A stretch of 64,000 bases of DNA from Anaerolinea sp. (GTDB lineage: Bacteria; Chloroflexota; Anaerolineae; Anaerolineales; Anaerolineaceae). Location of the stretch: positions 1 through 64,000 of the forward strand of contig DYEC01000024.1 of NCBI GenBank assembly GCA_020725865.1, given 5' to 3'. Positions within the stretch are counted from its first letter, which is position 1; each line of letters opens with the position of its first letter. Positions 1-64,000 of this stretch are shown here, in pieces. Under the pieces are notes generated by a model. That model was not told the origin of the DNA. It did not search any database and saw only the letters and a program-made list of their open reading frames with translations. The position numbers were made by a program, and so were the translations under genes.

Positions 1-46
1 AAGGGAAACCGCCGACCTGCTTTTACAGGCAACAACCGCCTTCCTG

Positions 47-121
47 TCGGGGCGGGCGGATTTGAACCGCCGACCTCACGGTCCCAAACCGTGCACTCTA
101 ACCGGACTGAGCCACGCCCCG
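47..121 (-). tRNA. tRNA-Pro (anticodon UGG)
   Basis: Read on the minus strand this folds as a complete cloverleaf. A 7-bp acceptor stem joins 115-121 to 48-54, with discriminator A at 47. The anticodon stem CACGG/CCGTG encloses the loop TTTGGGA, giving anticodon TGG (proline). The T arm is GGCGG-TTCAAAT-CCGCC. No CCA is encoded after the discriminator. Positions 1-46 on the far side hold no gene I can support. Confidence 0.96.
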
Positions 122-130
122 ATAGGTTAG

Positions 131-160
131 AGTATAATCCGAATAACAGAGAACCGTCAA
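131..160 (-). promoter_or_regulatory. Sigma-70 promoter of tRNA-Pro
   Basis: On the minus strand TTGACG (155-160) and TATACT (131-136) are 18 nt apart and end 9 nt before the tRNA. The same bases hold a plus-strand TATAAT (133-138) ahead of the lipoprotein gene, so the two divergent -10 elements overlap. Confidence 0.7.
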
Positions 161-166
161 GGAAAT

Positions 167-1087
167 ATGAAAAAGAAACAACTTTTGTACTTCTGGCTTG
201 CAACTTTGATTTTTCTGTTGACATGGGTGACTGCCTGTATCCCGTTGCCGGCCAGTCCGGCATCTGTGCAGGTAACCCTCTCCGCCTTCAACGAGTCGCA
301 GCCCACCTTTACTCCATTGCCAACGCTGACACCTCTGCCCACTGCAACCGCCACAGCAACCCCTTTGCCGCTGGGCTGTCCGGAGCAGTCCGGGCGGATT
401 GAGCGCGGGCAGGTAGATACTGCTTTGCTGAGCAAACCTTTGGCTTTCCGCGTTTATTTACCGCCTTGTTTTCGCCCTGCCTCAGCGGAGCCTTATCCGC
501 TGATCGTGTTGCTACACGGACAGGGGTTCAGAGATGATCAGTGGGAAAGACTGGGCGTGGCGCAGGCTGCCGATGAGCTGATTGTAGGCGGGCGTGCCAG
601 ACCCTTTCTGATTGTCATGCCATACGAGGAGAACTCCCTGACCAATATGCAGGACTCTGCGTTTGGTCAGGCGGTTGTGGATGCGCTCATCCCATACATT
701 AACCAGCGTTACCCCACCTGTGCGGAGCGTACCTGTCGGGCGATTGGCGGCATCTCGCGCGGTGCGGTCTGGGCGGTGCGGATCGGTTTTATCCGCTGGG
801 AAGCCTTTGGGACGATTGGCGCGCACAGCTATCCCATGCGTGGCGACCCCACCAGTTTCTCAAACTGGCTGAGCAAAATCCCCGCCGATCAACTCCCCAG
901 GCTATATGTGGATATCGGCACGCGCGATGATTATCTGAGTGCCGCGTTAAAATTTGCCGGGATGTTAAATGAGTTGCGTGTGCCGCACGAGTGGCATCTG
1001 AATCCTGGCAACCATACAGAAGAATACTGGCAGGCGCATGCGGCAGAGTATCTGCGCTGGTATGCAGAGCAAATCGCCGCACCGTGA
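167..1087 (+). CDS. Lipoprotein esterase, alpha/beta-hydrolase fold (esterase D-like)
   Basis: A 306-residue secreted lipoprotein. Residues 1-24 form a signal peptide with lipobox VTAC (lipidated Cys24). A P/T-rich linker (about 45-68) spaces the enzyme from the membrane. The hydrolase domain has an HGQG oxyanion region (117-120) and a nucleophile elbow GISRG (Ser197). Asp254 or Asp255 and His283 probably complete the triad. The fold fits the putative-esterase (esterase D / feruloyl-esterase-like) family, which cleaves carboxylic esters; the substrate cannot be read. The ATG at 167 is preceded by AAGGA. The gene stands alone, divergent from tRNA-Pro, and ends just before gatC. Confidence 0.85.
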   Translation: MKKKQLLYFWLATLIFLLTWVTACIPLPASPASVQVTLSAFNESQPTFTPLPTLTPLPTATATATPLPLGCPEQSGRIERGQVDTALLSKPLAFRVYLPPCFRPASAEPYPLIVLLHGQGFRDDQWERLGVAQAADELIVGGRARPFLIVMPYEENSLTNMQDSAFGQAVVDALIPYINQRYPTCAERTCRAIGGISRGAVWAVRIGFIRWEAFGTIGAHSYPMRGDPTSFSNWLSKIPADQLPRLYVDIGTRDDYLSAALKFAGMLNELRVPHEWHLNPGNHTEEYWQAHAAEYLRWYAEQIAAP

Positions 1088-1095
1088 GAGGCTTT

Positions 1096-1104
1096 TGATA
1101 TAAT
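1096..1104 (+). promoter_or_regulatory. Extended -10 promoter of gatC, probably leaderless
   Basis: TGATATAAT is a perfect TGN plus TATAAT element. A transcript starting about 7 nt downstream would begin at or next to the ATG at 1112. There is no good -35 and no well-placed ribosome binding site. This favours 1112 over the upstream ATG at 1103, which lies inside the -10. Confidence 0.55.
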
Positions 1105-1111
1105 GACACCC

Positions 1112-1402
1112 ATGTTAACCCTGCAGGAAGTTGAACATATTGCCCGTCTAGCGCGCCTGACGTTGACCGATGAAGAGAAGGAACGCTTCCGCCGTCAGCT
1201 CTCGGAAATTCTGGAATACGCTGCCCGGCTGCAAGCTCTAGACACCGGCGACATCTTGCCTACGTTTAGTGTTCTGCCTCCGCAGAATGTCCTGCGCGCC
1301 GATGAGATACAGCGTTCTCTAGATACGGAGGACATTCTGCGCAACGCAGCCAAAACTGAAAAACATCAATTCCGTGTTCCCCCGGTGCTGGATATTCCAT
1401 GA
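1112..1402 (+). CDS. gatC: Asp-tRNA(Asn)/Glu-tRNA(Gln) amidotransferase subunit C, copy 1
   Basis: A 96-residue GatC, the small subunit that wraps around GatA and stabilises the GatCAB amidotransferase. It opens with the typical EVEHIARLARLTL helix. The middle contains PTFSVLPPQNVLRAD, and the end contains FRVPPVLDIP, both characteristic of the family. Its last codons overlap gatA by ATGA (1399-1402), so the two are translationally coupled. Start 1112 is chosen because the upstream ATG (1103) overlaps a -10 element. A second, divergent gatC lies at 56345. Confidence 0.93.
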   Translation: MLTLQEVEHIARLARLTLTDEEKERFRRQLSEILEYAARLQALDTGDILPTFSVLPPQNVLRADEIQRSLDTEDILRNAAKTEKHQFRVPPVLDIP

Positions 1403-2886
1403 ATGATACCCGCGATCTGACCAACTTAACGGTAACCGATGCGCTGGCGGCACTGCGCAGCGGAGAACTTTCCTGTACTGAGCTGGTGCGCGCCTTTCTG
1501 GAGCGTATTGAACGGCTGGAGCCGCGATTGCATGCCTTTATCACACTCACCCCAGAGCTGGCATTACGGCAGGCAGCCGCCGCCGACCGGCAATACACCC
1601 GGGCGCGTAAGAGTGGCGAGTCTACCCCGCCGTTGCTGGGCATTCCGCTGGCAGTTAAAGATTTGCTGGCGCTGGCGGGTGTGCGCTGTACCTGCGGCTC
1701 GCGCATTCTGGATAATTTTGTGCCGCCGTATAGCGCAACCGTTGTCCAGCGCCTGCTGGATGCTGGCGTGGTGGTTTTGGGAAAGACCAACACGGATGAA
1801 TTTGCGATGGGTTCGTCCACAGAAAACTCCGCCTACGGCGTGACACGTAATCCCTGGAATGTGAAGCATGTGCCCGGCGGCTCCAGCGGCGGCAGTGCCG
1901 CGGCGGTTGCGGCGCGCATGACCCCCGCCGCGCTGGGAACGGATACGGGCGGCAGTGTGCGGCAGCCAGCTTCGTTTTGTGGTGTGACCGGTTTGAAACC
2001 AACTTATGGGCGTGTTTCCCGCTTTGGGTTGGTGGCGTATGGCTCTTCGCTGGATACGGTGGGTGTCTTTGCCCGTACAGCAGCGGATGTTGCACTGCTT
2101 TTCTCTCACATGGCAGGATTTGACCCGCGTGATGCTACCTCAGTGGATTTTCCCCTGCCTCTGCCGTGCCTTGACGGCAAAACAAACCTCAAAGACGTTC
2201 GCATAGGCGTTCCGCAAGAATATTTCATTGAAGGAATACAGCCGGAAGTAGAGGGTGCCGTCAAAGCCGCCATTACGCATCTGGAAAAATTGGGTGCAGT
2301 CGTGTTGCCGATCAGCCTGCCGCACACCGAATACGCCCTGCCGGTATATTATCTGATTGCTCCGGCAGAAGCATCCGCCAATCTGGCGCGTTATGACGGC
2401 GTTCGTTTCGGTCCACGCGTTGAAGCCGAAAATATACTAGACCTGTTTTGCAATACGCGCGGTCAACTGTTCGGCGCTGAGGTCAAGCGCCGTATCATGC
2501 TCGGCACTTATGCCCTCTCTGCAGGTTACTATGATGCCTATTATGGTCAGGCGCAAAAGGTGCGCACGTTAATCAAACAGGATTTTGAAAAAGCTTTTGA
2601 GCTGGTAGATGTTATTGCCGCGCCGGTAGCGCCCAGCACGGCATTTAAAATCGGAGAGCACGCCGACGACCCGCTGGCAATGTATTTGGAAGACATCTTC
2701 ACGTTGCCGGCGAACCTGGCAGGGGTGCCGGGGCTGGCGTTCCCTGTTGGTTTTGACTATCAAGGGCTGCCTGTCGGGATGCAATTAATGGGAGCGCCGT
2801 TTGGCGAGGAGATGCTTTTGCGTTTGGCGCATGTATACCAGCAGACAACAACATGGCATTTACAGACGCCAACCGGGGTTGACTGA
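1399..2886 (+). CDS. gatA: Asp-tRNA(Asn)/Glu-tRNA(Gln) amidotransferase subunit A, copy 1
   Basis: A 495-residue amidase-signature enzyme that releases ammonia from glutamine for transamidation of Glu-tRNA(Gln) or Asp-tRNA(Asn). The Ser-cisSer-Lys triad is intact: Lys87 in GIPLAVKD, Ser162 in GGSSGGS and nucleophile Ser186 in TDTGGS, at the spacing expected for GatA. It overlaps gatC by ATGA. The matching gatB is not adjacent but lies at 6286, after four unrelated genes, an unusual split. A paralogue is at 56672. Confidence 0.95.
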   Translation: MNDTRDLTNLTVTDALAALRSGELSCTELVRAFLERIERLEPRLHAFITLTPELALRQAAAADRQYTRARKSGESTPPLLGIPLAVKDLLALAGVRCTCGSRILDNFVPPYSATVVQRLLDAGVVVLGKTNTDEFAMGSSTENSAYGVTRNPWNVKHVPGGSSGGSAAAVAARMTPAALGTDTGGSVRQPASFCGVTGLKPTYGRVSRFGLVAYGSSLDTVGVFARTAADVALLFSHMAGFDPRDATSVDFPLPLPCLDGKTNLKDVRIGVPQEYFIEGIQPEVEGAVKAAITHLEKLGAVVLPISLPHTEYALPVYYLIAPAEASANLARYDGVRFGPRVEAENILDLFCNTRGQLFGAEVKRRIMLGTYALSAGYYDAYYGQAQKVRTLIKQDFEKAFELVDVIAAPVAPSTAFKIGEHADDPLAMYLEDIFTLPANLAGVPGLAFPVGFDYQGLPVGMQLMGAPFGEEMLLRLAHVYQQTTTWHLQTPTGVD

Positions 2887-2908
2887 TCAACAGAAAGGAA
2901 TGAGCATT

Positions 2909-3733
2909 ATGTCGAAGGCTTACCGTGTTCGACCTGGCACTAAAGTGCGCCTGAAAGATTTTGACCCGAACGATACCAGCGAGTTTAAGGGGGATAAAGA
3001 GGAAGCACAACAGGAGTTGGAAAAGCTCAACACAGAGCTGGAAAGACTTCAGGAATGTCTGTATGCTGAAGGTAAACATAAAGTGTTGATTGTGTTGCAG
3101 GGGATGGACACCAGCGGTAAAGACGGTGTGATCCGCTCAGTTTTCGACGGTGTTAACCCGCAAGGTGTGCGGGTGGCTTGTTTCAAGGTGCCCACTCCCG
3201 AGGAACTGGCGCATGATTATCTCTGGCGTATCCACAAAATGACGCCCGGCAAAGGCGAAATGGTCATTTTCAACCGCAGTCATTATGAGGATGTGCTAGT
3301 GGTGCGTGTCCATGAGCTGGTGCCCGGATCGGTCTGGAAAAAACGCTATGACCAGATCAATGCCTTTGAGCGAACGCTGGCAGAAGAAGGCACCACAATT
3401 CTCAAGTTCTATCTGCATATTGACGAAGCAGAACAGAAACAACGTCTGCTTGACCGGCTGGCTGATTCCAGTAAACACTGGAAATTTAACCCGGGCGACC
3501 TCAAGGAACGTGCCTTGTGGGGGCAGTACATGCAGGCTTATGAAGATGCCTTGAGCAAGACCAGCACCGACTGGGCGCCGTGGTATATAATCCCCGCCAA
3601 CAAAAAATGGTACCGCAATCTGATTATCGCTCGTCTGCTGGTGGGGACGTTACAATCGCTCAATATTCAGCTTCCTCAACCGCTCAGCGAGGTTGATGTG
3701 GAACGTTACCGTTTGCAGCTTCTGGTAGGTTAA
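2909..3733 (+). CDS. ppk2: Polyphosphate kinase 2 family (polyphosphate:nucleotide phosphotransferase)
   Basis: A 274-residue cytoplasmic PPK2-type enzyme, a P-loop kinase that moves phosphate between inorganic polyphosphate and nucleotides. The Walker A is GMDTSGKDG (65-73). The Walker B / lid region is FNRSHYEDVL (121-130). Length fits the short single-domain subfamily (usually about 260-300 residues). Whether AMP, ADP or GDP is preferred cannot be read. The frame is open further upstream, but AAAGGA at 2894-2899 sits 9 nt before the ATG at 2909 and too close to the one at 2900, so 2909 is chosen. It follows gatA by 22 nt and may be cotranscribed. Confidence 0.9.
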   Translation: MSKAYRVRPGTKVRLKDFDPNDTSEFKGDKEEAQQELEKLNTELERLQECLYAEGKHKVLIVLQGMDTSGKDGVIRSVFDGVNPQGVRVACFKVPTPEELAHDYLWRIHKMTPGKGEMVIFNRSHYEDVLVVRVHELVPGSVWKKRYDQINAFERTLAEEGTTILKFYLHIDEAEQKQRLLDRLADSSKHWKFNPGDLKERALWGQYMQAYEDALSKTSTDWAPWYIIPANKKWYRNLIIARLLVGTLQSLNIQLPQPLSEVDVERYRLQLLVG

Positions 3734-3838
3734 GACGCTTGTAATTGTCGAACCTGTATCATTGCACTATCACAGGATTTTGCAGGGTGTTACAATAAAA
3801 ATAAATCATTGGAGATTAATTTTGGGGATCACCTGCTT

Positions 3839-4849
3839 ATGACGGAGAATTTTAAGATTGCCATTCCAATGGCTGGACGGGGCACCCGGATGCGTCCGCA
3901 TACCTGGAGCAAACCCAAGCCATTAATTGCGCTGGCTGGGAAGACCGTTTTGGATTATGTTTTGGAGCAGTTCAATACCTTGCCCGGGATTGACCGCGCC
4001 GAATATATCTTTATCATCGGACCGCAGGGTGACCAGATCAAGTCTCACATGGAAAAGCACCATCCGGAAAAAGTATGTCACTATGTCGTCCAAACAGAGA
4101 TGCGAGGTCAATCAGAGGCGCTCTATCTGGCGCGTGAATATCTTAACGGCCCGATCTTAATGGCGTTTTCAGATACGCTGATTGAAACCGATCTATCGTT
4201 TTTGAAAAACGAAACCGTGGACGGGGTCGCATGGGTTAAACCGGTGCCCGATCCGCGCCGCTTTGGTGTGGCAGAGGTGAATGATCAGGGGTTTGTTACG
4301 CGTTTGGTTGAAAAACCTCAGGATATGCGGAACAACCTGGCGGCGGTGGGGTTTTACTATTTTCGTAGCGGCGAGGCGTTAATTGAGGCGATCGAGGAAC
4401 AGATGCGCCGCAAAGCCATGTTTAAAAATGAATACTTTCTTGCAGATGCCATTAATATCATGCTGGAAAGAGGCGCCCGTTTTCTTACCGAAACTGTGAA
4501 TGTCTGGCTGGATGCCGGTGTGCCGGAGGCATTGCTGGAAACCAATCGTTATTTGTTAAGCAAGTGGTTCCAAGATGACCCTGCAAAATCCCGATACAGC
4601 GACGTCGCGATTATCCCGCCGGTTTTTATTCATCCAGAAGCGCAGGTAACGCGCTCGGTAATTGGGCCGTATGTTTCCATTGGCGGCAATTGCCGCATTG
4701 ACAGCGCCATCATCCGCAACTCGATCATTGACGAGGGCACCGAGGTGTTTCAGTTGATCCTTGAGGATTCGTTGATCGGGGAAGAAGTGCATCTGGAGAG
4801 CCAAGCAGTGCATTTGAATCTCGGGGATGGTTCGCGGGCGCTGCGATGA
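3839..4849 (+). CDS. Sugar-phosphate nucleotidyltransferase with C-terminal left-handed beta-helix
   Basis: A 336-residue enzyme of the glucose-1-phosphate thymidylyl/uridylyltransferase type, making NDP-sugars for envelope polymers. The N-terminal Rossmann-like domain has AGRGTRMRPHTWSKPKPL (12-29), the nucleotide-binding signature. The C-terminus carries isoleucine/valine-rich hexapeptide repeats typical of a left-handed beta-helix, as in GlmU-like bifunctional proteins. I see no residue that assigns an acetyltransferase activity, so the helix may be regulatory or for oligomerisation. ATG at 3839 is preceded by GGGG (3824-3827); an earlier TTG at 3809 is less likely. It overlaps the next gene by ATGA. 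Confidence 0.85.
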   Translation: MTENFKIAIPMAGRGTRMRPHTWSKPKPLIALAGKTVLDYVLEQFNTLPGIDRAEYIFIIGPQGDQIKSHMEKHHPEKVCHYVVQTEMRGQSEALYLAREYLNGPILMAFSDTLIETDLSFLKNETVDGVAWVKPVPDPRRFGVAEVNDQGFVTRLVEKPQDMRNNLAAVGFYYFRSGEALIEAIEEQMRRKAMFKNEYFLADAINIMLERGARFLTETVNVWLDAGVPEALLETNRYLLSKWFQDDPAKSRYSDVAIIPPVFIHPEAQVTRSVIGPYVSIGGNCRIDSAIIRNSIIDEGTEVFQLILEDSLIGEEVHLESQAVHLNLGDGSRALR

Positions 4850-5055
4850 ACAATGTGGTCTGTCATTCGGGGTTTACATACGCCGAACGCCCGACGGCTT
4901 TCTGGTGGGAAGGCGAGCTTCTGGAGGTCAGCGCCGTTGAAACCGAATGGCGCACACCACAGGGCAGAGGCTTCCGCGTGCGTACGCCACAGGGACAGCG
5001 TTTTGAATTGTTTTACAATGAACACAACAACGAATGGGAAATCACCCCGGTTTAG
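4846..5055 (+). CDS. Small DUF6504-like protein
   Basis: A 69-residue soluble protein starting inside the stop region of the nucleotidyltransferase (ATGA, 4846-4849). It is rich in aromatic and acidic residues, with a YAERPTAFWWEG stretch and a final LFYNEHNNEWEI. This pattern resembles the small DUF6504 family found in high-G+C and Chloroflexota genomes, whose role is unknown to me. Translational coupling suggests a link with the upstream enzyme, but this is inference. Confidence 0.75.
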   Translation: MNNVVCHSGFTYAERPTAFWWEGELLEVSAVETEWRTPQGRGFRVRTPQGQRFELFYNEHNNEWEITPV

Positions 5056-5094
5056 TCGTTGGATAAATCTATTTCTCTGAAGCAAGGAGAAACC

Positions 5095-6255
5095 ATGCGC
5101 CAAACCTATCTCAGCCAAAAGGTCGTCAATCTGAAACCCTCTGGTATCCGCAAGTTCTTTGACATTGCGGCAACGATGAAGGATGTTATCTCCCTGGGAA
5201 TTGGCGAGCCGGATTTCACCACGCCGGAACGCATCCTCGAAGCCGGAATTCGTTCCCTGCAAAGAGGCGAGACGCATTACACTTCGAATGCCGGCTTGAG
5301 CGAACTGCGACAGACCATTGCCGCTCATCTGGAGAGACTTTACGGTGTACGCTATGACCCGGAGGGAGAAATTATTATCACGGTCGGCGGTTCTGAAGCC
5401 TTGTATCTGGCATTCACCGCACTGATTGATCCGGGTGATGAGGTAATTATCCTGACGCCCTGTTTTGTTTCCTATCAGGCAGGCGTATATCTGGCAGGAG
5501 GTGTGCCGGTAGAAGTGCCATGCCGGATGGAAAACAATTTTGACCTTGATCCGCAGGAGGTGCGCGCAGCCATCACACCGCGTACAAAAGCCATCCTCAT
5601 CGGTTATCCCAACAACCCAACCGGCGCAGTTGCCAGCCGCGAGCGGCTGCTGGAACTGGTCAAGATTGCCGAAGAACATGACTTAATGCTGATTTCTGAT
5701 GAGATTTACGACCGTTTGGTGTATGGTGTGCCGCATGTATGTGTTCCGGCGCTGCCGGGCGCCCGCGAGCGCACCATCCTGATCGGTGCATTCTCCAAAG
5801 ATTACGCCATGACCGGCTGGCGGATTGGCTATTGTGCCGGGCCGAAAGAAATCATGCAAGGGCTGGTGCGCGTTCACCAGTACACCATCATGTGCGCGCC
5901 GACCACTGCTCAGGCGGCAGCCATCACTGCACTGCGCGAATGTGAAGAAGATGTAATGGAAATGCGCGAAGAATACGATCGGCGGCGTAAGCTGATTGTT
6001 TCCGGGTTGAACCGTATTGGTTTACCCACCTTTGAACCGCGCGGCGCTTTCTATGCCTTTCCAAAAGTCAGCGTGACCGGACTGGATGATGATACGTTTG
6101 CCAACCGATTGTTGCAGGAGGAGCATGTAGCGGTTGTACCGGGGAATGCGTTTGGTGCGGGAGGCGAGGGGTTCGTGCGTTGTTCTTATGCAACCGCTTA
6201 TGAGAAGATAGAGGAAGCTTTGCGGCGGATTGAGAAATTTGTCAACCGGCTGTAA
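5095..6255 (+). CDS. PLP-dependent aminotransferase, class I/II
   Basis: A 386-residue cytoplasmic aminotransferase of fold type I, AspC/PatA-like. Visible family marks are GEPDFTTP near the N-terminus, the YPNNPTGA loop, the SDEIYDR segment, and the PLP-lysine motif FSKDYAMTGWRIGY. The substrate is probably aspartate, an aromatic amino acid or a diaminopimelate-pathway intermediate; the sequence does not decide. AAGGAG at 5084-5089 places the start at 5095 rather than an upstream in-frame TTG (5059). It is followed closely by gatB. Confidence 0.9.
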   Translation: MRQTYLSQKVVNLKPSGIRKFFDIAATMKDVISLGIGEPDFTTPERILEAGIRSLQRGETHYTSNAGLSELRQTIAAHLERLYGVRYDPEGEIIITVGGSEALYLAFTALIDPGDEVIILTPCFVSYQAGVYLAGGVPVEVPCRMENNFDLDPQEVRAAITPRTKAILIGYPNNPTGAVASRERLLELVKIAEEHDLMLISDEIYDRLVYGVPHVCVPALPGARERTILIGAFSKDYAMTGWRIGYCAGPKEIMQGLVRVHQYTIMCAPTTAQAAAITALRECEEDVMEMREEYDRRRKLIVSGLNRIGLPTFEPRGAFYAFPKVSVTGLDDDTFANRLLQEEHVAVVPGNAFGAGGEGFVRCSYATAYEKIEEALRRIEKFVNRL

Positions 6256-6285
6256 ATCACATCCTGAACGTTGTGCGAGACCCTC

Positions 6286-7752
6286 ATGCAATATGAGCCG
6301 GTTATTGGTTTAGAAATTCACGCCGAACTGCTCACCCGGTCAAAGATGTTCTGCGGCTGCCCGGTGGTGGATTTCACACAGGCGCCGCCGAACAGCGCCG
6401 TTTGCCCGGTGTGTGCCGGAATGCCGGGTACGCTGCCGGTGGTCAACCGTCAGGCAGTGGAGCTTGCACTGCGCGTGGCGCTGGCATTGCAGTGTCAAAT
6501 TGCACCGGTCAGCTTGTTTGCCCGCAAAAATTACTTTTATCCTGACCTGCCAAAGGGATATCAAATCTCCCAGTATGAATATCCGCTGGCACAGCATGGA
6601 AAACTGCCCATCCAGACTGCGGACGGTGAGCGGCTGATCCGCATCCGCCGGGTTCATCTGGAGGAAGATACCGGCAAGCTGACGCACGTCATCGGCGAGA
6701 AAGAAAGTTACTCATTGGTGGATTTGAACCGCGCCGGTGTGCCTTTGCTGGAAATTGTCACCGAGCCGGATATTCATACGCTGGAGGAACTGCGCGCTTT
6801 TGCTGAGGGGATGCGCCATCTGCTGCGTGTGCTGGGGGTCAACTCCGGGGATATGGAGAAAGGGGTGATTCGTTTTGAGGCGAATGTTTCCCTGCGCACG
6901 GTGGGCAGTGCAGAGCTGGGGACGCGGGTTGAAATCAAAAACCTGAACAGCTTCCGTGCCCTCATTCGCGCTACCGCTTATCAGATTGAGCAGCAAATGG
7001 CAGCCCTGCAGCGCGGCGAAACGATTGAGCAGGAAACACTGGGCTGGGATGATACCAGCGAGATGACGTTCTCCCAGCGCAGTAAAGAAGAGGCGCACGA
7101 TTACCGTTACTTCCCTGAACCCGATTTGCCGCCTCTGGTGGTCGAACACGCGTGGCTTGAGCGCGTGGCTGCCTCGCTACCCGAACTGCCGTTTGCACGT
7201 CTGAAGCGGTTTCAAACGCAGTACGGTTTGAGTGCCGAAGATGCCGCTCTGCTGATTGCGGAATATCTCATTGCCGACTACTTTGAGGAGACCGTTCAAG
7301 CTGCGCCGGGGGTTGCACCGCGCATGATTGCCAGCTGGATTACCGGCGAGTTGTTTGCTTGGTTGAACCAGAGTGGTGAGCGTCTGGAAGAAATCAAGGT
7401 CTCCCCGGCAGGATTGGGAGAATTGCTGCGGCTGGTGGCGCAGGATGAAATCAACCTGAATACCGCCAAGACGGTGTTGAGCGAGATGTTACGCACCGGC
7501 CGCACCGCCGGGCAAATCGTCGCCGAGCGCGGTCTGAAACAAATCTCGGATGCTGATCAGATTGCCCGCTGGGTGGCGCGGGTGCTGGCGGAGAATCCGC
7601 AGGAATTGAAAAGCTACCTTTCCGGTAAAGAGACGCTCATCAACTGGTTTTTTGGTCAGGTCATGCGGCTTGCAGGAGGACGGGCAGACCCGCAACAGCT
7701 ACGGCAGGAGCTGGAAAAGCAGTTACAATCTATGAAATCCAACTCCTCTTAA
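6286..7752 (+). CDS. gatB: Asp-tRNA(Asn)/Glu-tRNA(Gln) amidotransferase subunit B, copy 1
   Basis: A 488-residue GatB, which binds the misacylated tRNA, phosphorylates the side-chain carboxylate and performs amide transfer. The zinc cysteines are present as C-x-C plus C-x2-C (Cys23, 25, 40, 43). [15 protein letters not shown] and [18 protein letters not shown] are conserved GatB segments. The C-terminal half includes the helical and YqeY-like tail domains (to LRQELEKQL). ATG 6286 is chosen over an in-frame TTG at 6271 because GatB proteins begin close to [10 protein letters not shown]. Its partners gatC-gatA are 3.4 kb upstream. Confidence 0.94.
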
Positions 7753-7846
7753 AGCCGATCCGTGTCTTCATGCAATTTGATGTTGTCTGACAAACTTCCT
7801 TCTGATTTGCGATAACCATCACCTGCAAAAAGCGATTTTCATCATA

Positions 7847-7875
7847 TTGACGCCAGTCAGGTATTTTGTTACGCT
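7847..7875 (+). promoter_or_regulatory. Promoter of the gdhA leader
   Basis: TTGACG (7847-7852), a 17-nt spacer and TACGCT (7870-7875) form a reasonable sigma-70 promoter about 180 nt before gdhA. The stretch 7753-7846 before it shows nothing I recognise. Confidence 0.5.
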
Positions 7876-7900
7876 ATAAGCAACTATTTTGGTTGGAGGG

Positions 7901-7978
7901 AGCGGTGCCGGGAGAACAACGATACAGGCATTTGCATTGAGAGGCGGGCACTTACCGAGGGTGTCCGCTTATTTTTTT
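7901..7978 (+). promoter_or_regulatory. Attenuator-like leader of gdhA with intrinsic terminator
   Basis: An 8-bp hairpin (GCGGGCAC 7944-7951 with GTGTCCGC 7961-7968, one G-U pair) is followed by TTATTTTTTT, a textbook intrinsic terminator about 75 nt before the gdhA start. The upstream AGCGG at 7901-7905 is complementary to CCGCT (7965-7969) in the terminator's 3' arm and could form an antiterminator. The ligand or factor is unknown; the sequence does not match a riboswitch class I recognise. Confidence 0.55.
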
Positions 7979-8054
7979 GCCTGTTCGTTTTTCTACTTCA
8001 CCGCAACTGTCGAGAGCCAGTTCAATACCTTTTGAGATGAGGAGAGTGAGCAAA

Positions 8055-9341
8055 ATGGCGATGGCAACAAATGCGTTTGAGATGGCACAAAAACAGTTTG
8101 ATCATGTGGCTGACCTGCTGGGGCTGGAGCCGCAGGTGCGTGAGATTTTGCGCTGGCCGCTGCGCGAATATCATTTCCGTATTCCAGTGCGCATGGATGA
8201 CGGCACCATCCGCGTTTTTCAGGGCTACCGGGTTCAGCACAATGATGCGCGCGGACCAAACAAGGGCGGTATCCGTTTCCACCCTGCCGAAACCGTGGAT
8301 ACCGTGCGTGCGCTGGCAACCTGGATGACCTGGAAATGTGCGGTGGTGGATTTGCCGCTTGGCGGCGGCAAAGGCGGCGTGATTGTTGACCCTGCCACGC
8401 TTTCCACCAGCGAGAAAGAACGCCTGGTGCGCGGCTATGTTCAGGCAATCTGGAAGAATATCGGTCCACGTGAAGACGTTCCGGCACCGGATGTTGGTAC
8501 CACACCGCAGATGATGGGTTGGATGATGGATGAGTACTCCAAACTGGCGGGTCAATATACGCCGGGCGTTATTACCGGCAAGCCGGTGGGCGGCGGCGGT
8601 TCGCTCGGACGTACCGAGGCGACCGGTTTTGGCGTCATTTACACTGTGCGTGAAGCCATGAAGCACCTCAAGATGGACTCTTCGCAGTGTTTGGCGGCCA
8701 TTCAGGGTTTTGGCAATGTGGCGCAATACGCCGCCATTGGGTTTGTTGAAATGCTTAAAGGCAAGGTGGTTTGTGTTTCCTATTGGGATCGTGATGACCG
8801 CTGTTCTTACACTGTCAGCAAAGCGGATGGCATTGACCCACATTTCTTGATGAGTATTACCGATCAATATGGATCAATTGACAAGGCAAAAGCCAAGGCT
8901 GCCGGTTATGCCATTGAAGATGGTGATGCCTGGATCGCCAAAGACGTGGATGTGTTGATTCCGGCCGCATTGGAAGGTCAGATTAATGCCGAGACGGTGA
9001 ACCACATCAGCAGCCGCGTGCGTATCATCGCTGAAGGTGCCAACGGTCCCACTACTCCAGAGGCAGATGAACTGATCAAGCAGCGCGGTATCTTCATGAT
9101 CCCCGACTTTTTGTGTAATGCTGGCGGTGTGACTGTCTCGTATTTTGAAAGTGTGCAGAATGATATGAATTTCTACTGGTCAAAGGAAGAAGTTTTACAG
9201 CGGCTGGACGAAAAAATGAGCGTGGCTTTCGCCGCCGTTTTGGAAATGGCAGAACACGAAAAAGTGTACATGCGGGATGCCGCTTACATGGTAGCGATTA
9301 ACCGTGTGGTGAAGGCAATGCAGTTGCGCGGCTGGATCTAA
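8055..9341 (+). CDS. gdhA: Glutamate dehydrogenase (Glu/Leu/Phe/Val dehydrogenase family)
   Basis: A 428-residue hexameric-type GDH, interconverting glutamate with 2-oxoglutarate plus ammonia using NAD(P). Substrate and catalytic lysines are visible: Lys70 in GPNKGGIRFHP, Lys94 in TWMTWK and the catalytic Lys106 in PLGGGKGG. A Rossmann nucleotide site follows (AIQGFGNVAQYAA). Cofactor preference is not clear. Of several in-frame starts, 8055 is chosen because GGAGAG (8041-8046) lies 8 nt before it. A terminator hairpin stands between the promoter and this start. The gene ends at a strong bidirectional terminator shared with secA. Confidence 0.94.
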   Translation: MAMATNAFEMAQKQFDHVADLLGLEPQVREILRWPLREYHFRIPVRMDDGTIRVFQGYRVQHNDARGPNKGGIRFHPAETVDTVRALATWMTWKCAVVDLPLGGGKGGVIVDPATLSTSEKERLVRGYVQAIWKNIGPREDVPAPDVGTTPQMMGWMMDEYSKLAGQYTPGVITGKPVGGGGSLGRTEATGFGVIYTVREAMKHLKMDSSQCLAAIQGFGNVAQYAAIGFVEMLKGKVVCVSYWDRDDRCSYTVSKADGIDPHFLMSITDQYGSIDKAKAKAAGYAIEDGDAWIAKDVDVLIPAALEGQINAETVNHISSRVRIIAEGANGPTTPEADELIKQRGIFMIPDFLCNAGGVTVSYFESVQNDMNFYWSKEEVLQRLDEKMSVAFAAVLEMAEHEKVYMRDAAYMVAINRVVKAMQLRGWI

Positions 9342-9385
9342 GGCCGATCATTGTTTCCTCCTCAGTAAGCATGATTCCTCCCAAA

Positions 9386-9425
9386 AACTCTCGACGCCGG
9401 TGCACCCAAACCGGCGTCGAGAGTT
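9386..9425. terminator. Bidirectional terminator between gdhA and secA
   Basis: A perfect 16-bp inverted repeat, 9386-9401 with 9410-9425, loop of 8 nt. An A-run lies on the left and a short T-containing tail on the right, so it can end transcription of both convergent genes. Confidence 0.85.
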
Positions 9426-9441
9426 CTTAGAGGGGTATTGA

Positions 9442-12400
9442 CTAATGTCGGTGGCGTTTCTTTTTCTTTCCACTGCCGATCTGTGCTGGCTGAGCGGTGC
9501 TCTGAACAACAAGGCGCTCTTTTTCTCCGTTGCGCTCTTTTTCCACCGCTGCGGCTTCTTCGCGGCGGGGCTGTACGGTGAAAATGCGGTTGATGACTGC
9601 CATGCGGATGTCGCTGAGCAGCTCGCGGAACATTTCCGATGCGCGGCTTTTGTATTGCACCAGCGGGTCACGCTGGGCGTAGGCTTCCAGCCCGATGGAA
9701 ACCCGCAGCGATTCAACTTTGGTCAGATATTCCACCCACAGCTCGGAAATGGCATGCAGTAGAATCTGGCGAAAGAGTTCATTTTGCAGACGCCAGCCCA
9801 GATAATGAATCACCGGCTCGCGTTCTTTTTCGCTGAACAGATTGAGCGGCTTTTCCGCCAGCGCTTCAAAGGTTTGTTCACCCAGCCGGTCAATCAGACC
9901 ATTGCGCGTTTTCTCATCGAGCTGCTGCAAGGTTGCTTCCAACTGCGTCAGCCGTTGCCATTCTGCCAGCCCGTAAGCCAGACGGAGTGCCCCCAATCCT
10001 TCTTCGAGGTGCTCTAATACCTGTTCTGTCATGCGCTGCGGTTGTGTTTCTTCAACCAGTGTTGCCGCCAGATAAACATATCTCAGGCGATAGTAAATTT
10101 TCTGTCGTTTTTGATGGGTTTTCGCGTCAAACACCAGACGGCTGCCCTGCGCAGTGACCAGCAGCAGGTCGGTAAGCTGACGGTCATCCAGCTTCAATTC
10201 CGACAGGCGCGAGAGGTAATTATCCACATCATGGCGGATTTGCCCCTGTTCGCCAAGCAGTCGTTTTTTGCGCAGTTCAAACAGACGTTCAACTGCATCC
10301 AATATTAGGGAGGACGCTTCTTCCCAGGATTTTCCCTGAAGCTGATCGGAACGGAGGCCAGTTTGTTCCTCCAGCAATTTCTCCAAAGCCAAAATCATGC
10401 GATTGAGCTGAACAGCTTGCAAGGATGATTCAACCTGCTGCTGCAATGCCATGCGCACATCCCGGTCGCCTTCGGGCAGCCGGCGCAGTTGATCCGGTGT
10501 GAGTTTAAGCGCGACATGCACCTGATCGGAAATTTGCGCCAGCAGTTCCTGCGGACGGTTATAGGGGATGGCTTCTTCACCTTCTCTCAGGGTATCCAGA
10601 AAGTTGTCCAGAATTTCCAGCCGTTCATCCTGCTGTTGCCGGATCAGTTTCTCAAGTTGTTCCAGACGGTTTTGCACAGAGCGCATCACATGTGTGCGTT
10701 CGGCTTCTAGAGCCCGCTCTGCCATGCGCAGCAAGGCATCACGTACACCGGTGATATCTGGATTGTCGGAAGAAATTTCCCGACGCAAATCATCAATCAG
10801 CAGACGAAAGGTAAACGAGGGCCAACTGATGCTGTCGTAATAAAGCGGCGGCTGAATCTGGTCGAGGTAAGCCAGCAGCTTCCAGGGCCCTTCTTCATCT
10901 TTGAGCGCTTTTGGGATGCGTTCCTGCACTTCACTTTTCAGCATCTCCAGCACATCTACGATTAGATTTTCCTTTGTGAATACCTGATCGCGTTGCCGGT
11001 AGATGCGGTTGCGCTGGCTGTTCAACACATCGTCGTATTCGAGCAGGTGCTTGCGCACGTCAAAGTTGGCACCTTCCACCCGTTCCTGTGACTGCTCCAC
11101 CATCCTGCCAATCATATTCATTTCCAGGGGCAGGCTATCGTCAAAGAAGATGCGTTTCCATAACCCTTCCACCTGCTGACCGCCAAACAGACGCATCAGG
11201 TCATCTTCAAGCGAGAGGTAGAAACGAGAGGAGCCCGGGTCACCCTGACGGGCAGAACGCCCGCGCAACTGGTTATCAATGCGGCGCGCTTCATGACGTT
11301 CAGAACCGATCACATGCAGACCGCCCAGATCGCGCACCCGCTGCATATCTTCCATGTATTGCAGAAAGCTTTTGACCGACTCTTCATAAATCCCGTACTC
11401 TTCCGGGGGCATCTCCAGCAGCGCTTCACGGCGTTCTTCATTGGTCATATCGTAGGGATCGGTTGAAACTTTGCTCAAGACACGGTTGACATCGCGCAGG
11501 ATGGCTTCTGGCAGTTCACCGCCCAGCTTGATGTCCACACCGCGCCCTGCCATGTTGGTTGCAATGGTCACCATCCCAAACGCGCCGGCGCGGGCGATGA
11601 TTTGTGACTCCTCGTCATGCTTGCGGGCGTTCAACACTTGGTGAGGAACGCCGCCTTGAATGACTTTGAGCAAGCGCGGCGCATTTTCCGCTGAAAGGTC
11701 GAGAATGGCAAGCAGTTTTTGCAGATTCTGCGGTTCTTCCAGATTGAGCGTCAAATTGAGATTACGCGCCAATGGGCGCAGTTCTCCGGGATTCAGTTCC
11801 GATAACGGTTTATTAAGGATTTGCAGCTCCGGTATCTGGCGGTCCAGCACCTCGATGTGGTTTTGCTCCATCCAGACCTGTCGGATAAGCAATGTCTGTA
11901 GAAGACGGCGGACCGGCTCTGCCTGCAAGCGTTCGGAGAGCAGTTCCGAATGTTCCACCGAGGTTGTGCCGACAAGCTGCGGTCGTCCCATAACATGATA
12001 ACGGATGATTTCCTGCGCAATGGCGCGCAGTTTGGCTTCCTGTGTGCGATAGACGACATCGGGATAGTCCTTGCGCTTCCAGAAAACGGGTTTGCGCTGC
12101 GGGTCATTGCGTTCGGCATAATACGTATATTTGTATCCCTGTTCATCCTTTGCTTCGACGGTGACCAGATGCGAGTTGGGCAGGGAGGCAATATACTCTA
12201 GATTGGTCGGGATGGGAAAGACGTCCAGCTTGTAAATTTTGCCGAATTCTTCCGCTTCGGTCAGGGCGGTGCCGGTCATGCCCGCCAGTTTCTCATACAT
12301 GCGGAAGTAGTTTTGCAGGGTGATGGTGGCATAGGTGACGTTTGCCGGTTCAATCTTGACGCCTTCTTTGGCTTCAATTGCCTGATGCAAACCTTCAGAC

Positions 12401-13485
12401 CAGCGGCGCCCGGGCATCAGACGCCCGGTGAATTCATCAATAATGATAACCTTGCCGTTTTGGACCAGATAATCCTTATTCCGTCGGTATAAATGCTGAG
12501 CGCGTAGCGCCTGCTCCAGATAGCCAAGAATGCGTGCTTGTTCAGGGGTGATGTCTTCGGGACGTTCCGGATCGCGCAGGGGCATATCCAGCAATTCTTC
12601 AACATGCGCTTCGCCCACCTCGGTCAGGCTGACGGCGCGGTCTTTCTCGTCAATTTCGTAATCCTCCGGCTGAAGCTGGCGGACGATCTGCGCCATGCGC
12701 AGATACCATTCTGTTTCTTCCTGCGCCGGACCGGAGATGATCAGCGGGGTACGCGCTTCATCAATCAGGACATTATCCACCTCATCCACGATGGCGTAGT
12801 AATGCCCGCGCTGGACGCGGTCTTCCAGCCGCATGGTGAGGTTGTCACGCAGGTAGTCAAAACCAAACTCGCTGTTGGTGCCGTAGGTAATATCGGCTTT
12901 GTAGGCTTCAGCGCGCAATACCATCCGCAGGTTGTGTTGATCCTCGTGCGGTGAGGTGCGTTCAAAATCCACCAGAAACGCCATGCGCCCATTTTCGGTG
13001 CGTGAAGCCATTTGTAAAACTCCCACGCTCATCCCCAGCGCATGGTAAATCGGCGCCATCCAGCGCGCATCGCGCCGTGCCAGATAATCGTTTACCGTGA
13101 CCAGATGCACGCCGCGTCCGGTCAGGGCATTGAGATAAATCGGCAGGGTGGCAACAAGCGTTTTACCTTCGCCGGTGCGCATCTCGGCTATCTTGCCGCG
13201 GTGCAAAATGACACCGCCGATGAGCTGAACGTCATAATGGCGCAGTCCGAGCGTGCGCTTGGAAGCCTCACGCACGGCGGCAAAAGCCTCAACCAGTAAA
13301 TCATCCAGTGTTTCGCCATCTGACAGCCGTTGCTTAAACTGGTCAGTTTTGGCGCGCAGTTCATCATCGCTCAGACGCTCGTATTCCATCTCGAGCGCGT
13401 TGATCTGATTGACAATCTCTTTTATTTCTTCTAATTCGCGTTTTTGGGGATCACCCCCAAGCACTCGAAGGACTTTTCCTAACAT
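9442..13485 (-). CDS. secA: Preprotein translocase ATPase SecA, enlarged form
   Basis: A 1347-residue SecA, the motor that drives unfolded preproteins through SecYEG. Typical SecA is about 830-900 residues. Helicase motifs are intact: Walker A MRTGEGKT (102-109), DEVD (234-237), [14 protein letters not shown] (642-655) and [24 protein letters not shown] (727-750). Extra material lies at about 432-470, about 521-608 inside the second nucleotide-binding fold, and about 300 residues of mostly helical sequence between 840 and 1260. It ends with a basic KKKKRHRH tail and lacks the usual zinc-binding cysteine C-terminus. It has its own promoter region and no operon partner. Confidence 0.96.
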
Positions 13486-13508
13486 ATACCATACCTTTCT
13501 GGAGAATG

Positions 13509-13514
13509 ATTATA
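13509..13514 (-). promoter_or_regulatory. Candidate -10 of secA
   Basis: TATAAT on the minus strand, about 24 nt before the secA ATG; no convincing -35 is seen. Confidence 0.35.
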
Positions 13515-13550
13515 CTTCAAGATACTGTCATTCATCAGGCGCGCCCACAA

Positions 13551-13559
13551 TGTTATACT
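13551..13559 (+). promoter_or_regulatory. Candidate extended -10 of the SDR reductase gene
   Basis: TGTTATACT (TGN plus TATACT) on the plus strand about 78 nt before the start, within the divergent secA/reductase interval. Confidence 0.35.
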
Positions 13560-13636
13560 TTATCTGCAGTACGCCTGTTTTTTGATTATTGTGTGGCGGA
13601 TAATTAGTTTATTCACTACTGGAGATGACGGCTTCT

Positions 13637-14905
13637 ATGAGTGAGCAGGTAAGACAATTCAGCGGCCTTTTTCTCACCGGCGGGCTGGGTTTTCTCGGCC
13701 GCTTTCTGCTGGAAGAGATTGTGCTGAGCCAAAGCTTTTGCAGGGTTTTTATGCTGGTCAGGGTAGCCGAGGATGGACGCCATCGTGCCGATGAACGCCT
13801 GCGGGCGTTGCTGCAGGCAATTGCCGACCGGAATCACCTGAGACTTTTTGCTGAAGGACAAATTATTTCTATCGGCAAGGGGACATCTCATACTCAAATC
13901 ATTCCGATTCAGGGAGACATCACACAGGAAAATCTGGGCATTGCGGGAGACTATGACTTCAGCACTGTGACGCACGTCTGCCACGCGGCGGCGATCACAG
14001 ATTTGGTCGCTCCGGAAGAGAAATTTGAGCGCGCCAATGTTCAGGGTACGCTGAATATGCTTGATTTTGCACGGCGGAATTTTAAACATCTGCAAATGTT
14101 CGGTTATGTTGGCACGGCGTATGACCTCTATAACGGCAAAGAGGTATTTGTGCCGGCAGATCAGCCGCCCGAACCACAGGATTTCGTTAATGGTTACAGC
14201 CGCTCTAAGTGGCTTGCCAGAAAGGCGGTTGTTCAAAGCGGGCTGCCATATTGCATTTTTCTGCCAGGGATCATTTGCGGGCGTTCGACGGATGGCTGGC
14301 TTCCGGAGGATGTGCCGTTAGGCGTGATTTATGGTCCCCCGCAGGCAATGGCATTATTGAAGCGCGTTTGTGAACCGTTCCATGCACCGGGGGAAGTGTT
14401 AGAAATAGCGTTTTATTCGCTGGGCGATGAGGACGCAACGCTCAATGTGATTTCGGTGGACATAGTGGCTGTACTGCTCAACCGCATTCTGGCTTCCAAT
14501 CAGAACAAACCGGGTAGTGTTTATTACCTGACGCATCCCAAACCTGTGCGTGTGGGGGAAATTTTGAGGGTGGCTTCTGAGGTGGTTGGTGTACGGGGTA
14601 TCCGGCTGGTCAGGGATTTAAGTGGACGCACTTCTCTGGAGAAATTGTTCGCGAAAATGCTGGTAGCTTATCAGCCGTTCATGCTGGGTAAAGTCGGCAT
14701 CTATGACCGAGCGAGTACGCAGAAACTTGCCGGGAATATCCTCATCCCGGAAGCGGACGAGAATTTCTTGCGGCGGATGTTTCGCTTTGTCCAGGAAAAG
14801 CGCAATTGGGGATACAACCAGCCCGGCTCGGTTTATAAAGAGAGCAATGTTCAGCAAGTCCAGAAGCGATTTGCCGGTGAACTGCGGAAGTTGTTTGAAC
14901 GCTGA
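13637..14905 (+). CDS. Extended SDR reductase of the fatty-acyl / thioester-reductase (NAD_binding_4) type
   Basis: A 422-residue protein with an N-terminal Rossmann fold, TGGLGFLG (14-21), and the SDR active-site pair Tyr187-x3-Lys191 (YSRSK). CHAAAITDL and the long insert before it resemble fatty-acyl-CoA reductases and carboxylic acid reductase R domains rather than sugar epimerases. It would reduce an acyl thioester or act on a related lipid using NADPH. No carrier-protein or CoA-ligase gene is adjacent, so the substrate is open. GGAG at 13621-13624 is fused to an ATG at 13625 and 12 nt from the ATG at 13637; I chose 13637. Confidence 0.75.
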   Translation: MSEQVRQFSGLFLTGGLGFLGRFLLEEIVLSQSFCRVFMLVRVAEDGRHRADERLRALLQAIADRNHLRLFAEGQIISIGKGTSHTQIIPIQGDITQENLGIAGDYDFSTVTHVCHAAAITDLVAPEEKFERANVQGTLNMLDFARRNFKHLQMFGYVGTAYDLYNGKEVFVPADQPPEPQDFVNGYSRSKWLARKAVVQSGLPYCIFLPGIICGRSTDGWLPEDVPLGVIYGPPQAMALLKRVCEPFHAPGEVLEIAFYSLGDEDATLNVISVDIVAVLLNRILASNQNKPGSVYYLTHPKPVRVGEILRVASEVVGVRGIRLVRDLSGRTSLEKLFAKMLVAYQPFMLGKVGIYDRASTQKLAGNILIPEADENFLRRMFRFVQEKRNWGYNQPGSVYKESNVQQVQKRFAGELRKLFER

Positions 14906-14909
14906 AGGG

Positions 14910-15482
14910 TTAACGCCGTTTGTAGGTTCCCATCAGCTCGCCTTTTGCCAGAATATGCCCGGACATGGCTTGAAGCACCTGTTCTTTACTGGCGCCAGCG
15001 GGTAAATCAAGCATTACATCCAACGCGTAAAGCGTGAAGAAATAGCGGTGCGTTCCGGAAGGCGGACACGGACCACCGTAGCCCACTTTACGCCAGCTCG
15101 TTTTTCCCTGCCGGCTGCCATCGGCAAGCGTATCCTTACGGGGTATGCCTTCTGCCAGTTGATTGACACCGGCAGGGATGTTGAACAGTATCCAATGGTT
15201 AAATGTACCGATGGGGGCATCCGGGTCATCCACGATCAGAGCGAAGCTTTTTGTGCCTGCTGGAGCACCGCTCCATTCCAATGGTGGGGAGACATCCTCA
15301 CCGTCACAGGTATATTTGGAGGGGATGGCTCCCTGATGTGCAAAAGCAGGGCTTTTCAGGACCAGATTTCCCATTTGTTCTGCCATGGCGGTTTCCTCCT
15401 TCTCCGCTGGCTGAAACAGCGAACAAGACATTGGCAAAAACACGCTGAACAATAACAGGGTTAACAAGCGAGAGATTTTCAT
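14910..15482 (-). CDS. YbhB/YbcL-type phosphatidylethanolamine-binding lipoprotein
   Basis: A 190-residue exported lipoprotein: signal peptide with lipobox LPMSC, then a PEBP domain. The family marks DDPDAP and GPCPPSGTHRYFF are present and shape the anion-binding pocket. Bacterial members are sometimes called Raf-kinase-inhibitor-like; their ligand is generally unknown. It is convergent with the reductase gene, with only 4 nt between stop codons, and divergent from the MFS carrier. Confidence 0.88.
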   Translation of the reverse strand: MKISRLLTLLLFSVFLPMSCSLFQPAEKEETAMAEQMGNLVLKSPAFAHQGAIPSKYTCDGEDVSPPLEWSGAPAGTKSFALIVDDPDAPIGTFNHWILFNIPAGVNQLAEGIPRKDTLADGSRQGKTSWRKVGYGGPCPPSGTHRYFFTLYALDVMLDLPAGASKEQVLQAMSGHILAKGELMGTYKRR

Positions 15483-15540
15483 GGAGATAATTTTTTGCCT
15501 TTCAAGGGTTCATTTTCATTGTAGGTTGTTTTAGCGCCGG

Positions 15541-15570
15541 TTGTCAAGATGGCGCAAAGCAGAGTAAAAT
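15541..15570 (+). promoter_or_regulatory. Sigma-70 promoter of the MFS carrier gene
   Basis: TTGTCA (15541-15546), 18-nt spacer, TAAAAT (15565-15570), about 68 nt before the start codon. Confidence 0.6.
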
Positions 15571-15637
15571 CGTTTGGACACTCAGTTTGCCTGAGGGGGA
15601 GGCACAACCACAGCAGCCGTTGATAAAAGGACATCTT

Positions 15638-16987
15638 ATGCAAACACAGGGACTATTGAACCGTCTGGATGCTGCCCCGCTGGGGCGTTTTCATCTTCGT
15701 TTGTTGCTGGTAGTCGGCACATGCTGGATTTGGGCGGCTTATGGCGTTACGGTGGTGGGTTATCTACTGCCGCTGGTGAAAAGCGAATGGCACATCCGCC
15801 CGGGTGAACTGGGATTGATGGCAAGTTTTGGAATGTTTGGCATGATGGTTGGATCGGTGCTGGCTGGCGCGCTGGCGGACCGCCTTGGTCGGCGGACAAC
15901 ACTGGAAGTGATCATGCTTTATGCAGGTGTGATACTGGCACTTTCAGCAGTCTCATGGAATTATCCGCTCTTGCTGGCATTGCGTTTCTTTACCGGAATG
16001 GGGCTAGGGGCAATCCTGCCGGTTTCTGGTACGTTGATCAGCGAATACTCGCCGGTAAGACAGCGTGGTCGCTTGCTGGTGTTGCAAAACCTGTTTTGGG
16101 GACTGGGCGGTGTGTTGGCGGCGCTGGTTGGCTATCTGATTGTTTTACGCTGGGGCTGGCGGCCGGCACTATTGTTTGGCATTCTGGCGTTATTGACGGT
16201 ACCTTTGATTCGTCTGACGGTTCCGGAATCGGTGCGCTTTCTGATCACGAAAGGGCGGCTGGAAGAAGCCCGCAGAGTTGTGGAATATATTTGCGGCTTC
16301 TCAGGTGAATTGGGTTTGAACGATGCGACGGATAATCAAATAAACGAAAAGCTGTCCAGCTCTTCGAGTAATGGTCAATCGCAGGGTATCTGGTCACGGC
16401 GATATTTTCAAATTACCGTTACTCTGTGGGTAATGTGGTTTGCGCTGAATTATATTTTTCAGGGGGTCTTTGTCTGGTTGCCTTCTATTCTGGAAGCAGA
16501 GGGCAGCACACTGGAGCGTTCTTATCTGGTTTCAGCCGTCGTCAATTTGGGGCAGGTGCCGGGTGCGATCATTGCCGCTTCGCTGGCAGATGTTGCTAAC
16601 CGTCGCAACATGCTGATATTGTTCTTAACCCTGCTGGCAGGATCGGCTTTTCTTTTTGGTTTTGCCCATACGCTCCCACTGGTGATGATATTAGGTTTCC
16701 TGCTGACGGTTTGCAACGGTGCTGCCTGGGGGATGGCATACCCGTTTACGACCGAGCTATACCCTACCCGTATACGCGGCTCTGCCACCGGCTGGGCAAA
16801 TGGTTTTGGTCGGCTGGGCGGGGTAGTTGCGCCGTATCTGGTGGGGATGTTGATACAAGGCGGCATTGAACGGCTGGGGATTTTCGCCATTCTGGCGGCA
16901 GCCCCGCTGTTGGTGACCCTGACACTGGCGGGTGTCAAAAAAACGACTACCGGGCGCTCGCTGGAAGAGATCGCTGAAGCCGGATGA
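15638..16987 (+). CDS. Major facilitator superfamily transporter
   Basis: A 449-residue inner-membrane carrier with about 12 predicted membrane segments in two halves. The inter-helix loop motif A appears as DRLGRR in the first half and a weaker LADVANRRN in the second. The glycine-rich helix MGLGAILPVSGTLISEYSP and the RGRLLVLQN segment resemble sugar- or aromatic-acid:proton symporters. The substrate cannot be read. AAAGG at 15626-15630 fixes the start at 15638 rather than the in-frame codon at 15587. It ends 7 nt from the stop codon of the convergent deacetylase-like gene. Confidence 0.87.
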   Translation: MQTQGLLNRLDAAPLGRFHLRLLLVVGTCWIWAAYGVTVVGYLLPLVKSEWHIRPGELGLMASFGMFGMMVGSVLAGALADRLGRRTTLEVIMLYAGVILALSAVSWNYPLLLALRFFTGMGLGAILPVSGTLISEYSPVRQRGRLLVLQNLFWGLGGVLAALVGYLIVLRWGWRPALLFGILALLTVPLIRLTVPESVRFLITKGRLEEARRVVEYICGFSGELGLNDATDNQINEKLSSSSSNGQSQGIWSRRYFQITVTLWVMWFALNYIFQGVFVWLPSILEAEGSTLERSYLVSAVVNLGQVPGAIIAASLADVANRRNMLILFLTLLAGSAFLFGFAHTLPLVMILGFLLTVCNGAAWGMAYPFTTELYPTRIRGSATGWANGFGRLGGVVAPYLVGMLIQGGIERLGIFAILAAAPLLVTLTLAGVKKTTTGRSLEEIAEAG

Positions 16988-16994
16988 GTTTTCT

Positions 16995-17894
16995 TTACAA
17001 TCGGTAAATTTCTTTCGCCACACAGTAGGTTTGTACGTGCGCCTGAGCGGTGCGTTCGATTGGAACCGCGTAGCCGCCGCCCATGACCAGCACGACAGGA
17101 ATACTGCGCCTGTAACATTCGCTCAGCACCAAACGGTCGCGCTCCTTGACCCCTGCCATTGTCAGGTTGAGCCGTCCCAGGCGGTCTTCTTTCAAAACAT
17201 CCACCCCAGCCTGATATAACACGATTTGCGGGCGGAAAGCAAAGACCGCCTCCAACCCGCGTTCAAGCGCCGCTAAATATTCGGCGTCGTCTGTGTTATC
17301 CGGCAAGCCAATATCCAGCGTGGATGGCACTTTGCGAAAGGGATAATTCTTGTCGCCATGCAGGCTTAAGAGAAAGACCTGGGGCAAGCTGCCGAGAATA
17401 GCTGCTGTGCCATTCCCCTGATGCACATCCAAATCCACAATGGCAACGCGCTCGACGCGCCGATTTGTGAGCAGATTCAATGCCACCACTGCCAGGTCGT
17501 TGAACACGCAAAACCCCATGCCTTCTCCTGCCAACGCGTGATGAGTGCCGCCTCCAAGATTTCCAGCGATGCCGTTGCGAAGGGCTTGCTCCGCCGCAGC
17601 CAGTGAACCGCCCACGCTGGCAAGCGAGCGCCGTACCAGTGCCTCGCTCCAGGGGAGACCGATTTGCCGCATGATGCGCGGATCAATCCGACCGCTGAGC
17701 AGAGCGTCCAGATATTCGGCAGTGTGTGCCAGGGTGATCTGCTCGCGGCTGGCGGGTTGCGCTGGGTGTAGCTCATCTGGTGAGAGCACACCTTCTTGTA
17801 AGAGCATTTGCCGTGTCAACGCGTATTTGATAATTGGAAAACGATGACCGGGGGGTAAATCAACGGTATAGTGATCAGAATAGAAGACAAACAC
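16995..17894 (-). CDS. Histone-deacetylase-superfamily amidohydrolase (AcuC/HdaH-like)
   Basis: A 299-residue zinc amidohydrolase of the class II HDAC / acetoin-utilisation type. The active-site histidine pair is in GGGTHHA (His118-His119), the zinc ligands Asp156 and His158 are in DLDVHQGNGT, and a further Asp lies in YQAGVDVLKED. The final GGGY loop is present. Bacterial members remove acetyl groups from proteins, polyamines or small amines; the target here is unknown. It sits alone, convergent with the MFS gene and divergent from rpsB. Confidence 0.9.
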   Translation of the reverse strand: MFVFYSDHYTVDLPPGHRFPIIKYALTRQMLLQEGVLSPDELHPAQPASREQITLAHTAEYLDALLSGRIDPRIMRQIGLPWSEALVRRSLASVGGSLAAAEQALRNGIAGNLGGGTHHALAGEGMGFCVFNDLAVVALNLLTNRRVERVAIVDLDVHQGNGTAAILGSLPQVFLLSLHGDKNYPFRKVPSTLDIGLPDNTDDAEYLAALERGLEAVFAFRPQIVLYQAGVDVLKEDRLGRLNLTMAGVKERDRLVLSECYRRSIPVVLVMGGGYAVPIERTAQAHVQTYCVAKEIYRL

Positions 17895-17967
17895 AATCCC
17901 AAATTATAATCTGCTATCGCTGGTTTGTAATTTTTTGCAACGAAAATCCCACAAACTCAAAAAATTG

Positions 17968-17976
17968 TGATATACT
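17968..17976 (+). promoter_or_regulatory. Extended -10 promoter of rpsB
   Basis: TGATATACT (TG, one base, TATACT); no clear -35. It lies about 145 nt before rpsB, leaving a long structured leader. Confidence 0.55.
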
Positions 17977-17981
17977 TGCGC

Positions 17982-18087
17982 CCGCCTGTCATTGGACATG
18001 GCATAACTTATCTCACACGTCTGTCAATGCTGTCTCTGCGTGCCGCAGGGGGGAGGATGCGGTGGAAGACGGTGTCAAGACAGGCGG
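17982..18087 (+). ncRNA. Structured 5' leader of rpsB, candidate ribosomal-protein autoregulatory element
   Basis: Three nested pairings are visible. A 9-bp closing stem joins CCGCCTGTC (17982-17990) to GACAGGCGG (18079-18087). Inside it ACACGTC (18015-18021) pairs with GACGGTGT (18068-18075) around one bulged G. Innermost CCGCA (18043-18047) pairs with TGCGG (18058-18062). The fold ends about 30 nt before rpsB. Leaders of this kind usually let free S2 repress its own operon; that role is inferred here. Confidence 0.55.
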
Positions 18088-18119
18088 AGGAATAACGCAA
18101 AAAGGAGCATAAATAAATT

Positions 18120-19001
18120 ATGGCAAGTGTAATTTCAATGAAAGCTTTGCTGGAAAGCGGCGTCCACTTTGGTCACCGCACCAATAAGTGGCATCCGGCG
18201 ATGAAGCCCTATATTTTCACCGAACGCAATGGAATTCACATCATTGACCTGCAGCAAACGGTGAAAGCAATCAACACGGCTTACAATCTGGTGCGCGATA
18301 CGGTGATGAACGGCGGGACGGTGCTGTTCGTCGGCACCAAACGGCAGGCGCAGGAAACGGTCAAAGAAGAGGCTATTCGTTGCGGTATGCCGTATGTCAC
18401 TGAACGCTGGCTGGGTGGCACACTCACCAACTGGCCTACCATTTACCAGCGAATTCTAGAGCTGGATCGTCTGGAACGTATGCGTGACAATGGCGAACTC
18501 AGCCGCTTGACCAAAAAAGAAGGGCTGATGATCGAACGCGAGATCAATCGGCTTCAAATTCGCCTAAGCGGTGTACGGCACATGAAACGTCTGCCCGATT
18601 TACTGTTTGTTGTGGATGTCAGCCGCGAAGATACTGCTGTCCACGAGGCGAATCTAAAAAACATCCCTGTAATTGCACTGGTGGATACAAACTGCGATCC
18701 GCGCGGGGTGGATTACGTCATCCCTTCCAATGATGATGCCATTCGTGCAATCAAACTGCTGGTGGGTAAGATTGCCGATGCAGTGATTGAAGGTCGCAGT
18801 CTGCGCAAGGAAGAAGAACTCGAATTAGAAGAGGGTTTCGAGATACAACCTGTAGAACGCCGTCGCCGGATCTCCGAAGAGATTGAAGTGACTGATGAAG
18901 ATCTGCTTGGCGAAGCTACACTGGCAAAACTGGGCGGCAGACAGCCGGTGGAAGATGAAATTGAAGATTTAACTGACGTTGAACTGAGCGAAGATGAGTA
19001 A
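18120..19001 (+). CDS. rpsB: Small-subunit ribosomal protein S2
   Basis: A 293-residue S2 protein of the 30S subunit. The N-terminus [20 protein letters not shown] and the FVGTKRQAQ and LVDTNCDP segments are diagnostic. It exceeds the common length of about 230-260 by a glutamate-rich C-terminal tail of about 50 residues, likely disordered. The start is preceded by AAAGGAG. It leads the rpsB-tsf unit. Confidence 0.98.
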
Positions 19002-19033
19002 GTCGTTTGTCAAAGTGAGAGGAAATAGGACCT

Positions 19034-19642
19034 ATGCAAATCACCACTGATATGATTAAACAACTGCGTGAAAGCACCGGCGCTGGCGTCCTGGATTGTC
19101 GAAAGGCGTTAGAGCAATCCGATGGCGACATGGAAAAAGCCATGGTGTTCCTGCGCGAGAAAGGTCTGGCAATGGCAGCCAAACGTGCTGACCGTCAGGC
19201 TTCGGAAGGCGTGGTCGAACTATACTCACACGGTAATGGACGCGTGGGCGTTATGGTAGAAGTGAACTGCGAGACCGATTTTGTTGGGCGGGCTGAGGCT
19301 TTCCGCACCTTTGCGCATGAGATTGCCCTGCAAATTGCCGCATCTTCCCCGCTTTATATCCGTGAGGAAGATATTCCCGCTGAAGTTCTGGAAGAAAAGG
19401 GCAGAATCGCTGCCGAGCAGGCGCGCTCTGAAGGAAAACCGGACCACATCATTCCACGCATTGTAGAAGGTGTACTCAAAAAGTTTAAAGAGGAGACCGT
19501 TCTTCTTCAGCAACCTTATATTCGTGATGAATCCATTACTGTACAGCAACTCCTCAATCAAACGATTGCCAGCTTGGGTGAGAATATTGTTATCCGGCGC
19601 TTTGCGCGTTTTGCGCTGGGTGAAAGCCAGGAGCAGGAATAA
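19034..19642 (+). CDS. tsf: Translation elongation factor Ts
   Basis: A 202-residue EF-Ts, the nucleotide exchange factor for EF-Tu. The N-terminal UBA-like domain has LRESTGAGVLDCRKAL, and the core carries the TDFV motif that contacts EF-Tu. The short length matches the single-core-domain form found in many bacteria, against about 283 in E. coli. It follows rpsB by 32 nt and is closed by a terminator hairpin. Confidence 0.97.
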   Translation: MQITTDMIKQLRESTGAGVLDCRKALEQSDGDMEKAMVFLREKGLAMAAKRADRQASEGVVELYSHGNGRVGVMVEVNCETDFVGRAEAFRTFAHEIALQIAASSPLYIREEDIPAEVLEEKGRIAAEQARSEGKPDHIIPRIVEGVLKKFKEETVLLQQPYIRDESITVQQLLNQTIASLGENIVIRRFARFALGESQEQE

Positions 19643-20407
<765 letters not shown>

Positions 20408-20530
20408 TTAACAGTGCAGGGCTTTCTCTATTAGCTCGCGACTTTTTCCCTGCAATTACGTAAATCTAACGGGAAGCTCGGGTGAGCTTCGTATTGTCCT
20501 TTGGGAATGGATTGTTGGAAAGGAGAGAGT

Positions 20531-21175
20531 ATGTTTCGACGATCTAGCTGGCGTTTGATTCTGGGCGGTGTTCTGCTGGTGCTTGGCTCCATTGGTTTGC
20601 TTCAGGCCTTAAATGTTTTACCCGCTCATGGCGGTTTCTACGCCATCCTGTTTGGTACTTTGTTCGCCGTTGCCGGTCTTGCCTTTCTCTCCATCTTGTT
20701 TGGTGATCGAAGTAAATGGTGGGCTGCCATCCCCGGCATCATTCTGGTTGGATTGAGCGGTATGCTCTGGATGGGGTATCTTGCACCGGGTCTCTCTGCC
20801 CGATACGGTGGTGCGTTCTTTCTGGCCTGTATCGGACTGAGCTTTGTGGTGGTTTATTTTCTGGATCGTAGTAATTGGTGGGCGATTATCCCGGCGGGTG
20901 TGATGTTCACGCTGGTTGCCATCACTGCGCTTGAAAACATCAGCGGGTTGGAAAGCGGCGGGTTGATCTTCTTTGGTCTGGCATTGACCTTTGCCTTGCT
21001 GGGGATCGTCCCGGTGGAAGGTGGTCGGATGCGCTGGCCCTGGTACCCAGCGCTCATTTTGCTGGTTATGGGGATCATCATCTCGTTTTCGATTGGAAGC
21101 ATTCTCAACTATGTCTGGCCTCTGATCCTGATTCTGATCGGGTTGATGATGGTGTTCCGCACTTTGCGGAGTTGA
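20531..21175 (+). CDS. Multi-spanning membrane protein, LiaI/LiaF-like helices
   Basis: A 214-residue protein with about six hydrophobic segments and very short loops. The final segment, YVWPLILILIGLMMVFRTLRS-type, is the WP-L-I-G helix motif shared with the next two genes and with LiaF/DUF5668-like proteins. AAGGAG places the start at 20531. It forms a compact unit with the PspC-domain gene (17 nt downstream) and the LiaF-like gene. A role in envelope-stress sensing is inferred from the neighbours only. Confidence 0.7.
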   Translation: MFRRSSWRLILGGVLLVLGSIGLLQALNVLPAHGGFYAILFGTLFAVAGLAFLSILFGDRSKWWAAIPGIILVGLSGMLWMGYLAPGLSARYGGAFFLACIGLSFVVVYFLDRSNWWAIIPAGVMFTLVAITALENISGLESGGLIFFGLALTFALLGIVPVEGGRMRWPWYPALILLVMGIIISFSIGSILNYVWPLILILIGLMMVFRTLRS

Positions 21176-21192
21176 AAAATGGGAGGGAGCAA

Positions 21193-21627
21193 ATGACGGG
21201 CAAATTGTATCGCAGTCAGGAAAACAAGATTTTGGGCGGTGTTTGCGGGGGGCTGGGCGAATATCTTGGAATTGACCCAACGCTGGTGCGCGTCTTCTTT
21301 GTTATCTTTGCGCTTGCTTCTGGTTCCGGCGTGTTGATCTATTTGTTGCTGTGGATCATCATACCTGGCGCGGGAGAAACTGCAGGTAATGAGGAATTCT
21401 CTGCTCGCACTCGTCAAATGGGGCAGGAACTGGGCGAAGCCTTGCGGAATCCCAACCCAAGCGCCTTGCGCTGGATTGGGGCAGGGTTGATCGCAGCCGG
21501 GTTAATTTTTCTTTTGCAGAATCTTAACCTTCCCTGGTTGCGCTGGTTGAATCAGGATATTCTCTGGCCCATTTTGTTGGTTTTGGGTGGAATTGCCCTG
21601 TTGGTGCGAGCAGTGAAAGGAGAGTAA
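21193..21627 (+). CDS. PspC-domain membrane protein
   Basis: A 144-residue protein. The PspC domain covers about residues 4-62: KLYRSQENKILGGVCGGLGEY, a predicted helix and a membrane segment ending LLLWIIIPG. A second hydrophobic part ends with DILWPILLVLGGIALLVRA, the same WP-helix module as its neighbours. PspC-domain proteins act in envelope-stress responses in other bacteria. GGGAGGGA lies just before the ATG at 21193. Confidence 0.85.
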   Translation: MTGKLYRSQENKILGGVCGGLGEYLGIDPTLVRVFFVIFALASGSGVLIYLLLWIIIPGAGETAGNEEFSARTRQMGQELGEALRNPNPSALRWIGAGLIAAGLIFLLQNLNLPWLRWLNQDILWPILLVLGGIALLVRAVKGE

Positions 21628-21630
21628 GTC

Positions 21631-22695
21631 ATGGAAACGAAACCTCGCCATCGGAAGAGCTTGTTCTGGCCCCTGTTGTTAATTGCTTTGGGTGTCGCGT
21701 TGTTTGTCAATAACACCCATCTGGCAGGGGATACTTTCTGGGAGACCTTGCTGAGACTCTGGCCTCTGCTTTTGATCGTTGGCGGATTAGATAGTATTTT
21801 CCGCCGCGAGGGTTTTGTGGGCCCAGTGCTGTTTATCGGGCTTGGCGTGGTCATCTTGATGGGCAATTTTGGGCGTCCTGTGGTTGAAAACTGGGGTGCA
21901 TTGTTGCGGCTCTGGCCTGTGCTGTTGATTGCTTGGGGATTGGATCTGTTGGTTGGACAGCGGTCATTTTGGTCGCTCATTGCTGGACTTGGGCTGGGTG
22001 TGGCGCTGCTGGCTGGTGTTCTGTGGCTGACAGCCAGCAGTACCACAATTGGAGCTTCTAGTTTAAAGGGAGAAACCATTGAGCAAACACTCAATGGGGC
22101 AACCAGCGCTGAAGTCACACTCAATATTCCCACCGGACTGCTTGAAGTGCGCGATGGGGCAAATTCAGGTCAACTAGTCAGCGGAAGCGCTCGGATTGCA
22201 AAATCCGAGACCCTCGCACAGGAGTACACAGTGACGGGCAAACGCGGCAAATACTCGCTGGGCAGTCAGGGTTTTTTCTATACCACGCCGTTTTACTGGG
22301 GTGAGGTCGCTGCTGGCTGGCAGTTGCAACTCAACTCACAGCTTCCACTGGAACTGACCTCAAAGATGGCGGTCGGTGAACAGCGTTTGTGGCTTACTCG
22401 TCTAAACCTTCAAACGCTCGAGGCGCAGACGGTGATCGGGCGAACGATCGTTGCACTGCCCCAGAAAACCATTGCCCTGATCAATCTTTCGACGGTAATT
22501 GGTGAGGTAGTGGTCTATGTACCGAGCGGTGCTAACGTGCAAATTGAAACGGACACGGCTCTGACTGTTGTTCGCGTCGCACCGGGGTTTCAGCGTCAGG
22601 GCAACTTTATTTCCACCTCACCTGGAGTTAGTGCGGCCCATTATATCCGTGTGGAGAATGTAATTGGTGTGATTCGGGTCTTGCCTATGCCCTAA
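21631..22695 (+). CDS. LiaF-like membrane protein with C-terminal beta domain
   Basis: A 354-residue protein starting 3 nt after the PspC gene. About residues 10-135 hold several hydrophobic helices with repeated RLWPLLLI/RLWPVLLI motifs. The remainder is beta-rich, with LTVVRVAPG and VIGVIRVLP near the end, resembling the LiaF C-terminal (toast-rack/DUF4097-like) domain. LiaF represses the LiaRS antibiotic-stress system in Firmicutes; no LiaR/LiaS genes are visible here. A terminator follows. Confidence 0.75.
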   Translation: METKPRHRKSLFWPLLLIALGVALFVNNTHLAGDTFWETLLRLWPLLLIVGGLDSIFRREGFVGPVLFIGLGVVILMGNFGRPVVENWGALLRLWPVLLIAWGLDLLVGQRSFWSLIAGLGLGVALLAGVLWLTASSTTIGASSLKGETIEQTLNGATSAEVTLNIPTGLLEVRDGANSGQLVSGSARIAKSETLAQEYTVTGKRGKYSLGSQGFFYTTPFYWGEVAAGWQLQLNSQLPLELTSKMAVGEQRLWLTRLNLQTLEAQTVIGRTIVALPQKTIALINLSTVIGEVVVYVPSGANVQIETDTALTVVRVAPGFQRQGNFISTSPGVSAAHYIRVENVIGVIRVLPMP

Positions 22696-22713
22696 ACGGG
22701 TATTTAAACACCA

Positions 22714-22744
22714 ACAAAGCGGACGATTCACGCGTCCGCTTTGT
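22714..22744 (+). terminator. Stem-loop terminator after the LiaF-like operon
   Basis: A 12-bp perfect stem, 22714-22725 with 22733-22744, loop of 7 nt; no strong T-tract follows. Confidence 0.65.
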
Positions 22745-22764
22745 GCTTAAAAAGCGCTCCCCCC

Positions 22765-22787
22765 GCCGGTTGAGGGGGGCAACCGGC
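22765..22787. terminator. Second hairpin before the PilZ gene end
   Basis: GCCGGTTG (22765-22772) pairs with CAACCGGC (22780-22787). A C-run just upstream could instead pair with the G-run in the loop, so two folds compete. It lies between the LiaF-like and PilZ genes, which converge. Confidence 0.4.
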
Positions 22788-22856
22788 AGAGGGAACAAAG
22801 TTATAATAGCATATTTTTAAATTAATTGCAATACCCTTTGGGAAATTAAGTGCCAA

Positions 22857-23549
22857 TTAAGAAATTTCTTGACACCGCTCTCGATAAATTTTTTCATATA
22901 GTGTTTGAATTTCCTCGCTCAGTTCCATGCGCCTGTCGGCAATATAGCGCAGGATAACACTCTTTTCCGGGACATTTTCTGTGAACGCAATCGAAAAGCG
23001 AACCATATCGCCGGCAGGTGAGATGTTGCGGATTTTGCCCGGCAACGTAATCTCGCCGATCGGCAGTTCAATCGTCAAACGTATGGAATCGTTCAACTTC
23101 AATGATTCCCCTTCGGGAGAAGCGGCATAGACACCGACTCCATCAATCGAAATGTCTGCCAGTTCTTCCTTCGCTTCCAATCCTTCTCCATGGATGCGTA
23201 CAGTCAGTGGGCTGCGTGGTGCCACGCGGGTGCTCATTCGCTTCCCCAGATGAGTATCAATGTAGGTCAATTCGCGCAGTTCCACACGCCCGCTGCAAAT
23301 GTCAAAAGCCGCCACCTTGCCGCGTATGGCCTCCAGCGGCTCGTTGCTTAGTAACCATGTCATCCCATCCGGCTGCAGGCAAACCGAACCCGGCGGCTCA
23401 GCCTTGAGGATAATAGAACTTTCCCGAATATCAGCGATAAATGCTTTACAGGTGACCGGGAAACCCTTATAAAAGTTTAAGAGCGTGACTTTCTCGCCGC
23501 GGCGCATAATGTGATAAAGTTCATTAAGAATTCGTTCGTTCAGGTTCAT
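22857..23549 (-). CDS. PilZ-domain protein, likely c-di-GMP effector
   Basis: A 230-residue soluble protein with a YcgR-like arrangement: an N-terminal beta domain (about 1-95) and a PilZ domain (about 105-215). The two c-di-GMP-binding motifs are present as RxxxR (Arg108 to Arg112, RVAPR) and DxSxxG (132-137, DISIDG). Members of this group couple c-di-GMP to motility or surface behaviour. No flagellar or pilus gene is nearby, so its output is open. Confidence 0.82.
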   Translation of the reverse strand: MNLNERILNELYHIMRRGEKVTLLNFYKGFPVTCKAFIADIRESSIILKAEPPGSVCLQPDGMTWLLSNEPLEAIRGKVAAFDICSGRVELRELTYIDTHLGKRMSTRVAPRSPLTVRIHGEGLEAKEELADISIDGVGVYAASPEGESLKLNDSIRLTIELPIGEITLPGKIRNISPAGDMVRFSIAFTENVPEKSVILRYIADRRMELSEEIQTLYEKIYRERCQEIS

Positions 23550-23624
23550 CTTAACTCTGCCCGTTAACAGTTAAATCTGTCTCTGGCGTGAAAGGACTTT
23601 TTGCTATTGTAGCACAATTTACTT

Positions 23625-23963
23625 TCAATCTCTTATGACATGTGGAATATTTTGCGGAACATCCATGATAATTTCAACCAGTCCAGCATAGCAACCGTCT
23701 TCAAACCAGGGTGCCTGGTACACCAAATGATGAACCCCTTGTTTTTCGGTGATGTAAACATTGACGCGCGGTTCTTGAAGTATCTGCGCCAGACGGCTGC
23801 GCGCCGGCTCAGGGTGGCAATCCAAGACGTTGCTGCCAATTAATTGCCGTCCGCCACTGGCGGCAAAATTCTGGGCAGCTCGATCGTTCATTTCCAGAAT
23901 AATACCATCCGCATCACATATGGTGATTGCTGCGCCGAATTCTTTTGCCCACTTCGGGTTCAT
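23625..23963 (-). CDS. Single-domain PAS protein
   Basis: A 112-residue protein made of one PAS-like sensor fold: AITICDADGIILEMNDRAAQNF opens it and a beta-sheet ending GLVEIIMDVP closes it. No kinase, cyclase or DNA-binding domain is attached, so it must act on a separate partner. AGGAGGA directly before the ATG at 23963 rules out the longer reading that would overlap the divergent gene. Confidence 0.75.
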   Translation of the reverse strand: MNPKWAKEFGAAITICDADGIILEMNDRAAQNFAASGGRQLIGSNVLDCHPEPARSRLAQILQEPRVNVYITEKQGVHHLVYQAPWFEDGCYAGLVEIIMDVPQNIPHVIRD

Positions 23964-24067
23964 GCTTCCTCCTGAACATGTTTTCTGTGTAAATTTACCC
24001 ACTTTTTTCATACATGGTATGATTATCCCATAAGATTTGCTTGGAAGGTCATGAGGAATTTTTAGCC

Positions 24068-24370
24068 ATGGGTCTAACTTACGAGATTGAAGAGACAAGT
24101 GAAAAGATCGTCATCCGCTACTCCCGGTTGCTGTCTGTCTATGCAATTGCGCTGCTTATCCTGATTGGATTATATTATTTAACCCGAAGTGATCTGATAA
24201 TTGGCATTGGGTTGGTACTCTTTGCGGGAATTCTGGCATTTGACCAGCGTAAAATTCAAAAGCTGATCGGCCGTGCACAGGATAGCGATGCGTTGAGTGT
24301 ATCGGGTAGCCGCATGTCCTGGCGCAATCCGCTGACGCTCATGATTGACCGGACACGGCTCAAAGAATAG
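24068..24370 (+). CDS. Small membrane protein of unknown function
   Basis: A 100-residue protein with two adjacent hydrophobic segments (about residues 23-40 and 44-60) and a charged C-terminal half containing SGSRMSWRNPLTLMIDRTRL. I do not recognise the family. ATG 24068 is preceded by GAGG about 12 nt upstream. It overlaps the 3' end of the convergent DNA glycosylase gene by 11 nt and is divergent from the PAS gene. Confidence 0.55.
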   Translation: MGLTYEIEETSEKIVIRYSRLLSVYAIALLILIGLYYLTRSDLIIGIGLVLFAGILAFDQRKIQKLIGRAQDSDALSVSGSRMSWRNPLTLMIDRTRLKE

Positions 24371-25019
24371 CTCCATCCCGTTTGAATAACCCGCGTTTCG
24401 TCAGATATTGGCTCCACAGCATGCGGGCAGCTACCGCTCGCCAGGGTCGCCACAAAGCAGCGATTTCCTCACCTCGTTGCGGCGAAGGGATTGCCGGTAA
24501 ATGTTTAACATCACGTAATGCAGTCAACAAAGCCAGATCATCTCGCGGCCAGCTATCCGGTCGTAGCAGCACTTCCAGCAGGTAAATTTCTGCACTCCAC
24601 GGTCCGATGCCTTTTAACTTCATCAATTCTGCTTTCGCGGCTTCATCCGGCAAAGCTGGCAATTGATCCAGGTTGATTTTGCCCTCGAGCAGAGCCTGTG
24701 CCAGATTGCGGGAATAAGCGATTTTCTGTCGGCTGAAACCAATCGCTTTCAGTTCGTTGCCGCTCAAGGTCAGGAATCTCTCAGGCGTTGGATTCTCTCC
24801 CAGGACGGCTTTCAGACGGTGAAAGGCAGCTTTTGCAGAAGCAAGCGAAACCTGTTGTTCCAGGATAATGTGAAGCAGTGTGGCAAATCCTGCCGGGCGT
24901 GCCCACAATGGTGGCGCGCCAATGCGGCGAAAGATGACTGCCAGGTCGTCATCACGCTGAGCCAGTTCGTAAGCGGCGATTTCCAGCAATTCTTGAGTTA
25001 GTTTCTGAGGGAGTGTCAC
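24360..25019 (-). CDS. DNA-3-methyladenine glycosylase II family (HhH-GPD)
   Basis: A 219-residue base-excision repair enzyme of the AlkA type, removing alkylated purines. The helix-hairpin-helix is LKGIGPWSAEIYLL and the GPD catalytic aspartate is in WPRDDLAL. LLHIILEQQVSLASA is the usual substrate-pocket helix. It lacks the iron-sulfur cysteines of EndoIII/MutY and the N-terminal TBP-like domain of full-length AlkA. It ends on the small membrane gene's stop region. Confidence 0.88.
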   Translation of the reverse strand: MTLPQKLTQELLEIAAYELAQRDDDLAVIFRRIGAPPLWARPAGFATLLHIILEQQVSLASAKAAFHRLKAVLGENPTPERFLTLSGNELKAIGFSRQKIAYSRNLAQALLEGKINLDQLPALPDEAAKAELMKLKGIGPWSAEIYLLEVLLRPDSWPRDDLALLTALRDVKHLPAIPSPQRGEEIAALWRPWRAVAARMLWSQYLTKRGLFKRDGAIL

Positions 25020-25053
25020 AGGACGTTTAAGTGGGGTTGGATCTATGTTTTAT

Positions 25054-25455
25054 TCAGGTCGCAGCATGTGACACCAGTTTCTGGCAAAGCCTTTTGATAA
25101 CAATGCTTTGGGGCTCCACTGCCAGATTGATGGTCTGACAATAAGGGTGATCCTGAGAGATTTTTTTTAAAATTTCGACCAGGGTTGTCTGTCCGTAGCC
25201 ATGTTCCTGATAACGTTCTTTAATCAAATAACCGCCCAGCAAGAACTTCGCGCCATCCTCGGAGGCCGTCAGACAGTACAGACCAACCAATTGATTCTCG
25301 ATAAAGATGCCAAATGGTTGGGCGTGGGCATCCCAAGCAGGGGCATAGGCTGCATTAGGATCTGCCATCAATGGAGCAGGATCGCGCTCAAAACTGACCC
25401 CAAGCAAGGCTTCAATCCGTTCGCGATCCACACGCACCAGCGAGATTTTCGGCAT
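25054..25455 (-). CDS. GNAT-family N-acetyltransferase
   Basis: A 133-residue protein with the GNAT acetyl-CoA loop as ERYQEHGYGQTTLVEIL (Q/RxxGxG-like) after a beta strand GAKFLLGGYLI. Target unknown. The last segment ends KRLCQKLVSHAAT, where GNAT proteins usually continue as KLGF plus a final strand. Another frame carries GVTCCDLNKT before a stop, so a single-base frameshift near 25080 or a naturally short tail are both possible. Confidence 0.75.
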   Translation of the reverse strand: MPKISLVRVDRERIEALLGVSFERDPAPLMADPNAAYAPAWDAHAQPFGIFIENQLVGLYCLTASEDGAKFLLGGYLIKERYQEHGYGQTTLVEILKKISQDHPYCQTINLAVEPQSIVIKRLCQKLVSHAAT

Positions 25456-25509
25456 AAGTATATTATAAGCTTGAAACGAGGGCGGTCATGACCGAGGCAG
25501 AGGACATTT

Positions 25510-26169
25510 TCAGTGACTTTGCCCGGGTTTATATAAACCATCAGGGTTGGAACCCAACATGCCAGCTTCATAAGAAAGCTTATCTACCGGTGAGAGATTG
25601 GCGATCATTGCAGGGGTCAGCACGGGAAAACGCCGCAGGTGATAAAGGCGTTCTTCAATGATGGTCAGGTGTTTATCGCTGCCCATCCAGTTCAGATGGT
25701 CATATACAGATAGATTTAGCGGCACAGTATAGGCACGCAGTGTTTTCTGTCCGTTGACGTTGAAAAAGTCTTCAAAGTAAGAAAGCACCAGTTCGCGCAG
25801 CGTGCGGAAAATCGGTTCGCGATAGCGCAGCCCGGAAAAGTTGGATTTGGCAACTGCTCCCCAATGTCCATCCTTGCGGTAAATTGCCAGCACATGGTCA
25901 TCATCCGTTCCGGGTTCAGGTAGCAAATCAATAATCAGCGGCGGATAGCCCAATCGGCGCAGCATTGCGGCGGCAAACAGTCCCCCATCCAGACAGTGTG
26001 CCTGACGATCACGTAGAACTGAAAGCGGGCAGCGATTGCGATCTTCGGGGCTGTAGGGCGTTTGATCCAGAAATGCCTGAATTTTTGCCGGGGTATCCAG
26101 ATCAGTTACCACAAGGCGTTGTTGTTCATCCAGCAAATCATCTAAACAGCTAAATCTTTTCTTTGCCAC
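25510..26169 (-). CDS. Transglutaminase-like (papain-fold) protein
   Basis: A 219-residue soluble protein. The likely catalytic cysteine is Cys59 in AHCLDGGLFAAAMLRRLGYPP, followed by an HVLAIYRKDGHWGAVAKSN segment supplying His92 and a polar third residue (Asn110). This matches the Cys-His-Asp/Asn order of transglutaminase-like domains. Substrate and reaction are unknown; many such proteins act as peptidases or amidases. It is divergent from the tandem membrane genes. Confidence 0.65.
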   Translation of the reverse strand: MAKKRFSCLDDLLDEQQRLVVTDLDTPAKIQAFLDQTPYSPEDRNRCPLSVLRDRQAHCLDGGLFAAAMLRRLGYPPLIIDLLPEPGTDDDHVLAIYRKDGHWGAVAKSNFSGLRYREPIFRTLRELVLSYFEDFFNVNGQKTLRAYTVPLNLSVYDHLNWMGSDKHLTIIEERLYHLRRFPVLTPAMIANLSPVDKLSYEAGMLGSNPDGLYKPGQSH

Positions 26170-26279
26170 AAGTTTTTCCTGTTTGAGTAAAATTGAACGC
26201 CGAAAACAACCCTGGCGCTGAAGGTGTGTTTAAACTTTACCATAAAACTACATTTCCTGATAAAAGTGCAGTCAAGAAT

Positions 26280-26308
26280 TTGCTCTTTATCCGTCCCTGT
26301 CATATAAT
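26280..26308 (+). promoter_or_regulatory. Promoter of the tandem membrane-protein genes, nearly leaderless
   Basis: TTGCTC (26280-26285), 17-nt spacer, TATAAT (26303-26308). Transcription would start about 5 nt before the ATG at 26320, where no ribosome binding site exists. Confidence 0.6.
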
Positions 26309-26319
26309 CAAAACCAACT

Positions 26320-26703
26320 ATGAAGAGAAGACGCGCATCTTCCCGCTCTAAACGCTTTCTCTGGTTTACAATTGCCATTCTGCTGGGTGCGGTGCTTGGA
26401 ATGTTGTATGGCTGGCTGGTCAACCCGGTGCGTTATGTGGATACTGCGCCGGACATGTTGCGCGCCGATTACAAAGCTGATTATGTACTGATGGTTGCTG
26501 AAGTGTACGCAAAAGACGGTGATCTGGCAATGGCGCAGTTTCGCCTGGCACGCTTGGGGGCGGAGTCTCCACTGCGGATTACCCAGTCTGCTATTTTGAC
26601 TGCCAAAGAATTGGGTTATAGCCAGCAGGACTTGCAGAAAATGGTACAGCTTTCTGAGGCATTGCAGGCAACTTTACCTCAATCCACACAGATAACGCCA
26701 TGA
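26320..26703 (+). CDS. Single-span membrane protein, first of two tandem paralogues
   Basis: A 127-residue protein with a basic N-terminus, one membrane segment (about 13-33) and an extracytoplasmic helical domain. The segment after the membrane, NPVRYVDTAPDMLRADYKAD, closely parallels the next gene's DPVQFVNTSPDSLRPEFKAD. Both continue with an acidic-hydrophobic helix pair ending in R/A-LxRLG. I do not recognise the family. The gene overlaps its paralogue by ATGA (26700-26703), so they are coupled and probably interact. Confidence 0.7.
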   Translation: MKRRRASSRSKRFLWFTIAILLGAVLGMLYGWLVNPVRYVDTAPDMLRADYKADYVLMVAEVYAKDGDLAMAQFRLARLGAESPLRITQSAILTAKELGYSQQDLQKMVQLSEALQATLPQSTQITP

Positions 26704-27593
26704 CAGAACGACGCGGACCATGGTATCTCTTAACCGGCTTGATCATCGGTCTGATAAGCGGACTGATCTATGCCTGGTTGCTGGATCCCGTCCAGTTTGT
26801 CAATACCTCACCTGATTCGCTGCGCCCGGAATTCAAGGCGGATCATCGTGTTTTAATTGCCCTGGCGTATGAAGCGGACGGCAATATTGTTCGCGCTGGT
26901 CAGCGTTTGGCTTTGTTAGGGGATCAAGACCCGCTTGTGGCACTGATCGCTCAGGCGGAGCAGATGCAAAAACAAAAAGGGTATGAACGCGAGAGTGCTG
27001 CACTTGCCAGACTGGCTGCAGACTTGCAGGCTTATCAGTTGTCTGTTCCGACGGCTGTTTCCGCGGCAGAGACCCCACTCGAACAGAATACTCAGGCGGT
27101 AGTGATGCTCAATCCAACTGCCACGCTGGCGCAGGAACAGATGATCAGCACGCCGACTCCCACCCCTCCCCAGCCGCGCCCAACTTTTACCCTGCGTCCA
27201 ACCTTTACCCCACGTCCGATTTTGAGTGCGCCATTTATTCTGCGGGATCGGCAATTGATTTGTGATTCCAATGTACCACAGGGTCTCCTTCAGGTTCTGG
27301 TGTTTGATGGCAACGGTCAGCCTGTTTCTGGCATTAAGATCAGCATCACTTTCGAACAGGGTGAAGAGCACTTCTATACCGGATTATATCCAGAGATCAG
27401 TTCCGGATATGCTGATTATGTCATGCAGCCGGGGACAGTTTATAGTCTGCGAGTCGGCGAGGGCGGCGAAACAGTCAATGATTTAACGCCACAAAAATGT
27501 CCTCTTCCCACAGCCGAAGAAATGGCAAAAACGACAGCCACCCCTTCTGCAGATCGCTGGGGTGGCTGGAAACTGGTGTTTACACAAAAATAA
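26700..27593 (+). CDS. Single-span membrane protein with extra beta domain, second tandem paralogue
   Basis: A 297-residue protein whose first about 110 residues repeat the plan of the upstream gene: membrane segment, then DPVQFVNTSPDSLRPEFKAD and a helical domain. It adds a T/P-rich linker with TPTPTPPQPRPTFTLRPTF and a C-terminal beta-rich domain (about 205-270) with VFDGNGQPVSGIKISITF, like a carboxypeptidase-regulatory or Ig-like fold. The two cysteines (LICDSN and PQKCP) may form a disulfide. Function unknown; it converges on the LCP gene, suggesting an envelope role. Confidence 0.7.
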   Translation: MTERRGPWYLLTGLIIGLISGLIYAWLLDPVQFVNTSPDSLRPEFKADHRVLIALAYEADGNIVRAGQRLALLGDQDPLVALIAQAEQMQKQKGYERESAALARLAADLQAYQLSVPTAVSAAETPLEQNTQAVVMLNPTATLAQEQMISTPTPTPPQPRPTFTLRPTFTPRPILSAPFILRDRQLICDSNVPQGLLQVLVFDGNGQPVSGIKISITFEQGEEHFYTGLYPEISSGYADYVMQPGTVYSLRVGEGGETVNDLTPQKCPLPTAEEMAKTTATPSADRWGGWKLVFTQK

Positions 27594-27603
27594 GAGAGTT
27601 CTA

Positions 27604-29028
27604 TCAGGGCATTGGGTTGTTGTTTGCCCAGTTATTGCCTACGATCACTTCAATGTCCCAACCAGCGTCCGGATCATAGCGTTGATAGATGTTGTCTGTG
27701 CCGACCTTCATTAGGTCAGCCAGATAGCGGGCTGTAAACGGTTTGCCGTTTTTCACGATAATGGTTGTGCTGCCGTATTGCTGGTCGGCATTTGAGGTGC
27801 CAACAACGTTCACACCCAAAGAGAGCAGATATTGACCAGTGCGTTCTGCCAGTCCATCCACTCCGGAACCGTTGAGCACCACCACGCGCGCCTGTTCAGC
27901 TTTCATCAGCTCTGCCGGGTCCTGATTGACTGTTGCGGGACCGACCGGTCCACCGGTAGTGAAGATCTCATCTCGTAACAGGCGGATCTTGTCGTGAATG
28001 GGGATCAGGATGGATAAACCATCCGGTGACATGCCAATCTCCACCTGATCCGGCGGTCCGATCACGCCGCGCTTGATGTTTTCTTCGGGTATCTGGCTGG
28101 CGAGAATGGCAAGCTGGATGACTTGTTGAAGATTTAGATTGGTGCGGATTCCCGATGAGATGTCGTTGTAAATTTGCGGCGATTTGGCGATCAATGTGGG
28201 CAGCATATTGAGAGTCAGGATTTGATAGCGGATTGCCATGATAACTTCCTGCTGCCTTTTAGAGCGGTCAAAATCGCCGCCTTCTGTATAGCGGGCACGT
28301 GCGTATGCCAGCGCCTCTTGACCGTTTAATGTTTGCACGCCGGGGTAAAGGTGAATGGTGTTGCCTGGACCGATTGGGTCAATGGTAATTTCTTCACGGA
28401 CATGAATGTCCAGACCGCCCAGATGGTCAATGAATTTCGCAAATGACATGAAGTCAACGACGGCGTAATACTGAACGGGAGTGCCCAGAAACTCCTCTAC
28501 GGTTTTCATCGCCAGTCCGGGACCGCCGCCGGGAAGTTTGTAAATCTCCCCTAGATAGTAAGCTGTATTAATTTTGCCATAATCGAAACCGGGAATGTTG
28601 ACCCACATATCGCGCGGAATGGAAAGGATGCCGGCAGTGTTGCTGATCGGGTCAATGGTCATCAGGATCATTGTGTCGGAGCGCGGTGTTTCGCCGGCTT
28701 CCCAGTCACGATAGTCCAAGCCCAGCAATAGCAGTGTGACGCGGCTCTTTCCGTCCCAGGGCTGCGGGGTGGGGCCCGAGGCGGGTTGAAGGGGGGTTAC
28801 TGCTTCTGAACCTTGCGGGATGATGATTTCGCCATTATCGCCTACAATTTGAGGCACACCGGGCAGGTCGGTCATTTTCCAGGACAGAACCAGATTGCGC
28901 ACCACGATAAATGCCACAATGGCGGTGGCAACTGCCAGCACCATAAAAGCAATCATCAGGATCAATGTCAGGCGGTCAAACTCGTGAGAGCGCCTTCTTG
29001 CCATTCGAATTTGAGAACGAGACTCCAT
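27604..29028 (-). CDS. LytR-CpsA-Psr family protein with LytR_C domain
   Basis: A 474-residue membrane-anchored enzyme. It has one N-terminal membrane segment (about 20-50), a short linker, an LCP domain (about 95-260) and a C-terminal LytR_C domain (VVVLNGSGVDGLAERTGQYLLSLG). LCP hallmarks are RSDTMILMTID, SIPRDMWVNIPGF and the arginine-rich YARARYTEGGDFDRSKRQQ. LCP enzymes transfer polyprenyl-phosphate-linked glycopolymers to peptidoglycan or protein. A TAAAAT element lies 6 nt before the start and no ribosome site is visible, suggesting a short or absent leader. Confidence 0.93.
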   Translation of the reverse strand: MESRSQIRMARRRSHEFDRLTLILMIAFMVLAVATAIVAFIVVRNLVLSWKMTDLPGVPQIVGDNGEIIIPQGSEAVTPLQPASGPTPQPWDGKSRVTLLLLGLDYRDWEAGETPRSDTMILMTIDPISNTAGILSIPRDMWVNIPGFDYGKINTAYYLGEIYKLPGGGPGLAMKTVEEFLGTPVQYYAVVDFMSFAKFIDHLGGLDIHVREEITIDPIGPGNTIHLYPGVQTLNGQEALAYARARYTEGGDFDRSKRQQEVIMAIRYQILTLNMLPTLIAKSPQIYNDISSGIRTNLNLQQVIQLAILASQIPEENIKRGVIGPPDQVEIGMSPDGLSILIPIHDKIRLLRDEIFTTGGPVGPATVNQDPAELMKAEQARVVVLNGSGVDGLAERTGQYLLSLGVNVVGTSNADQQYGSTTIIVKNGKPFTARYLADLMKVGTDNIYQRYDPDAGWDIEVIVGNNWANNNPMP

Positions 29029-29124
29029 GTTGTTATTTTAACCGATTTTCATCGCCTTGAGCGGGAATGGGATGCGTAATGTGTTGCAAGATTTGTTCCA
29101 GCCGCAAATGAAGGATGAACAATT

Positions 29125-29346
29125 TCACTCCGGGCGTGGCGGTGGAACGGGGAGTTTTTCGGCTGACGTATTGACCCATTTATCCCCCTCGTCAATTAAC
29201 ATGATGGGAATATCCTCTACGATGGGATATTTTCTTCCGCAATCCCGGCAGACCAGCCAGGTATCGTGAATCAAGTCAAGCAAGCCGTCCTTTTCACGCA
29301 CACATGCGGGACAACGCAAGATTTCCAGCAAGTCAGGGCTAACCAT
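29125..29346 (-). CDS. Trm112-like small zinc protein
   Basis: A 73-residue protein with two zinc knuckles, CPAC and CRDC, and the family segment GRKYPIVEDIPIMLIDE. Trm112 proteins activate SAM-dependent methyltransferases in eukaryotes and archaea; in bacteria they are often found beside glycosyl- or methyltransferases. GGAGG lies before the ATG. It sits between the LCP and VanW genes on the same strand. Confidence 0.9.
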   Translation of the reverse strand: MVSPDLLEILRCPACVREKDGLLDLIHDTWLVCRDCGRKYPIVEDIPIMLIDEGDKWVNTSAEKLPVPPPRPE

Positions 29347-29400
29347 AGCGCCTCCAATTTTTCAATACGTTATTGTTATTGTACCACAGCAGGCGGATGG

Positions 29401-31287
29401 TTACTCTTCGTTATTTGAAGAAGAAGGTTCGGGCGGCATACCTTCTGTTCCCGGTCCATACTCGTAAACCGCCTGCCAGGGTTGATAATGTGTGATGATC
29501 GTATCTTGGAAGTAAACAGTATCTCCTTTGTAAACAGTTCGATTTACGGTTACATCCGCACCATCCGCTGCCCAATCTACCTGTTTGACCTCGCCGCTGG
29601 GCAGATCGGGGTTTTCGCGATAAAGCGGCTCCGGTGCAGGCTGGATATTGACGGGTCCTGTGGTATTCCATTCCACTCTGCGCCCATCAGACGTGGAATA
29701 AAATTTCCATGTCAGGGTGCTACGCGTGGGACTGACATAGGTTTCCATCAGCAGCCAGTATGGGGTATCGTTGGTAAACTTGAAATCCACCAGTGGGACA
29801 AACACCGTAGCGTCCAGCCCAGCCAGTTGTGGGTTAATCTGGTTGCCGGCAGTTTTTTCATAATAAGAGACGCGGTAGGCATGGGCATGCCGCTCGATAA
29901 TCGGGAAACCGCTGAAAAATGCGGCGCGGAACAAAGTGGTGCTGACCTGACAGATTCCCCCGCCAACGCCTTTAATTGTGCGTCCGCCAAGAATGATGAG
30001 TGCTTCGGCAAATCCATTATCCAGATTGATGTCGCCTAAAGCCTCAGCCATCGAAAATGTCTCGCCGGGCGCAACCAGCAAGCCGTGAAAACGGCTGGCG
30101 CCAGCAATGATGTTCTGTACGCGTTCGGGACCCGAACCGTAGAAATAAGAGACCTCACTGTGAATGAGTTCGGTGATGCCAAGCTGTTCAGCGGTAGCAT
30201 TGTCGGTAACCGGTGGGGGTGTCAAAATCAATTCAAGTGCAATGTTGTGCTCACCAGCCAGCGCTCGCTCTCGAATTTTTTCAATACTGGCTTCTATGTT
30301 CAATTGGCGTCCGATAACTGCTTTCTGTATCACTTCCAATTGGCGGGTGTCGTCATTAAAAATAAATCGGGCATTTTGTGGTGTGAGTTGCAGTTTTGGC
30401 GCCAGCTCGCTAAGAAAACTGCGCAGTTTACGCTCGTCAAAAGTGATGGCATATCGCCCTTGTGTTCCTTCAACAACCGGCTGAAAAATCAGCCATTCCG
30501 CTACCTGGGCTGGCTGCAGTTCCCATGGACCGGGCGAACCTTCTGGCTGACCTTCCGGCAGGGTAAGCACCAGCGGCTGGCTGAGAATACGCCGGGCAAC
30601 TTCCGCTTGTTCTTCAATGTTCATGATGATTGGCTGGCTTTCCACTACCGCCAGCGGCACGATCCCATCCTGCAAGGTTTGGAACTGTGCTCCCAATGCG
30701 GTCAGGGTGGCAGGGATATCTACAAACCGACCGGATTGACCCGGACGCACCACAACCGAACTGCCTTCTAATGTCAGACTGGGTTCGATCAAAGGACGGT
30801 CAATTTCTTTTGCCAACGCAGAAAGATAATCATGCGCCAGACGCTGATCCCAGATCAGAATGGGGCTGATTTCTACACCGGTTTGCCGAGCGTTTAGTTG
30901 CTCGCTCAGACGGCGATATAGCCCGCCTGTTCGCCCAACTAAAAAGGCAGCTTTGGCAGAGTTTTCCAAATCAGGGAATAGACCTATCTGAGCAGGGGTC
31001 ACCAGCCAGGTTCGTTCTCCCTCTTGCAGGGCAACTTTCCCGGTTTGATGATAGGTGAATTCGCCGGCGATGCGGGCTGTGGCGGTTTTAACAGTCAACC
31101 CACCAACGTCAATTCCACCAACGCTGACACCGGGATAGATGCGCCCTGCATACCACAGTTGATATCCCAATATCGCCGCCAGCAGGAGCACAAAGAAGCC
31201 ACCTAATCCCAGCAGGATGGTAAGGAGGATTTGTTCCAAAAGAAGATGGTTGCGAAATTGGCGTGCGTTTTTTCTACGTATGGTCAT
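29401..31287 (-). CDS. VanW-family protein with YoaR-type N-terminal domains
   Basis: A 628-residue membrane-anchored, extracytoplasmic protein. A membrane segment (about 25-50) is followed by GVSVGGIDVGGLT and two YoaR-like putative peptidoglycan-binding regions, then the VanW domain in the C-terminal third. VanW marks include SRFHGLLVAPGETFS, GGGICQVSTTLFRAAFFSGF, RHAHAYRVSYYEK and GLDATV. VanW proteins occur with glycopeptide-resistance and wall genes but their activity is not settled. No VanHAX genes are here, so resistance should not be assumed. Confidence 0.92.
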   Translation of the reverse strand: MTIRRKNARQFRNHLLLEQILLTILLGLGGFFVLLLAAILGYQLWYAGRIYPGVSVGGIDVGGLTVKTATARIAGEFTYHQTGKVALQEGERTWLVTPAQIGLFPDLENSAKAAFLVGRTGGLYRRLSEQLNARQTGVEISPILIWDQRLAHDYLSALAKEIDRPLIEPSLTLEGSSVVVRPGQSGRFVDIPATLTALGAQFQTLQDGIVPLAVVESQPIIMNIEEQAEVARRILSQPLVLTLPEGQPEGSPGPWELQPAQVAEWLIFQPVVEGTQGRYAITFDERKLRSFLSELAPKLQLTPQNARFIFNDDTRQLEVIQKAVIGRQLNIEASIEKIRERALAGEHNIALELILTPPPVTDNATAEQLGITELIHSEVSYFYGSGPERVQNIIAGASRFHGLLVAPGETFSMAEALGDINLDNGFAEALIILGGRTIKGVGGGICQVSTTLFRAAFFSGFPIIERHAHAYRVSYYEKTAGNQINPQLAGLDATVFVPLVDFKFTNDTPYWLLMETYVSPTRSTLTWKFYSTSDGRRVEWNTTGPVNIQPAPEPLYRENPDLPSGEVKQVDWAADGADVTVNRTVYKGDTVYFQDTIITHYQPWQAVYEYGPGTEGMPPEPSSSNNEE

Positions 31288-31327
31288 TCGTCAAGTAATC
31301 AAAGGGTATCGCAATATCTCTTGACCA

Positions 31328-31357
31328 ATTATACAGTCTCTTTTCCTGGTGTGTCTG
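31328..31357 (-). promoter_or_regulatory. Candidate promoter of the VanW gene
   Basis: On the minus strand CAGACA (31352-31357), 18-nt spacer, TATAAT (31328-31333), about 40 nt before the start. Confidence 0.45.
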
Positions 31358-31435
31358 TAACGCCGCTGGCGCTCGCTGGTAAAATTTCAGGGGTGTGTCT
31401 TTGGGATTTGGTTTGTACAATGCGTATTGGCGGAG

Positions 31436-31464
31436 TTGACTCCCTGTAAGGGATTTGATATATT
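31436..31464 (+). promoter_or_regulatory. Sigma-70 promoter of the membrane flavin reductase gene
   Basis: TTGACT (31436-31441), 17-nt spacer, TATATT (31459-31464), 45 nt before the ATG. Confidence 0.7.
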
Positions 31465-31509
31465 GCCTGTCATAATAAGTGGACTTGTGCTCTAAAGTTA
31501 GGAGACATA

Positions 31510-32844
31510 ATGAAGCGAACCCGCAATGTTCTTCAGGGTATTCTCTGGATATTGATTTACTTGTTGCTGACGCTGGCACCGATTCTTGTGATCCTAATTG
31601 GACCACGACCGCAAGGGCGCGAATTTTGGCGGGAGTTTTCTGTCGCACTCGGTTTCAGCGGCTTAGCAATGGTCGCCTTACAATTCGTTTTGACTGCTCG
31701 CTTCAAATGGCTGAAAGCACCCTATGGCAGTGATATCATCTATCATTTTCATCGCCAGATTTCACTGATTGCTTTTGGCATGATTTTTACACATGTGTTT
31801 CTATTGATGATCTTTTCACCTTCAAATCTGCGTTTGTTCAACCTGCTGGAGGCACCCTGGCGCGCTAGAGCCGGAGTAACCGCTTTGATTTTATTGCTGT
31901 TGATGATTGCCGTGTCAATATGGCGGAAGCATTTGCTCATTGATTATACAAAATGGCGCATCTGGCATGGCATTTTGGCAACAGTGGCGGTTATTTTAGC
32001 AATGGTCCATGTCATTTTGGTCGGTCATTATATCAACACTCCCCTAAAACAAATCTTATGGAGCGGCGGCGGTCTATTCTGGGTTTTTACATTGGCATGG
32101 GTTCGCATCATCAGACCAATCCAGATTTTACGCACACCTTATGATGTCATTCGGGTCGTTCCAGAGCGGGGAAATGCTTATACAATTGAAATTAAGCCGG
32201 TGGGACATCGCGGGCTAAAATTTCAGCCCGGTCAGTTTGCCTGGCTGACCATCTGGAACAGCCCATTTTCGGATGCCGAGCATCCTTTTTCATTTTCTTC
32301 CAGTGCCGAACAAGCGGATCATCTGGCTTTTACAATTAAAGAGGCGGGCGACTTTACCCAGCGCATTAAAACACTTCAGCCGGGTGAGCGTGTCTGGGTA
32401 GATGGTGCATATGGTGCATTCAGCTGCGATCGTCATCCACACGCATCAGGATATGTATTTATTGCTGGGGGCGTGGGGATTACACCGATGATGAGTATGT
32501 TGCGGACGCTGGCAGACCGGAACGATCGGCGTCCACTGTTGCTAATTTATGCGAACAAAACGTGGGACGGGGTGATCTTTCGTGAGGAAATTGAACAGTT
32601 GAAACAGCGTTTGAATTTGCAGGTTATTCACGTACTGGAAGATCCTCCACAGGGTTGGGAGGGTGAGCGGGGATTTATCAGCCAGACGTTGCTTGAACGT
32701 GTTATTCCAAAATCTTCCAGGCGGAACACGTGGGAAATTTTTATCTGCGGACCAGAACCTATGATGAATGCGGTTGAAAGCATGTTGACGAAGATGGGTA
32801 TCTGGTGGGGTGATTTTCACTCTGAGCGTTTCAACCTTGTCTAA
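31510..32844 (+). CDS. Ferric-reductase-like transmembrane flavin oxidoreductase
   Basis: A 444-residue inner-membrane protein. The N-terminal half has about six membrane helices with paired histidines (HFHRQ, THVF, WHG, VHVILVGHY) that could bind haem. From about 215 on is a ferredoxin-reductase module: a FAD site HPFSFSSS, the nucleotide loop GGVGITPMMSM and a C-terminal ICGPEPMMNAVE. It would pass electrons from NAD(P)H through FAD and haem across the membrane. The acceptor (iron, oxygen or quinone-like) is unknown. It is followed after 8 nt by a tiny membrane gene. Confidence 0.9.
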   Translation: MKRTRNVLQGILWILIYLLLTLAPILVILIGPRPQGREFWREFSVALGFSGLAMVALQFVLTARFKWLKAPYGSDIIYHFHRQISLIAFGMIFTHVFLLMIFSPSNLRLFNLLEAPWRARAGVTALILLLLMIAVSIWRKHLLIDYTKWRIWHGILATVAVILAMVHVILVGHYINTPLKQILWSGGGLFWVFTLAWVRIIRPIQILRTPYDVIRVVPERGNAYTIEIKPVGHRGLKFQPGQFAWLTIWNSPFSDAEHPFSFSSSAEQADHLAFTIKEAGDFTQRIKTLQPGERVWVDGAYGAFSCDRHPHASGYVFIAGGVGITPMMSMLRTLADRNDRRPLLLIYANKTWDGVIFREEIEQLKQRLNLQVIHVLEDPPQGWEGERGFISQTLLERVIPKSSRRNTWEIFICGPEPMMNAVESMLTKMGIWWGDFHSERFNLV

Positions 32845-32852
32845 GGAGCACC

Positions 32853-32957
32853 ATGCGTCAGCGGTTATCTTTGTATCTGGCAATTGGAATTGGGTTGTTG
32901 AGTGTAATTGTAGCCGCCGTGTTTGCTTATATACAAACGGGTCACGGAGGCTTCTAA
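32853..32957 (+). CDS. 34-residue single-span membrane protein
   Basis: ATG at 32853 is preceded by AAGGAGCACC, an excellent ribosome site. The protein begins MRQRLSLYLAIGIGLLS and ends QTGHGGF. Residues about 6-27 form one hydrophobic helix. It lies 8 nt after the flavin reductase gene and before a strong hairpin, so it is probably cotranscribed and may be a small accessory subunit. No family recognised. Confidence 0.6.
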   Translation: MRQRLSLYLAIGIGLLSVIVAAVFAYIQTGHGGF

Positions 32958-32963
32958 CAAGCT

Positions 32964-33001
32964 TCGCTCGCTTGCAATGTAGCATAATTGCAAGTGAGCG
33001 A
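32964..33001. terminator. Bidirectional hairpin between convergent genes
   Basis: A 15-bp stem (32964-32978 with 32987-33001, one G-U pair), loop of 8 nt, 6 nt after the 34-residue gene and about 55 nt from the end of the YbjN-like gene. No T-tract. Confidence 0.7.
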
Positions 33002-33056
33002 ATCCTTGAATCCGGTTTTTATAGCGCCTGGACGACGGGCGAAGTATTCGGGGGGG

Positions 33057-33452
33057 TTACTTCAGGTATTTCAATGTTTGATCTGCGTTCGCCAACAGCA
33101 GGGTCAGCGAATCGGATTCCCACGATTCCCAGAAGACGCCGAATTTTTCCCGCTCATATGTATCAGGATACCACGCTTCGACGACCAGATCGGAATCCTT
33201 ATCAATATAAAAACGGGCGACCGCTGCGTTTGTATTTAGGAGATTGCTGAGTTGGAAAAGTCCAGCTTTATCTGATTTCATGTTATCTTTGCATCCATGT
33301 AGCGCTGTGACCAAAATACCGCCTTTAAACGGTCGCAGAATCACATTGGCTTTTTTGGTATGACGAGCTATTCTGACGTCATCTTGCTGGGATACGTCAT
33401 AGCCCAAGAACTGCAAATGGGTCACAACCTGGTCTAAGGTACTAACAGACAT
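33057..33452 (-). CDS. YbjN-like domain protein
   Basis: A 131-residue soluble protein with the alternating helix-strand pattern of YbjN / type-III-chaperone-like domains: LDQVVTHLQFLGYDV, a strand pair NVILRPFKGGILVTALH, LFQLSNLLNTNAAVARFYID and LVVEAWYP. Such proteins are often chaperones or regulators without catalytic residues. AGGAGGA before the ATG at 33452 excludes the longer reading. An extended -10 (TGCTATAAT, 33570-33578) lies about 120 nt upstream. Confidence 0.6.
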   Translation of the reverse strand: MSVSTLDQVVTHLQFLGYDVSQQDDVRIARHTKKANVILRPFKGGILVTALHGCKDNMKSDKAGLFQLSNLLNTNAAVARFYIDKDSDLVVEAWYPDTYEREKFGVFWESWESDSLTLLLANADQTLKYLK

Positions 33453-33569
33453 GGGGATTCCTCCTGAGTGTAAGAATGACAGGTGTTCTGCTCGCAACCG
33501 CCGATTGGAAAGAATTGCCCCACTCGGAAAGCCTTACCGGCTGTAAGAAGAAAACCAGTTGATAATTTC

Positions 33570-33578
33570 ATTATAGCA
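33570..33578 (-). promoter_or_regulatory. Extended -10 of the YbjN-like gene
   Basis: TGCTATAAT on the minus strand; it leaves a leader of roughly 110 nt whose function is not clear. Confidence 0.45.
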
Positions 33579-33620
33579 CTAAAGATGTATATAGCCCCAC
33601 ATGAGAATTCTTAAAACCGC

Positions 33621-33649
33621 TTGACTTTTTAGTTGGTTTTGTCTAAAAT
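33621..33649 (+). promoter_or_regulatory. Sigma-70 promoter of the ROK/NitT operon
   Basis: TTGACT (33621-33626), exactly 17 nt, TAAAAT (33644-33649). An inverted repeat downstream (33662-33702) may be an operator. Confidence 0.75.
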
Positions 33650-33661
33650 GGTCATAAAGAT

Positions 33662-33702
33662 ACTTACATTGTGTAAATATTTTTAACAGTTTATAAGTAA
33701 GT
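33662..33702. promoter_or_regulatory. Inverted repeat downstream of the ROK-operon promoter, candidate operator
   Basis: ACTTAC (33662-33667) is mirrored by GTAAGT (33697-33702), with inner TAAA and TTTA in matching order. It lies just downstream of the likely transcription start, where repressor binding or a leader hairpin could control the operon. The binding protein is assumed, not shown, to be the ROK regulator. Confidence 0.4.
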
Positions 33703-33738
33703 TGGGTTATAAGAAATACTTTCTTGTTGGTGGGAAAG

Positions 33739-34929
33739 ATGAGAACTGCCCAGACAATCACTGCCACGGAAATGCGCGGAATCAACCGCTCGGCTGTTTT
33801 GGAGACCATCCGTTGCCATGGGCCGATTGCTCGTACGCGTATCGCGGAGATGTTGCAGGTTAGTTTGCCGACCGTCATGCGCATTGTGGATGAGTTAATT
33901 GCCGAAGATTTGGTCAAGCCAACCGGCAATACGGAATGGAGCGGGGGACGCAGGCGACCATTGCTAGAATTTAACGCCAAGGGGCATCTGGTTATCGGCG
34001 TAGATATGACCGAAGACTGTCTCTATGGAGCGGTTACTGATCTGGCAGGAAACATTTTGAGTGAAACGGAGATGCAACACAATCTGCGCGGCGCTGCCTG
34101 TTACGATCCGCTGGTTGCATTCATTGACAAGCTTCTGCAATTTGGTCGTTTGAGCGACAAGAAAATACGTGGCATTGGTGTATCTGTTCAGGGAATTACC
34201 TATTACGAAGAGGGGGTGGTGCATTGGGCGCCATCGTTGGAGTGGAGCGATTTTCCTCTGAAAGAGAAGTTGCAGCAACATTTCCAGTTGCCGGTTGTTC
34301 TTGATGAAGATGTCAATCTGTCTGTGCTGGGAGAAATGTGGTTCGGTGTTGGGCAAAATTGCCGCAATCTGGCACTGGTCATTGTGGGAAAAGGAATTGG
34401 GGCCGGTATTATTGTAGATGGTGCAATCTACCGTGGTTCGCACCTTTTCGCCGGCGAGATTGGTTATCTCCTCCCAGACCGTTCTCATCTGGGTATCCAC
34501 TTAAGGGGGATTGGGGCGCTGGAGTCGCTTGCTTCCTGCACCAGTACAGTTGCGCGCGCCCGACAAAACCTGAAAGATTCGCTCCCTGAACAACGTCTGG
34601 CATCATTGACAATTGGAGAGATGTTGAATGCCTACCAGCGCGGTGAAGGGTGGGCAACACCCTTTATTGAGGATATGCTGGATTATCTAGCGCAGGCAAT
34701 AGCTGCTTTAGCAGTTTGTTTTGATCCTGATATGATTATTCTCAGCGGCGATGTATTGTGTGCGGCCGATATTTTGATCGAACCTATCTTGCAACGGATC
34801 AATGGGGCCATCCCCGTCTTGCCGCGGCTGGTAGCATCCAGACTGGGTCGCCGTGCAGTGGTGATGGGCGCCATTATGGAGACACTCTATAACACTGCAG
34901 ATTTTTATGTGGTACACAGGCTAATGTAA
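33739..34929 (+). CDS. ROK-family transcriptional regulator
   Basis: A 396-residue protein: an N-terminal winged helix-turn-helix (about 5-65, with GPIARTRIAEMLQVSLPTV-type helices) and a ROK sugar-kinase-like domain. The usual ATP motif DxGGT is replaced by DMTED and the zinc motif CxCGxxGC is absent (DRSHLGIHLRGIGALE), so it is probably a sensor without kinase activity. GGTGGG precedes the ATG at 33739. It heads a transport operon and is its likely local regulator, presumably sensing a sugar or sugar phosphate. Confidence 0.88.
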   Translation: MRTAQTITATEMRGINRSAVLETIRCHGPIARTRIAEMLQVSLPTVMRIVDELIAEDLVKPTGNTEWSGGRRRPLLEFNAKGHLVIGVDMTEDCLYGAVTDLAGNILSETEMQHNLRGAACYDPLVAFIDKLLQFGRLSDKKIRGIGVSVQGITYYEEGVVHWAPSLEWSDFPLKEKLQQHFQLPVVLDEDVNLSVLGEMWFGVGQNCRNLALVIVGKGIGAGIIVDGAIYRGSHLFAGEIGYLLPDRSHLGIHLRGIGALESLASCTSTVARARQNLKDSLPEQRLASLTIGEMLNAYQRGEGWATPFIEDMLDYLAQAIAALAVCFDPDMIILSGDVLCAADILIEPILQRINGAIPVLPRLVASRLGRRAVVMGAIMETLYNTADFYVVHRLM

Positions 34930-34943
34930 TCAGGAGGAAATTT

Positions 34944-35759
34944 ATGGCTGCCTCTGATCAGGTAGTTGCAGATGAAACTGCTCGCCTTGAAATCATGATG
35001 CAAAGGCATGAACGTATTGCGCGTGTTGTTCCGATTGCAGTGCTGATTGCTCTCTGGATCGTGGTGACGGAAATGCACTGGGTTCCTCCTTTGTTTCTGC
35101 CAACACCTGAAAATCTCTGGTCGGCGGCGCAAAATCTAATCATTAATTTGCCAAGTGATTTATTTGCTTCACTGGTACGCCGCATACTGCCGGGTTTTAC
35201 AATTGGTATATCCTTGGGTACTTTGTTAGGTGTGCTGATGGCGATGAACCGCCTTGCCAAAGCCACCTTCGAGCCAATTGTTGAGATCCTGCGCCCCTTA
35301 CCACCTCTGGCACTCATTCCTTTGCTTATCCTGTGGCTCGGCATTGGCTACGCCACACACATTTTGCTTATTGCCTACGGCAGTTTTATTATCATGGTGG
35401 TCAATTCATATGAAGCTGTACGGAACGTGCCGCCGATTTATATTCATGCTGCTACCACACTGGGTGCCACACCTCGCCAGATCTTCCGCCGTGTGATTAT
35501 TCCCAGTATTGTGCCAGACATCATTGCCGGTATACGTGTATCGGCTGCCGCTTCCTTTGGGTACTGTGTCGCCGCAGAACTGATGGGCGCGATGACCGGT
35601 TTGGGATATCGGCTGGTGCTGGCGCGTCGTTATCTCTTGACAGAAAACATCATCGTTATCTTGATCGTTATTGCAGTTCTTTCATTTTCTATTGATTACG
35701 GTATTCGTCGGGTGGATGAAGGTTTGACTTCCTGGAAGCCGCGCATTGCACAGAAATAA
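34944..35759 (+). CDS. ABC transporter permease, NitT/TauT (SsuC-like) family
   Basis: A 271-residue inner-membrane permease with about six helices. The EAA-loop is RVVIPSIVPDIIAGIRVSAAASFG, followed by VAAELMGAMTGLGYRLV, both typical of sulfonate/taurine/nitrate-type permeases, a family that also carries thiamine precursors, riboflavin and other small molecules. The gene starts 14 nt after the ROK gene with AGGAGG. Partners are the lipoprotein at 35830 and the ATPase at 38192. Confidence 0.9.
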   Translation: MAASDQVVADETARLEIMMQRHERIARVVPIAVLIALWIVVTEMHWVPPLFLPTPENLWSAAQNLIINLPSDLFASLVRRILPGFTIGISLGTLLGVLMAMNRLAKATFEPIVEILRPLPPLALIPLLILWLGIGYATHILLIAYGSFIIMVVNSYEAVRNVPPIYIHAATTLGATPRQIFRRVIIPSIVPDIIAGIRVSAAASFGYCVAAELMGAMTGLGYRLVLARRYLLTENIIVILIVIAVLSFSIDYGIRRVDEGLTSWKPRIAQK

Positions 35760-35829
35760 TGATGAGAAGCTGTGTTATTGGCACAGCAGTTTGTTTTTGG
35801 TTCTGTTAATCAAAAGAAAGGAGAGAAAG

Positions 35830-36903
35830 ATGAAGAGCAAATTGTATATTTTGGGTGTTGTGATCGTTGTAATCGCATTGTTGCTTTCATCATGTGCACC
35901 GAAGAAACAGGCTGTTACCATTCGCTTTGCCAATTTGCCCTATCTTGACTACGGGCCCTGGATCATTGCTGAAAAGATGGGCTATCTCAGTGAGCAGGGG
36001 ATAACGCTCAACACAACAATGTTTGAGGTTGAGCAGCCTGAGATCGAGGCAATGCTTGGGGGGTCGATTGATGCCGGTGCAGGTGCTGACTCGCCACTAA
36101 TCCTTCTGGCACCAAAGGCGAAGGATACTGTACTGATGGTTTCAGTCCATAGCCTGTTCACCGGCTACTCCATTATGGCGCGCCCAGGACAGGTGAAGAC
36201 CTATGATGATTTTGTAGGCGAGGGCAAGTCCTCTGAGGATGCGCTGGCGGCGGCATGTGCCCAGCTGAAGGGGAAGAAAATCATCCTGCCGGGTGGTGCT
36301 TCGTTTTACCCTGTCCTGGATACCTGTCTGGGATATGCGGGTTTAACGCAAAAAGATCTGGAAATCATTGATATGGACCCTGTGGAAGGCGCGGCTGCGT
36401 TCCTGCAGGGGACAGGTGACTTCTACAGTGATGGCCTGCCGCAGCGCTTCCGCCTTGAGCAAGAGGGTATGGTAAACATGGTCACTGGCGTTCAGTTGGG
36501 CGGAGGAGCGATGGATACCGCCGGGTTGTACGTAACAAAAGATTTCTACCAGAAGAATCCGGAAGCTGTCTATGGCTTGCTCAAAGCCTGGTATAAGGCT
36601 GTTGCATATCTTAAATCCGATCCGGATAAAGCGATTCCGATTATGGTAGATTGGATCAATTCCCAATCCGGGGCGGGGATGACCGTGGATGACGCCAAAC
36701 GCTTCCTCAAAGACCTGGTGCTTTTCCCCACCTATGATGAGGTCAATCAATGGTTCTTCACAAAGGATAGTCCCTACTACTGGGAAAACCGTCTCGAATT
36801 CGTTAAGAATTACAACCAAACATCGCAGGGCGTGGATTACACTGGTGTTGATCTGAATGCCATGTTCCCGTTGCGGGAAGTATATCCAAAAGTCAAGCCG
36901 TAA
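35830..36903 (+). CDS. NitT/TauT-family substrate-binding lipoprotein
   Basis: A 357-residue periplasmic-binding-type lipoprotein anchored through the lipobox LLSSC. The type 2 binding fold starts TIRFANLPYLDYGPWIIAEKMGYLSEQGI, as in NMT1/ThiY/SsuA-like proteins. GSIDAGAGADSPLILL and GDFYSDGLPQR are the usual ligand-lining regions. Substrate unknown. AAGGAGAGA precedes the ATG at 35830; the longer upstream reading runs into the permease. A 15-bp stem-loop follows its stop codon. Confidence 0.88.
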   Translation: MKSKLYILGVVIVVIALLLSSCAPKKQAVTIRFANLPYLDYGPWIIAEKMGYLSEQGITLNTTMFEVEQPEIEAMLGGSIDAGAGADSPLILLAPKAKDTVLMVSVHSLFTGYSIMARPGQVKTYDDFVGEGKSSEDALAAACAQLKGKKIILPGGASFYPVLDTCLGYAGLTQKDLEIIDMDPVEGAAAFLQGTGDFYSDGLPQRFRLEQEGMVNMVTGVQLGGGAMDTAGLYVTKDFYQKNPEAVYGLLKAWYKAVAYLKSDPDKAIPIMVDWINSQSGAGMTVDDAKRFLKDLVLFPTYDEVNQWFFTKDSPYYWENRLEFVKNYNQTSQGVDYTGVDLNAMFPLREVYPKVKP

Positions 36904-36910
36904 GATTTGA

Positions 36911-36948
36911 TTCTAGCAGGAACGCAGGGGGACGCGTTCCTGCTAGAA
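36911..36948 (+). other. Intercistronic stem-loop after the binding-protein gene
   Basis: A perfect 15-bp inverted repeat, 36911-36925 with 36934-36948, loop of 8 nt, 7 nt after the stop and about 9 nt before the next ribosome site. There is no T-run, so it more likely protects the upstream mRNA end or partially terminates. Confidence 0.7.
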
Positions 36949-36967
36949 CCTACTATGGAGTTTGTGG

Positions 36968-38173
36968 TTGATTACGGTCCAATACCTTGAAGATGCTCCA
37001 GAACTGAAAACCCTGGATGCGGGAGTAGTTAAAAAGAAATTGCGGGAGGCTTACCAGTGCTTGCCATTCAGTCATTTGCTGATTGGTTGGAATTTGCCTA
37101 GGGGTTTGTTGGAGGCATGTCGTATCGAAGCAGAATCTCTGGGCATTCGGTTTTTGCGCTGGCACCCTCTCCTGACCAGTGATGGTACATTTGAGCCTCG
37201 GCCGGAATGGCAGGTCATAAGTGCGGGTGGGGGGAAGGTGATGGGCTTTCGCAATATGCCTGAATTCACCTTTGTTTGTCCCAATCATCCGCAGGTTCAG
37301 GAAGCAATTGTGGACCGCGTTTCCGAACTGGTGCGTGAAGGAATATATCAAGGTTTCTTTTTAGATCGCATCCGTTTTCCTTCCCCATCTGCGGACCCAT
37401 TTAATCATCTGGGATGTTTCTGTGAACATTGCTTCCGTAAGGCTGACAGATTCGGTTTGGACCTGATGGAGGTGCGCCGTAAAATCCTACAGCTAACGCA
37501 GACTGAGCAGGGATGCGTTGGTCTGGTTCAGGCTCTGCTGAGCGAAAAGCAAACGTCGTTGGATGAGCCTGCAAGGCAGATGGTTCGGGCGTTCCTTGAT
37601 TTTCGTCAGAGAAGTGTGACGGATTTTGTGTCTCGGGTTTGCGGTCTCCTGAAACAGGGCAATATGGAAATTGGCTTGGATTGCTTCTCGCCGGGACTGA
37701 CAAGGATGGTCGGGCAGGATTTGAATAGTTTGAGCCGGGTTGCCGATTGGATTAAGGTAATGAGCTACCTGCATACAATGGGACCGGCTGGTTTGCCCTT
37801 CGAGCTTCTCGGAATCTTAGATTATCTGTTAACAACCACCAGATTGTCGGTTGCGCAGGTGCTTACTCTTATCAGGAATGTGCTTGATCTCCCACTGCCT
37901 GAATCGCGTCAGGAGTTGGTCGCCCTTGGTTTATCATCTCAGGCTTTGCAAGTCGAATTGAGGCGGGGGCTTGATAATTGTCACGCCCCCTTACTTGTAG
38001 GAATCGAGCTGGTAGAGTTGGATGGTGTGGCAAATCCTCACCCCGAACAGATCAAGGCTGACCTCGCAGGAATCAAGGCAATGAATGTGGGTGGAATCGC
38101 AATTTCCTGGGATCTCTGGCATATTCCTTTGACTCGGCTAGAATTGGTGAGGCAAGCTTATCTGGAAGGCTGA
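36968..38173 (+). CDS. Putative TIM-barrel glycoside-hydrolase-like protein
   Basis: A 401-residue protein without signal peptide. The core reads as a glycosyl-hydrolase-like barrel: CPNHPQVQEAIVDRVSELV, then GFFLDRIRFPSP with an acidic residue at a strand end, then a CFCEHC cysteine cluster, DWIKVMSYLHTMGP and a final GGIAISWDLWH. I recognise the plan of uncharacterised putative glycoside hydrolases but no exact family. GGAG (36957-36960) sits 7 nt before TTG 36968, preferred over TTG 36962. Its place inside the transporter operon suggests it processes the imported compound or a conjugate. Confidence 0.6.
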   Translation: MITVQYLEDAPELKTLDAGVVKKKLREAYQCLPFSHLLIGWNLPRGLLEACRIEAESLGIRFLRWHPLLTSDGTFEPRPEWQVISAGGGKVMGFRNMPEFTFVCPNHPQVQEAIVDRVSELVREGIYQGFFLDRIRFPSPSADPFNHLGCFCEHCFRKADRFGLDLMEVRRKILQLTQTEQGCVGLVQALLSEKQTSLDEPARQMVRAFLDFRQRSVTDFVSRVCGLLKQGNMEIGLDCFSPGLTRMVGQDLNSLSRVADWIKVMSYLHTMGPAGLPFELLGILDYLLTTTRLSVAQVLTLIRNVLDLPLPESRQELVALGLSSQALQVELRRGLDNCHAPLLVGIELVELDGVANPHPEQIKADLAGIKAMNVGGIAISWDLWHIPLTRLELVRQAYLEG

Positions 38174-38191
38174 TTTTCAGGAGCACATCGC

Positions 38192-38956
38192 ATGAATCAA
38201 AGTGAAGAAAAAATCCGCATTGAAAATGTCAGTAAAATCTTCGATATCGGAAAAGGTAATACCATTCAGGCTTTGGTGGATATCAACCTTTCAGTTTACA
38301 ATGAGGAATTCGTCTGTATTGTTGGACCTTCAGGATGTGGTAAATCTACATTGTTGTACCTGATTGCGGCGCTGGATCGTCCCACTTCTGGGCGGATACT
38401 GGTTGAAGGCGAACTGGTGACAAAGCCAAATCCTAAAGTGGGTATGGTGTTTCAGCCGGATTCGGTGTTTCCCTGGTTATCGGTGCGTGATAATGTTGCC
38501 TTTGGACCGATTATCCGTGGTGTCCCCGAGGAACAGGTGCGCTGGATTACCAAGAATTATATTGAGATGGTGGGTTTGCAAGGTTTTGAGAATTCTTTGC
38601 CGCGCCAGCTTTCGGGAGGGATGAAGAAGCGAGTGGATGTCGCGCGGGCTTTTGCTAATAACCCGGATATCTTACTGATGGATGAGCCGTTCGGCGCTTT
38701 GGATGCGATGACCAAAGAAAAGTTGCAGATTGAATTATTGCGCATCTGGGACACAGAGCGCAAAACGGTATTGTTTGTCACTCATGATCTTGAAGAGGCT
38801 CTGGTACTTGGTTCACGAATTGTTGTGATGAGCCGCGCGCCCAATACAATTCAAACTGTGCTGGACGTACCCTTTGAACGGCCGCGTGATCTTCTACTTA
38901 AGACCAGTACAGAATTTCAGCAGATGCGCCGTCAGCTTTGGGATTTGTTGAAGTAG
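38192..38956 (+). CDS. ABC transporter ATPase, NitT/TauT (SsuB-like) family
   Basis: A 254-residue nucleotide-binding subunit. The Walker A is GPSGCGKST, the signature LSGGMKKRVDVARA, the Walker B LLMDEPFGALD and the H-loop FVTHDLEEA. The FQPDSVFPWLSV Q-loop region is of the SsuB/TauB/ThiZ type. It completes the permease/lipoprotein set; the putative hydrolase gene is inserted between the lipoprotein and this gene, 18 nt upstream. Confidence 0.93.
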   Translation: MNQSEEKIRIENVSKIFDIGKGNTIQALVDINLSVYNEEFVCIVGPSGCGKSTLLYLIAALDRPTSGRILVEGELVTKPNPKVGMVFQPDSVFPWLSVRDNVAFGPIIRGVPEEQVRWITKNYIEMVGLQGFENSLPRQLSGGMKKRVDVARAFANNPDILLMDEPFGALDAMTKEKLQIELLRIWDTERKTVLFVTHDLEEALVLGSRIVVMSRAPNTIQTVLDVPFERPRDLLLKTSTEFQQMRRQLWDLLK

Positions 38957-38965
38957 GTTTGTCTG

Positions 38966-39673
38966 TTATTCTTTTTGCCGGTGGGTACCATCGCAGAGCG
39001 GTTTGTTCTTTGAGCGTCCGCAACTGCAGAGCGTGACGCGATTTCGGACTTCCATCGGTTTTCCGTCAGAGCGTTCAATCGGGATATAGCCTGTTACCCA
39101 TAATGGACCTTCAATTGGCCCGTCTGAAGTAATTTCAGTGGTGACGGCAATTTGCTGGGGCAGATCGGGTTCAATATCAGGTTCTCCTTCTTTCATCGCA
39201 TACGTATATGAACCGGAAGGACAACGTTCAATCATACCGATAATTTCTGCCCGCACTCGGGGTTCAGTTGTGTCCTTCATCATTTGTTTGATTTCAGTAA
39301 GACGGTTACCGCAGAAGCCAGACTCACAACATAGTGAGTAGTCGCGTTTGACGATAATACCGACACCATCTTCATAGATGACTTGTCGCTCAGCAGTTGG
39401 ACGGGTGTCGGCGGTCTCGGTGCCGTCAAAATCAATTTCTTTGTGAGTGCCGTCACAAAACGGTTTGTCTTTAGAATGCCCGCAACGGCACAGAGAGTAG
39501 TACTCGCTTTCGCCGGTGGGAATGGTTTGTTCTTTTTTCCAGGTCAACGGCTCGCCATACTCGGAAACGACCTGGGTTTTACGCACCAGAGGAATGTTGC
39601 CATATACCCGATACGACCCGTTTGGACGAACGACAATTTTTTTGTCTGTAGAGTGCTCTGGTTTACTGGTCAT
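38966..39673 (-). CDS. Double-CDGSH iron-sulfur protein
   Basis: A 235-residue soluble protein with two CDGSH motifs (C-x-C-x8-C-x3-H): Cys62, Cys64, Cys73, His77 and Cys216, Cys218, Cys227, His231. Each binds a redox-active 2Fe-2S cluster in known members. Between them lies a segment with Cys115, Cys116, Cys121 and Cys151 resembling a small divergent ferredoxin-like domain that may hold another cluster. A role in electron transfer or redox sensing is inferred. GGAGG precedes the ATG at 39673. It converges on the ATPase gene. Confidence 0.9.
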   Translation of the reverse strand: MTSKPEHSTDKKIVVRPNGSYRVYGNIPLVRKTQVVSEYGEPLTWKKEQTIPTGESEYYSLCRCGHSKDKPFCDGTHKEIDFDGTETADTRPTAERQVIYEDGVGIIVKRDYSLCCESGFCGNRLTEIKQMMKDTTEPRVRAEIIGMIERCPSGSYTYAMKEGEPDIEPDLPQQIAVTTEITSDGPIEGPLWVTGYIPIERSDGKPMEVRNRVTLCSCGRSKNKPLCDGTHRQKE

Positions 39674-39728
39674 ATTTACCTCCAATAACAATCAATGATT
39701 ATTTTGGGTATGGTATTTTTTAGCCCAA

Positions 39729-39756
39729 ATTATACTAAAAAGAATTTTTTTGTCAT
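39729..39756 (-). promoter_or_regulatory. Promoter of the CDGSH gene
   Basis: On the minus strand ATGACA (39751-39756), 16-nt spacer, TATAAT (39729-39734), about 55 nt before the start. Confidence 0.6.
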
Positions 39757-39770
39757 AAAAATATTATGAC
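39752..39770. promoter_or_regulatory. Perfect palindrome GTCATAA-N5-TTATGAC overlapping the CDGSH -35
   Basis: A 7-bp perfect inverted repeat with 5-nt centre covers the -35 of the CDGSH promoter and lies about 40 nt upstream of the divergent GntR promoter. It has the geometry of a dimeric regulator site. The regulator is unknown. Confidence 0.6.
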
Positions 39771-39807
39771 GTATTTGGATTTTGAGAAATTTTAAGAAAA
39801 ACGGGTA

Positions 39808-39836
39808 TTGACTTTCATCTTTTTTTAAGCTACGAT
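39808..39836 (+). promoter_or_regulatory. Sigma-70 promoter of the GntR gene
   Basis: TTGACT (39808-39813), 17-nt spacer, TACGAT (39831-39836), 58 nt before the ATG. Confidence 0.6.
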
Positions 39837-39851
39837 ATATAAAGTCTAGAC

Positions 39852-39872
39852 ATTAAACAATAAACATTTAAT
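39852..39872. promoter_or_regulatory. AT-rich inverted repeat before GntR gene, candidate operator
   Basis: ATTAAA (39852-39857) is mirrored by TTTAAT (39867-39872) just downstream of the likely transcription start. CATTAA also recurs as a direct repeat to 39878. Position fits autoregulation by the GntR protein. Confidence 0.35.
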
Positions 39873-39894
39873 CATTAACAACTTTCCTCCCTGT

Positions 39895-40692
39895 ATGAAT
39901 CAATCTCAATCGGTGAACGACCTATTCAGTCAGTATTTGCCGCCGCTGGCGGAAAACCTGGTGGTGCTGACTGCAAACCGGATTCGCAACATGATCACCA
40001 ATGGCTCATTGGCGCCGGGTTCGCGTCTGCCGAACGAACATGAACTTTCCGAGGCGATGGGAGTGAGTCGCGGCACAATTCGTGCCGCTCTCAATTTATT
40101 GCAACAGCAAGGCTTGCTCTGGAGACGGCAGGGGGTGGGCACATTTATCAGTGAAGTACCGCTTTTGGAAAACCGTCTTGATCTCAATTTCAGCTATACG
40201 GCGCTGATTCGCTCAATGGGACACCAACCGGGCTGCAAATTGCTGGACATTCGCGTCATCCCGGCAGATGAATTGAGTGCAAACCGTTTACAGGTAGAGG
40301 AAAGTACACCGTTAGTGTGTATCCGCCGCATCCGTACCGCTGATGAGCGCCCTGTGGTAGCTTCACTGGATAGCTTTCCGCAGAGCTTGTTGTATCAAGG
40401 GATGCGCAAGATGGAGCTGGAAGACCTGCGGCGGCTTTTAAGCGAAAAAATCTCCCTGTATCAGGTCTTTGAAGAGGATTTGCATCAGACGATTGATTAT
40501 GGGATTACCCGGTTGCGGCCAATTGCGGCAGATGCACAGCTCATCAAGCAATTCGCCCTGGATATTCCAAGGGGCTCCGTTATGCTTTATATGGAACAAT
40601 TAGATTTTGACCGAAATCGGCAACCAATCCTTTTTTCGCATGAATATCATCTGGCTGAACATACCACATTCACGATCTACCGCCGCCGCTGA
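39895..40692 (+). CDS. GntR-family regulator, HutC/UTRA subfamily
   Basis: A 265-residue protein with an N-terminal winged helix-turn-helix (LAPGSRLPNEHELSEAMGVSRGTIRAAL) and a C-terminal UTRA ligand-sensing domain. HutC-type GntR proteins usually repress adjacent uptake and catabolic genes and are released by a pathway metabolite, often a phosphorylated sugar. It lies directly upstream of, and on the same strand as, the polyol-type transport cluster. The effector is unknown. Confidence 0.9.
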   Translation: MNQSQSVNDLFSQYLPPLAENLVVLTANRIRNMITNGSLAPGSRLPNEHELSEAMGVSRGTIRAALNLLQQQGLLWRRQGVGTFISEVPLLENRLDLNFSYTALIRSMGHQPGCKLLDIRVIPADELSANRLQVEESTPLVCIRRIRTADERPVVASLDSFPQSLLYQGMRKMELEDLRRLLSEKISLYQVFEEDLHQTIDYGITRLRPIAADAQLIKQFALDIPRGSVMLYMEQLDFDRNRQPILFSHEYHLAEHTTFTIYRRR

Positions 40693-40763
40693 GATACTTG
40701 CCGTGAAAAGCGAAATGGTTTTTCACCCTATCAACTCCGGCAATCTCTCACTTGTAACTTTTC

Positions 40764-40871
40764 AAAGGAGGTGATCTAAACCGTTGAATTGAGATGATAG
40801 CTTTTCAAGCTGACAGGTCGTTCATTTGGATGCTATTTGATGGAGTAGGAGGAAAAGATCATGAAGCGTGA
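40764..40871 (+). promoter_or_regulatory. Full-length Shine-Dalgarno and small upstream frame before the binding-protein gene
   Basis: AAAGGAGGTGATC (40764-40776) is a full complement to the 16S rRNA 3' end but lies 84 nt before the nearest real gene. After it come a two-codon frame (TTG AAT TGA) and a 25-codon frame (40794-40871) that overlaps the next gene's start. It could be a translated leader peptide, a ribosome standby site or chance. Confidence 0.35.
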
Positions 40872-42402
40872 GGTGTCACTATTCATAAGTCTAGTTGTCC
40901 TGGTTTCGTTGGTGCTGGCGGCTTGTGCGCCTGCTGCCACTCCCACCCCGGAAGCTAAACCACAAGAGGGGCAGCAGGGCGGTGCCTGGTCGCTGGCTGA
41001 AGCTGCCAAACCCTGGAAAGGTGAAACGCTGCGGTTGATCGGTGAGGCGCTGCCGCCACTGGAAGCGCTGGAAGAGCTAAAACCACAGTTTGAAGAAATC
41101 ACCGGCGCCAAAGTCATCATTGAGGGGTTGGGACATGAAGAGGCGGTTGAGAAAGTTACCTTGGATTTTGCCGGTCAGACGGGCGTTTATGATGTTGTAC
41201 TTCAGCCCAATCGAGCATTGGGAAAGTTGGTGACCAATGGCTGGTTGCGCCCTATTGATGAATTCTATAATAACCCTGCCCTGCGAGATCCCAATTTCAG
41301 CTATGAAGGATCGCTGCTCAATCAGGAATGGTTCCGAGAGACCAACATGTATCAGGATAAAGTGTATGGTTTGCCCTTCCACTTTATCAGTATGTATCTG
41401 TGGTACCGCTATGACTGGTTTGATCATCCCGATGAGCAGGCGGCTTTCAAAGCCAAATACGGTTATGATTTACCCTCTCCGCCGATTACCTGGGAAGAAT
41501 ATATGGATGTGGCAGAGTTCTTCACCCGTAAGTCTGGGGAGAAACTGGCAGGTGAAACACTCACCTATGATGTCTATGGTCATACCTGGGGCGGTGCCCG
41601 CCATGTAACAGCTTGGTATGACTTCCTTAATGTCATTTATTCATACGGCGGTCGTGATATTAAGCTACCCAACAACCGCGGCGACTCATACGGTCCGGTC
41701 ACGGTCAATTCACCCGAGAATCTTGAAGCGCTCAAGCTGATCATTGATTCGCTGAAATATGCTCCGCCCGGAGTACTCAGCTCCACATGGGATGAAAAGC
41801 AGGCTGCTCAGCAATCCGGTCTGGTAGCGATGGCTATCCAATGGGATGATGCGGCATTTGCCGTTGAAGATCCGGAGCAATCCAAAGCTTCCGGCAAGAT
41901 TGCGTACAGCGGGGTACCGATCAAGAAAGAGAAGATGACCCAGATCGAAGGGTGGGATTATCTAATTCCCAAGAGCTCCAAGAAGCCTGAATTGGCGTGG
42001 CTGTTTGTTCAGTGGGCAATGGGTAAGGATATCCAGATTGCACAGATGAAACTGGGCGGTCAATCCGCACTGGTAACCACCTACGAAGATCCTGAGGTGG
42101 TTGCCATCCCCTACGTACCCACCTCTGTGTATCTAAAGACTGCTGGCAAGACCGTCCTGAAGGTTCGCAAAGTGGGTGACCCGACAGGTGGTGGTGTACC
42201 TGAGCGCTATCTCAATGCAACCAATCCACTAACGGGTGATACCTCTGTGAATATTGTCGCCAAGCCCACTTTCCCGGAGGAAGAACGTATCACCGAAGCC
42301 ATCATCCTTTGGGTGAACCGCGCCTTAACCGGAGAGGTCACACCAGAAAAAGCACTTGAGGAACTTGAAAAAGAGATGAAATCCATCTTGCCCAGCCAGT
42401 AA
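40861..42402 (+). CDS. ABC sugar/polyol substrate-binding lipoprotein
   Basis: A 513-residue type 1 solute-binding lipoprotein (lipobox VLAAC) with a short P/T/E linker. FEEITGAKVIIEGLGHEEAVEKV and YGLPFHFISMYLWYRYDWFD are typical of family 1 (MalE/UgpB-like) proteins. It is longer than most (about 420-450), like glycerol- or polyol-type binding proteins. AGGAGGAAAAG precedes the start. A large GC-rich stem-loop follows the stop. Substrate unknown; the neighbouring enzymes point to a polyol or small sugar. Confidence 0.88.
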   Translation: MKREVSLFISLVVLVSLVLAACAPAATPTPEAKPQEGQQGGAWSLAEAAKPWKGETLRLIGEALPPLEALEELKPQFEEITGAKVIIEGLGHEEAVEKVTLDFAGQTGVYDVVLQPNRALGKLVTNGWLRPIDEFYNNPALRDPNFSYEGSLLNQEWFRETNMYQDKVYGLPFHFISMYLWYRYDWFDHPDEQAAFKAKYGYDLPSPPITWEEYMDVAEFFTRKSGEKLAGETLTYDVYGHTWGGARHVTAWYDFLNVIYSYGGRDIKLPNNRGDSYGPVTVNSPENLEALKLIIDSLKYAPPGVLSSTWDEKQAAQQSGLVAMAIQWDDAAFAVEDPEQSKASGKIAYSGVPIKKEKMTQIEGWDYLIPKSSKKPELAWLFVQWAMGKDIQIAQMKLGGQSALVTTYEDPEVVAIPYVPTSVYLKTAGKTVLKVRKVGDPTGGGVPERYLNATNPLTGDTSVNIVAKPTFPEEERITEAIILWVNRALTGEVTPEKALEELEKEMKSILPSQ

Positions 42403-42414
42403 ACCTGGCGCTAG

Positions 42415-42449
42415 GGGCGGCGGGGTGGCAAATCGCCAACCCGCCGCCC
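42415..42449 (+). other. GC-rich intercistronic stem-loop after the binding-protein gene
   Basis: 42415-42429 pairs with 42435-42449 with one internal G-A mismatch, 14 base pairs in all, loop of 5 nt. There is no T-run. It probably stabilises or limits the transcript between the binding protein and the other subunits. Confidence 0.7.
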
Positions 42450-42453
42450 AACT

Positions 42454-42486
42454 CGGGCAGGTCGCAGAAGCCTTAAAATCTGCCCG
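42454..42486 (+). other. Second intercistronic stem-loop
   Basis: CGGGCAG (42454-42460) pairs with CTGCCCG (42480-42486), immediately after the first hairpin and 27 nt before the next start codon. Confidence 0.5.
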
Positions 42487-42513
42487 GGTAAACTTTATAA
42501 AAAGGAGCAGGCA

Positions 42514-42723
42514 ATGAATATTGGCGACAAGATTACCTGGTCTTATCGAATTCTGTTTATCCTGATGCTGGTCTGGCTGCGTTTTATTGAACAGTACATC
42601 ACCATCTGGGGGGTATGGGTGGTTTGGGCGATCATTGCGTTTATCATCTTCTTTCAGCCGTTTAAACGGCGGAAGAAGAACAACCACAAGCCGGATATGC
42701 CGAATACCATTGATGTCAAATAG
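42514..42723 (+). CDS. Small two-helix membrane protein of the transport operon
   Basis: A 69-residue protein with two hydrophobic segments (about 10-27 and 30-49) and a basic, hydrophilic tail RRKKNNHKPDMPNTIDVK. AAAGGAG precedes the ATG. It lies between the binding protein and the ATPases, the position held by a small membrane gene (GlpU) in glycerol-type importers of rhizobia, though I cannot claim homology. A structural or accessory role in the transporter is inferred. Confidence 0.65.
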   Translation: MNIGDKITWSYRILFILMLVWLRFIEQYITIWGVWVVWAIIAFIIFFQPFKRRKKNNHKPDMPNTIDVK

Positions 42724-42735
42724 GAGAGGAACGCG

Positions 42736-43833
42736 ATGACCACACTGAACCTGAAAAATGTCTGGAAGATTTATGAGGGGAATGTACTTGCCGTTCAAGA
42801 CTTGAATATAGAGGTTAAAGACGGTGAGTTGTTTGCCCTGCTGGGTCCATCCGGCTGCGGTAAATCATCCACATTGCGCATGATCGCCGGATTGGAGAAA
42901 ATCACGCGCGGGGAAATCTGGTTTGATGATATTCTTGTCAATGACCTTGAGCCGCGCGAGCGCAATGTGGCGATGGTGTTTGAGACGTACGCACTTTATC
43001 CCTATCTGAGCGTTTATGAGAACATCGCTTTTCCCCTGCGCATACGCGGTATGAGTCGTGACGAAATAGATAAAAAAGTCCGCTGGGCGGCCGATTTTCT
43101 GGGAATCACCGATTTGTTGCCCATGCGTGTCCGGGGGCTAAGCGGCGGGCAGATGCAAAGCGTTGGTATTGGACGTGCCATCGTGCGCGAGCCTTCGGTT
43201 TTGTTAATGGATGAACCGATTTCGCATCTAGAAGCCCGACAACGCGCCCGCATGCGCGAGGAACTGGTGGATCTGCACCACCGGCTTGAGACGACCACCA
43301 TTTACGTGACCCACGATCAGGTGGAGGCAATGACGATGGCGCATCGCATTGCCGTGATGAATCTGGGTAAACTTCAGCAGGTTGGAACGCCGACAGAAGT
43401 TTATGAGCGTCCGCGCACCCAGTTCGTTGGTGGTTTTATTGGTGAGCCTCCGATGAACTTCGCAGATTGTGAGCTGGTGCATGAGAATGGTGAGGTGTTA
43501 GCTGTCTCACCATCCTTTAAAGTCCGGCTATCCTCTCAAGCGGCAAAAAAGCTGGAAAGTTATCAAGGCTCCCCAATGGTGCAATTGGGGATTCGTCCGG
43601 AAAGTATCTCGGTCAGCAAAACGCCGATGCCCGAAAGCATACAGGCTCAGGTTTATGTATTAGAGCCCCAAGGCGAGCGCACATTGCTCAGCGTGAAACT
43701 GGCGAATGGTGAGCTGTTCTTGATTGAAGTTGCTCCAGATTTTACTGCTCGAGTAGATGAGACAATCTATTTACAATTTCGCGAGCCGATTCACCTCTTT
43801 GAATCCCAAGAAGGGCTGAATCTGCTTTATTAG
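42736..43833 (+). CDS. MalK/UgpC-like ABC ATPase, first of an unequal pair
   Basis: A 365-residue ATPase with the C-terminal OB-type regulatory domain of the MalK group. The Walker A is GPSGCGKS (37-44), the signature LSGGQ (135-139), Walker B ends Asp159-Glu160 and the H-loop His193 is present (VTHDQVEA). Departures: the Q-loop Gln is Glu83 (VFETYALYP), the D-loop reads SHLEAR for the usual SNLDAK, and the signature continues MQSVGIGRA. It is followed after 32 nt by a second ATPase, suggesting a heterodimer. Confidence 0.93.
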   Translation: MTTLNLKNVWKIYEGNVLAVQDLNIEVKDGELFALLGPSGCGKSSTLRMIAGLEKITRGEIWFDDILVNDLEPRERNVAMVFETYALYPYLSVYENIAFPLRIRGMSRDEIDKKVRWAADFLGITDLLPMRVRGLSGGQMQSVGIGRAIVREPSVLLMDEPISHLEARQRARMREELVDLHHRLETTTIYVTHDQVEAMTMAHRIAVMNLGKLQQVGTPTEVYERPRTQFVGGFIGEPPMNFADCELVHENGEVLAVSPSFKVRLSSQAAKKLESYQGSPMVQLGIRPESISVSKTPMPESIQAQVYVLEPQGERTLLSVKLANGELFLIEVAPDFTARVDETIYLQFREPIHLFESQEGLNLLY

Positions 43834-43865
43834 AACCTTAATCAAGGTTTTTATCAGAGGTGACC

Positions 43866-44969
43866 ATGGCAAAAATCAGCGTTCAACATGTTTCTAAGAC
43901 ATATAAAGGCGGTGAGGTTCAGGCGCTGAAGGATGTTAGTTTTGAGTGTGAGGATGGCAAGTTTTTCTGTTTGCTCGGACCTGCCGGCGCAGGAAAGACT
44001 ACCACGATTAAGCTCATTGCCGGCATTGAAGCGATTGATAAGGGGCAGATTTTTATGGATGAACAGGATATCACGGATCTGTTGCCCAAAGACCGCGATG
44101 TTGCAGTGGCATTTGAAACATACGCGCTTTATCCACAGCGGACTGTTCGTGAAAATCTGGCATTTCCATTACGGGCGCCTATGCGTAAAGGCGGGATGAG
44201 CGAGCAACAAATTCAGCAACGGGTGGTAGAGATTGCCAAATTGCTGGGTATAGAGGAACTGCTGGAGCGGTTGCCTCGCCAGCTTTCCGGCGGTCAACGT
44301 CAACGCGTTGCGCTGGGGCGTGCACTGGTGCGCAAGCCCAAAGCGTATTTGCTGGATGAGCCAATTGCTCACCTGGATGCCAAGCTGCGCCATCGTATGC
44401 GCGGCGAGCTGAGACGCATTCAGCTTGAGCTGGGTATTACCACCATCTATACCACACCTGACCAATTGGAAGCCCTTTCGCTGGCGGATTATATGGCAGT
44501 CCTGAATAATGGGGTGATTGAACAGGTCGGTACGCCGGCAGAAATTTATAATCATCCGATTAATCTCTTCGTTGCCCGGTTTGTTGGCGACCCGCCGATG
44601 AATACCCTGCAAGCTAAATTGGACGGAAGTGACCTGGTTCTGTTTGGGCTGGCAAAATTGCCTGTTTCTGCAGAGCTGAAAACCCGATTGGCAAATGCAT
44701 TGGCTGGGGATGGAGTGGTTGTTGGTGTTCGCCCGAAAGACTTGGATATTGTTACGCCCGATAGCAGTGAAGCCCTGTTCAAAGGTGAGGTCAAAAATGT
44801 TCAGGTATTGGGTGAGACCTCTATTATTACTGTGGTCATCAATGCGCATGAGCTGCGTGCCAAACTCAATACGCAGATGGCGCCAGGGCGCGGCGAGCGT
44901 GTGGGCTTGAAATTCACACTGGATGACTGTCATTTCTTTGATGCACACACCGAACAGCGGTTATTTTAG
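43866..44969 (+). CDS. MalK/UgpC-like ABC ATPase, second subunit with H-loop proline
   Basis: A 367-residue ATPase. The Walker A GPAGAGKT (38-45), signature LSGGQRQRVALGRA (from 140) and LLDEPIAHLDAK are intact. The H-loop histidine is replaced by Pro198 (TTPDQLEA), and the Q-loop residue is Glu84. Loss of the H-loop His normally cripples ATP hydrolysis, so one composite site of a heterodimer with the upstream ATPase would be impaired. ATG 43866 is preceded by AGAGG. Confidence 0.92.
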   Translation: MAKISVQHVSKTYKGGEVQALKDVSFECEDGKFFCLLGPAGAGKTTTIKLIAGIEAIDKGQIFMDEQDITDLLPKDRDVAVAFETYALYPQRTVRENLAFPLRAPMRKGGMSEQQIQQRVVEIAKLLGIEELLERLPRQLSGGQRQRVALGRALVRKPKAYLLDEPIAHLDAKLRHRMRGELRRIQLELGITTIYTTPDQLEALSLADYMAVLNNGVIEQVGTPAEIYNHPINLFVARFVGDPPMNTLQAKLDGSDLVLFGLAKLPVSAELKTRLANALAGDGVVVGVRPKDLDIVTPDSSEALFKGEVKNVQVLGETSIITVVINAHELRAKLNTQMAPGRGERVGLKFTLDDCHFFDAHTEQRLF

Positions 44970-45014
44970 ATGGGTTGATCGCTTAATTGGTTTGGGAGAA
45001 AAGGAGCAAAACGT

Positions 45015-45884
45015 ATGAGAAGCAGACGTTATATCTGGTGGTGGGTCCTTCCATCGGCGATCCTGTTTTTGGGAATTATCCTGATCCCTTTCATCACCGC
45101 ACTGACCTATAGCTTCCGCTCGTTGAGTTTTACTACCTCAACTGCCACCGGTCAGTATATTGGCGTTGAGAACTATCGGCGGCTGGTGTTTGATCAAGAT
45201 TTTTATAACAGCTTTAAGGTGACTTTCCTGTACATGGTGCCGGCAATTATTTTGCAGGGTTTGCTGGGGCTGGGGATGGCGCTGCTAATTGCTGGGGCGG
45301 TTCGGCGAGCGCGCATCCTGATTCCGATCATGCTCTTACCCACCTTGCTGACGCCGGTGGTGATTGGTTTGATTGGGGTCTTAACGCTTAACCCGGATTT
45401 TGGCGTCATCGGTCAGTTCTTAAACCGACTGGGGCTTGTGCAGGGTGCAGTGTTAGGGAATAGCGATACTGCTTTGCTGGCAATTATTGCTGTGGATACC
45501 TATCAATGGACGCCTTTTGTGGCGGTCATTTTGACTGCCGGGTTGTTGGCGCTTCCCAAAGAGCCGTATGAAGCTGCTCAAGTGGATGGGGCCAACCGCA
45601 TTCAAACGTTTTTCCGGGTGACCATGCCGCTACTCTGGCAGTATTTTGTAGTCGCCATTCTAATCCGGGTGATTGATGCGTTCCGCATTTTCGATATCAT
45701 CTGGGTCATGACACGTGGCGGCCCGGGCACGGCAACCGAGGCGGTGGCGGTCTATGCTTATCGTCACACCTTCCGCTACTGGGATCTGGGGTACGGCTCG
45801 GCATTGATCATGGTGATCTTTGTCTTTATCTCGATCCTGGTTGAGTATTTGTATAAAGCATTGCAAAAGTGGCAAACCGCCTGA
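45015..45884 (+). CDS. ABC sugar/polyol permease, MalF/UgpA type
   Basis: A 289-residue inner-membrane permease with about six helices. The EAA-loop, EAAQVDGANRIQTFFRVTMP, contacts the ATPase, and the final part IWVMTRGGPGTATEAVAVYAYRHTF is typical of the UgpA/MalF group. AAGGAG precedes the start. It pairs with the next gene to form the channel. Confidence 0.93.
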   Translation: MRSRRYIWWWVLPSAILFLGIILIPFITALTYSFRSLSFTTSTATGQYIGVENYRRLVFDQDFYNSFKVTFLYMVPAIILQGLLGLGMALLIAGAVRRARILIPIMLLPTLLTPVVIGLIGVLTLNPDFGVIGQFLNRLGLVQGAVLGNSDTALLAIIAVDTYQWTPFVAVILTAGLLALPKEPYEAAQVDGANRIQTFFRVTMPLLWQYFVVAILIRVIDAFRIFDIIWVMTRGGPGTATEAVAVYAYRHTFRYWDLGYGSALIMVIFVFISILVEYLYKALQKWQTA

Positions 45885-45904
45885 ACCGAGAAAGGAGCAA
45901 TAAA

Positions 45905-46777
45905 ATGGCAAACAATCTGAACATTACTTCTGCCGCCCGCAAGCAAGCCTCTGCTCATTCCCGGCGCTTGTTAACCTGGATTTCTTATTTGTTGACCGGG
46001 TTGCTGGTGGTGATTTTCCTTTTTCCCTGGTTATGGGTGTTTAGCCTGGGGTTTAAGACCCGGGCAGAAATCATGAGCCCCAATATCGTGTGGATTTGGA
46101 CACCAACCTTGAATAATTTCATTGAAGTTCTCTTTGTCAAGGGGTATTGGCGGTTGATTATCAATTCGCTGATTGTAGCGGTTTCAGCAGTAACATTGTG
46201 TATTGTGATTGGTGTTCCAACCGCCTACGCTTTTTCGCGCTTTCCAATACCGGGAAAAGAAAGCTGGTTTTACATGATTCTAACCTTCCGCATGGCACCC
46301 GCGGTTGTGTTGGCTTTACCGTTGTATGTCATCTTTGCAAGGATCAAACTGCTGGGTACCTATGGAGCACCGATTCTAGCGCATTGTACGTTCACTTTGC
46401 CTTTTGTCATCTGGCTGATGAGAAGTTTCTTTGATGACATTCCAAAGGAAATAGATGCTGCGGCGATGACAGATGGTTATTCCCGCGCGGAGGCGTTTTT
46501 CTATGCTGTTTTGCCGCTGGTCAAATCGGGCATTGTGGCGGTGGCGCTTTTCTCGATTATCTTCTCATGGAATGAGTTTCTTTATGGTCTGATCCTGACC
46601 AGTGATGCCACTCGCCCAGTAGCTTCGCAAATCCCGTCATTGATCCGTCCACATGGCACGCTTTGGGGTGAGGTATGCGCTCTGGCAACGACTGCATCGT
46701 TGCCGGTGGCAATCCTGATCTTTGCCCTGCAGCGCCAGCTTGTGCGCGGGCTGTCCTTCGGGGCTGTCAAAGGTTAA
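45905..46777 (+). CDS. ABC sugar/polyol permease, MalG/UgpE type
   Basis: A 290-residue permease with about six helices. The EAA-loop is EIDAAAMTDGYSRAEAFFYAVLPLVKSG, and NSLIVAVSAVTLCIVIGVPTAYAFSRF is the common second-helix region of MalG/UgpE/GlpQ-like subunits. GAAAGGAGC precedes the ATG at 45905; an upstream reading overlapping the previous gene is rejected. The downstream enzyme gene starts after only 16 nt. Confidence 0.93.
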   Translation: MANNLNITSAARKQASAHSRRLLTWISYLLTGLLVVIFLFPWLWVFSLGFKTRAEIMSPNIVWIWTPTLNNFIEVLFVKGYWRLIINSLIVAVSAVTLCIVIGVPTAYAFSRFPIPGKESWFYMILTFRMAPAVVLALPLYVIFARIKLLGTYGAPILAHCTFTLPFVIWLMRSFFDDIPKEIDAAAMTDGYSRAEAFFYAVLPLVKSGIVAVALFSIIFSWNEFLYGLILTSDATRPVASQIPSLIRPHGTLWGEVCALATTASLPVAILIFALQRQLVRGLSFGAVKG

Positions 46778-46793
46778 GACAAGGAGCTTTGAA

Positions 46794-47498
46794 ATGAAAC
46801 CAGAACTGATTGTGATGCTCACTCATCAGGACACCACGGTCAAAAATGCATATCAATTGTTTGAACAGACTAAGGATATTCCCATTAAACATTGGGGCTT
46901 TAAGGATGTTGGACTGCCTCCAGAAGAAATGAAGCGCCTGGTTCGTTTTATGAAGGACGCTGGTAAGGTAACTTTTCTAGAAGTAGTCAGCCTCTCGGAA
47001 GAGGAAGGGCTAAGGGGCGCCAAGCTGGCGGTGGATGCTGGCTTTGATATTCTCATGGGTACGGTGTACTTTGAGTCCATTCATGCTTTTTTGAAAGATA
47101 AACCCATTCATTACTATCCATTTCCGGGTCACGTTTATGGTCACCCGTCTATTTTGGATGGAACGATTGAGGAAATCGTTGCTCATGCTCGCTACCTAGA
47201 AGCACAGGGAGTACAGGGAATGGACTTGCTGGCTTATCGTTATGTGGGTGATGCGCGTCAGTTGCTGAAGGAAGTGGTCAAGGCGACGCAGGTGCCAATT
47301 GTTTCAGCAGGCAGTGTGGCTTCTTATCAGCGGATTGCTGAAATCTGGGAAGCCGGTGCCTGGGGGTTTACGATTGGTGGCGCATTTTTTGAGGCGAAGT
47401 TTGTGCCTGGCGGTACATTCACCGAGAATGTGCAGGCAGTGTATGAGTGGCTTTCCAAAACGGAGGAGTCTGAGCTCAATCAGTATCTTTCAGGCTGA
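46794..47498 (+). CDS. Unassigned TIM-barrel protein, phosphate-binding type
   Basis: A 234-residue soluble protein with eight alternating strands and helices. Near the end VPIVSAGSVASYQRIAEI and GFTIGGAFF place small-residue loops where HisA/HisF, aldolase and related barrels bind a phosphate. Strand ends carry KHWGFKD, FLEVVSLSEEE and DILMGTVYFES, giving lysine, glutamate and aspartate as candidate catalytic residues. I cannot assign a family; an aldolase, epimerase or isomerase acting on the kinase product is plausible. AAGGAG precedes the ATG at 46794. Confidence 0.65.
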   Translation: MKPELIVMLTHQDTTVKNAYQLFEQTKDIPIKHWGFKDVGLPPEEMKRLVRFMKDAGKVTFLEVVSLSEEEGLRGAKLAVDAGFDILMGTVYFESIHAFLKDKPIHYYPFPGHVYGHPSILDGTIEEIVAHARYLEAQGVQGMDLLAYRYVGDARQLLKEVVKATQVPIVSAGSVASYQRIAEIWEAGAWGFTIGGAFFEAKFVPGGTFTENVQAVYEWLSKTEESELNQYLSG

Positions 47499-47524
47499 TT
47501 ACAATACGTCAGGAAAAACAAAAG

Positions 47525-49054
47525 ATGGGTTATGTAATTGGTTGTGACATTGGTTCACAGGCCGTTAAGGCAATCTTGCTATCTGACAGGGGTGAGCTTC
47601 TGGGGGAGGCTGGTAGTTCCTACCCAATTGATTATCCCTTTCCAGCATGGGCGGAGCAGGATGCTCGTTACTGGGAAACAGCGGTTGTACAGGCTGTAAA
47701 TGCGCTTTTAAAGCAGTGTAGTGTGGATAAAGATGATGTCGTTGCTATTGGGCTGGATGCACAGGTGGATGGGATTGTCGCCGTAGATGCTTCCGGCCAG
47801 CCTCTACATCCGGCGATCATTTGGATGGACCGCCGGGCTGTGCAGGAGACGGAAGCAATTGCCAGGATGTTCGACTCGCGCCGCATTTTCGACATCACCG
47901 GCTTAAACCTGGATGCTTATCACGTTGCCCCAAAGATTCGCTGGCTGGCTGAAAATAAGCCTCAAGTCTTTGAGCAGGCGCGGTATTTTCTAATGCCCGG
48001 CAGTTATGTTGCCTTCTGGTTGACCGGCGAGCTGGGTGTAGATTACTCCAATGCTTCTTCGATGCTCTTGATGGACATCCGCAGGCGTGAATGGTCTTCG
48101 GAACTATGTGAGATGTTTCAAGTACCGCAAGACCGTTTGCCACCAATTTATCCCGCCAATCATGTACTGGGAACATTGCGCCCTGCGCTGGCAGAGAGAA
48201 TGGGATTATTGCCTGCTACCTGGGTTGTGCTGGGGTGTGGAGATGAACATGCTGCTTCGCTGGGGGCTGGGGTGATTCGCTCTGGTATGGTTTGCGATAT
48301 TGCCGGCACGGCTGAACCGGTTTGTGCTGCTGCTACTGAGCCTTTTTTTGATGAGAGTGGCCTTGTGGAAACACATTGTCACTCGCATCCGGACTTCTGG
48401 TTGCTGGAAAATCCAGGTTTTGTTTCCGGCGGTAATTACCGTTGGTTTCGCGATCACTTTGCCATAGAAGAAGTGAAACGAGCGGCTGAATTGGGGCTGG
48501 ATGCATACGATTTGCTCAATGAAATGGCAGCCTCGGTGCCGGCTGGCAGCGAAGGGTTGCTCCTATTGCCCTGTCTGATGGGAGCAGTAACGCCAACCTG
48601 GAATGCCCATGCACGCGGCACTTTTTTGGGGTTCACGTTGACCCACCGCCGCGCTCATTTTGTACGCGCTGTTTTGGAAGCTTCGGCATTTGCGTTGCGG
48701 GATATTACCGACCGGATGCAGGAGGTTGGACTGATCTTGAATGAAATTCGTGCGGTGGGCGGCGGGGCGCGCAGCGCGCTTTGGCGTCAGATCAAGGCAG
48801 ATGTCACTGGTTTGCCGGTCAGTCTGTTGAACACGGTGGAAACAACTGCATTAGGAGCGGCACTGCTGGCTTTGCACGGGGCAGGGCTGGCAGCCACTTT
48901 AGATGAAGCTGTGGAGATGACGGTTAAAGTGGTTGAAACTCGTGAACCTGATCCACTCACTCACACTCAATACAATGAGTATTACCAGATTTACCGGGAT
49001 GCATATTTTGCTTTGCTGCCGGTGTTTGAAAAGGCAGCCAGGATTTCACAATGA
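47525..49054 (+). CDS. FGGY-family carbohydrate kinase, xylulokinase-like
   Basis: A 509-residue two-domain kinase. The N-terminal domain starts GCDIGSQAVKAILL and has the WAEQDARYWE and IIWMDRRA substrate region. The C-terminal domain has AVGGGARSALWRQIKADVTG and TTALGAALLA for ATP. The FGGY family phosphorylates ketoses and polyols such as xylulose, glycerol, ribulose and erythritol; this one is nearest the xylulokinase pattern by eye. It overlaps the phosphatase gene by ATGA (49051-49054). Confidence 0.9.
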   Translation: MGYVIGCDIGSQAVKAILLSDRGELLGEAGSSYPIDYPFPAWAEQDARYWETAVVQAVNALLKQCSVDKDDVVAIGLDAQVDGIVAVDASGQPLHPAIIWMDRRAVQETEAIARMFDSRRIFDITGLNLDAYHVAPKIRWLAENKPQVFEQARYFLMPGSYVAFWLTGELGVDYSNASSMLLMDIRRREWSSELCEMFQVPQDRLPPIYPANHVLGTLRPALAERMGLLPATWVVLGCGDEHAASLGAGVIRSGMVCDIAGTAEPVCAAATEPFFDESGLVETHCHSHPDFWLLENPGFVSGGNYRWFRDHFAIEEVKRAAELGLDAYDLLNEMAASVPAGSEGLLLLPCLMGAVTPTWNAHARGTFLGFTLTHRRAHFVRAVLEASAFALRDITDRMQEVGLILNEIRAVGGGARSALWRQIKADVTGLPVSLLNTVETTALGAALLALHGAGLAATLDEAVEMTVKVVETREPDPLTHTQYNEYYQIYRDAYFALLPVFEKAARISQ

Positions 49055-49860
49055 CCGATGCGCTGGCTTCTGTGACTTGCTTTCTGCTGGATATGGACGG
49101 CACGTTTTATCTTGGCAACCGCCTGATTGACGGTGCTCTAAAGTTTATTGAGGTGCTGAGACAACAGAAAAAGCAGTTTCTATTTCTTACCAACAATTCC
49201 TCGAAACACAGCCGCATGTATGCCGAAAAGATCACAGCACTTGGGTTGCCGATCAGCGCTGAGCAGGTTTTCACATCTGGTGAAGCCACTGCGTTGTACC
49301 TCAAGCGCGAATATCCCGATGCTCGTTTGTTTGTGGTTGGTACGCCAGCCCTAGAGGATGAATTTCGTCAACATGGGTTAACCCTTGTGCAGCACAATGC
49401 TGACGTGGTGGTGCTGGGGTTCGACACAACGCTGACCTATCAGAAATTATGGGCATTGTGTGATTACGTTCGTGCCGGCGTGCCCTATATTGCCACTCAT
49501 CCGGATTACAATTGTCCGACCGAGACCGGTTTTATGCCGGATATTGGCGCAATGATCGCTTTCGTCAAAGCTTCAACCAACCGCGAGCCGGATGTTGTCA
49601 TTGGGAAACCGAACCGGTATATTATCGAAGAGTTGGCTGGCAAGCTTCATGTGCCTCTGAACCGGTTAGCTATGATCGGTGACCGTCTTTACACGGATAT
49701 TGCGTTGGGAAAAACGGCCGGCATTATTACTGTGCTGGTTCTAAGCGGTGAAACAAAGCTGGAAGATTTGGAAACATCGCCCTACCAGCCCACCTATGTT
49801 TTCAACCATCTTGGTGATGTGGCTGATTATCTGTTGAAGCTGGAAGAAGAGCGTTTTTGA
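49051..49860 (+). CDS. HAD-IIA phosphatase, NagD/AraL-like
   Basis: A 269-residue phosphatase. The catalytic motif is LLDMDGTFYLGN (nucleophile Asp in DxDGT), then FLTNNSSKHS, the C2 cap, and the C-terminal KPNRYIIEEL and MIGDRLYTDIALGK magnesium motif. NagD/AraL/phosphoglycolate-phosphatase-like members dephosphorylate small sugar and triose phosphates with broad specificity. Translational coupling to the kinase and closeness to the AraM-type gene match the AraL-AraM pair of the Bacillus arabinose operon. Confidence 0.92.
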   Translation: MTDALASVTCFLLDMDGTFYLGNRLIDGALKFIEVLRQQKKQFLFLTNNSSKHSRMYAEKITALGLPISAEQVFTSGEATALYLKREYPDARLFVVGTPALEDEFRQHGLTLVQHNADVVVLGFDTTLTYQKLWALCDYVRAGVPYIATHPDYNCPTETGFMPDIGAMIAFVKASTNREPDVVIGKPNRYIIEELAGKLHVPLNRLAMIGDRLYTDIALGKTAGIITVLVLSGETKLEDLETSPYQPTYVFNHLGDVADYLLKLEEERF

Positions 49861-49881
49861 AACAATGGTTTGGAGGTATTC

Positions 49882-51321
49882 ATGAGTCAATTGCCCTACG
49901 ACCCTGCCGAGAACGAGGTGTTCTGGGAGAGAATCCGTCAGTTGCCCGGTTTTCCTAAAGAGGACGCCATCCCGCTGCGTCAGATGATTTTTGAGCCGGG
50001 AGCAATTTTTCGCTTGCCTGAAATCCTTCGCTCTGCTGAGGTGCGTTTTTCTATACCTGTTCTAGCCGTCATGGACGCGACCCCGATGCGGCGTGGCGAT
50101 GACAGCCTGAAGCCGCTGGTTATCCGCGTCTTGCGTCAGGCAGGCTGGGAAGTGGAACCCTTTGTATTGGAAGCAGATGCAACCGGTCAGGTACATACGG
50201 ATATGCCGCACATTGAGGCGGTCAAAGCGCGCTTGTCTCCTGAGAAAGCGGTTGTTTCCATCGGGTCTGGGGTGGTGACCGACATCACCAAACATGCCTG
50301 CTACCTTTTTGAGATGGAAACAAAGCATCCTATCCGGTTTATTGTTTACCAGACCGCGAACAGCGTCAGTGCCTACACCTCTAATTTGGCACCGGTGTTT
50401 ATTGAGGGAGTGAAACGAACCCTGCCCTCGCGCTACCCGGATGCACTGGTTTGCGATCTGGAAACACTGCGCGATGCACCACTGGATATGACGATTGCCG
50501 GTGTTGGCGATTTGCTGGCTGCCTTTGTTGCACTGGCAGACTGGTACTTAGCGGATCAACTGGGGTTTGTGGACAATTACAGCCCATTGGCAGAATTGCT
50601 GATGGGACCACTAGATGAATTATTGCTTGAACAGGCAGAAGCCATCCGTAATGGTTCTTTAGAGGCGATGGCACTTTTGGCAAAATTGATTTCCCTGGGC
50701 GGACTGGTAATGTCACTCTACCATGATACCACGCCGCTTTCGGGGTACGAACATGTGATGTCCCATGTACTGGATTTGCAAAGTGAGCTGACGGGACGTC
50801 CATTTGCCCTGCATGGTACGCAGGTGGCGCTAACCTCCATCCTTGGCGCGGCGGCATATCAGCAATTCCTGGAACATTTTGAACCCGATGCGGTCGCGGT
50901 GAATGATTGCTTCCCGCCCCAGGATGCAATGCAACAAATGGTTTTCAGTACATTCCATGCAATTGACCCTTCGGATAAGGCAGGGCAGGAATGCTGGTCA
51001 GATTATCGCCTGAAGTTGCAGAAGTGGCATGATCGGCGTGGTAAATTTGAGGTATTCCTGAAGAACTGGTCGGCCATCAAGCCGGAACTGACATCCAGAA
51101 CCCGATCTCCCGATTATCTAAAGCGTATTTTTGCCGCTGTGGGTGGACCATGTAACTTTGCACAACTTGCCCCGCCAGCAGATGAAGAAACAGTCAGGTT
51201 TGCTTTTTTGAATGCGCCTTTGATCCGCAAGCGGATCACCCTTGGTGATTTGTTAATCTTCTTACGGTGGGATCGCGAGAAGCTCTGGCAGCGGGTCTGG
51301 CATTCGACGCAATCCTGTTAA
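49882..51321 (+). CDS. AraM/EgsA-like glycerol-1-phosphate dehydrogenase family protein
   Basis: A 479-residue iron/zinc-type dehydrogenase of the dehydroquinate-synthase-like fold. The NAD(P) site is GSGVVTD (128-134). Metal ligands are Asp210 (AGVGDLLAA), His291 (SGYEHVMSH) and His311 (ALHGTQV). AraM reversibly reduces dihydroxyacetone phosphate to sn-glycerol-1-phosphate. The protein is some 80 residues longer than Bacillus AraM because of a C-terminal extension. GGAGG lies 6 nt before the ATG at 49882. It closes the cluster. Confidence 0.87.
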   Translation: MSQLPYDPAENEVFWERIRQLPGFPKEDAIPLRQMIFEPGAIFRLPEILRSAEVRFSIPVLAVMDATPMRRGDDSLKPLVIRVLRQAGWEVEPFVLEADATGQVHTDMPHIEAVKARLSPEKAVVSIGSGVVTDITKHACYLFEMETKHPIRFIVYQTANSVSAYTSNLAPVFIEGVKRTLPSRYPDALVCDLETLRDAPLDMTIAGVGDLLAAFVALADWYLADQLGFVDNYSPLAELLMGPLDELLLEQAEAIRNGSLEAMALLAKLISLGGLVMSLYHDTTPLSGYEHVMSHVLDLQSELTGRPFALHGTQVALTSILGAAAYQQFLEHFEPDAVAVNDCFPPQDAMQQMVFSTFHAIDPSDKAGQECWSDYRLKLQKWHDRRGKFEVFLKNWSAIKPELTSRTRSPDYLKRIFAAVGGPCNFAQLAPPADEETVRFAFLNAPLIRKRITLGDLLIFLRWDREKLWQRVWHSTQSC

Positions 51322-51371
51322 TTGGTTAAAAACCGCGACAAACATCACCTTATAAAGGTTATCCTTTATCC

Positions 51372-51400
51372 TTGACAGACGCTTTTGCAATGACTATACT
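51372..51400 (+). promoter_or_regulatory. Sigma-70 promoter of the riboflavin-transport operon
   Basis: Consensus TTGACA (51372-51377), exactly 17 nt, TATACT (51395-51400), about 20 nt before the riboswitch. Confidence 0.85.
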
Positions 51401-51421
51401 CATGCTTGAAAATTAAATATG

Positions 51422-51549
51422 CTCCTTCGGGGCAGGGTGCGGAAGATGAGCTTCCAATTCCCGATCGGTGGTAAAAACCCACGAGCGTGTCAGGCGCAGG
51501 ACCCGGTGAAACTCCGGGGTCGACGGTATAGTCCGGATGAAAGAAGGAG
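51422..51549 (+). ncRNA. FMN riboswitch (RFN element)
   Basis: The closing stem P1 is CTCCTTC (51422-51428) with GAAGGAG (51543-51549). Conserved RFN blocks follow in order: GGGGCAGGGTG, AATTCCCGATCGGTGGT, CCCACGAGC, GGTGAAACTCC, GGTCGACGGTATAGTCCGGATG. Between GGGTG and AATTCCC there is an extra about 16-nt hairpin (GGAAG...CTTCC) lengthening P2. Binding of FMN would favour the downstream terminator and switch off riboflavin import. Confidence 0.96.
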
Positions 51550-51587
51550 AAAGTTGTACTGACTGCTTTCAGTGCAGCCGCGCCCTA

Positions 51588-51623
51588 AACCCCGAAGCGA
51601 ATTGCCTGTCGGGGTTTTGTTTT
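51588..51623 (+). terminator. Terminator of the FMN riboswitch expression platform
   Basis: AACCCCGA (51588-51595) pairs with TCGGGGTT (51609-51616), followed by TTTTGTTTT. It ends 24 nt before ribX, so the switch acts by premature termination. Confidence 0.85.
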
Positions 51624-51647
51624 CCCGACACGTTTTAGGAAAGTCAT

Positions 51648-52469
51648 ATGAGCTTTGTAAAAGCGCGTCGTTTTGTTCAGCACTTTAGCCGCTGGTTGTT
51701 ACTATTCTCGATAGCGGTGGTTCTCTTATTCTGGCAACTGCTGGTTGTACTGGCGAAATTCCCCCCCTTTATTTTGCCACCTCCACTCATGGTTGTGGAA
51801 CGTTTCTGGCAGGCATTGCAGGATGGGAGTCTGGCGCGGCACACTTCGGTGACCCTTTTTGAGGTGCTGGTCGGATTGTTGGCAGGCAGTTTTCTGGCAA
51901 CAGTTTTGGGCTATTTTCTGGCACGGTTTCGCACGCTGGAGCAGTTGGTTGCGCCCTATCTAGTCGCCAGCCAGGCGGTGCCGGTGGTGGCGATCGCACC
52001 TTTGTTAGTGATCTGGTTTGGTCCGGGGATCTTTTCCAAGATTCTCATCTGTGCCTTGATCGTCTTTTTCCCGGTGTTGGTGAACACTGTTGTGGGGCTG
52101 CGCGCCGTGCCGGAAAACCTGCGTGATTTGATGCGCTCACTGCATGCCAGACCGCCCCAAATGTTGCGGTTCCTGGAAGCGCCGGCTGCTTTGCCGGTTT
52201 TTCTGGGAGGGCTCCGCATCGGGGCGACACTTTCTGTGATTGGTGCAGTGGTGGGTGAGTTTGTGGGCGCTGATCGAGGACTTGGTTTTCTAATTAACGT
52301 TGGGCGAGGTCAATATGATACTGCGCTGGTCTTTGTTGCAATACTTACCCTGATTATGATGGCATTGTCATTATATGGATTGGTATTGTGGGCGGAGCGG
52401 CGTACGCTCGCCTGGCAACGCCAGCCTGAAATGCTACGCACTACAGTTTCAGAAACGGAGAAACTATGA
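51648..52469 (+). CDS. ribX: Riboflavin ABC transporter permease
   Basis: A 273-residue NitT/TauT-type permease with about six helices. The loop FLEAPAALPVFLGGLRIGATLSVIG and VVGEFVGADRGLGFLINVGRGQ are the ThiX/SsuC-like marks. The FMN riboswitch immediately upstream assigns the substrate as riboflavin or a flavin precursor, matching the RibXY systems described in Chloroflexota. AGGAAAG precedes the ATG. It overlaps ribY by ATGA. Confidence 0.88.
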   Translation: MSFVKARRFVQHFSRWLLLFSIAVVLLFWQLLVVLAKFPPFILPPPLMVVERFWQALQDGSLARHTSVTLFEVLVGLLAGSFLATVLGYFLARFRTLEQLVAPYLVASQAVPVVAIAPLLVIWFGPGIFSKILICALIVFFPVLVNTVVGLRAVPENLRDLMRSLHARPPQMLRFLEAPAALPVFLGGLRIGATLSVIGAVVGEFVGADRGLGFLINVGRGQYDTALVFVAILTLIMMALSLYGLVLWAERRTLAWQRQPEMLRTTVSETEKL

Positions 52470-53452
52470 AACGTTTGTTTGTGTTCCTCTCATTGCTTAT
52501 ATTTCTTTTTGCTGGCTGTCAGCCTGCAACACCTGCTCCAACTGAGACGCCGCAGACAGTGAAGGTGCGTTTTCCGGTGGGATACATTCCAAATGTGCAG
52601 TTTGCGCCGCTGTATGTGGCAATGGAAAAAGGCTACTATCAGCAAGAGGGTATTGAACTGGACATTGACTACAGTTTTGAAACCGACGCAGTGGCGCTGG
52701 TGGGAGCTAATGAATTGCAGTTTGCTACCGTCTCGGGTGAGCAGGTGCTTTTGGGACGCGGTCAGGGGTTGCCAATTGTGTATGTGTTGACTTGGTATCA
52801 AAAATACCCGGTTGGTGTAGCTGCGTTAAAAGAAAAAAATATTCACCAGCCTTCTGACCTGCGTGGTAAACGTATTGGATTGCCCGGTCTATTTGGGGCT
52901 AGCTATATTGGTCTGATTGCCTTATTGCAAGCAGGCGGGCTTAAGGAAAGCGATGTGACCTTAGATTCGATTGGCTTCACTCAGGTGGAGACGCTGATCG
53001 CCGGGCGTGAAGATGCTGTGGTGGTTTATGTTGCCAACGAACCTAATCAGCTCAATGCTAAAGGTTACCCGGTGGATGTTCTTCTGACGGCAGATTATCT
53101 TCCCCTGGTTTCCAATGGGATCATTACCAATGAGAAAACTATCCGCGAGAATCCTGATCTGGTCAGACGCATGGTGCGTGCCACTTGGAGAGGAATTGCA
53201 GATGCGGCTGCAAATCCTGATGCTGCCTTTGAGATCAGCAAGAAATACGTTGAAAATCTGGCGCAAGCCGATCAGGCGGTTCAAAAGCAGGTGTTGAGTT
53301 CTTCCATTGAGCTATGGGGCGTTGAAAAAAAGGGGAAGAGCGATCCCCAGAGCTGGAAGAATATGCACGATATTTTACTGGAGATGAATCTGTTAAAACA
53401 GCCGCTGGATGTGAGTCAGGCTTATACCAATGAGTTTTTACCAGAGGAGTAA
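52466..53452 (+). CDS. ribY: Riboflavin-binding lipoprotein
   Basis: A 328-residue binding lipoprotein with lipobox FAGC and a short P/T linker. It has the NMT1/ThiY fold: VRFPVGYIPNVQFAPLYVAMEKGYYQQEGIELDIDY opens it in two pieces, and LRGKRIGLPGLFGASYIGL and EPNQLNAKGYPVDV line the pocket. It is the substrate-capturing partner of ribX in riboswitch-controlled RibXY systems. It overlaps ribX by ATGA and is 6 nt from the ATPase gene. Confidence 0.88.
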   Translation: MKRLFVFLSLLIFLFAGCQPATPAPTETPQTVKVRFPVGYIPNVQFAPLYVAMEKGYYQQEGIELDIDYSFETDAVALVGANELQFATVSGEQVLLGRGQGLPIVYVLTWYQKYPVGVAALKEKNIHQPSDLRGKRIGLPGLFGASYIGLIALLQAGGLKESDVTLDSIGFTQVETLIAGREDAVVVYVANEPNQLNAKGYPVDVLLTADYLPLVSNGIITNEKTIRENPDLVRRMVRATWRGIADAAANPDAAFEISKKYVENLAQADQAVQKQVLSSSIELWGVEKKGKSDPQSWKNMHDILLEMNLLKQPLDVSQAYTNEFLPEE

Positions 53453-53458
53453 ACCAGC

Positions 53459-54220
53459 ATGTCGGAAAAACCGGTATTACAGGTGCGCGATCTAACGGTT
53501 ACTTTCCCGGCTGAGGGAGGCGGCCTGACCGCTTTACAGGGGGTTAGTTTTGACTTGAACGAGCAGGAGTTTGTCTGTGTTTTGGGTCCTTCAGGGAGCG
53601 GGAAAAGCACCCTGTTGCGTGTGCTGGCGGGTTTGTTGCGACCAACCAGCGGTGAGGTGCATTTTGCACGCAATGGTTATGGGGAAAAGCCGCGCATTGG
53701 TCTGGTATTTCAGCAAGCTAATCTAATGCCCTGGCGCTCGGTGTTGCAGAACATTACCCTGCCGCTGGAATTGAAAAATGTGCCGGCTGCTCAGGCGCGA
53801 ACACAGGCGCGTGAATGGATCGAGCTGATTGGGTTGCAAGGGTTTGAAAATTCCTGGCCTACCGAGCTTTCCGGCGGCATGGCACAGCGCGTTGCGATTG
53901 CCCGCGCCCTGATTCAGGATCCTGATCTGCTGTTGCTGGATGAACCCTTTGGTTCGCTGGATGCCTTGACGCGTGAGCGCATGGGCGATGAGCTGTTGCG
54001 CCTCTGGCAGGCGCGTCGCAAAACAGTGCTCATGGTGACACATTCCATCTCTGAGGCGCTTCTGCTTTCCGACCGTGTGCTGGTGCTGACACCCCGCCCC
54101 GGCCGCGTTAGTCTGGATTTACCGGTGAACCTGCCCCGCCCGCGCGAAGAGGAGATGCGTTACACGTGCGAATTCGGTGAGCTTGCCCGCCAGGTGCGGC
54201 AGGCAATCGGCGAATTGTGA
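53459..54220 (+). CDS. Riboflavin ABC transporter ATPase
   Basis: A 253-residue nucleotide-binding subunit: Walker A GPSGSGKST, Q-loop FQQANLMPWRSV, signature LSGGMAQRVAIARAL, Walker B LLLDEPFGSLD and H-loop VTHSISEA. All catalytic residues are intact. It is the third gene of the FMN-riboswitch operon, giving a complete importer encoded together. Confidence 0.92.
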   Translation: MSEKPVLQVRDLTVTFPAEGGGLTALQGVSFDLNEQEFVCVLGPSGSGKSTLLRVLAGLLRPTSGEVHFARNGYGEKPRIGLVFQQANLMPWRSVLQNITLPLELKNVPAAQARTQAREWIELIGLQGFENSWPTELSGGMAQRVAIARALIQDPDLLLLDEPFGSLDALTRERMGDELLRLWQARRKTVLMVTHSISEALLLSDRVLVLTPRPGRVSLDLPVNLPRPREEEMRYTCEFGELARQVRQAIGEL

Positions 54221-54243
54221 GCCGCTGAAGAAGAAACCCCACC

Positions 54244-55503
54244 CTAATTCTGGTATCGGTCTAAACGCATCACCAGATCGTGCAGTGCCAGAGCGATTTC
54301 TACAAGTCTGTCGGCATCAACAATTTGCGGTTGATCTTGGGGCGTGTGGACGAATTGCGACATTAATTCCGTGACTTTTTCGGATGTGAATGCCAGAGCA
54401 GAAATGCCGTTCATCACAAACAGCGCATGATCCCCCTGATACCAATGCTCGCCTTCGATCAAATTATTGTAGTGCGAAAAGATCTCACGGATTAATGCAG
54501 ATAAATTGTCAGAACACCCATATAAAGAAAAAGCGGTCTTACCCTTGCGGTAACCTGCACCATCGAGATTGACCCCAAGGATGATCTCGTTGAAGTGACC
54601 GGCATTATCGGTAAGGAAACGCTGTTCGCCGGGATTGGAATAGTAATCCTCGCCGTTTATGGCGAGCAGTTCAATACCCAGATCCCCGTGATAGTCTGCC
54701 AGCAATTCTGCCAGCAGAAGCAGAGCCGCAACCCCGGCGGCATTGTCTATTGCTCCGGGACTGCCCCTTTTGGCGTCTATGTGGGCACAGAATACAATCC
54801 GCCGATCCGCCCGGTTACCTTTACGTGCCGTAACATTACACCCCTGCGCGGGGATGCGCTCTGCCCGAATCTCAAGAGTTACCTGTTGCCCAATATACTG
54901 CGCCAGACGTTTTCCTTCTTCTTCGCTCATGTAGCAGGATGGAATGTCAAAATCTCCATCTTCGATCAGAGGAAATGGCGAAATACCGCCAGCCATCATT
55001 CGATCCTGCGAAGTTGCAGCGATAATTGCCTGCGGTTTTGCGGCTTCCAGCAATTGGATGATGCGCTGGTGTTCTTCCGGGTTGTAAAAGGGGAAGTTTT
55101 TGGGCATTAGCTGTTCTCTGGCAATTTCCCCAAACAGTAGGACAATCTTACCAGACAAATCGGCAGTTTCCAGCTCTGCAGGTGTGGAAACAACTGCCAG
55201 CGGCGCTTCCACCCGGCAGCCGGGTGTGTAGGGACTGGCGAACGCTTTGAATGAATAACCGTTAGCGGTGAGTTGAATCCTTTCAGAATGCCAGTCAAAA
55301 CAATCAAACCATGAGGATTGGATCTGAAAACCGAAGGATGCCGTGACATCAGCAAAAAACTCTGTTGCCATCCGGTTGCCCTGACTGCCAACGACTCTGC
55401 CGGGCAGTTCTAGGCAAAGTTTCTTCAAGTAGGTCTCCGCACTGCGCGAGAGGATATGTTTCAAGGTGTTCTCTCCATTTCCGGTGAGCTGATAAACCCG
55501 CAT
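54244..55503 (-). CDS. M28-family zinc aminopeptidase with PA-like insert
   Basis: A 419-residue peptidase. An N-terminal PA-like region (about 90-205) precedes the M28 core. Two-zinc ligands are visible: the HID in FCAHIDAKRGSPGAIDNAAG, the acidic pair in INGEDYYSN, the Asp in GVNLDGAGY and the late His in VHTPQDQ. Members are aminopeptidases of broad range. No signal peptide is seen, so it is probably cytoplasmic. It converges with the riboflavin transporter operon. No ribosome site is clear at the ATG. Confidence 0.85.
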   Translation of the reverse strand: MRVYQLTGNGENTLKHILSRSAETYLKKLCLELPGRVVGSQGNRMATEFFADVTASFGFQIQSSWFDCFDWHSERIQLTANGYSFKAFASPYTPGCRVEAPLAVVSTPAELETADLSGKIVLLFGEIAREQLMPKNFPFYNPEEHQRIIQLLEAAKPQAIIAATSQDRMMAGGISPFPLIEDGDFDIPSCYMSEEEGKRLAQYIGQQVTLEIRAERIPAQGCNVTARKGNRADRRIVFCAHIDAKRGSPGAIDNAAGVAALLLLAELLADYHGDLGIELLAINGEDYYSNPGEQRFLTDNAGHFNEIILGVNLDGAGYRKGKTAFSLYGCSDNLSALIREIFSHYNNLIEGEHWYQGDHALFVMNGISALAFTSEKVTELMSQFVHTPQDQPQIVDADRLVEIALALHDLVMRLDRYQN

Positions 55504-55650
55504 TTCTAAAATTCAAATCGTCTTTCGCAAATTGTACAATCAAAGTGCGGTCATGTCTAATCGTCAGTTTATCTCGCTTGACAGACTTCTGTTTCTCGCT
55601 ATACTGGACAACAGGGAATGTTGCAGTTCGGTCTCATGGGGAGGGGATCA

Positions 55651-56250
55651 ATGAAAAAGGTTTCGCCGTGGGATGTCTTGACCGTGCTGGTTTTGTTATT
55701 GACCTGCAGCATGTGCGCCTGTTTTACAGTAGTTTTTATCAAACCGGATATTTTCTTCAATCCTTTTCCGCCGCCAACTCTGCCGCCCACAATTGAATTG
55801 CCCACCTCTACCGAAACGCCGCTCCGCTTGCCGCCCACATGGACACAAACGCCGGCTGGGACACCCCTGCCTACCGACACGCCGCGCCCGACGATGACCT
55901 TCCCGCCAACCTGGACTTCTTTTCGTTTGCCAACGTTTACTCCTACTGCGACCATGACTCCCACGCCAACAAATACTCTTACCATCACTAATACCCCCAC
56001 ACTGACAAATACCATAACACTCACGCGATCACCAACGGCTAATTTAACCGGAACGGCTACGGCTCAAACTGCAACCCAGTCTGTGGTACAAACTGCCAAT
56101 GCCGGAACAGCAGCCGCCCAGACCGCAACTCAGTCTGTCATAGAAACTGCCAATGCCGGAACTGCCACTGCCCAGACTGCAACTCAATCAGCCATACAGA
56201 CCGCAAATGCCGAAACCCAAACGGCTCAGGCTCCTACAACACCACCTTAA
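55651..56250 (+). CDS. Membrane-anchored P/T-rich protein with 18-residue repeats
   Basis: A 199-residue protein. One membrane segment (about 6-32) is followed by an extracytoplasmic P/T-rich stretch with repeated TPTPT and TLTNT blocks, then three 18-residue repeats of the form GTATAQTATQSVVQTANA. It has no recognisable catalytic domain and is probably disordered or a helical stalk at the cell surface. GGGAGGGG precedes the ATG at 55651. Low-complexity tails of this type are common on Anaerolineae surface proteins. Confidence 0.65.
   Translation: MKKVSPWDVLTVLVLLLTCSMCACFTVVFIKPDIFFNPFPPPTLPPTIELPTSTETPLRLPPTWTQTPAGTPLPTDTPRPTMTFPPTWTSFRLPTFTPTATMTPTPTNTLTITNTPTLTNTITLTRSPTANLTGTATAQTATQSVVQTANAGTAAAQTATQSVIETANAGTATAQTATQSAIQTANAETQTAQAPTTPP
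56050..56211 (+). repeat. Three tandem 54-bp repeats within the surface-protein gene
   Basis: Units 56050-56103, 56104-56157 and 56158-56211 encode near-identical 18-residue repeats. They differ mainly at silent or conservative positions, so the array is not very recent. Confidence 0.85.
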
Positions 56251-56291
56251 AGATATCCACATAACTCAATCTAATCTACGATCTTTTTTTA

Positions 56292-56300
56292 TGGTATGAT
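56292..56300 (+). promoter_or_regulatory. Extended -10 promoter of the second gatCAB set
   Basis: TGGTATGAT (TGN plus TATGAT), about 45 nt before gatC; no clear -35. Confidence 0.5.
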
Positions 56301-56344
56301 GGGCGGGCAAGACGAGAAAATTTTGCAACCCAGAGGCGTGCAAA

Positions 56345-56665
56345 ATGAGTGAATTCATTGACCGTTCCACCTTTGATCATCTGGTACATCTGGCAGCGCT
56401 GGAGTTATCTCCAGAACAGGCAGAGTATCTATTGCGTGAATTGAACAACCAGCTCAAAGCAATCCGCGAGCTGGAAGCCATCCCGCTGGATGCCGACCTG
56501 CCTGTTACGCTACATGGTGTTCCCTATACTTCCTCAATCAGCCCGACACTGCGCAGCGATGACTGGCAGCCTTTTGACCGTCCGCAGGACATTCTGGCTC
56601 AGGCGCCGCAGGCTGAAGACGGCTATTTGATTGTCCCCGATATCCCTCACACCACACTGGAATAA
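56345..56665 (+). CDS. gatC: Asp-tRNA(Asn)/Glu-tRNA(Gln) amidotransferase subunit C, copy 2
   Basis: A 106-residue GatC paralogue, clearly diverged from copy 1. It keeps the N-terminal helix FDHLVHLAALELSPEQAEYLLRELNNQL and the LRSDDWQPFD segment, ending GYLIVPDIPHT. It starts a compact gatC-gatA-gatB operon, with gatA 6 nt downstream. Confidence 0.9.
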   Translation: MSEFIDRSTFDHLVHLAALELSPEQAEYLLRELNNQLKAIRELEAIPLDADLPVTLHGVPYTSSISPTLRSDDWQPFDRPQDILAQAPQAEDGYLIVPDIPHTTLE

Positions 56666-56671
56666 ACGACT

Positions 56672-58258
56672 ATGGAGTTATGCGATCTTCCTGCCTATGA
56701 ATTGATGCGTTTGCTGCGTCAGCGCAAAATCTCTGCAACGGAAATTCTCGCTTCCTGTCTGGCGCGTATTGAAACTATTGACGGTAGACCGGGCAGTCTC
56801 GAACCGGGCGAGATCAATGAAGAAGATCAACAAACGGTACATGCTTTTATCACGCTGACCGATGACCGCGCTCGCGCTCAGGCGATGGCGGTGGATAAGA
56901 AACTAGCTGCTGGCGAAGACCCCGGCAGACTGGCCGGGGTGCCGTTCACCGTTAAGGATATTTTCTGCGTGCAGGGTACCCGGACGACTGCAGCCTCGCG
57001 TATTCTGGCGAATTTTGTTGCGCCATATACTGCCACTCCGGTGGCGCGCATGGAAGCAGAAGGTGCGCTGATGGTGGGAAAAGTGAATCTGGATGAGTTT
57101 ACCTATGGCTCTTCCAATGAGTCCTCTGCCTTTCAGCCCTGCCCGCGCAACCCCTGGAACCCGCAACGTGTGCCGGGAGGGTCTTCTGGGGGAAGCGTAG
57201 CTTCGGTGGCGGCTGGCGAAGCAGTGCTTTCGCTGGGTACTGATACCGCCGGCTCAATCCGCCAGCCGGCAGCCTTCTGCGGCGTGGTGGGTCTCAAGCC
57301 GACCTATGGGCGTGTCTCGCGCTATGGTTTAATCGCCTTTGGTTCTTCGCTGGACTGCCCTGGCCCGATTGCGCGCAACGTGACTGATGCCGCGATGATG
57401 CTTCAGGTGATTGCCGGACCGGATGCACATGACTCCACCGCCGCCAATGTGCCGGTGGAAGATTATCTGGCGCAACTGGAAGCCGGGGTGAAGGGGCTGC
57501 GGATCGGTTTATCTCCGGATTATTTCAAAATCACCTATCCCGATGAACGCGGTGAGTATGTCCAGCAGGCAGTGCCGCAGGAATTCGAAGCTGCTGTGCG
57601 TCATGCCGCCGACCTGTTGGCGAAGATGGGTGCAGAGATCATCGAAGATGTCCCCATGCCGAACACTCGCTACGGCATTCCGGCATACTTTGTTATCAGC
57701 CGTGTTGAGGCGGCGTCTAATTTACATCGCTATGATGGCGTCAAGTATGGTTATCGCACAATGGAACCCGTGCGCGACTTGAATGAAATGTACCGCAAGA
57801 CCCGCGCGGAAGGTTTTGGACCACAGCCAAAATTGCGTATCCTGATGGGTATGTACGTCAGCGCAGCACAGTATTCAGAGCAGTATTATCAGCGTGCGCT
57901 ACGCGTCCGTACACTGATCCGGCGAGATTTCGACCAAGCGTTTGACCCGAATGGCAAATACCGTCTGCACGCTTTGCTCACGCCGACCACACCGACAACT
58001 GCCTTCCCGCTCGGTGCAGTATACGGCGATTCGGTGCTGATGCAGTATGCCGATCAGCTCACCGTTCCGGCAAACCATGCGGGTGTGCCGGGCATCTCTG
58101 TGCCGGGTGGCATTGCCACTGATGGTCTGCCGATTGGTATTCAATTTCTGGCTGCTGATTATCAGGAGGCGCTGTTGCTACGAATTGCCCGCGCCTATGA
58201 GCAGGCAACCGAGGCTGAAAGCTGGCGGCAACTCAAACCGATGGTTTTACAGAGATGA
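56672..58258 (+). CDS. gatA: Asp-tRNA(Asn)/Glu-tRNA(Gln) amidotransferase subunit A, copy 2
   Basis: A 528-residue amidase-signature protein with an intact triad: Lys95 (GVPFTVKD), Ser171 (GGSSGGS) and Ser195 (TDTAGS, where copy 1 has TDTGGS). It is longer than copy 1 by 33 residues, including an acidic insert near residues 40-55. It appears fully functional. Its role overlaps copy 1 unless the two have split preferences for Asp-tRNA(Asn) and Glu-tRNA(Gln), which the sequence alone does not show. Confidence 0.92.
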   Translation: MELCDLPAYELMRLLRQRKISATEILASCLARIETIDGRPGSLEPGEINEEDQQTVHAFITLTDDRARAQAMAVDKKLAAGEDPGRLAGVPFTVKDIFCVQGTRTTAASRILANFVAPYTATPVARMEAEGALMVGKVNLDEFTYGSSNESSAFQPCPRNPWNPQRVPGGSSGGSVASVAAGEAVLSLGTDTAGSIRQPAAFCGVVGLKPTYGRVSRYGLIAFGSSLDCPGPIARNVTDAAMMLQVIAGPDAHDSTAANVPVEDYLAQLEAGVKGLRIGLSPDYFKITYPDERGEYVQQAVPQEFEAAVRHAADLLAKMGAEIIEDVPMPNTRYGIPAYFVISRVEAASNLHRYDGVKYGYRTMEPVRDLNEMYRKTRAEGFGPQPKLRILMGMYVSAAQYSEQYYQRALRVRTLIRRDFDQAFDPNGKYRLHALLTPTTPTTAFPLGAVYGDSVLMQYADQLTVPANHAGVPGISVPGGIATDGLPIGIQFLAADYQEALLLRIARAYEQATEAESWRQLKPMVLQR

Positions 58259-58285
58259 CAGTCATTGAACTTTTGCGAGGCGTTT

Positions 58286-59719
58286 ATGACCGAATACGAA
58301 GCCGTTATTGGGTTGGAAACCCATATCCAGCTCAATACCACAACCAAGATTTTCTGCTCCTGCAAAGCTGATTCGTGGTTTGATCCTCCAAACAGCAACA
58401 TCTGTCCGGTATGCAGCGGGCTGCCGGGAGTGTTACCAGTGCTGAACCGCGCGGTGGTTGAGAAAGCGGTTCTGCTGGCGGCGGCTATGCATGCCGAGAT
58501 ACAAACCGAATCCTGTTTTGATCGCAAGAACTACTTTTATCCTGATTTGCCCAAAGGATATCAGATTTCACAGTATGATAAACCGCTGGCGCGCGGCGGG
58601 TATCTTGACCTGCCGTTGTCTGATGGCAGCTGTCGACGCGTGCGCATCCACAAACTTCATGTTGAAGAAGATGCCGGCAAAACAAAGAATGAACGCGGGC
58701 GGCGCTTGATTGATTTCAACCGTTGCGGGGTGCCGCTGGTAGAGATGGTTACTGCGCCGGATTTGCGTTCTGCGGATGAAGCCGCACAATATCTGATCCG
58801 CCTGCGTCAGCTTTTACGCTGGCTAGGCGTTTCAGAAGCGGATATGGAAAAGGCACACTTGCGCTGTGATGCCAATGTCTCTATTCGACCCAAGGGTGCC
58901 GATTATCTCAATCCCAAGACGGAAATCAAGAACGTCAACTCGATTGATGCTGTGCGGGATGCCATAGCAAAAGAGATTGAGCGTCAGATTCGCGAAGTGG
59001 AAGCCGGGCGCAGGATCGAAGCCTGGACACTGGAGTGGGATGAGGACAGCGGAAAACTGCGCAAAATGCGCTCCAAAGAAACCGAAGCCGACTACCGTTA
59101 TTTCCGTGAACCGGATTTATTGACGTTGCATATTGACGATGCTTGGAAGAATGGAATCTTAAAGAATCTGCCCGAGCTACCGCTGGAACGGCGTCAGCGC
59201 TTCATGGAGCAATATGGACTGCCCGAATATGATGCCGATTTGCTTACCGGGGAGCGCAGTCTCTCTGAGTACTTTGAGTCGGCTGTCAAAGCCTATGGCG
59301 GCGACCCAAAGCGTGTTTCAAACTGGATGATGAATGATGTGATGCGTATGCTCAACGAGAGCAGCCGTACGGCTGCTCAACTTCAGCTAACCCCGGAGCA
59401 TCTGGCAGAAATTCTCAAATTACTGGACAGCGGAACGATAAACACTTCCACTGCTAAGGGTCTGCTGGAAAAGGTAGATGCCAGCGGAAAAGCTCCAGCC
59501 ACGATTGTCGCCGAAGAGGGTCTGGCAAAGGTGAGTGATGATAGTGCTATCCGCCGGGTTTGTGAGGAAGTGCTAACTGAGAACCCCAAAGAGGTGCAGA
59601 GCTATAAAGGCGGCAAGGTGACGCTGATCGGCTGGTTTGTCGGGCAGGTGATGCGCAAGATGGGCGGCAAAGCCGATCCTTCTCTGGCGCGGCAGATTCT
59701 TGAAGAACTACTGCGCTAA
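58286..59719 (+). CDS. gatB: Asp-tRNA(Asn)/Glu-tRNA(Gln) amidotransferase subunit B, copy 2
   Basis: A 477-residue GatB paralogue. The zinc cysteines are conserved (Cys24, 26, 40, 43). [32 protein letters not shown] and VKAYGGDPKRVSNWMMNDVMRML are typical, and the YqeY-like tail ends GGKADPSLARQILEELL. GCGAGG precedes the ATG at 58286. It lies 27 nt after gatA. All three subunits here are adjacent, unlike copy 1. Confidence 0.92.
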   Translation: MTEYEAVIGLETHIQLNTTTKIFCSCKADSWFDPPNSNICPVCSGLPGVLPVLNRAVVEKAVLLAAAMHAEIQTESCFDRKNYFYPDLPKGYQISQYDKPLARGGYLDLPLSDGSCRRVRIHKLHVEEDAGKTKNERGRRLIDFNRCGVPLVEMVTAPDLRSADEAAQYLIRLRQLLRWLGVSEADMEKAHLRCDANVSIRPKGADYLNPKTEIKNVNSIDAVRDAIAKEIERQIREVEAGRRIEAWTLEWDEDSGKLRKMRSKETEADYRYFREPDLLTLHIDDAWKNGILKNLPELPLERRQRFMEQYGLPEYDADLLTGERSLSEYFESAVKAYGGDPKRVSNWMMNDVMRMLNESSRTAAQLQLTPEHLAEILKLLDSGTINTSTAKGLLEKVDASGKAPATIVAEEGLAKVSDDSAIRRVCEEVLTENPKEVQSYKGGKVTLIGWFVGQVMRKMGGKADPSLARQILEELLR

Positions 59720-59779
59720 AGAAAATTAATTTCTCGTAAGAACTTTCGCAGTTGTAAGTTGGCAGAAGATTGTTCGTGC

Positions 59780-59785
59780 TATAAT
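59780..59785 (+). promoter_or_regulatory. -10 of the radical SAM gene
   Basis: TATAAT preceded by TGC, an extended -10; TTGGCA at 59759-59764 gives only a 15-nt spacer. Confidence 0.5.
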
Positions 59786-59850
59786 TTGGGCGCAAAAATT
59801 GCCACGTACACACTAGGCGGAAGATGCAACCCAAACGAGACTGATCCGAC

Positions 59851-61170
59851 ATGATTGCCGAAACAATACTGACCGTTGCACTGCGTAATATTATCTCCAG
59901 AAATCTGATATTAGAACAGGTCAAAGATGTGGTTTTTCCCCGCCCAATCCCCGGGCGGGATTATCTTCTTTACGTCCATGTTCCGTTTTGTGAGGTGCTG
60001 TGTCCCTATTGCTCGTTCCATCGGGTGCGATTGGAACAGGGCATGGCGCGCCCATATTTTGAGGCGCTGGAACAGGAACTGCGCATGATTGCGAAACTGG
60101 GTTATAACTTCCGCTCAATGTATATTGGCGGCGGGACGCCTACATTGTTTGTGCATGAGTTAAATCGGCTAATTGACTTGGCGAGAGACCTTTTCGATGT
60201 TCGCGAGGTCTCTTGTGAGTCAAATCCCAATCACATGACCCTTGAAATTGCAGATGTTTTGGGTGGCCGTGTCCAACGCATGTCTGTGGGTGTTCAAACT
60301 TTTGATGACCGTACCTTGCATCAACTGGCGCGGTTTGAGCGTTTTGGCAGCGGTGAGCAGATTCTGCGCCAGTTGCATTTGGTTGCAGGTCGGTATAAGA
60401 CGCTCAACATTGACTTGATTTTCAACTATCCACAACAGAGCGAAATCTCACTTCGACGGGACATTGAAATGGCATTGGCAAGCGGCGCGGATCAAATTAC
60501 CTTTTATCCGTTGATGACTTCGCCTTCGGTGGCACGGACGATTCAACAGGCGATGGGGCAGGTGGATTATCATCGTGAAGCGCAACTGTACCAAATTATT
60601 CTGGATTCTGTGCCACCCGACTATCAACTTACCACTCCCTGGAATTTCGCCCGCAAAAGTGGATACATGATTGATGAGTACATTGTCGATGAAGGTGATT
60701 ACATTGGGGCAGGGTCGGGAGCTTTCAGCTATCTGGATGGGACATTGCTGGTCAATTCCTTCTCACTTGCAGATTATCAGCGCAGCCTGACAGCCGGACG
60801 CTTTGCGTTGCGTGGACGCCGAACCTTCAGCCGCCTTCAACAGATGCGGTACCGGTTAATGATGGATTTATTCGGTTTGGAGTTGGATAAGCAGAGTTTT
60901 CGGGAAAAATTCGGCGTCTCCGTTGAACAGGGATTGCCATTGGAGATGGCTTTCCTTAAGTCTAATGGTGCTTTTGCTATTGATGATAATCGGAAATTGC
61001 GTCTCTCGCGACGAGGGTTATACTTACTGGTAATTATGATGCGCGAATTTTTCAGTAACATCAATACCATCCGCGATCAAGCGCGCCGTCAGGTGGCAGC
61101 GATGAACCCCGAAGGGGAAGCGCGAAGTCGCACGGCTGAACTCGCCAGAGGATTTTATTCTTCGCGTTGA
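59851..61170 (+). CDS. HemW/HutW-like radical SAM protein
   Basis: A 439-residue radical SAM enzyme of the coproporphyrinogen-oxidase-like group. The 4Fe-4S motif is C-x3-C-x2-C (Cys47, 51, 54; CEVLCPYC). MYIGGGTPTLF is the SAM-binding glycine motif, followed by RMSVGVQTFDD and NIDLIFNYPQQ. The C-terminal HemN-like domain is present. Family members include HemN (haem synthesis), HemW (haem chaperone) and anaerobic haem-degrading methyltransferases; the N-terminal 30-residue extension favours the latter-like HutW/ChuW group. The choice is uncertain. Confidence 0.82.
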   Translation: MIAETILTVALRNIISRNLILEQVKDVVFPRPIPGRDYLLYVHVPFCEVLCPYCSFHRVRLEQGMARPYFEALEQELRMIAKLGYNFRSMYIGGGTPTLFVHELNRLIDLARDLFDVREVSCESNPNHMTLEIADVLGGRVQRMSVGVQTFDDRTLHQLARFERFGSGEQILRQLHLVAGRYKTLNIDLIFNYPQQSEISLRRDIEMALASGADQITFYPLMTSPSVARTIQQAMGQVDYHREAQLYQIILDSVPPDYQLTTPWNFARKSGYMIDEYIVDEGDYIGAGSGAFSYLDGTLLVNSFSLADYQRSLTAGRFALRGRRTFSRLQQMRYRLMMDLFGLELDKQSFREKFGVSVEQGLPLEMAFLKSNGAFAIDDNRKLRLSRRGLYLLVIMMREFFSNINTIRDQARRQVAAMNPEGEARSRTAELARGFYSSR

Positions 61171-61200
61171 ACAAAGAAGATAATCGTCGCTTTAACGCTT

Positions 61201-61692
61201 TCAGATTGCCGGCGCCAGCCAGGCTTCTCGGATACGGCGGTAGGTCTCAGTTAAATTCTCCGGCAGGACGCGTGTTTCCCCCACAACGGACATGAAGTTT
61301 GTATCGCCGCACCATCGCGGCACGATGTGAAAATGCAAATGACCAGGTATGCCCGCGCCAGCGGCTTCACCCAAATTGGCGCCAATGTTGAACCCCTCGG
61401 GGCTGTAGACTTGCCTTAGCGCAGCTTCGGCGTGCGCAAGCAAATCAAACAATTCGGCACGTGTTGGTGCATCCAGGTCAGTCAAGGAAGAAACATGAAT
61501 ATTTGGGACAATCATCAGATGACCGCTGGTGTATGGGTAACGGTTGAGAATGGCGTAGGCATGGTTACCGCGATGTACAATTAGGTTTTCCGGATCGTTA
61601 CTTTGCTGCAACACGTTGCAAAAAAGACAACCGGGAGTTTCGAGCTGTTTTGTCACGTATTTCATTCTCCAGGGAGACCAGACCCGTTTCAT
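61201..61692 (-). CDS. HIT-family nucleotide hydrolase/phosphorylase
   Basis: A 163-residue protein with the histidine triad HLHFH (His118, 120, 122) and a CLFC zinc knuckle near the N-terminus. It resembles Ap4A phosphorylase-like HIT proteins, which cleave dinucleoside polyphosphates or nucleotidyl conjugates. AGGTGAT before the ATG at 61692 excludes the longer reading. It is convergent with the radical SAM gene. Confidence 0.88.
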   Translation of the reverse strand: MKRVWSPWRMKYVTKQLETPGCLFCNVLQQSNDPENLIVHRGNHAYAILNRYPYTSGHLMIVPNIHVSSLTDLDAPTRAELFDLLAHAEAALRQVYSPEGFNIGANLGEAAGAGIPGHLHFHIVPRWCGDTNFMSVVGETRVLPENLTETYRRIREAWLAPAI

Positions 61693-61911
61693 GTTGATCA
61701 CCTGACAATCGTATTTACTTTGCCGACTGTTTCCAACCCCTGCAACAGTTTCCTCAGCCAAAGTTATTGCTATTTTACCGCCAACTGAGGATACGTCAAC
61801 TGTTTGGCGAAGGGCATCTTTTCTCTTATTTTGGGGTTGGTGGAATCTCTAAAAAATTCTTCTTTCAATACAACGGATTTCACCTTGTCATGGCAATTGT
61901 GGCAATTTGAC

Positions 61912-61940
61912 TTGCGCGTTTTTTGTGAACATGCTATAAT
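61912..61940 (+). promoter_or_regulatory. Promoter of rho
   Basis: TTGCGC (61912-61917), 17-nt spacer, TATAAT (61935-61940) with an upstream TGC. The interval 61693-61911 before it holds no gene I can support. Confidence 0.6.
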
Positions 61941-61986
61941 AATATCGTCACACCAAGAGGCGAGACGTATATTGATCGTTAAAAAG

Positions 61987-62089
61987 CTTCTCTGTCAGGC
62001 AGGTGTGGAGCTGGCAGACAGAGAAGTTGGAAACCCCAAAGATATGCTCAATCCTATAAAGATTAACGTCCCCTGAAAAGGGAGCGACG
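61987..62089 (+). promoter_or_regulatory. Structured leader of rho
   Basis: A perfect 10-bp stem CTTCTCTGTC (61987-61996) with GACAGAGAAG (62017-62026) closes a 20-nt loop. A second hairpin, CGTC-CCCT (62067-62074) with AGGG (62079-62082) and GACG (62086-62089), lies 36 nt before the start codon. rho is often autoregulated through its leader; mechanism here is inferred. Confidence 0.5.
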
Positions 62090-62124
62090 GTTGCCGCTTA
62101 TCCCAATAAACAAGAGATGCAAAC

Positions 62125-63399
62125 ATGAAGATACTTGAACTTGAGACTGCCCCGCTGGCGGTGTTGCGCGAACAAGCCAAAGAGTTGGGGATTCCCAACG
62201 CAATGCGCCTGAAGAAGGAAAACCTGATTATTAAGATTCGTCAGGCAGAAGCTGAAAAAGAAGGCCTGGAAGTGCGTGGTGGTGTGCTTGAAATTATGAA
62301 TGAGGGAATTGGTTTCCTGCGCACCAATTATCAGGTGGGTCCGGACGATGTCTATGTTTCGCAGGCTCAATTGCGCCGTTATGAACTGCGCTCAGGCGAT
62401 CTGGTAATCGGGCATGTGCGCCCGCCGCGCGAATCCGAACGACATTATGGATTACTGAAAGTTGAATCTGTCAATGGCATGGATCCCGAAGAGGCGCGCA
62501 ATCGGGTCAATTTTGAGGATTTGACACCTATCTTCCCGGACAGACGCTTTGATCTGGAAACCAACCCGAACATTCTCTCCACCCGCCTGATTAATCTGAT
62601 TGCCCCTATTGGGCGAGGTCAGCGGGGAATGATCGTTTCTCCACCAAAAGCCGGCAAAACCACAATTCTAAAACAAATTGCCAATGGCATTTCCACCCGT
62701 CACCCCGAAGTACACTTAATCATTGCCCTCATCGGTGAACGCCCTGAAGAGGTCACGGATATGGACCGCTCTGTGGATGCCGAAGTGGTTGCTTCAACGT
62801 TCGATGAGCCTGTCACGGCGCATGTGCGCACGGCAGAAATTGCGCTGGAACGTGCCAAGCGGCTGGTGGAGATCGGCCGCGATGTGGTGATTCTAATGGA
62901 CTCGCTTACCCGTCTAGCGCGCGCCTATAACCTAGTGGTCAACCCGTCCGGACGCACGCTTTCGGGAGGTATGGATCCCTCAGCGTTGTATCCTCCCAAG
63001 CGTTTCTTTGGCGCGGCACGCAATCTGGAAGAAGGCGGTAGTCTGACCATTATTGCCACTGCGCTGGTGGATACCGGTTCTCGTCTGGATGACGTTGTCT
63101 TTGAAGAGTTCAAGGGCACAGGCAATATGGAACTGCACCTCTCGCGTCGTTTGCAAGAGCGTCGTATCTTCCCCGCGATTGACATTGAGCGTTCCTCGAC
63201 ACGCCGTGAAGACCTTCTGCTTGGTCCGGATATTTTGCAGCGCGCCTGGCTGATGCGCCGCATGTATTTGCAGATGGTTGGTACACCGCCACAAGGGGCT
63301 GGAATGGATCCAGCGGTGGCGACTGAAGCTATACTGCAACGGATGCTGAAAACCCGCAATAACCAAGAGTTCCTGGAAACACTGACGGAGGAATTGTGA
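62125..63399 (+). CDS. rho: Transcription termination factor Rho
   Basis: A 424-residue hexameric RNA helicase/terminator. An N-terminal helical domain (LREQAKELGIPNAMRLKKENLI) is followed by the RNA-binding cold-shock-like domain (GFLRTNYQVGPDDVYVSQ), the P-loop SPPKAGKTT (172-180), LIALIGERPEEVTDM and the arginine-finger region. It lacks the long N-terminal insertions of some actinobacterial Rho. It overlaps the downstream gene by GTGA. Confidence 0.97.
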   Translation: MKILELETAPLAVLREQAKELGIPNAMRLKKENLIIKIRQAEAEKEGLEVRGGVLEIMNEGIGFLRTNYQVGPDDVYVSQAQLRRYELRSGDLVIGHVRPPRESERHYGLLKVESVNGMDPEEARNRVNFEDLTPIFPDRRFDLETNPNILSTRLINLIAPIGRGQRGMIVSPPKAGKTTILKQIANGISTRHPEVHLIIALIGERPEEVTDMDRSVDAEVVASTFDEPVTAHVRTAEIALERAKRLVEIGRDVVILMDSLTRLARAYNLVVNPSGRTLSGGMDPSALYPPKRFFGAARNLEEGGSLTIIATALVDTGSRLDDVVFEEFKGTGNMELHLSRRLQERRIFPAIDIERSSTRREDLLLGPDILQRAWLMRRMYLQMVGTPPQGAGMDPAVATEAILQRMLKTRNNQEFLETLTEEL

Positions 63400-64000
63400 A
63401 ATCATCCACTTCTCAGCAGGTAAAACCTGCTGTGAGGCGTAAATCTTCATTGCCACGCTGGGTATCTCCTACAGCATGGGGCATTGCTCTGGTGATGGTT
63501 TTGTTGATGCTTTTCTTGCTTTATCAGCGTTCGCCGGTGGCTCAGCAGATGCGGGCGAAAGCACAAGTCGAATCCCAGCCGGCAGTCGAAGCTCCCACCT
63601 CATTACCGGCGGAAAGCGTCGTCAAAGCGCCTTTACCTGAGCTGGATAGCAATAGAGGGGTGAATTCACTGGTGCGGCTGGCAAATCCGCGCACCATCAT
63701 CCCAACCCGCCCGCGTTCGAGCGTAGTGAATTACACCATTAAAAAAGGCGACTCGATTTTTGGGATTGCCAGCGAGTTCAAAATCAAGCCCGAATCTATA
63801 CTGTGGGCAAATTACGAAGTTCTGAATGACGACCCGCATCAGATCTCCATTGGACAGGAAATCAAAATCCCGCCGGTAGATGGCATCCTTTACCAGTGGA
63901 AAGAAGGCGATAAGCTGGAAGATGTGGCGGCTCGATTTCATGCTGACCCAAAGGAAATTCTCAGCTTCCCAGGCAATAAACTGGATATGACTGACCCGAA
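63396..64000 (+). CDS. LysM-domain membrane protein, 3' end outside the window
   Basis: Begins with GTG at 63396 overlapping the rho stop (GTGA), preceded by GGAGG. The visible 201 residues hold a basic N-terminus, one membrane helix (about 27-43), a linker and a LysM domain (about 113-155, YTIKKGDSIFGIASEF) followed by a second LysM-like repeat (YQWKEGDKLEDVAARF). It is likely a cell-wall-binding protein, possibly with an M23 peptidase domain beyond position 64000. No stop codon is reached. Confidence 0.85.
   Translation, partial: MKSSTSQQVKPAVRRKSSLPRWVSPTAWGIALVMVLLMLFLLYQRSPVAQQMRAKAQVESQPAVEAPTSLPAESVVKAPLPELDSNRGVNSLVRLANPRTIIPTRPRSSVVNYTIKKGDSIFGIASEFKIKPESILWANYEVLNDDPHQISIGQEIKIPPVDGILYQWKEGDKLEDVAARFHADPKEILSFPGNKLDMTDP

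Follow-up and report, generated by a model that had tools for sequence, protein, structure and literature searches.

In ABC transporters a composite ATP site is built from the Walker motifs, the Q-loop and the H-loop of one subunit and from the signature motif of the other (PMC7756269). For the H-loop His, the residual ATPase activity was given as under 2% in MalK H192R and as under 0.1% in HlyB H662A (PMC6222333), and, according to a title in the reference list of the same article, transport is severely impaired when one of the MalK subunits is mutated. The exporters TM287/288, TAP, TmrAB and ABCC1 combine one consensus with one degenerate composite site (PMC7756269). According to that source, transport by ABCC1 is little affected when the H-loop His of its degenerate site is mutated and nearly abolished when that of the other site is, and indirect evidence is cited for ATP acting as a lasting glue in degenerate exporter sites. 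Among importers, two different ATPases are used by the Dpp/Opp peptide systems, for which ATP-gamma-S was modelled in DppF (PMC12136057), and glpS and glpT have been named as ABC ATPases (PMC11223650).

The window analysed here is a stretch of 64,000 nucleotides from Anaerolinea sp. (assembly GCA_020725865.1, contig DYEC01000024.1). An earlier note on this DNA had described two adjacent, unequal MalK-type ATPases, here called A and B, and both open reading frames were recovered at 42736-43833 and 43860-44969, with the residues as described.

Gene content of the operon

The operon, in which two ATPases accompany a single binding protein and a single pair of permeases, is reproduced gene by gene in an Anaerolineales MAG, in a locus joined from L114 and L205 (L114x), where A is 79% and B 71% identical. 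The percentages in the following lines are identities to the syntenic genes of L114x.

39895-40692, plus strand: GntR/UTRA regulator (68%)
40861-42402, plus strand: extracellular solute-binding protein, SBP_bac_1 (87%)
42514-42723, plus strand: small ORF of 69 aa in the gap between the binding protein and A, hydrophobic, no Pfam match above cut-off (66%)
42736-43833, plus strand: ATPase A, H-loop-intact partner, MalK-type, 365 aa
43860-44969, plus strand: ATPase B, H-loop-Pro partner, MalK-type, starting at GTG 43860 or, more likely, at ATG 43866
45015-45884, plus strand: permease 1, top NCBIfam model UgpA, below cut-off (88%)
45869-46777, plus strand: permease 2, top NCBIfam models GlcU, MalG and UgpE, below cut-off (86%)
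46767-47498, plus strand: TIM-barrel-like protein with weak matches only, to NMO and a HisA-type isomerase (78%)
47525-49054, plus strand: FGGY carbohydrate kinase, xylulokinase-like, just below the XylB cut-off (69%)
49051-49860, plus strand: HAD-IIA family phosphatase (69%)
49870-51321, plus strand: Fe-ADH_2 protein, glycerol-1-phosphate dehydrogenase-like (63%)

The best solved relative of the binding protein is a trehalose/maltose binding protein and that of the FGGY kinase is a xylulose kinase. The operon is of the sugar-uptake type, and from these relatives its substrate is probably a sugar or polyol. In 400 genomes of the phylum the binding protein found matches at E up to 1e-30 in nine, its own genome included, and the matches outside its own genome were 31-39% identical. 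The 69-aa ORF may encode an accessory membrane subunit; a comparison with DUF2160 gave no match at a limit of E = 1, at which HMMER filters may drop weak matches. At 38966-39691 on the minus strand the window also encodes a protein with C-x-C...CDGTH motifs, which we take to resemble CDGSH iron-sulphur domains.

Residues of the two ATPases

ABC_tran and the C-terminal OB_MalK and TOBE_2 domains were all found above their cut-offs in both ATPases. The best NCBIfam model for either is PRK11650 (UgpC, NF008653), with 401.2 bits for A and 366.5 bits for B, below the cut-off of 432. A has the motifs GPSGCGKS (Walker A), VFETYALYP (Q-loop), LSGGQMQSVGIG (signature), LMDEP (Walker B), SHLEAR (D-loop) and YVTHDQ (H-loop); the corresponding motifs of B are GPAGAGKT, AFETYALYP, LSGGQRQRVALG, LLDEP, AHLDAK and YTTPDQ. 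E. coli MalK and UgpC, when aligned, have FQ in the Q-loop, SNLD in the D-loop and THDQ in the H-loop. Of the residues typical for CUT1/MalK-type ATPases, the Q-loop Gln is thus absent from both A and B, each having Glu, and the H-loop His is present in A and replaced by Pro in B. The positions discussed below are as follows.

42982-42984, plus strand: A, Q-loop Glu83 (GAG) at the Gln position
43138-43152, plus strand: A, LSGGQ signature, then MQSVGIG; predicted to face the Walker motifs of B in a composite site
43222-43233, plus strand: A, D-loop SHLE, with His where E. coli MalK has Asn
43312-43314, plus strand: A, H-loop His193 (CAC)
44115-44117, plus strand: B, Q-loop Glu86 (84 from the ATG), GAA, at the Gln position
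44283-44297, plus strand: B, intact LSGGQ signature; predicted to face the Walker motifs of A in a composite site
44358-44360, plus strand: B, intact catalytic Glu of Walker B, Glu167 (Glu165 counted from the ATG)
44367-44378, plus strand: B, D-loop AHLD
44457-44459, plus strand: B, H-loop Pro200 counted from GTG 43860, Pro198 counted from ATG 43866, which is probably the true start; CCT

The earlier note was therefore correct in reading His193 in A, Pro198 together with an intact signature in B, and Glu in the FETYALYP Q-loop of both. It had also named a read error at the CCT codon near 44457 as a possible source of the Pro. The L114x orthologue of B keeps FE, AHLD and TPDQ, and a second A/B pair on another contig of the window genome (L070) has the same features, with A 57% and B 53% identical to the pair in the window. 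Since FE and TPDQ recur in a syntenic orthologue and in L070, a sequencing error is unlikely, and for the CCT codon a read error is ruled out by TPDQ recurring in other loci, namely L114x, L070, L099, L135 and L200; the Pro is genuine. Moreover, B is under purifying selection, with pN of 0.19 vs pS of 0.88 over 366 codons and dS saturated. For A the values are 0.14 and 0.85, dS again being saturated, and B is less conserved than A. Decay of B into a pseudogene is ruled out by its open frame, its intact Walker motifs and the low pN relative to pS.

A family with Q-loop Glu and D-loop His

Relatives were collected in two ways. A D-loop scan with the degenerate DNA pattern DEPI[SA]HL[DE]A, which is blind to the Q-loop and the H-loop, was run over one genome per species and gave at least 119 loci. 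Seventeen of the 119 scan loci yielded no alignment row, 28 of the 215 ATPase hits were too short or too weak to be kept, and two identical rows were counted once, which took the 187 rows to 185 aligned ATPases. For the second sample, proteins similar to A or B were sought irrespective of their D-loop; it covers the loci returned from the window genome, from 29 genomes belonging to the same phylum and from 30 genomes of the class of one alphaproteobacterial genome.

Among the matches listed, D-loop His occurs in 157 of the 185 aligned ATPases, and their Q-loop position is occupied by Glu (149), Asp (5) or Gln (2) and is gapped in one. The 28 listed rows that lack the D-loop His all have Gln in the Q-loop; GlpS and GlpT make up 14 of them. 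The second sample comprises 69 distinct ATPases: ten combine Glu with His, 59 combine Gln with Asn, Ala or Ser, and no other combination occurs. Four of the ten Glu rows are the two pairs of the window genome itself and one (L230) is the gene of the scan-derived locus L118, leaving five rows, from three genomes, to which no such selection applies. Q-loop Glu and D-loop His therefore travel together in a strict association; as the trait may have arisen once, the association is no proof of functional coupling. In the available portions of the open-licence literature no mention of a Q-loop Glu together with a D-loop His was found.

Some members have unusual arrangements or hosts. The Gln-plus-His exceptions are A-like partners in the alphaproteobacterial loci L138 and L176, and the other ATPase there has Asp in the Q-loop. 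In the alphaproteobacterial loci L138 (1278-2462 and 5878-7050), L125, L168, L176 and L189 one ATPase has Q-loop Asp (MVYDKHS), D-loop SHLD and H-loop SHDQ; in L138 and L176 the second ATPase (FQ, SHLD) lies some kilobases off and is not adjacent. A Glu/His pair at L178:1102-3416 stands on a contig binned as Candidatus Aenigmatarchaeota, for which a binning error is possible, and a Desulfobacterales chromosome carries a B-type ATPase (THDY) at L113:2414-3757 with no adjacent A detected. A pattern search of viral contigs gave no match. When B was compared with a plasmid collection, at least 5000 records matched, all under 60% identity and with 44% as the best among the matches listed, a result that says nothing on the Glu/His family.

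The earlier note had treated the Q-loop Glu and the SHLEAR D-loop as impairments. Among the matches listed there are 12 isolated single ATPases of the family, flanked on both sides by 1.3 kb or more, each being the sole ATPase hit of its locus. Eleven have Glu, LSGGQ, AHLD and THDQ, and the twelfth has THDY. A further 32 listed rows lie too close to the end of their locus to be called single. If the 11 singles work as homodimers, as we assume, Q-loop Glu and D-loop His are compatible with hydrolysis. Among the matches listed, Glu and D-loop His are carried by both partners of all 50 pairs described below as well as by the 11 singles with intact motifs. The Q-loop Glu is thus probably not a lesion, judging from its distribution, and neither, probably, is the SHLEAR D-loop: the interpretation as impairments is not supported, and the D-loop change is family-wide and not specific for A.

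Asymmetry across adjacent pairs

Adjacent ATPases form 58 pairs among the matches listed. Fifty pairs with a D-loop His in each partner were counted and the remaining eight left out; Q-loop Glu was not a condition for counting. The D-loop scan supplied 46 of the 50 and the genome similarity searches four, two of these being the window genome's own. A and B were distinguished by the Walker A residue that precedes the last Gly; this residue is Cys, Gly or Ser in A and Ala or Ile in B, and one cut-off row that lacks it was assigned to B.

In these 50 listed pairs, Q-loop Glu, the Walker A Lys and the Walker B Asp-Glu are present in every A and every B, which bears out for the family the Gln-to-Glu exchange noted in the window. 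The H-loop and the signature behave differently in the two partners. The H-loop His is kept in A in 50/50 and in B in 27/50 of the listed pairs, B otherwise having Pro (21) or Thr (2), and the H-loop of B reads THDY or THDF in 19 of the 50. Conversely, SGGQ is intact in A in 10 and in B in 44 of the 50 pairs among the matches listed, departing in 40 and 6, respectively. Given the geometry of the composite site, a lost His in B and an eroded signature in A affect one and the same site. Taking as severe a lost His or a broken SGG, 36 of the 50 listed pairs have a severe lesion on the site made of the Walker motifs of B and the signature of A. On the site made of the Walker motifs of A and the signature of B there are five among those listed, each also affected at the other site, and 14 of the 50 have no severe lesion at either site. 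The 14 pairs without a severe lesion and the five with both sites affected mean that the asymmetry is graded.

The one-sidedness persists when related pairs are thinned. When the listed pairs are grouped by A identity into 34, 23 and 20 clusters, the 20-cluster set having A under 50% identity, B lacks the His in 14, 11 and 9 clusters and A lacks it in none, among the matches listed. A departure from SGGQ that is confined to A occurs in 22, 16 and 13 of the same clusters and one confined to B in none; sign tests are uncorrected. Furthermore, A is more conserved than B in 1102 of 1225 pair-versus-pair comparisons among the matches listed, which are not independent of each other. Departures are therefore concentrated on one composite site at the level of the family, as in degenerate-site heterodimers, and in the window Pro is found in B only. 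Since the LSGGQ core of A is intact there, the Pro alone marks the weak site of the window pair.

History of the H-loop Pro

A quick tree was built from 146 of the 185 rows with the motif columns excluded; it leaves 48 of 143 inner branches open and has long branches for GlpS and several B rows. In this tree the B of the window falls into a clade of seven rows (support 95), all seven with Pro. Parsimony among its 42 B rows requires at least five changes between His and non-His, a count that cannot separate loss of His from regain. Among the matches listed, the hosts with Pro are, by their record titles, Anaerolineae and other Chloroflexi, Spirochaetes, Lachnospiraceae, Alphaproteobacteria and one actinomycete (Georgenia), and Thr at this position of B occurs in Atribacteria. 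With Pro in 7/7 of the window clade and His in 27/50 of the B partners among the matches listed, the exchange of His for Pro is a lineage-specific change that recurs and does not define the family as a whole. The question raised earlier, whether it is fixed in the orthologous group, can thus be answered with yes for the clade of the window and with no for the more distant B partners.

Proposed mechanism and alternatives

Given the observed residues, the way they are conserved and the one-sidedness seen throughout the family, we infer that A and B probably assemble as an obligate heterodimer driving one CUT1 (MalFGK2-like) importer for a sugar or polyol, with one hydrolysing and one degenerate site. 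A heterodimer of one competent and one impaired site had been proposed before, and the wider family suggests it, with its lesions on one composite site. The Walker A, Walker B, Q-loop and H-loop His of A together with the LSGGQ of B would form the site that hydrolyses ATP and sets the cycle. The Walker motifs and the Pro H-loop of B together with the signature of A would bind ATP and hydrolyse it slowly or not at all, perhaps serving as a hinge by which the motor stays partly closed. A slow Pro site is supported by the losses of activity in MalK H192R and HlyB H662A, and the ABCC1 results, in which the H-loop His counts for much in the consensus site and for little in the degenerate one, also speak for this reading. 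As to the order of events, Q-loop Glu and D-loop His may be the older family trait, compatible with catalysis, and the loss of His may have followed later and in B only. If one mutated MalK subunit severely impairs transport, as the title cited above has it, a motor like A/B should fail unless it has been rewired, and the natural pair must differ from MalK somehow.

One place for such a difference may be the D-loop. In FbpC the H-loop His contacts, in trans, the D-loop carbonyls of Ser167 and Leu169, which flank the position of the D-loop His, and the Q-loop Gln binds the metal (PMC2896483); because of this contact across the interface the D-loop His is a candidate for rewiring. In a speculative scenario with a small but appreciable chance, Glu and the D-loop His would have rewired the inter-site contact and made the H-loop His expendable in one partner, after which Pro would have replaced His repeatedly and given rise to one-stroke sugar importers. 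It is unlikely that the rewired pair took over part of the work of the H-loop His across the dimer interface to such a degree that the B site still hydrolyses. This would agree with the catalytic Glu retained in B and with the similarity sample, in which the D-loop His accompanies 10/10 Glu rows (the five selection-free ones included) and 0/59 Gln rows; however, Glu and D-loop His may have a single origin in one event, and the signature of A, eroding on the same site, fits a fading rather than a rewired site. Moreover, two rows among the matches listed (L138 and L176) have the D-loop His together with Gln, and GlpS has lost its His with the D-loop ANLD.

Two further explanations are less likely still. 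Both sites might be active, with the Pro tolerated and the H-loop His non-essential in this family. The alternation of His and non-His among the B rows, with Walker motifs intact throughout, and the results for Pdr5, described as controversial (PMC6222333), would be in line with this, but we consider it very improbable, as A is found without His in none of the 50 pairs among the matches listed, where a non-essential His could have been lost from A just as readily. The least credible proposal is that A and B each dimerise with themselves and serve different permeases, or that B is a regulator only. Each subunit does have the full set of NBD, OB and TOBE domains; yet the operon contains a single permease pair, the complementary departures fit a mixed dimer, and a B-B dimer would have no H-loop His at either site. 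The obligate A-B heterodimer with one hydrolysing site thus remains the reading that we prefer.

Comparison with known systems

As a summary, the family presents a well-supported and recurrent asymmetry among importers for which symmetry is the usual description; two of its residues are cleanly associated, and the mechanism is a proposal. The H-loop His is stably missing, and more than once, from one subunit of MalK-type pairs in several phyla, whereas in MalK itself a change of this His all but stops ATP hydrolysis and one altered subunit is said to suffice for a severe impairment of transport (PMC6222333). Symmetric motors with apparently a single ATPase and asymmetric ones are matched within the family, which offers a handle on one versus two ATP hydrolyses per import cycle, and Q-loop Glu and D-loop His are a concrete residue pair open to testing. 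In annotation, such pairs are easily mistaken for two copies of UgpC/MalK. They do resemble MalK and UgpC in having the NBD, OB_MalK and TOBE_2 and in PRK11650 being the best model for A and B; in contrast to these homodimeric CUT1 ATPases with Q-loop Gln and D-loop Asn, the window pair has Glu, His, two unequal genes and a Pro in B.

The closest parallel is found in Alphaproteobacteria. DUF2160 was present in 8/8 alphaproteobacterial genomes searched, and seven loci (L220-L226) were compared. By their DUF2160 neighbours these ATPase pairs are identified as GlpS/GlpT of the glycerol ABC importer. In 7/7 of the loci GlpS has the H-loop TTEP without His and GlpT a signature of the LTAD/LGAD type, so that both lesions fall on one composite site, and like the window pair they are adjacent, unequal MalK-type ATPases. 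The motifs themselves differ: GlpS and GlpT have Q-loop Gln and the D-loops ANLD and TVID, whereas the window pair has Glu, SHLE and AHLD; TTEP and the altered signature in GlpT stand against TPDQ and LSGGQ in both partners of the window pair; and DUF2160 is a neighbour there and had no match in the window operon. Membership in GlpS/GlpT is ruled out by this motif pattern, the Q- and D-loops and the missing DUF2160. The analogy drawn in the earlier note thus holds for the logic and fails for the identity: the pair is predicted to work like GlpS/GlpT and is not a member.

Further afield, the Dpp/Opp peptide importers also have two different ATPases and belong to a separate importer family, and the available part of PMC12136057 describes no H-loop lesion. 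With the heterodimeric exporters the pair shares the combination of one consensus and one degenerate site; in ABCC1 the degenerate site has Asp for the Walker B Glu (PMC7756269), whereas B of the window keeps this Glu and has lost the H-loop His. The window pair is best placed among the degenerate-site ABC heterodimers, within the MalK-type importers.
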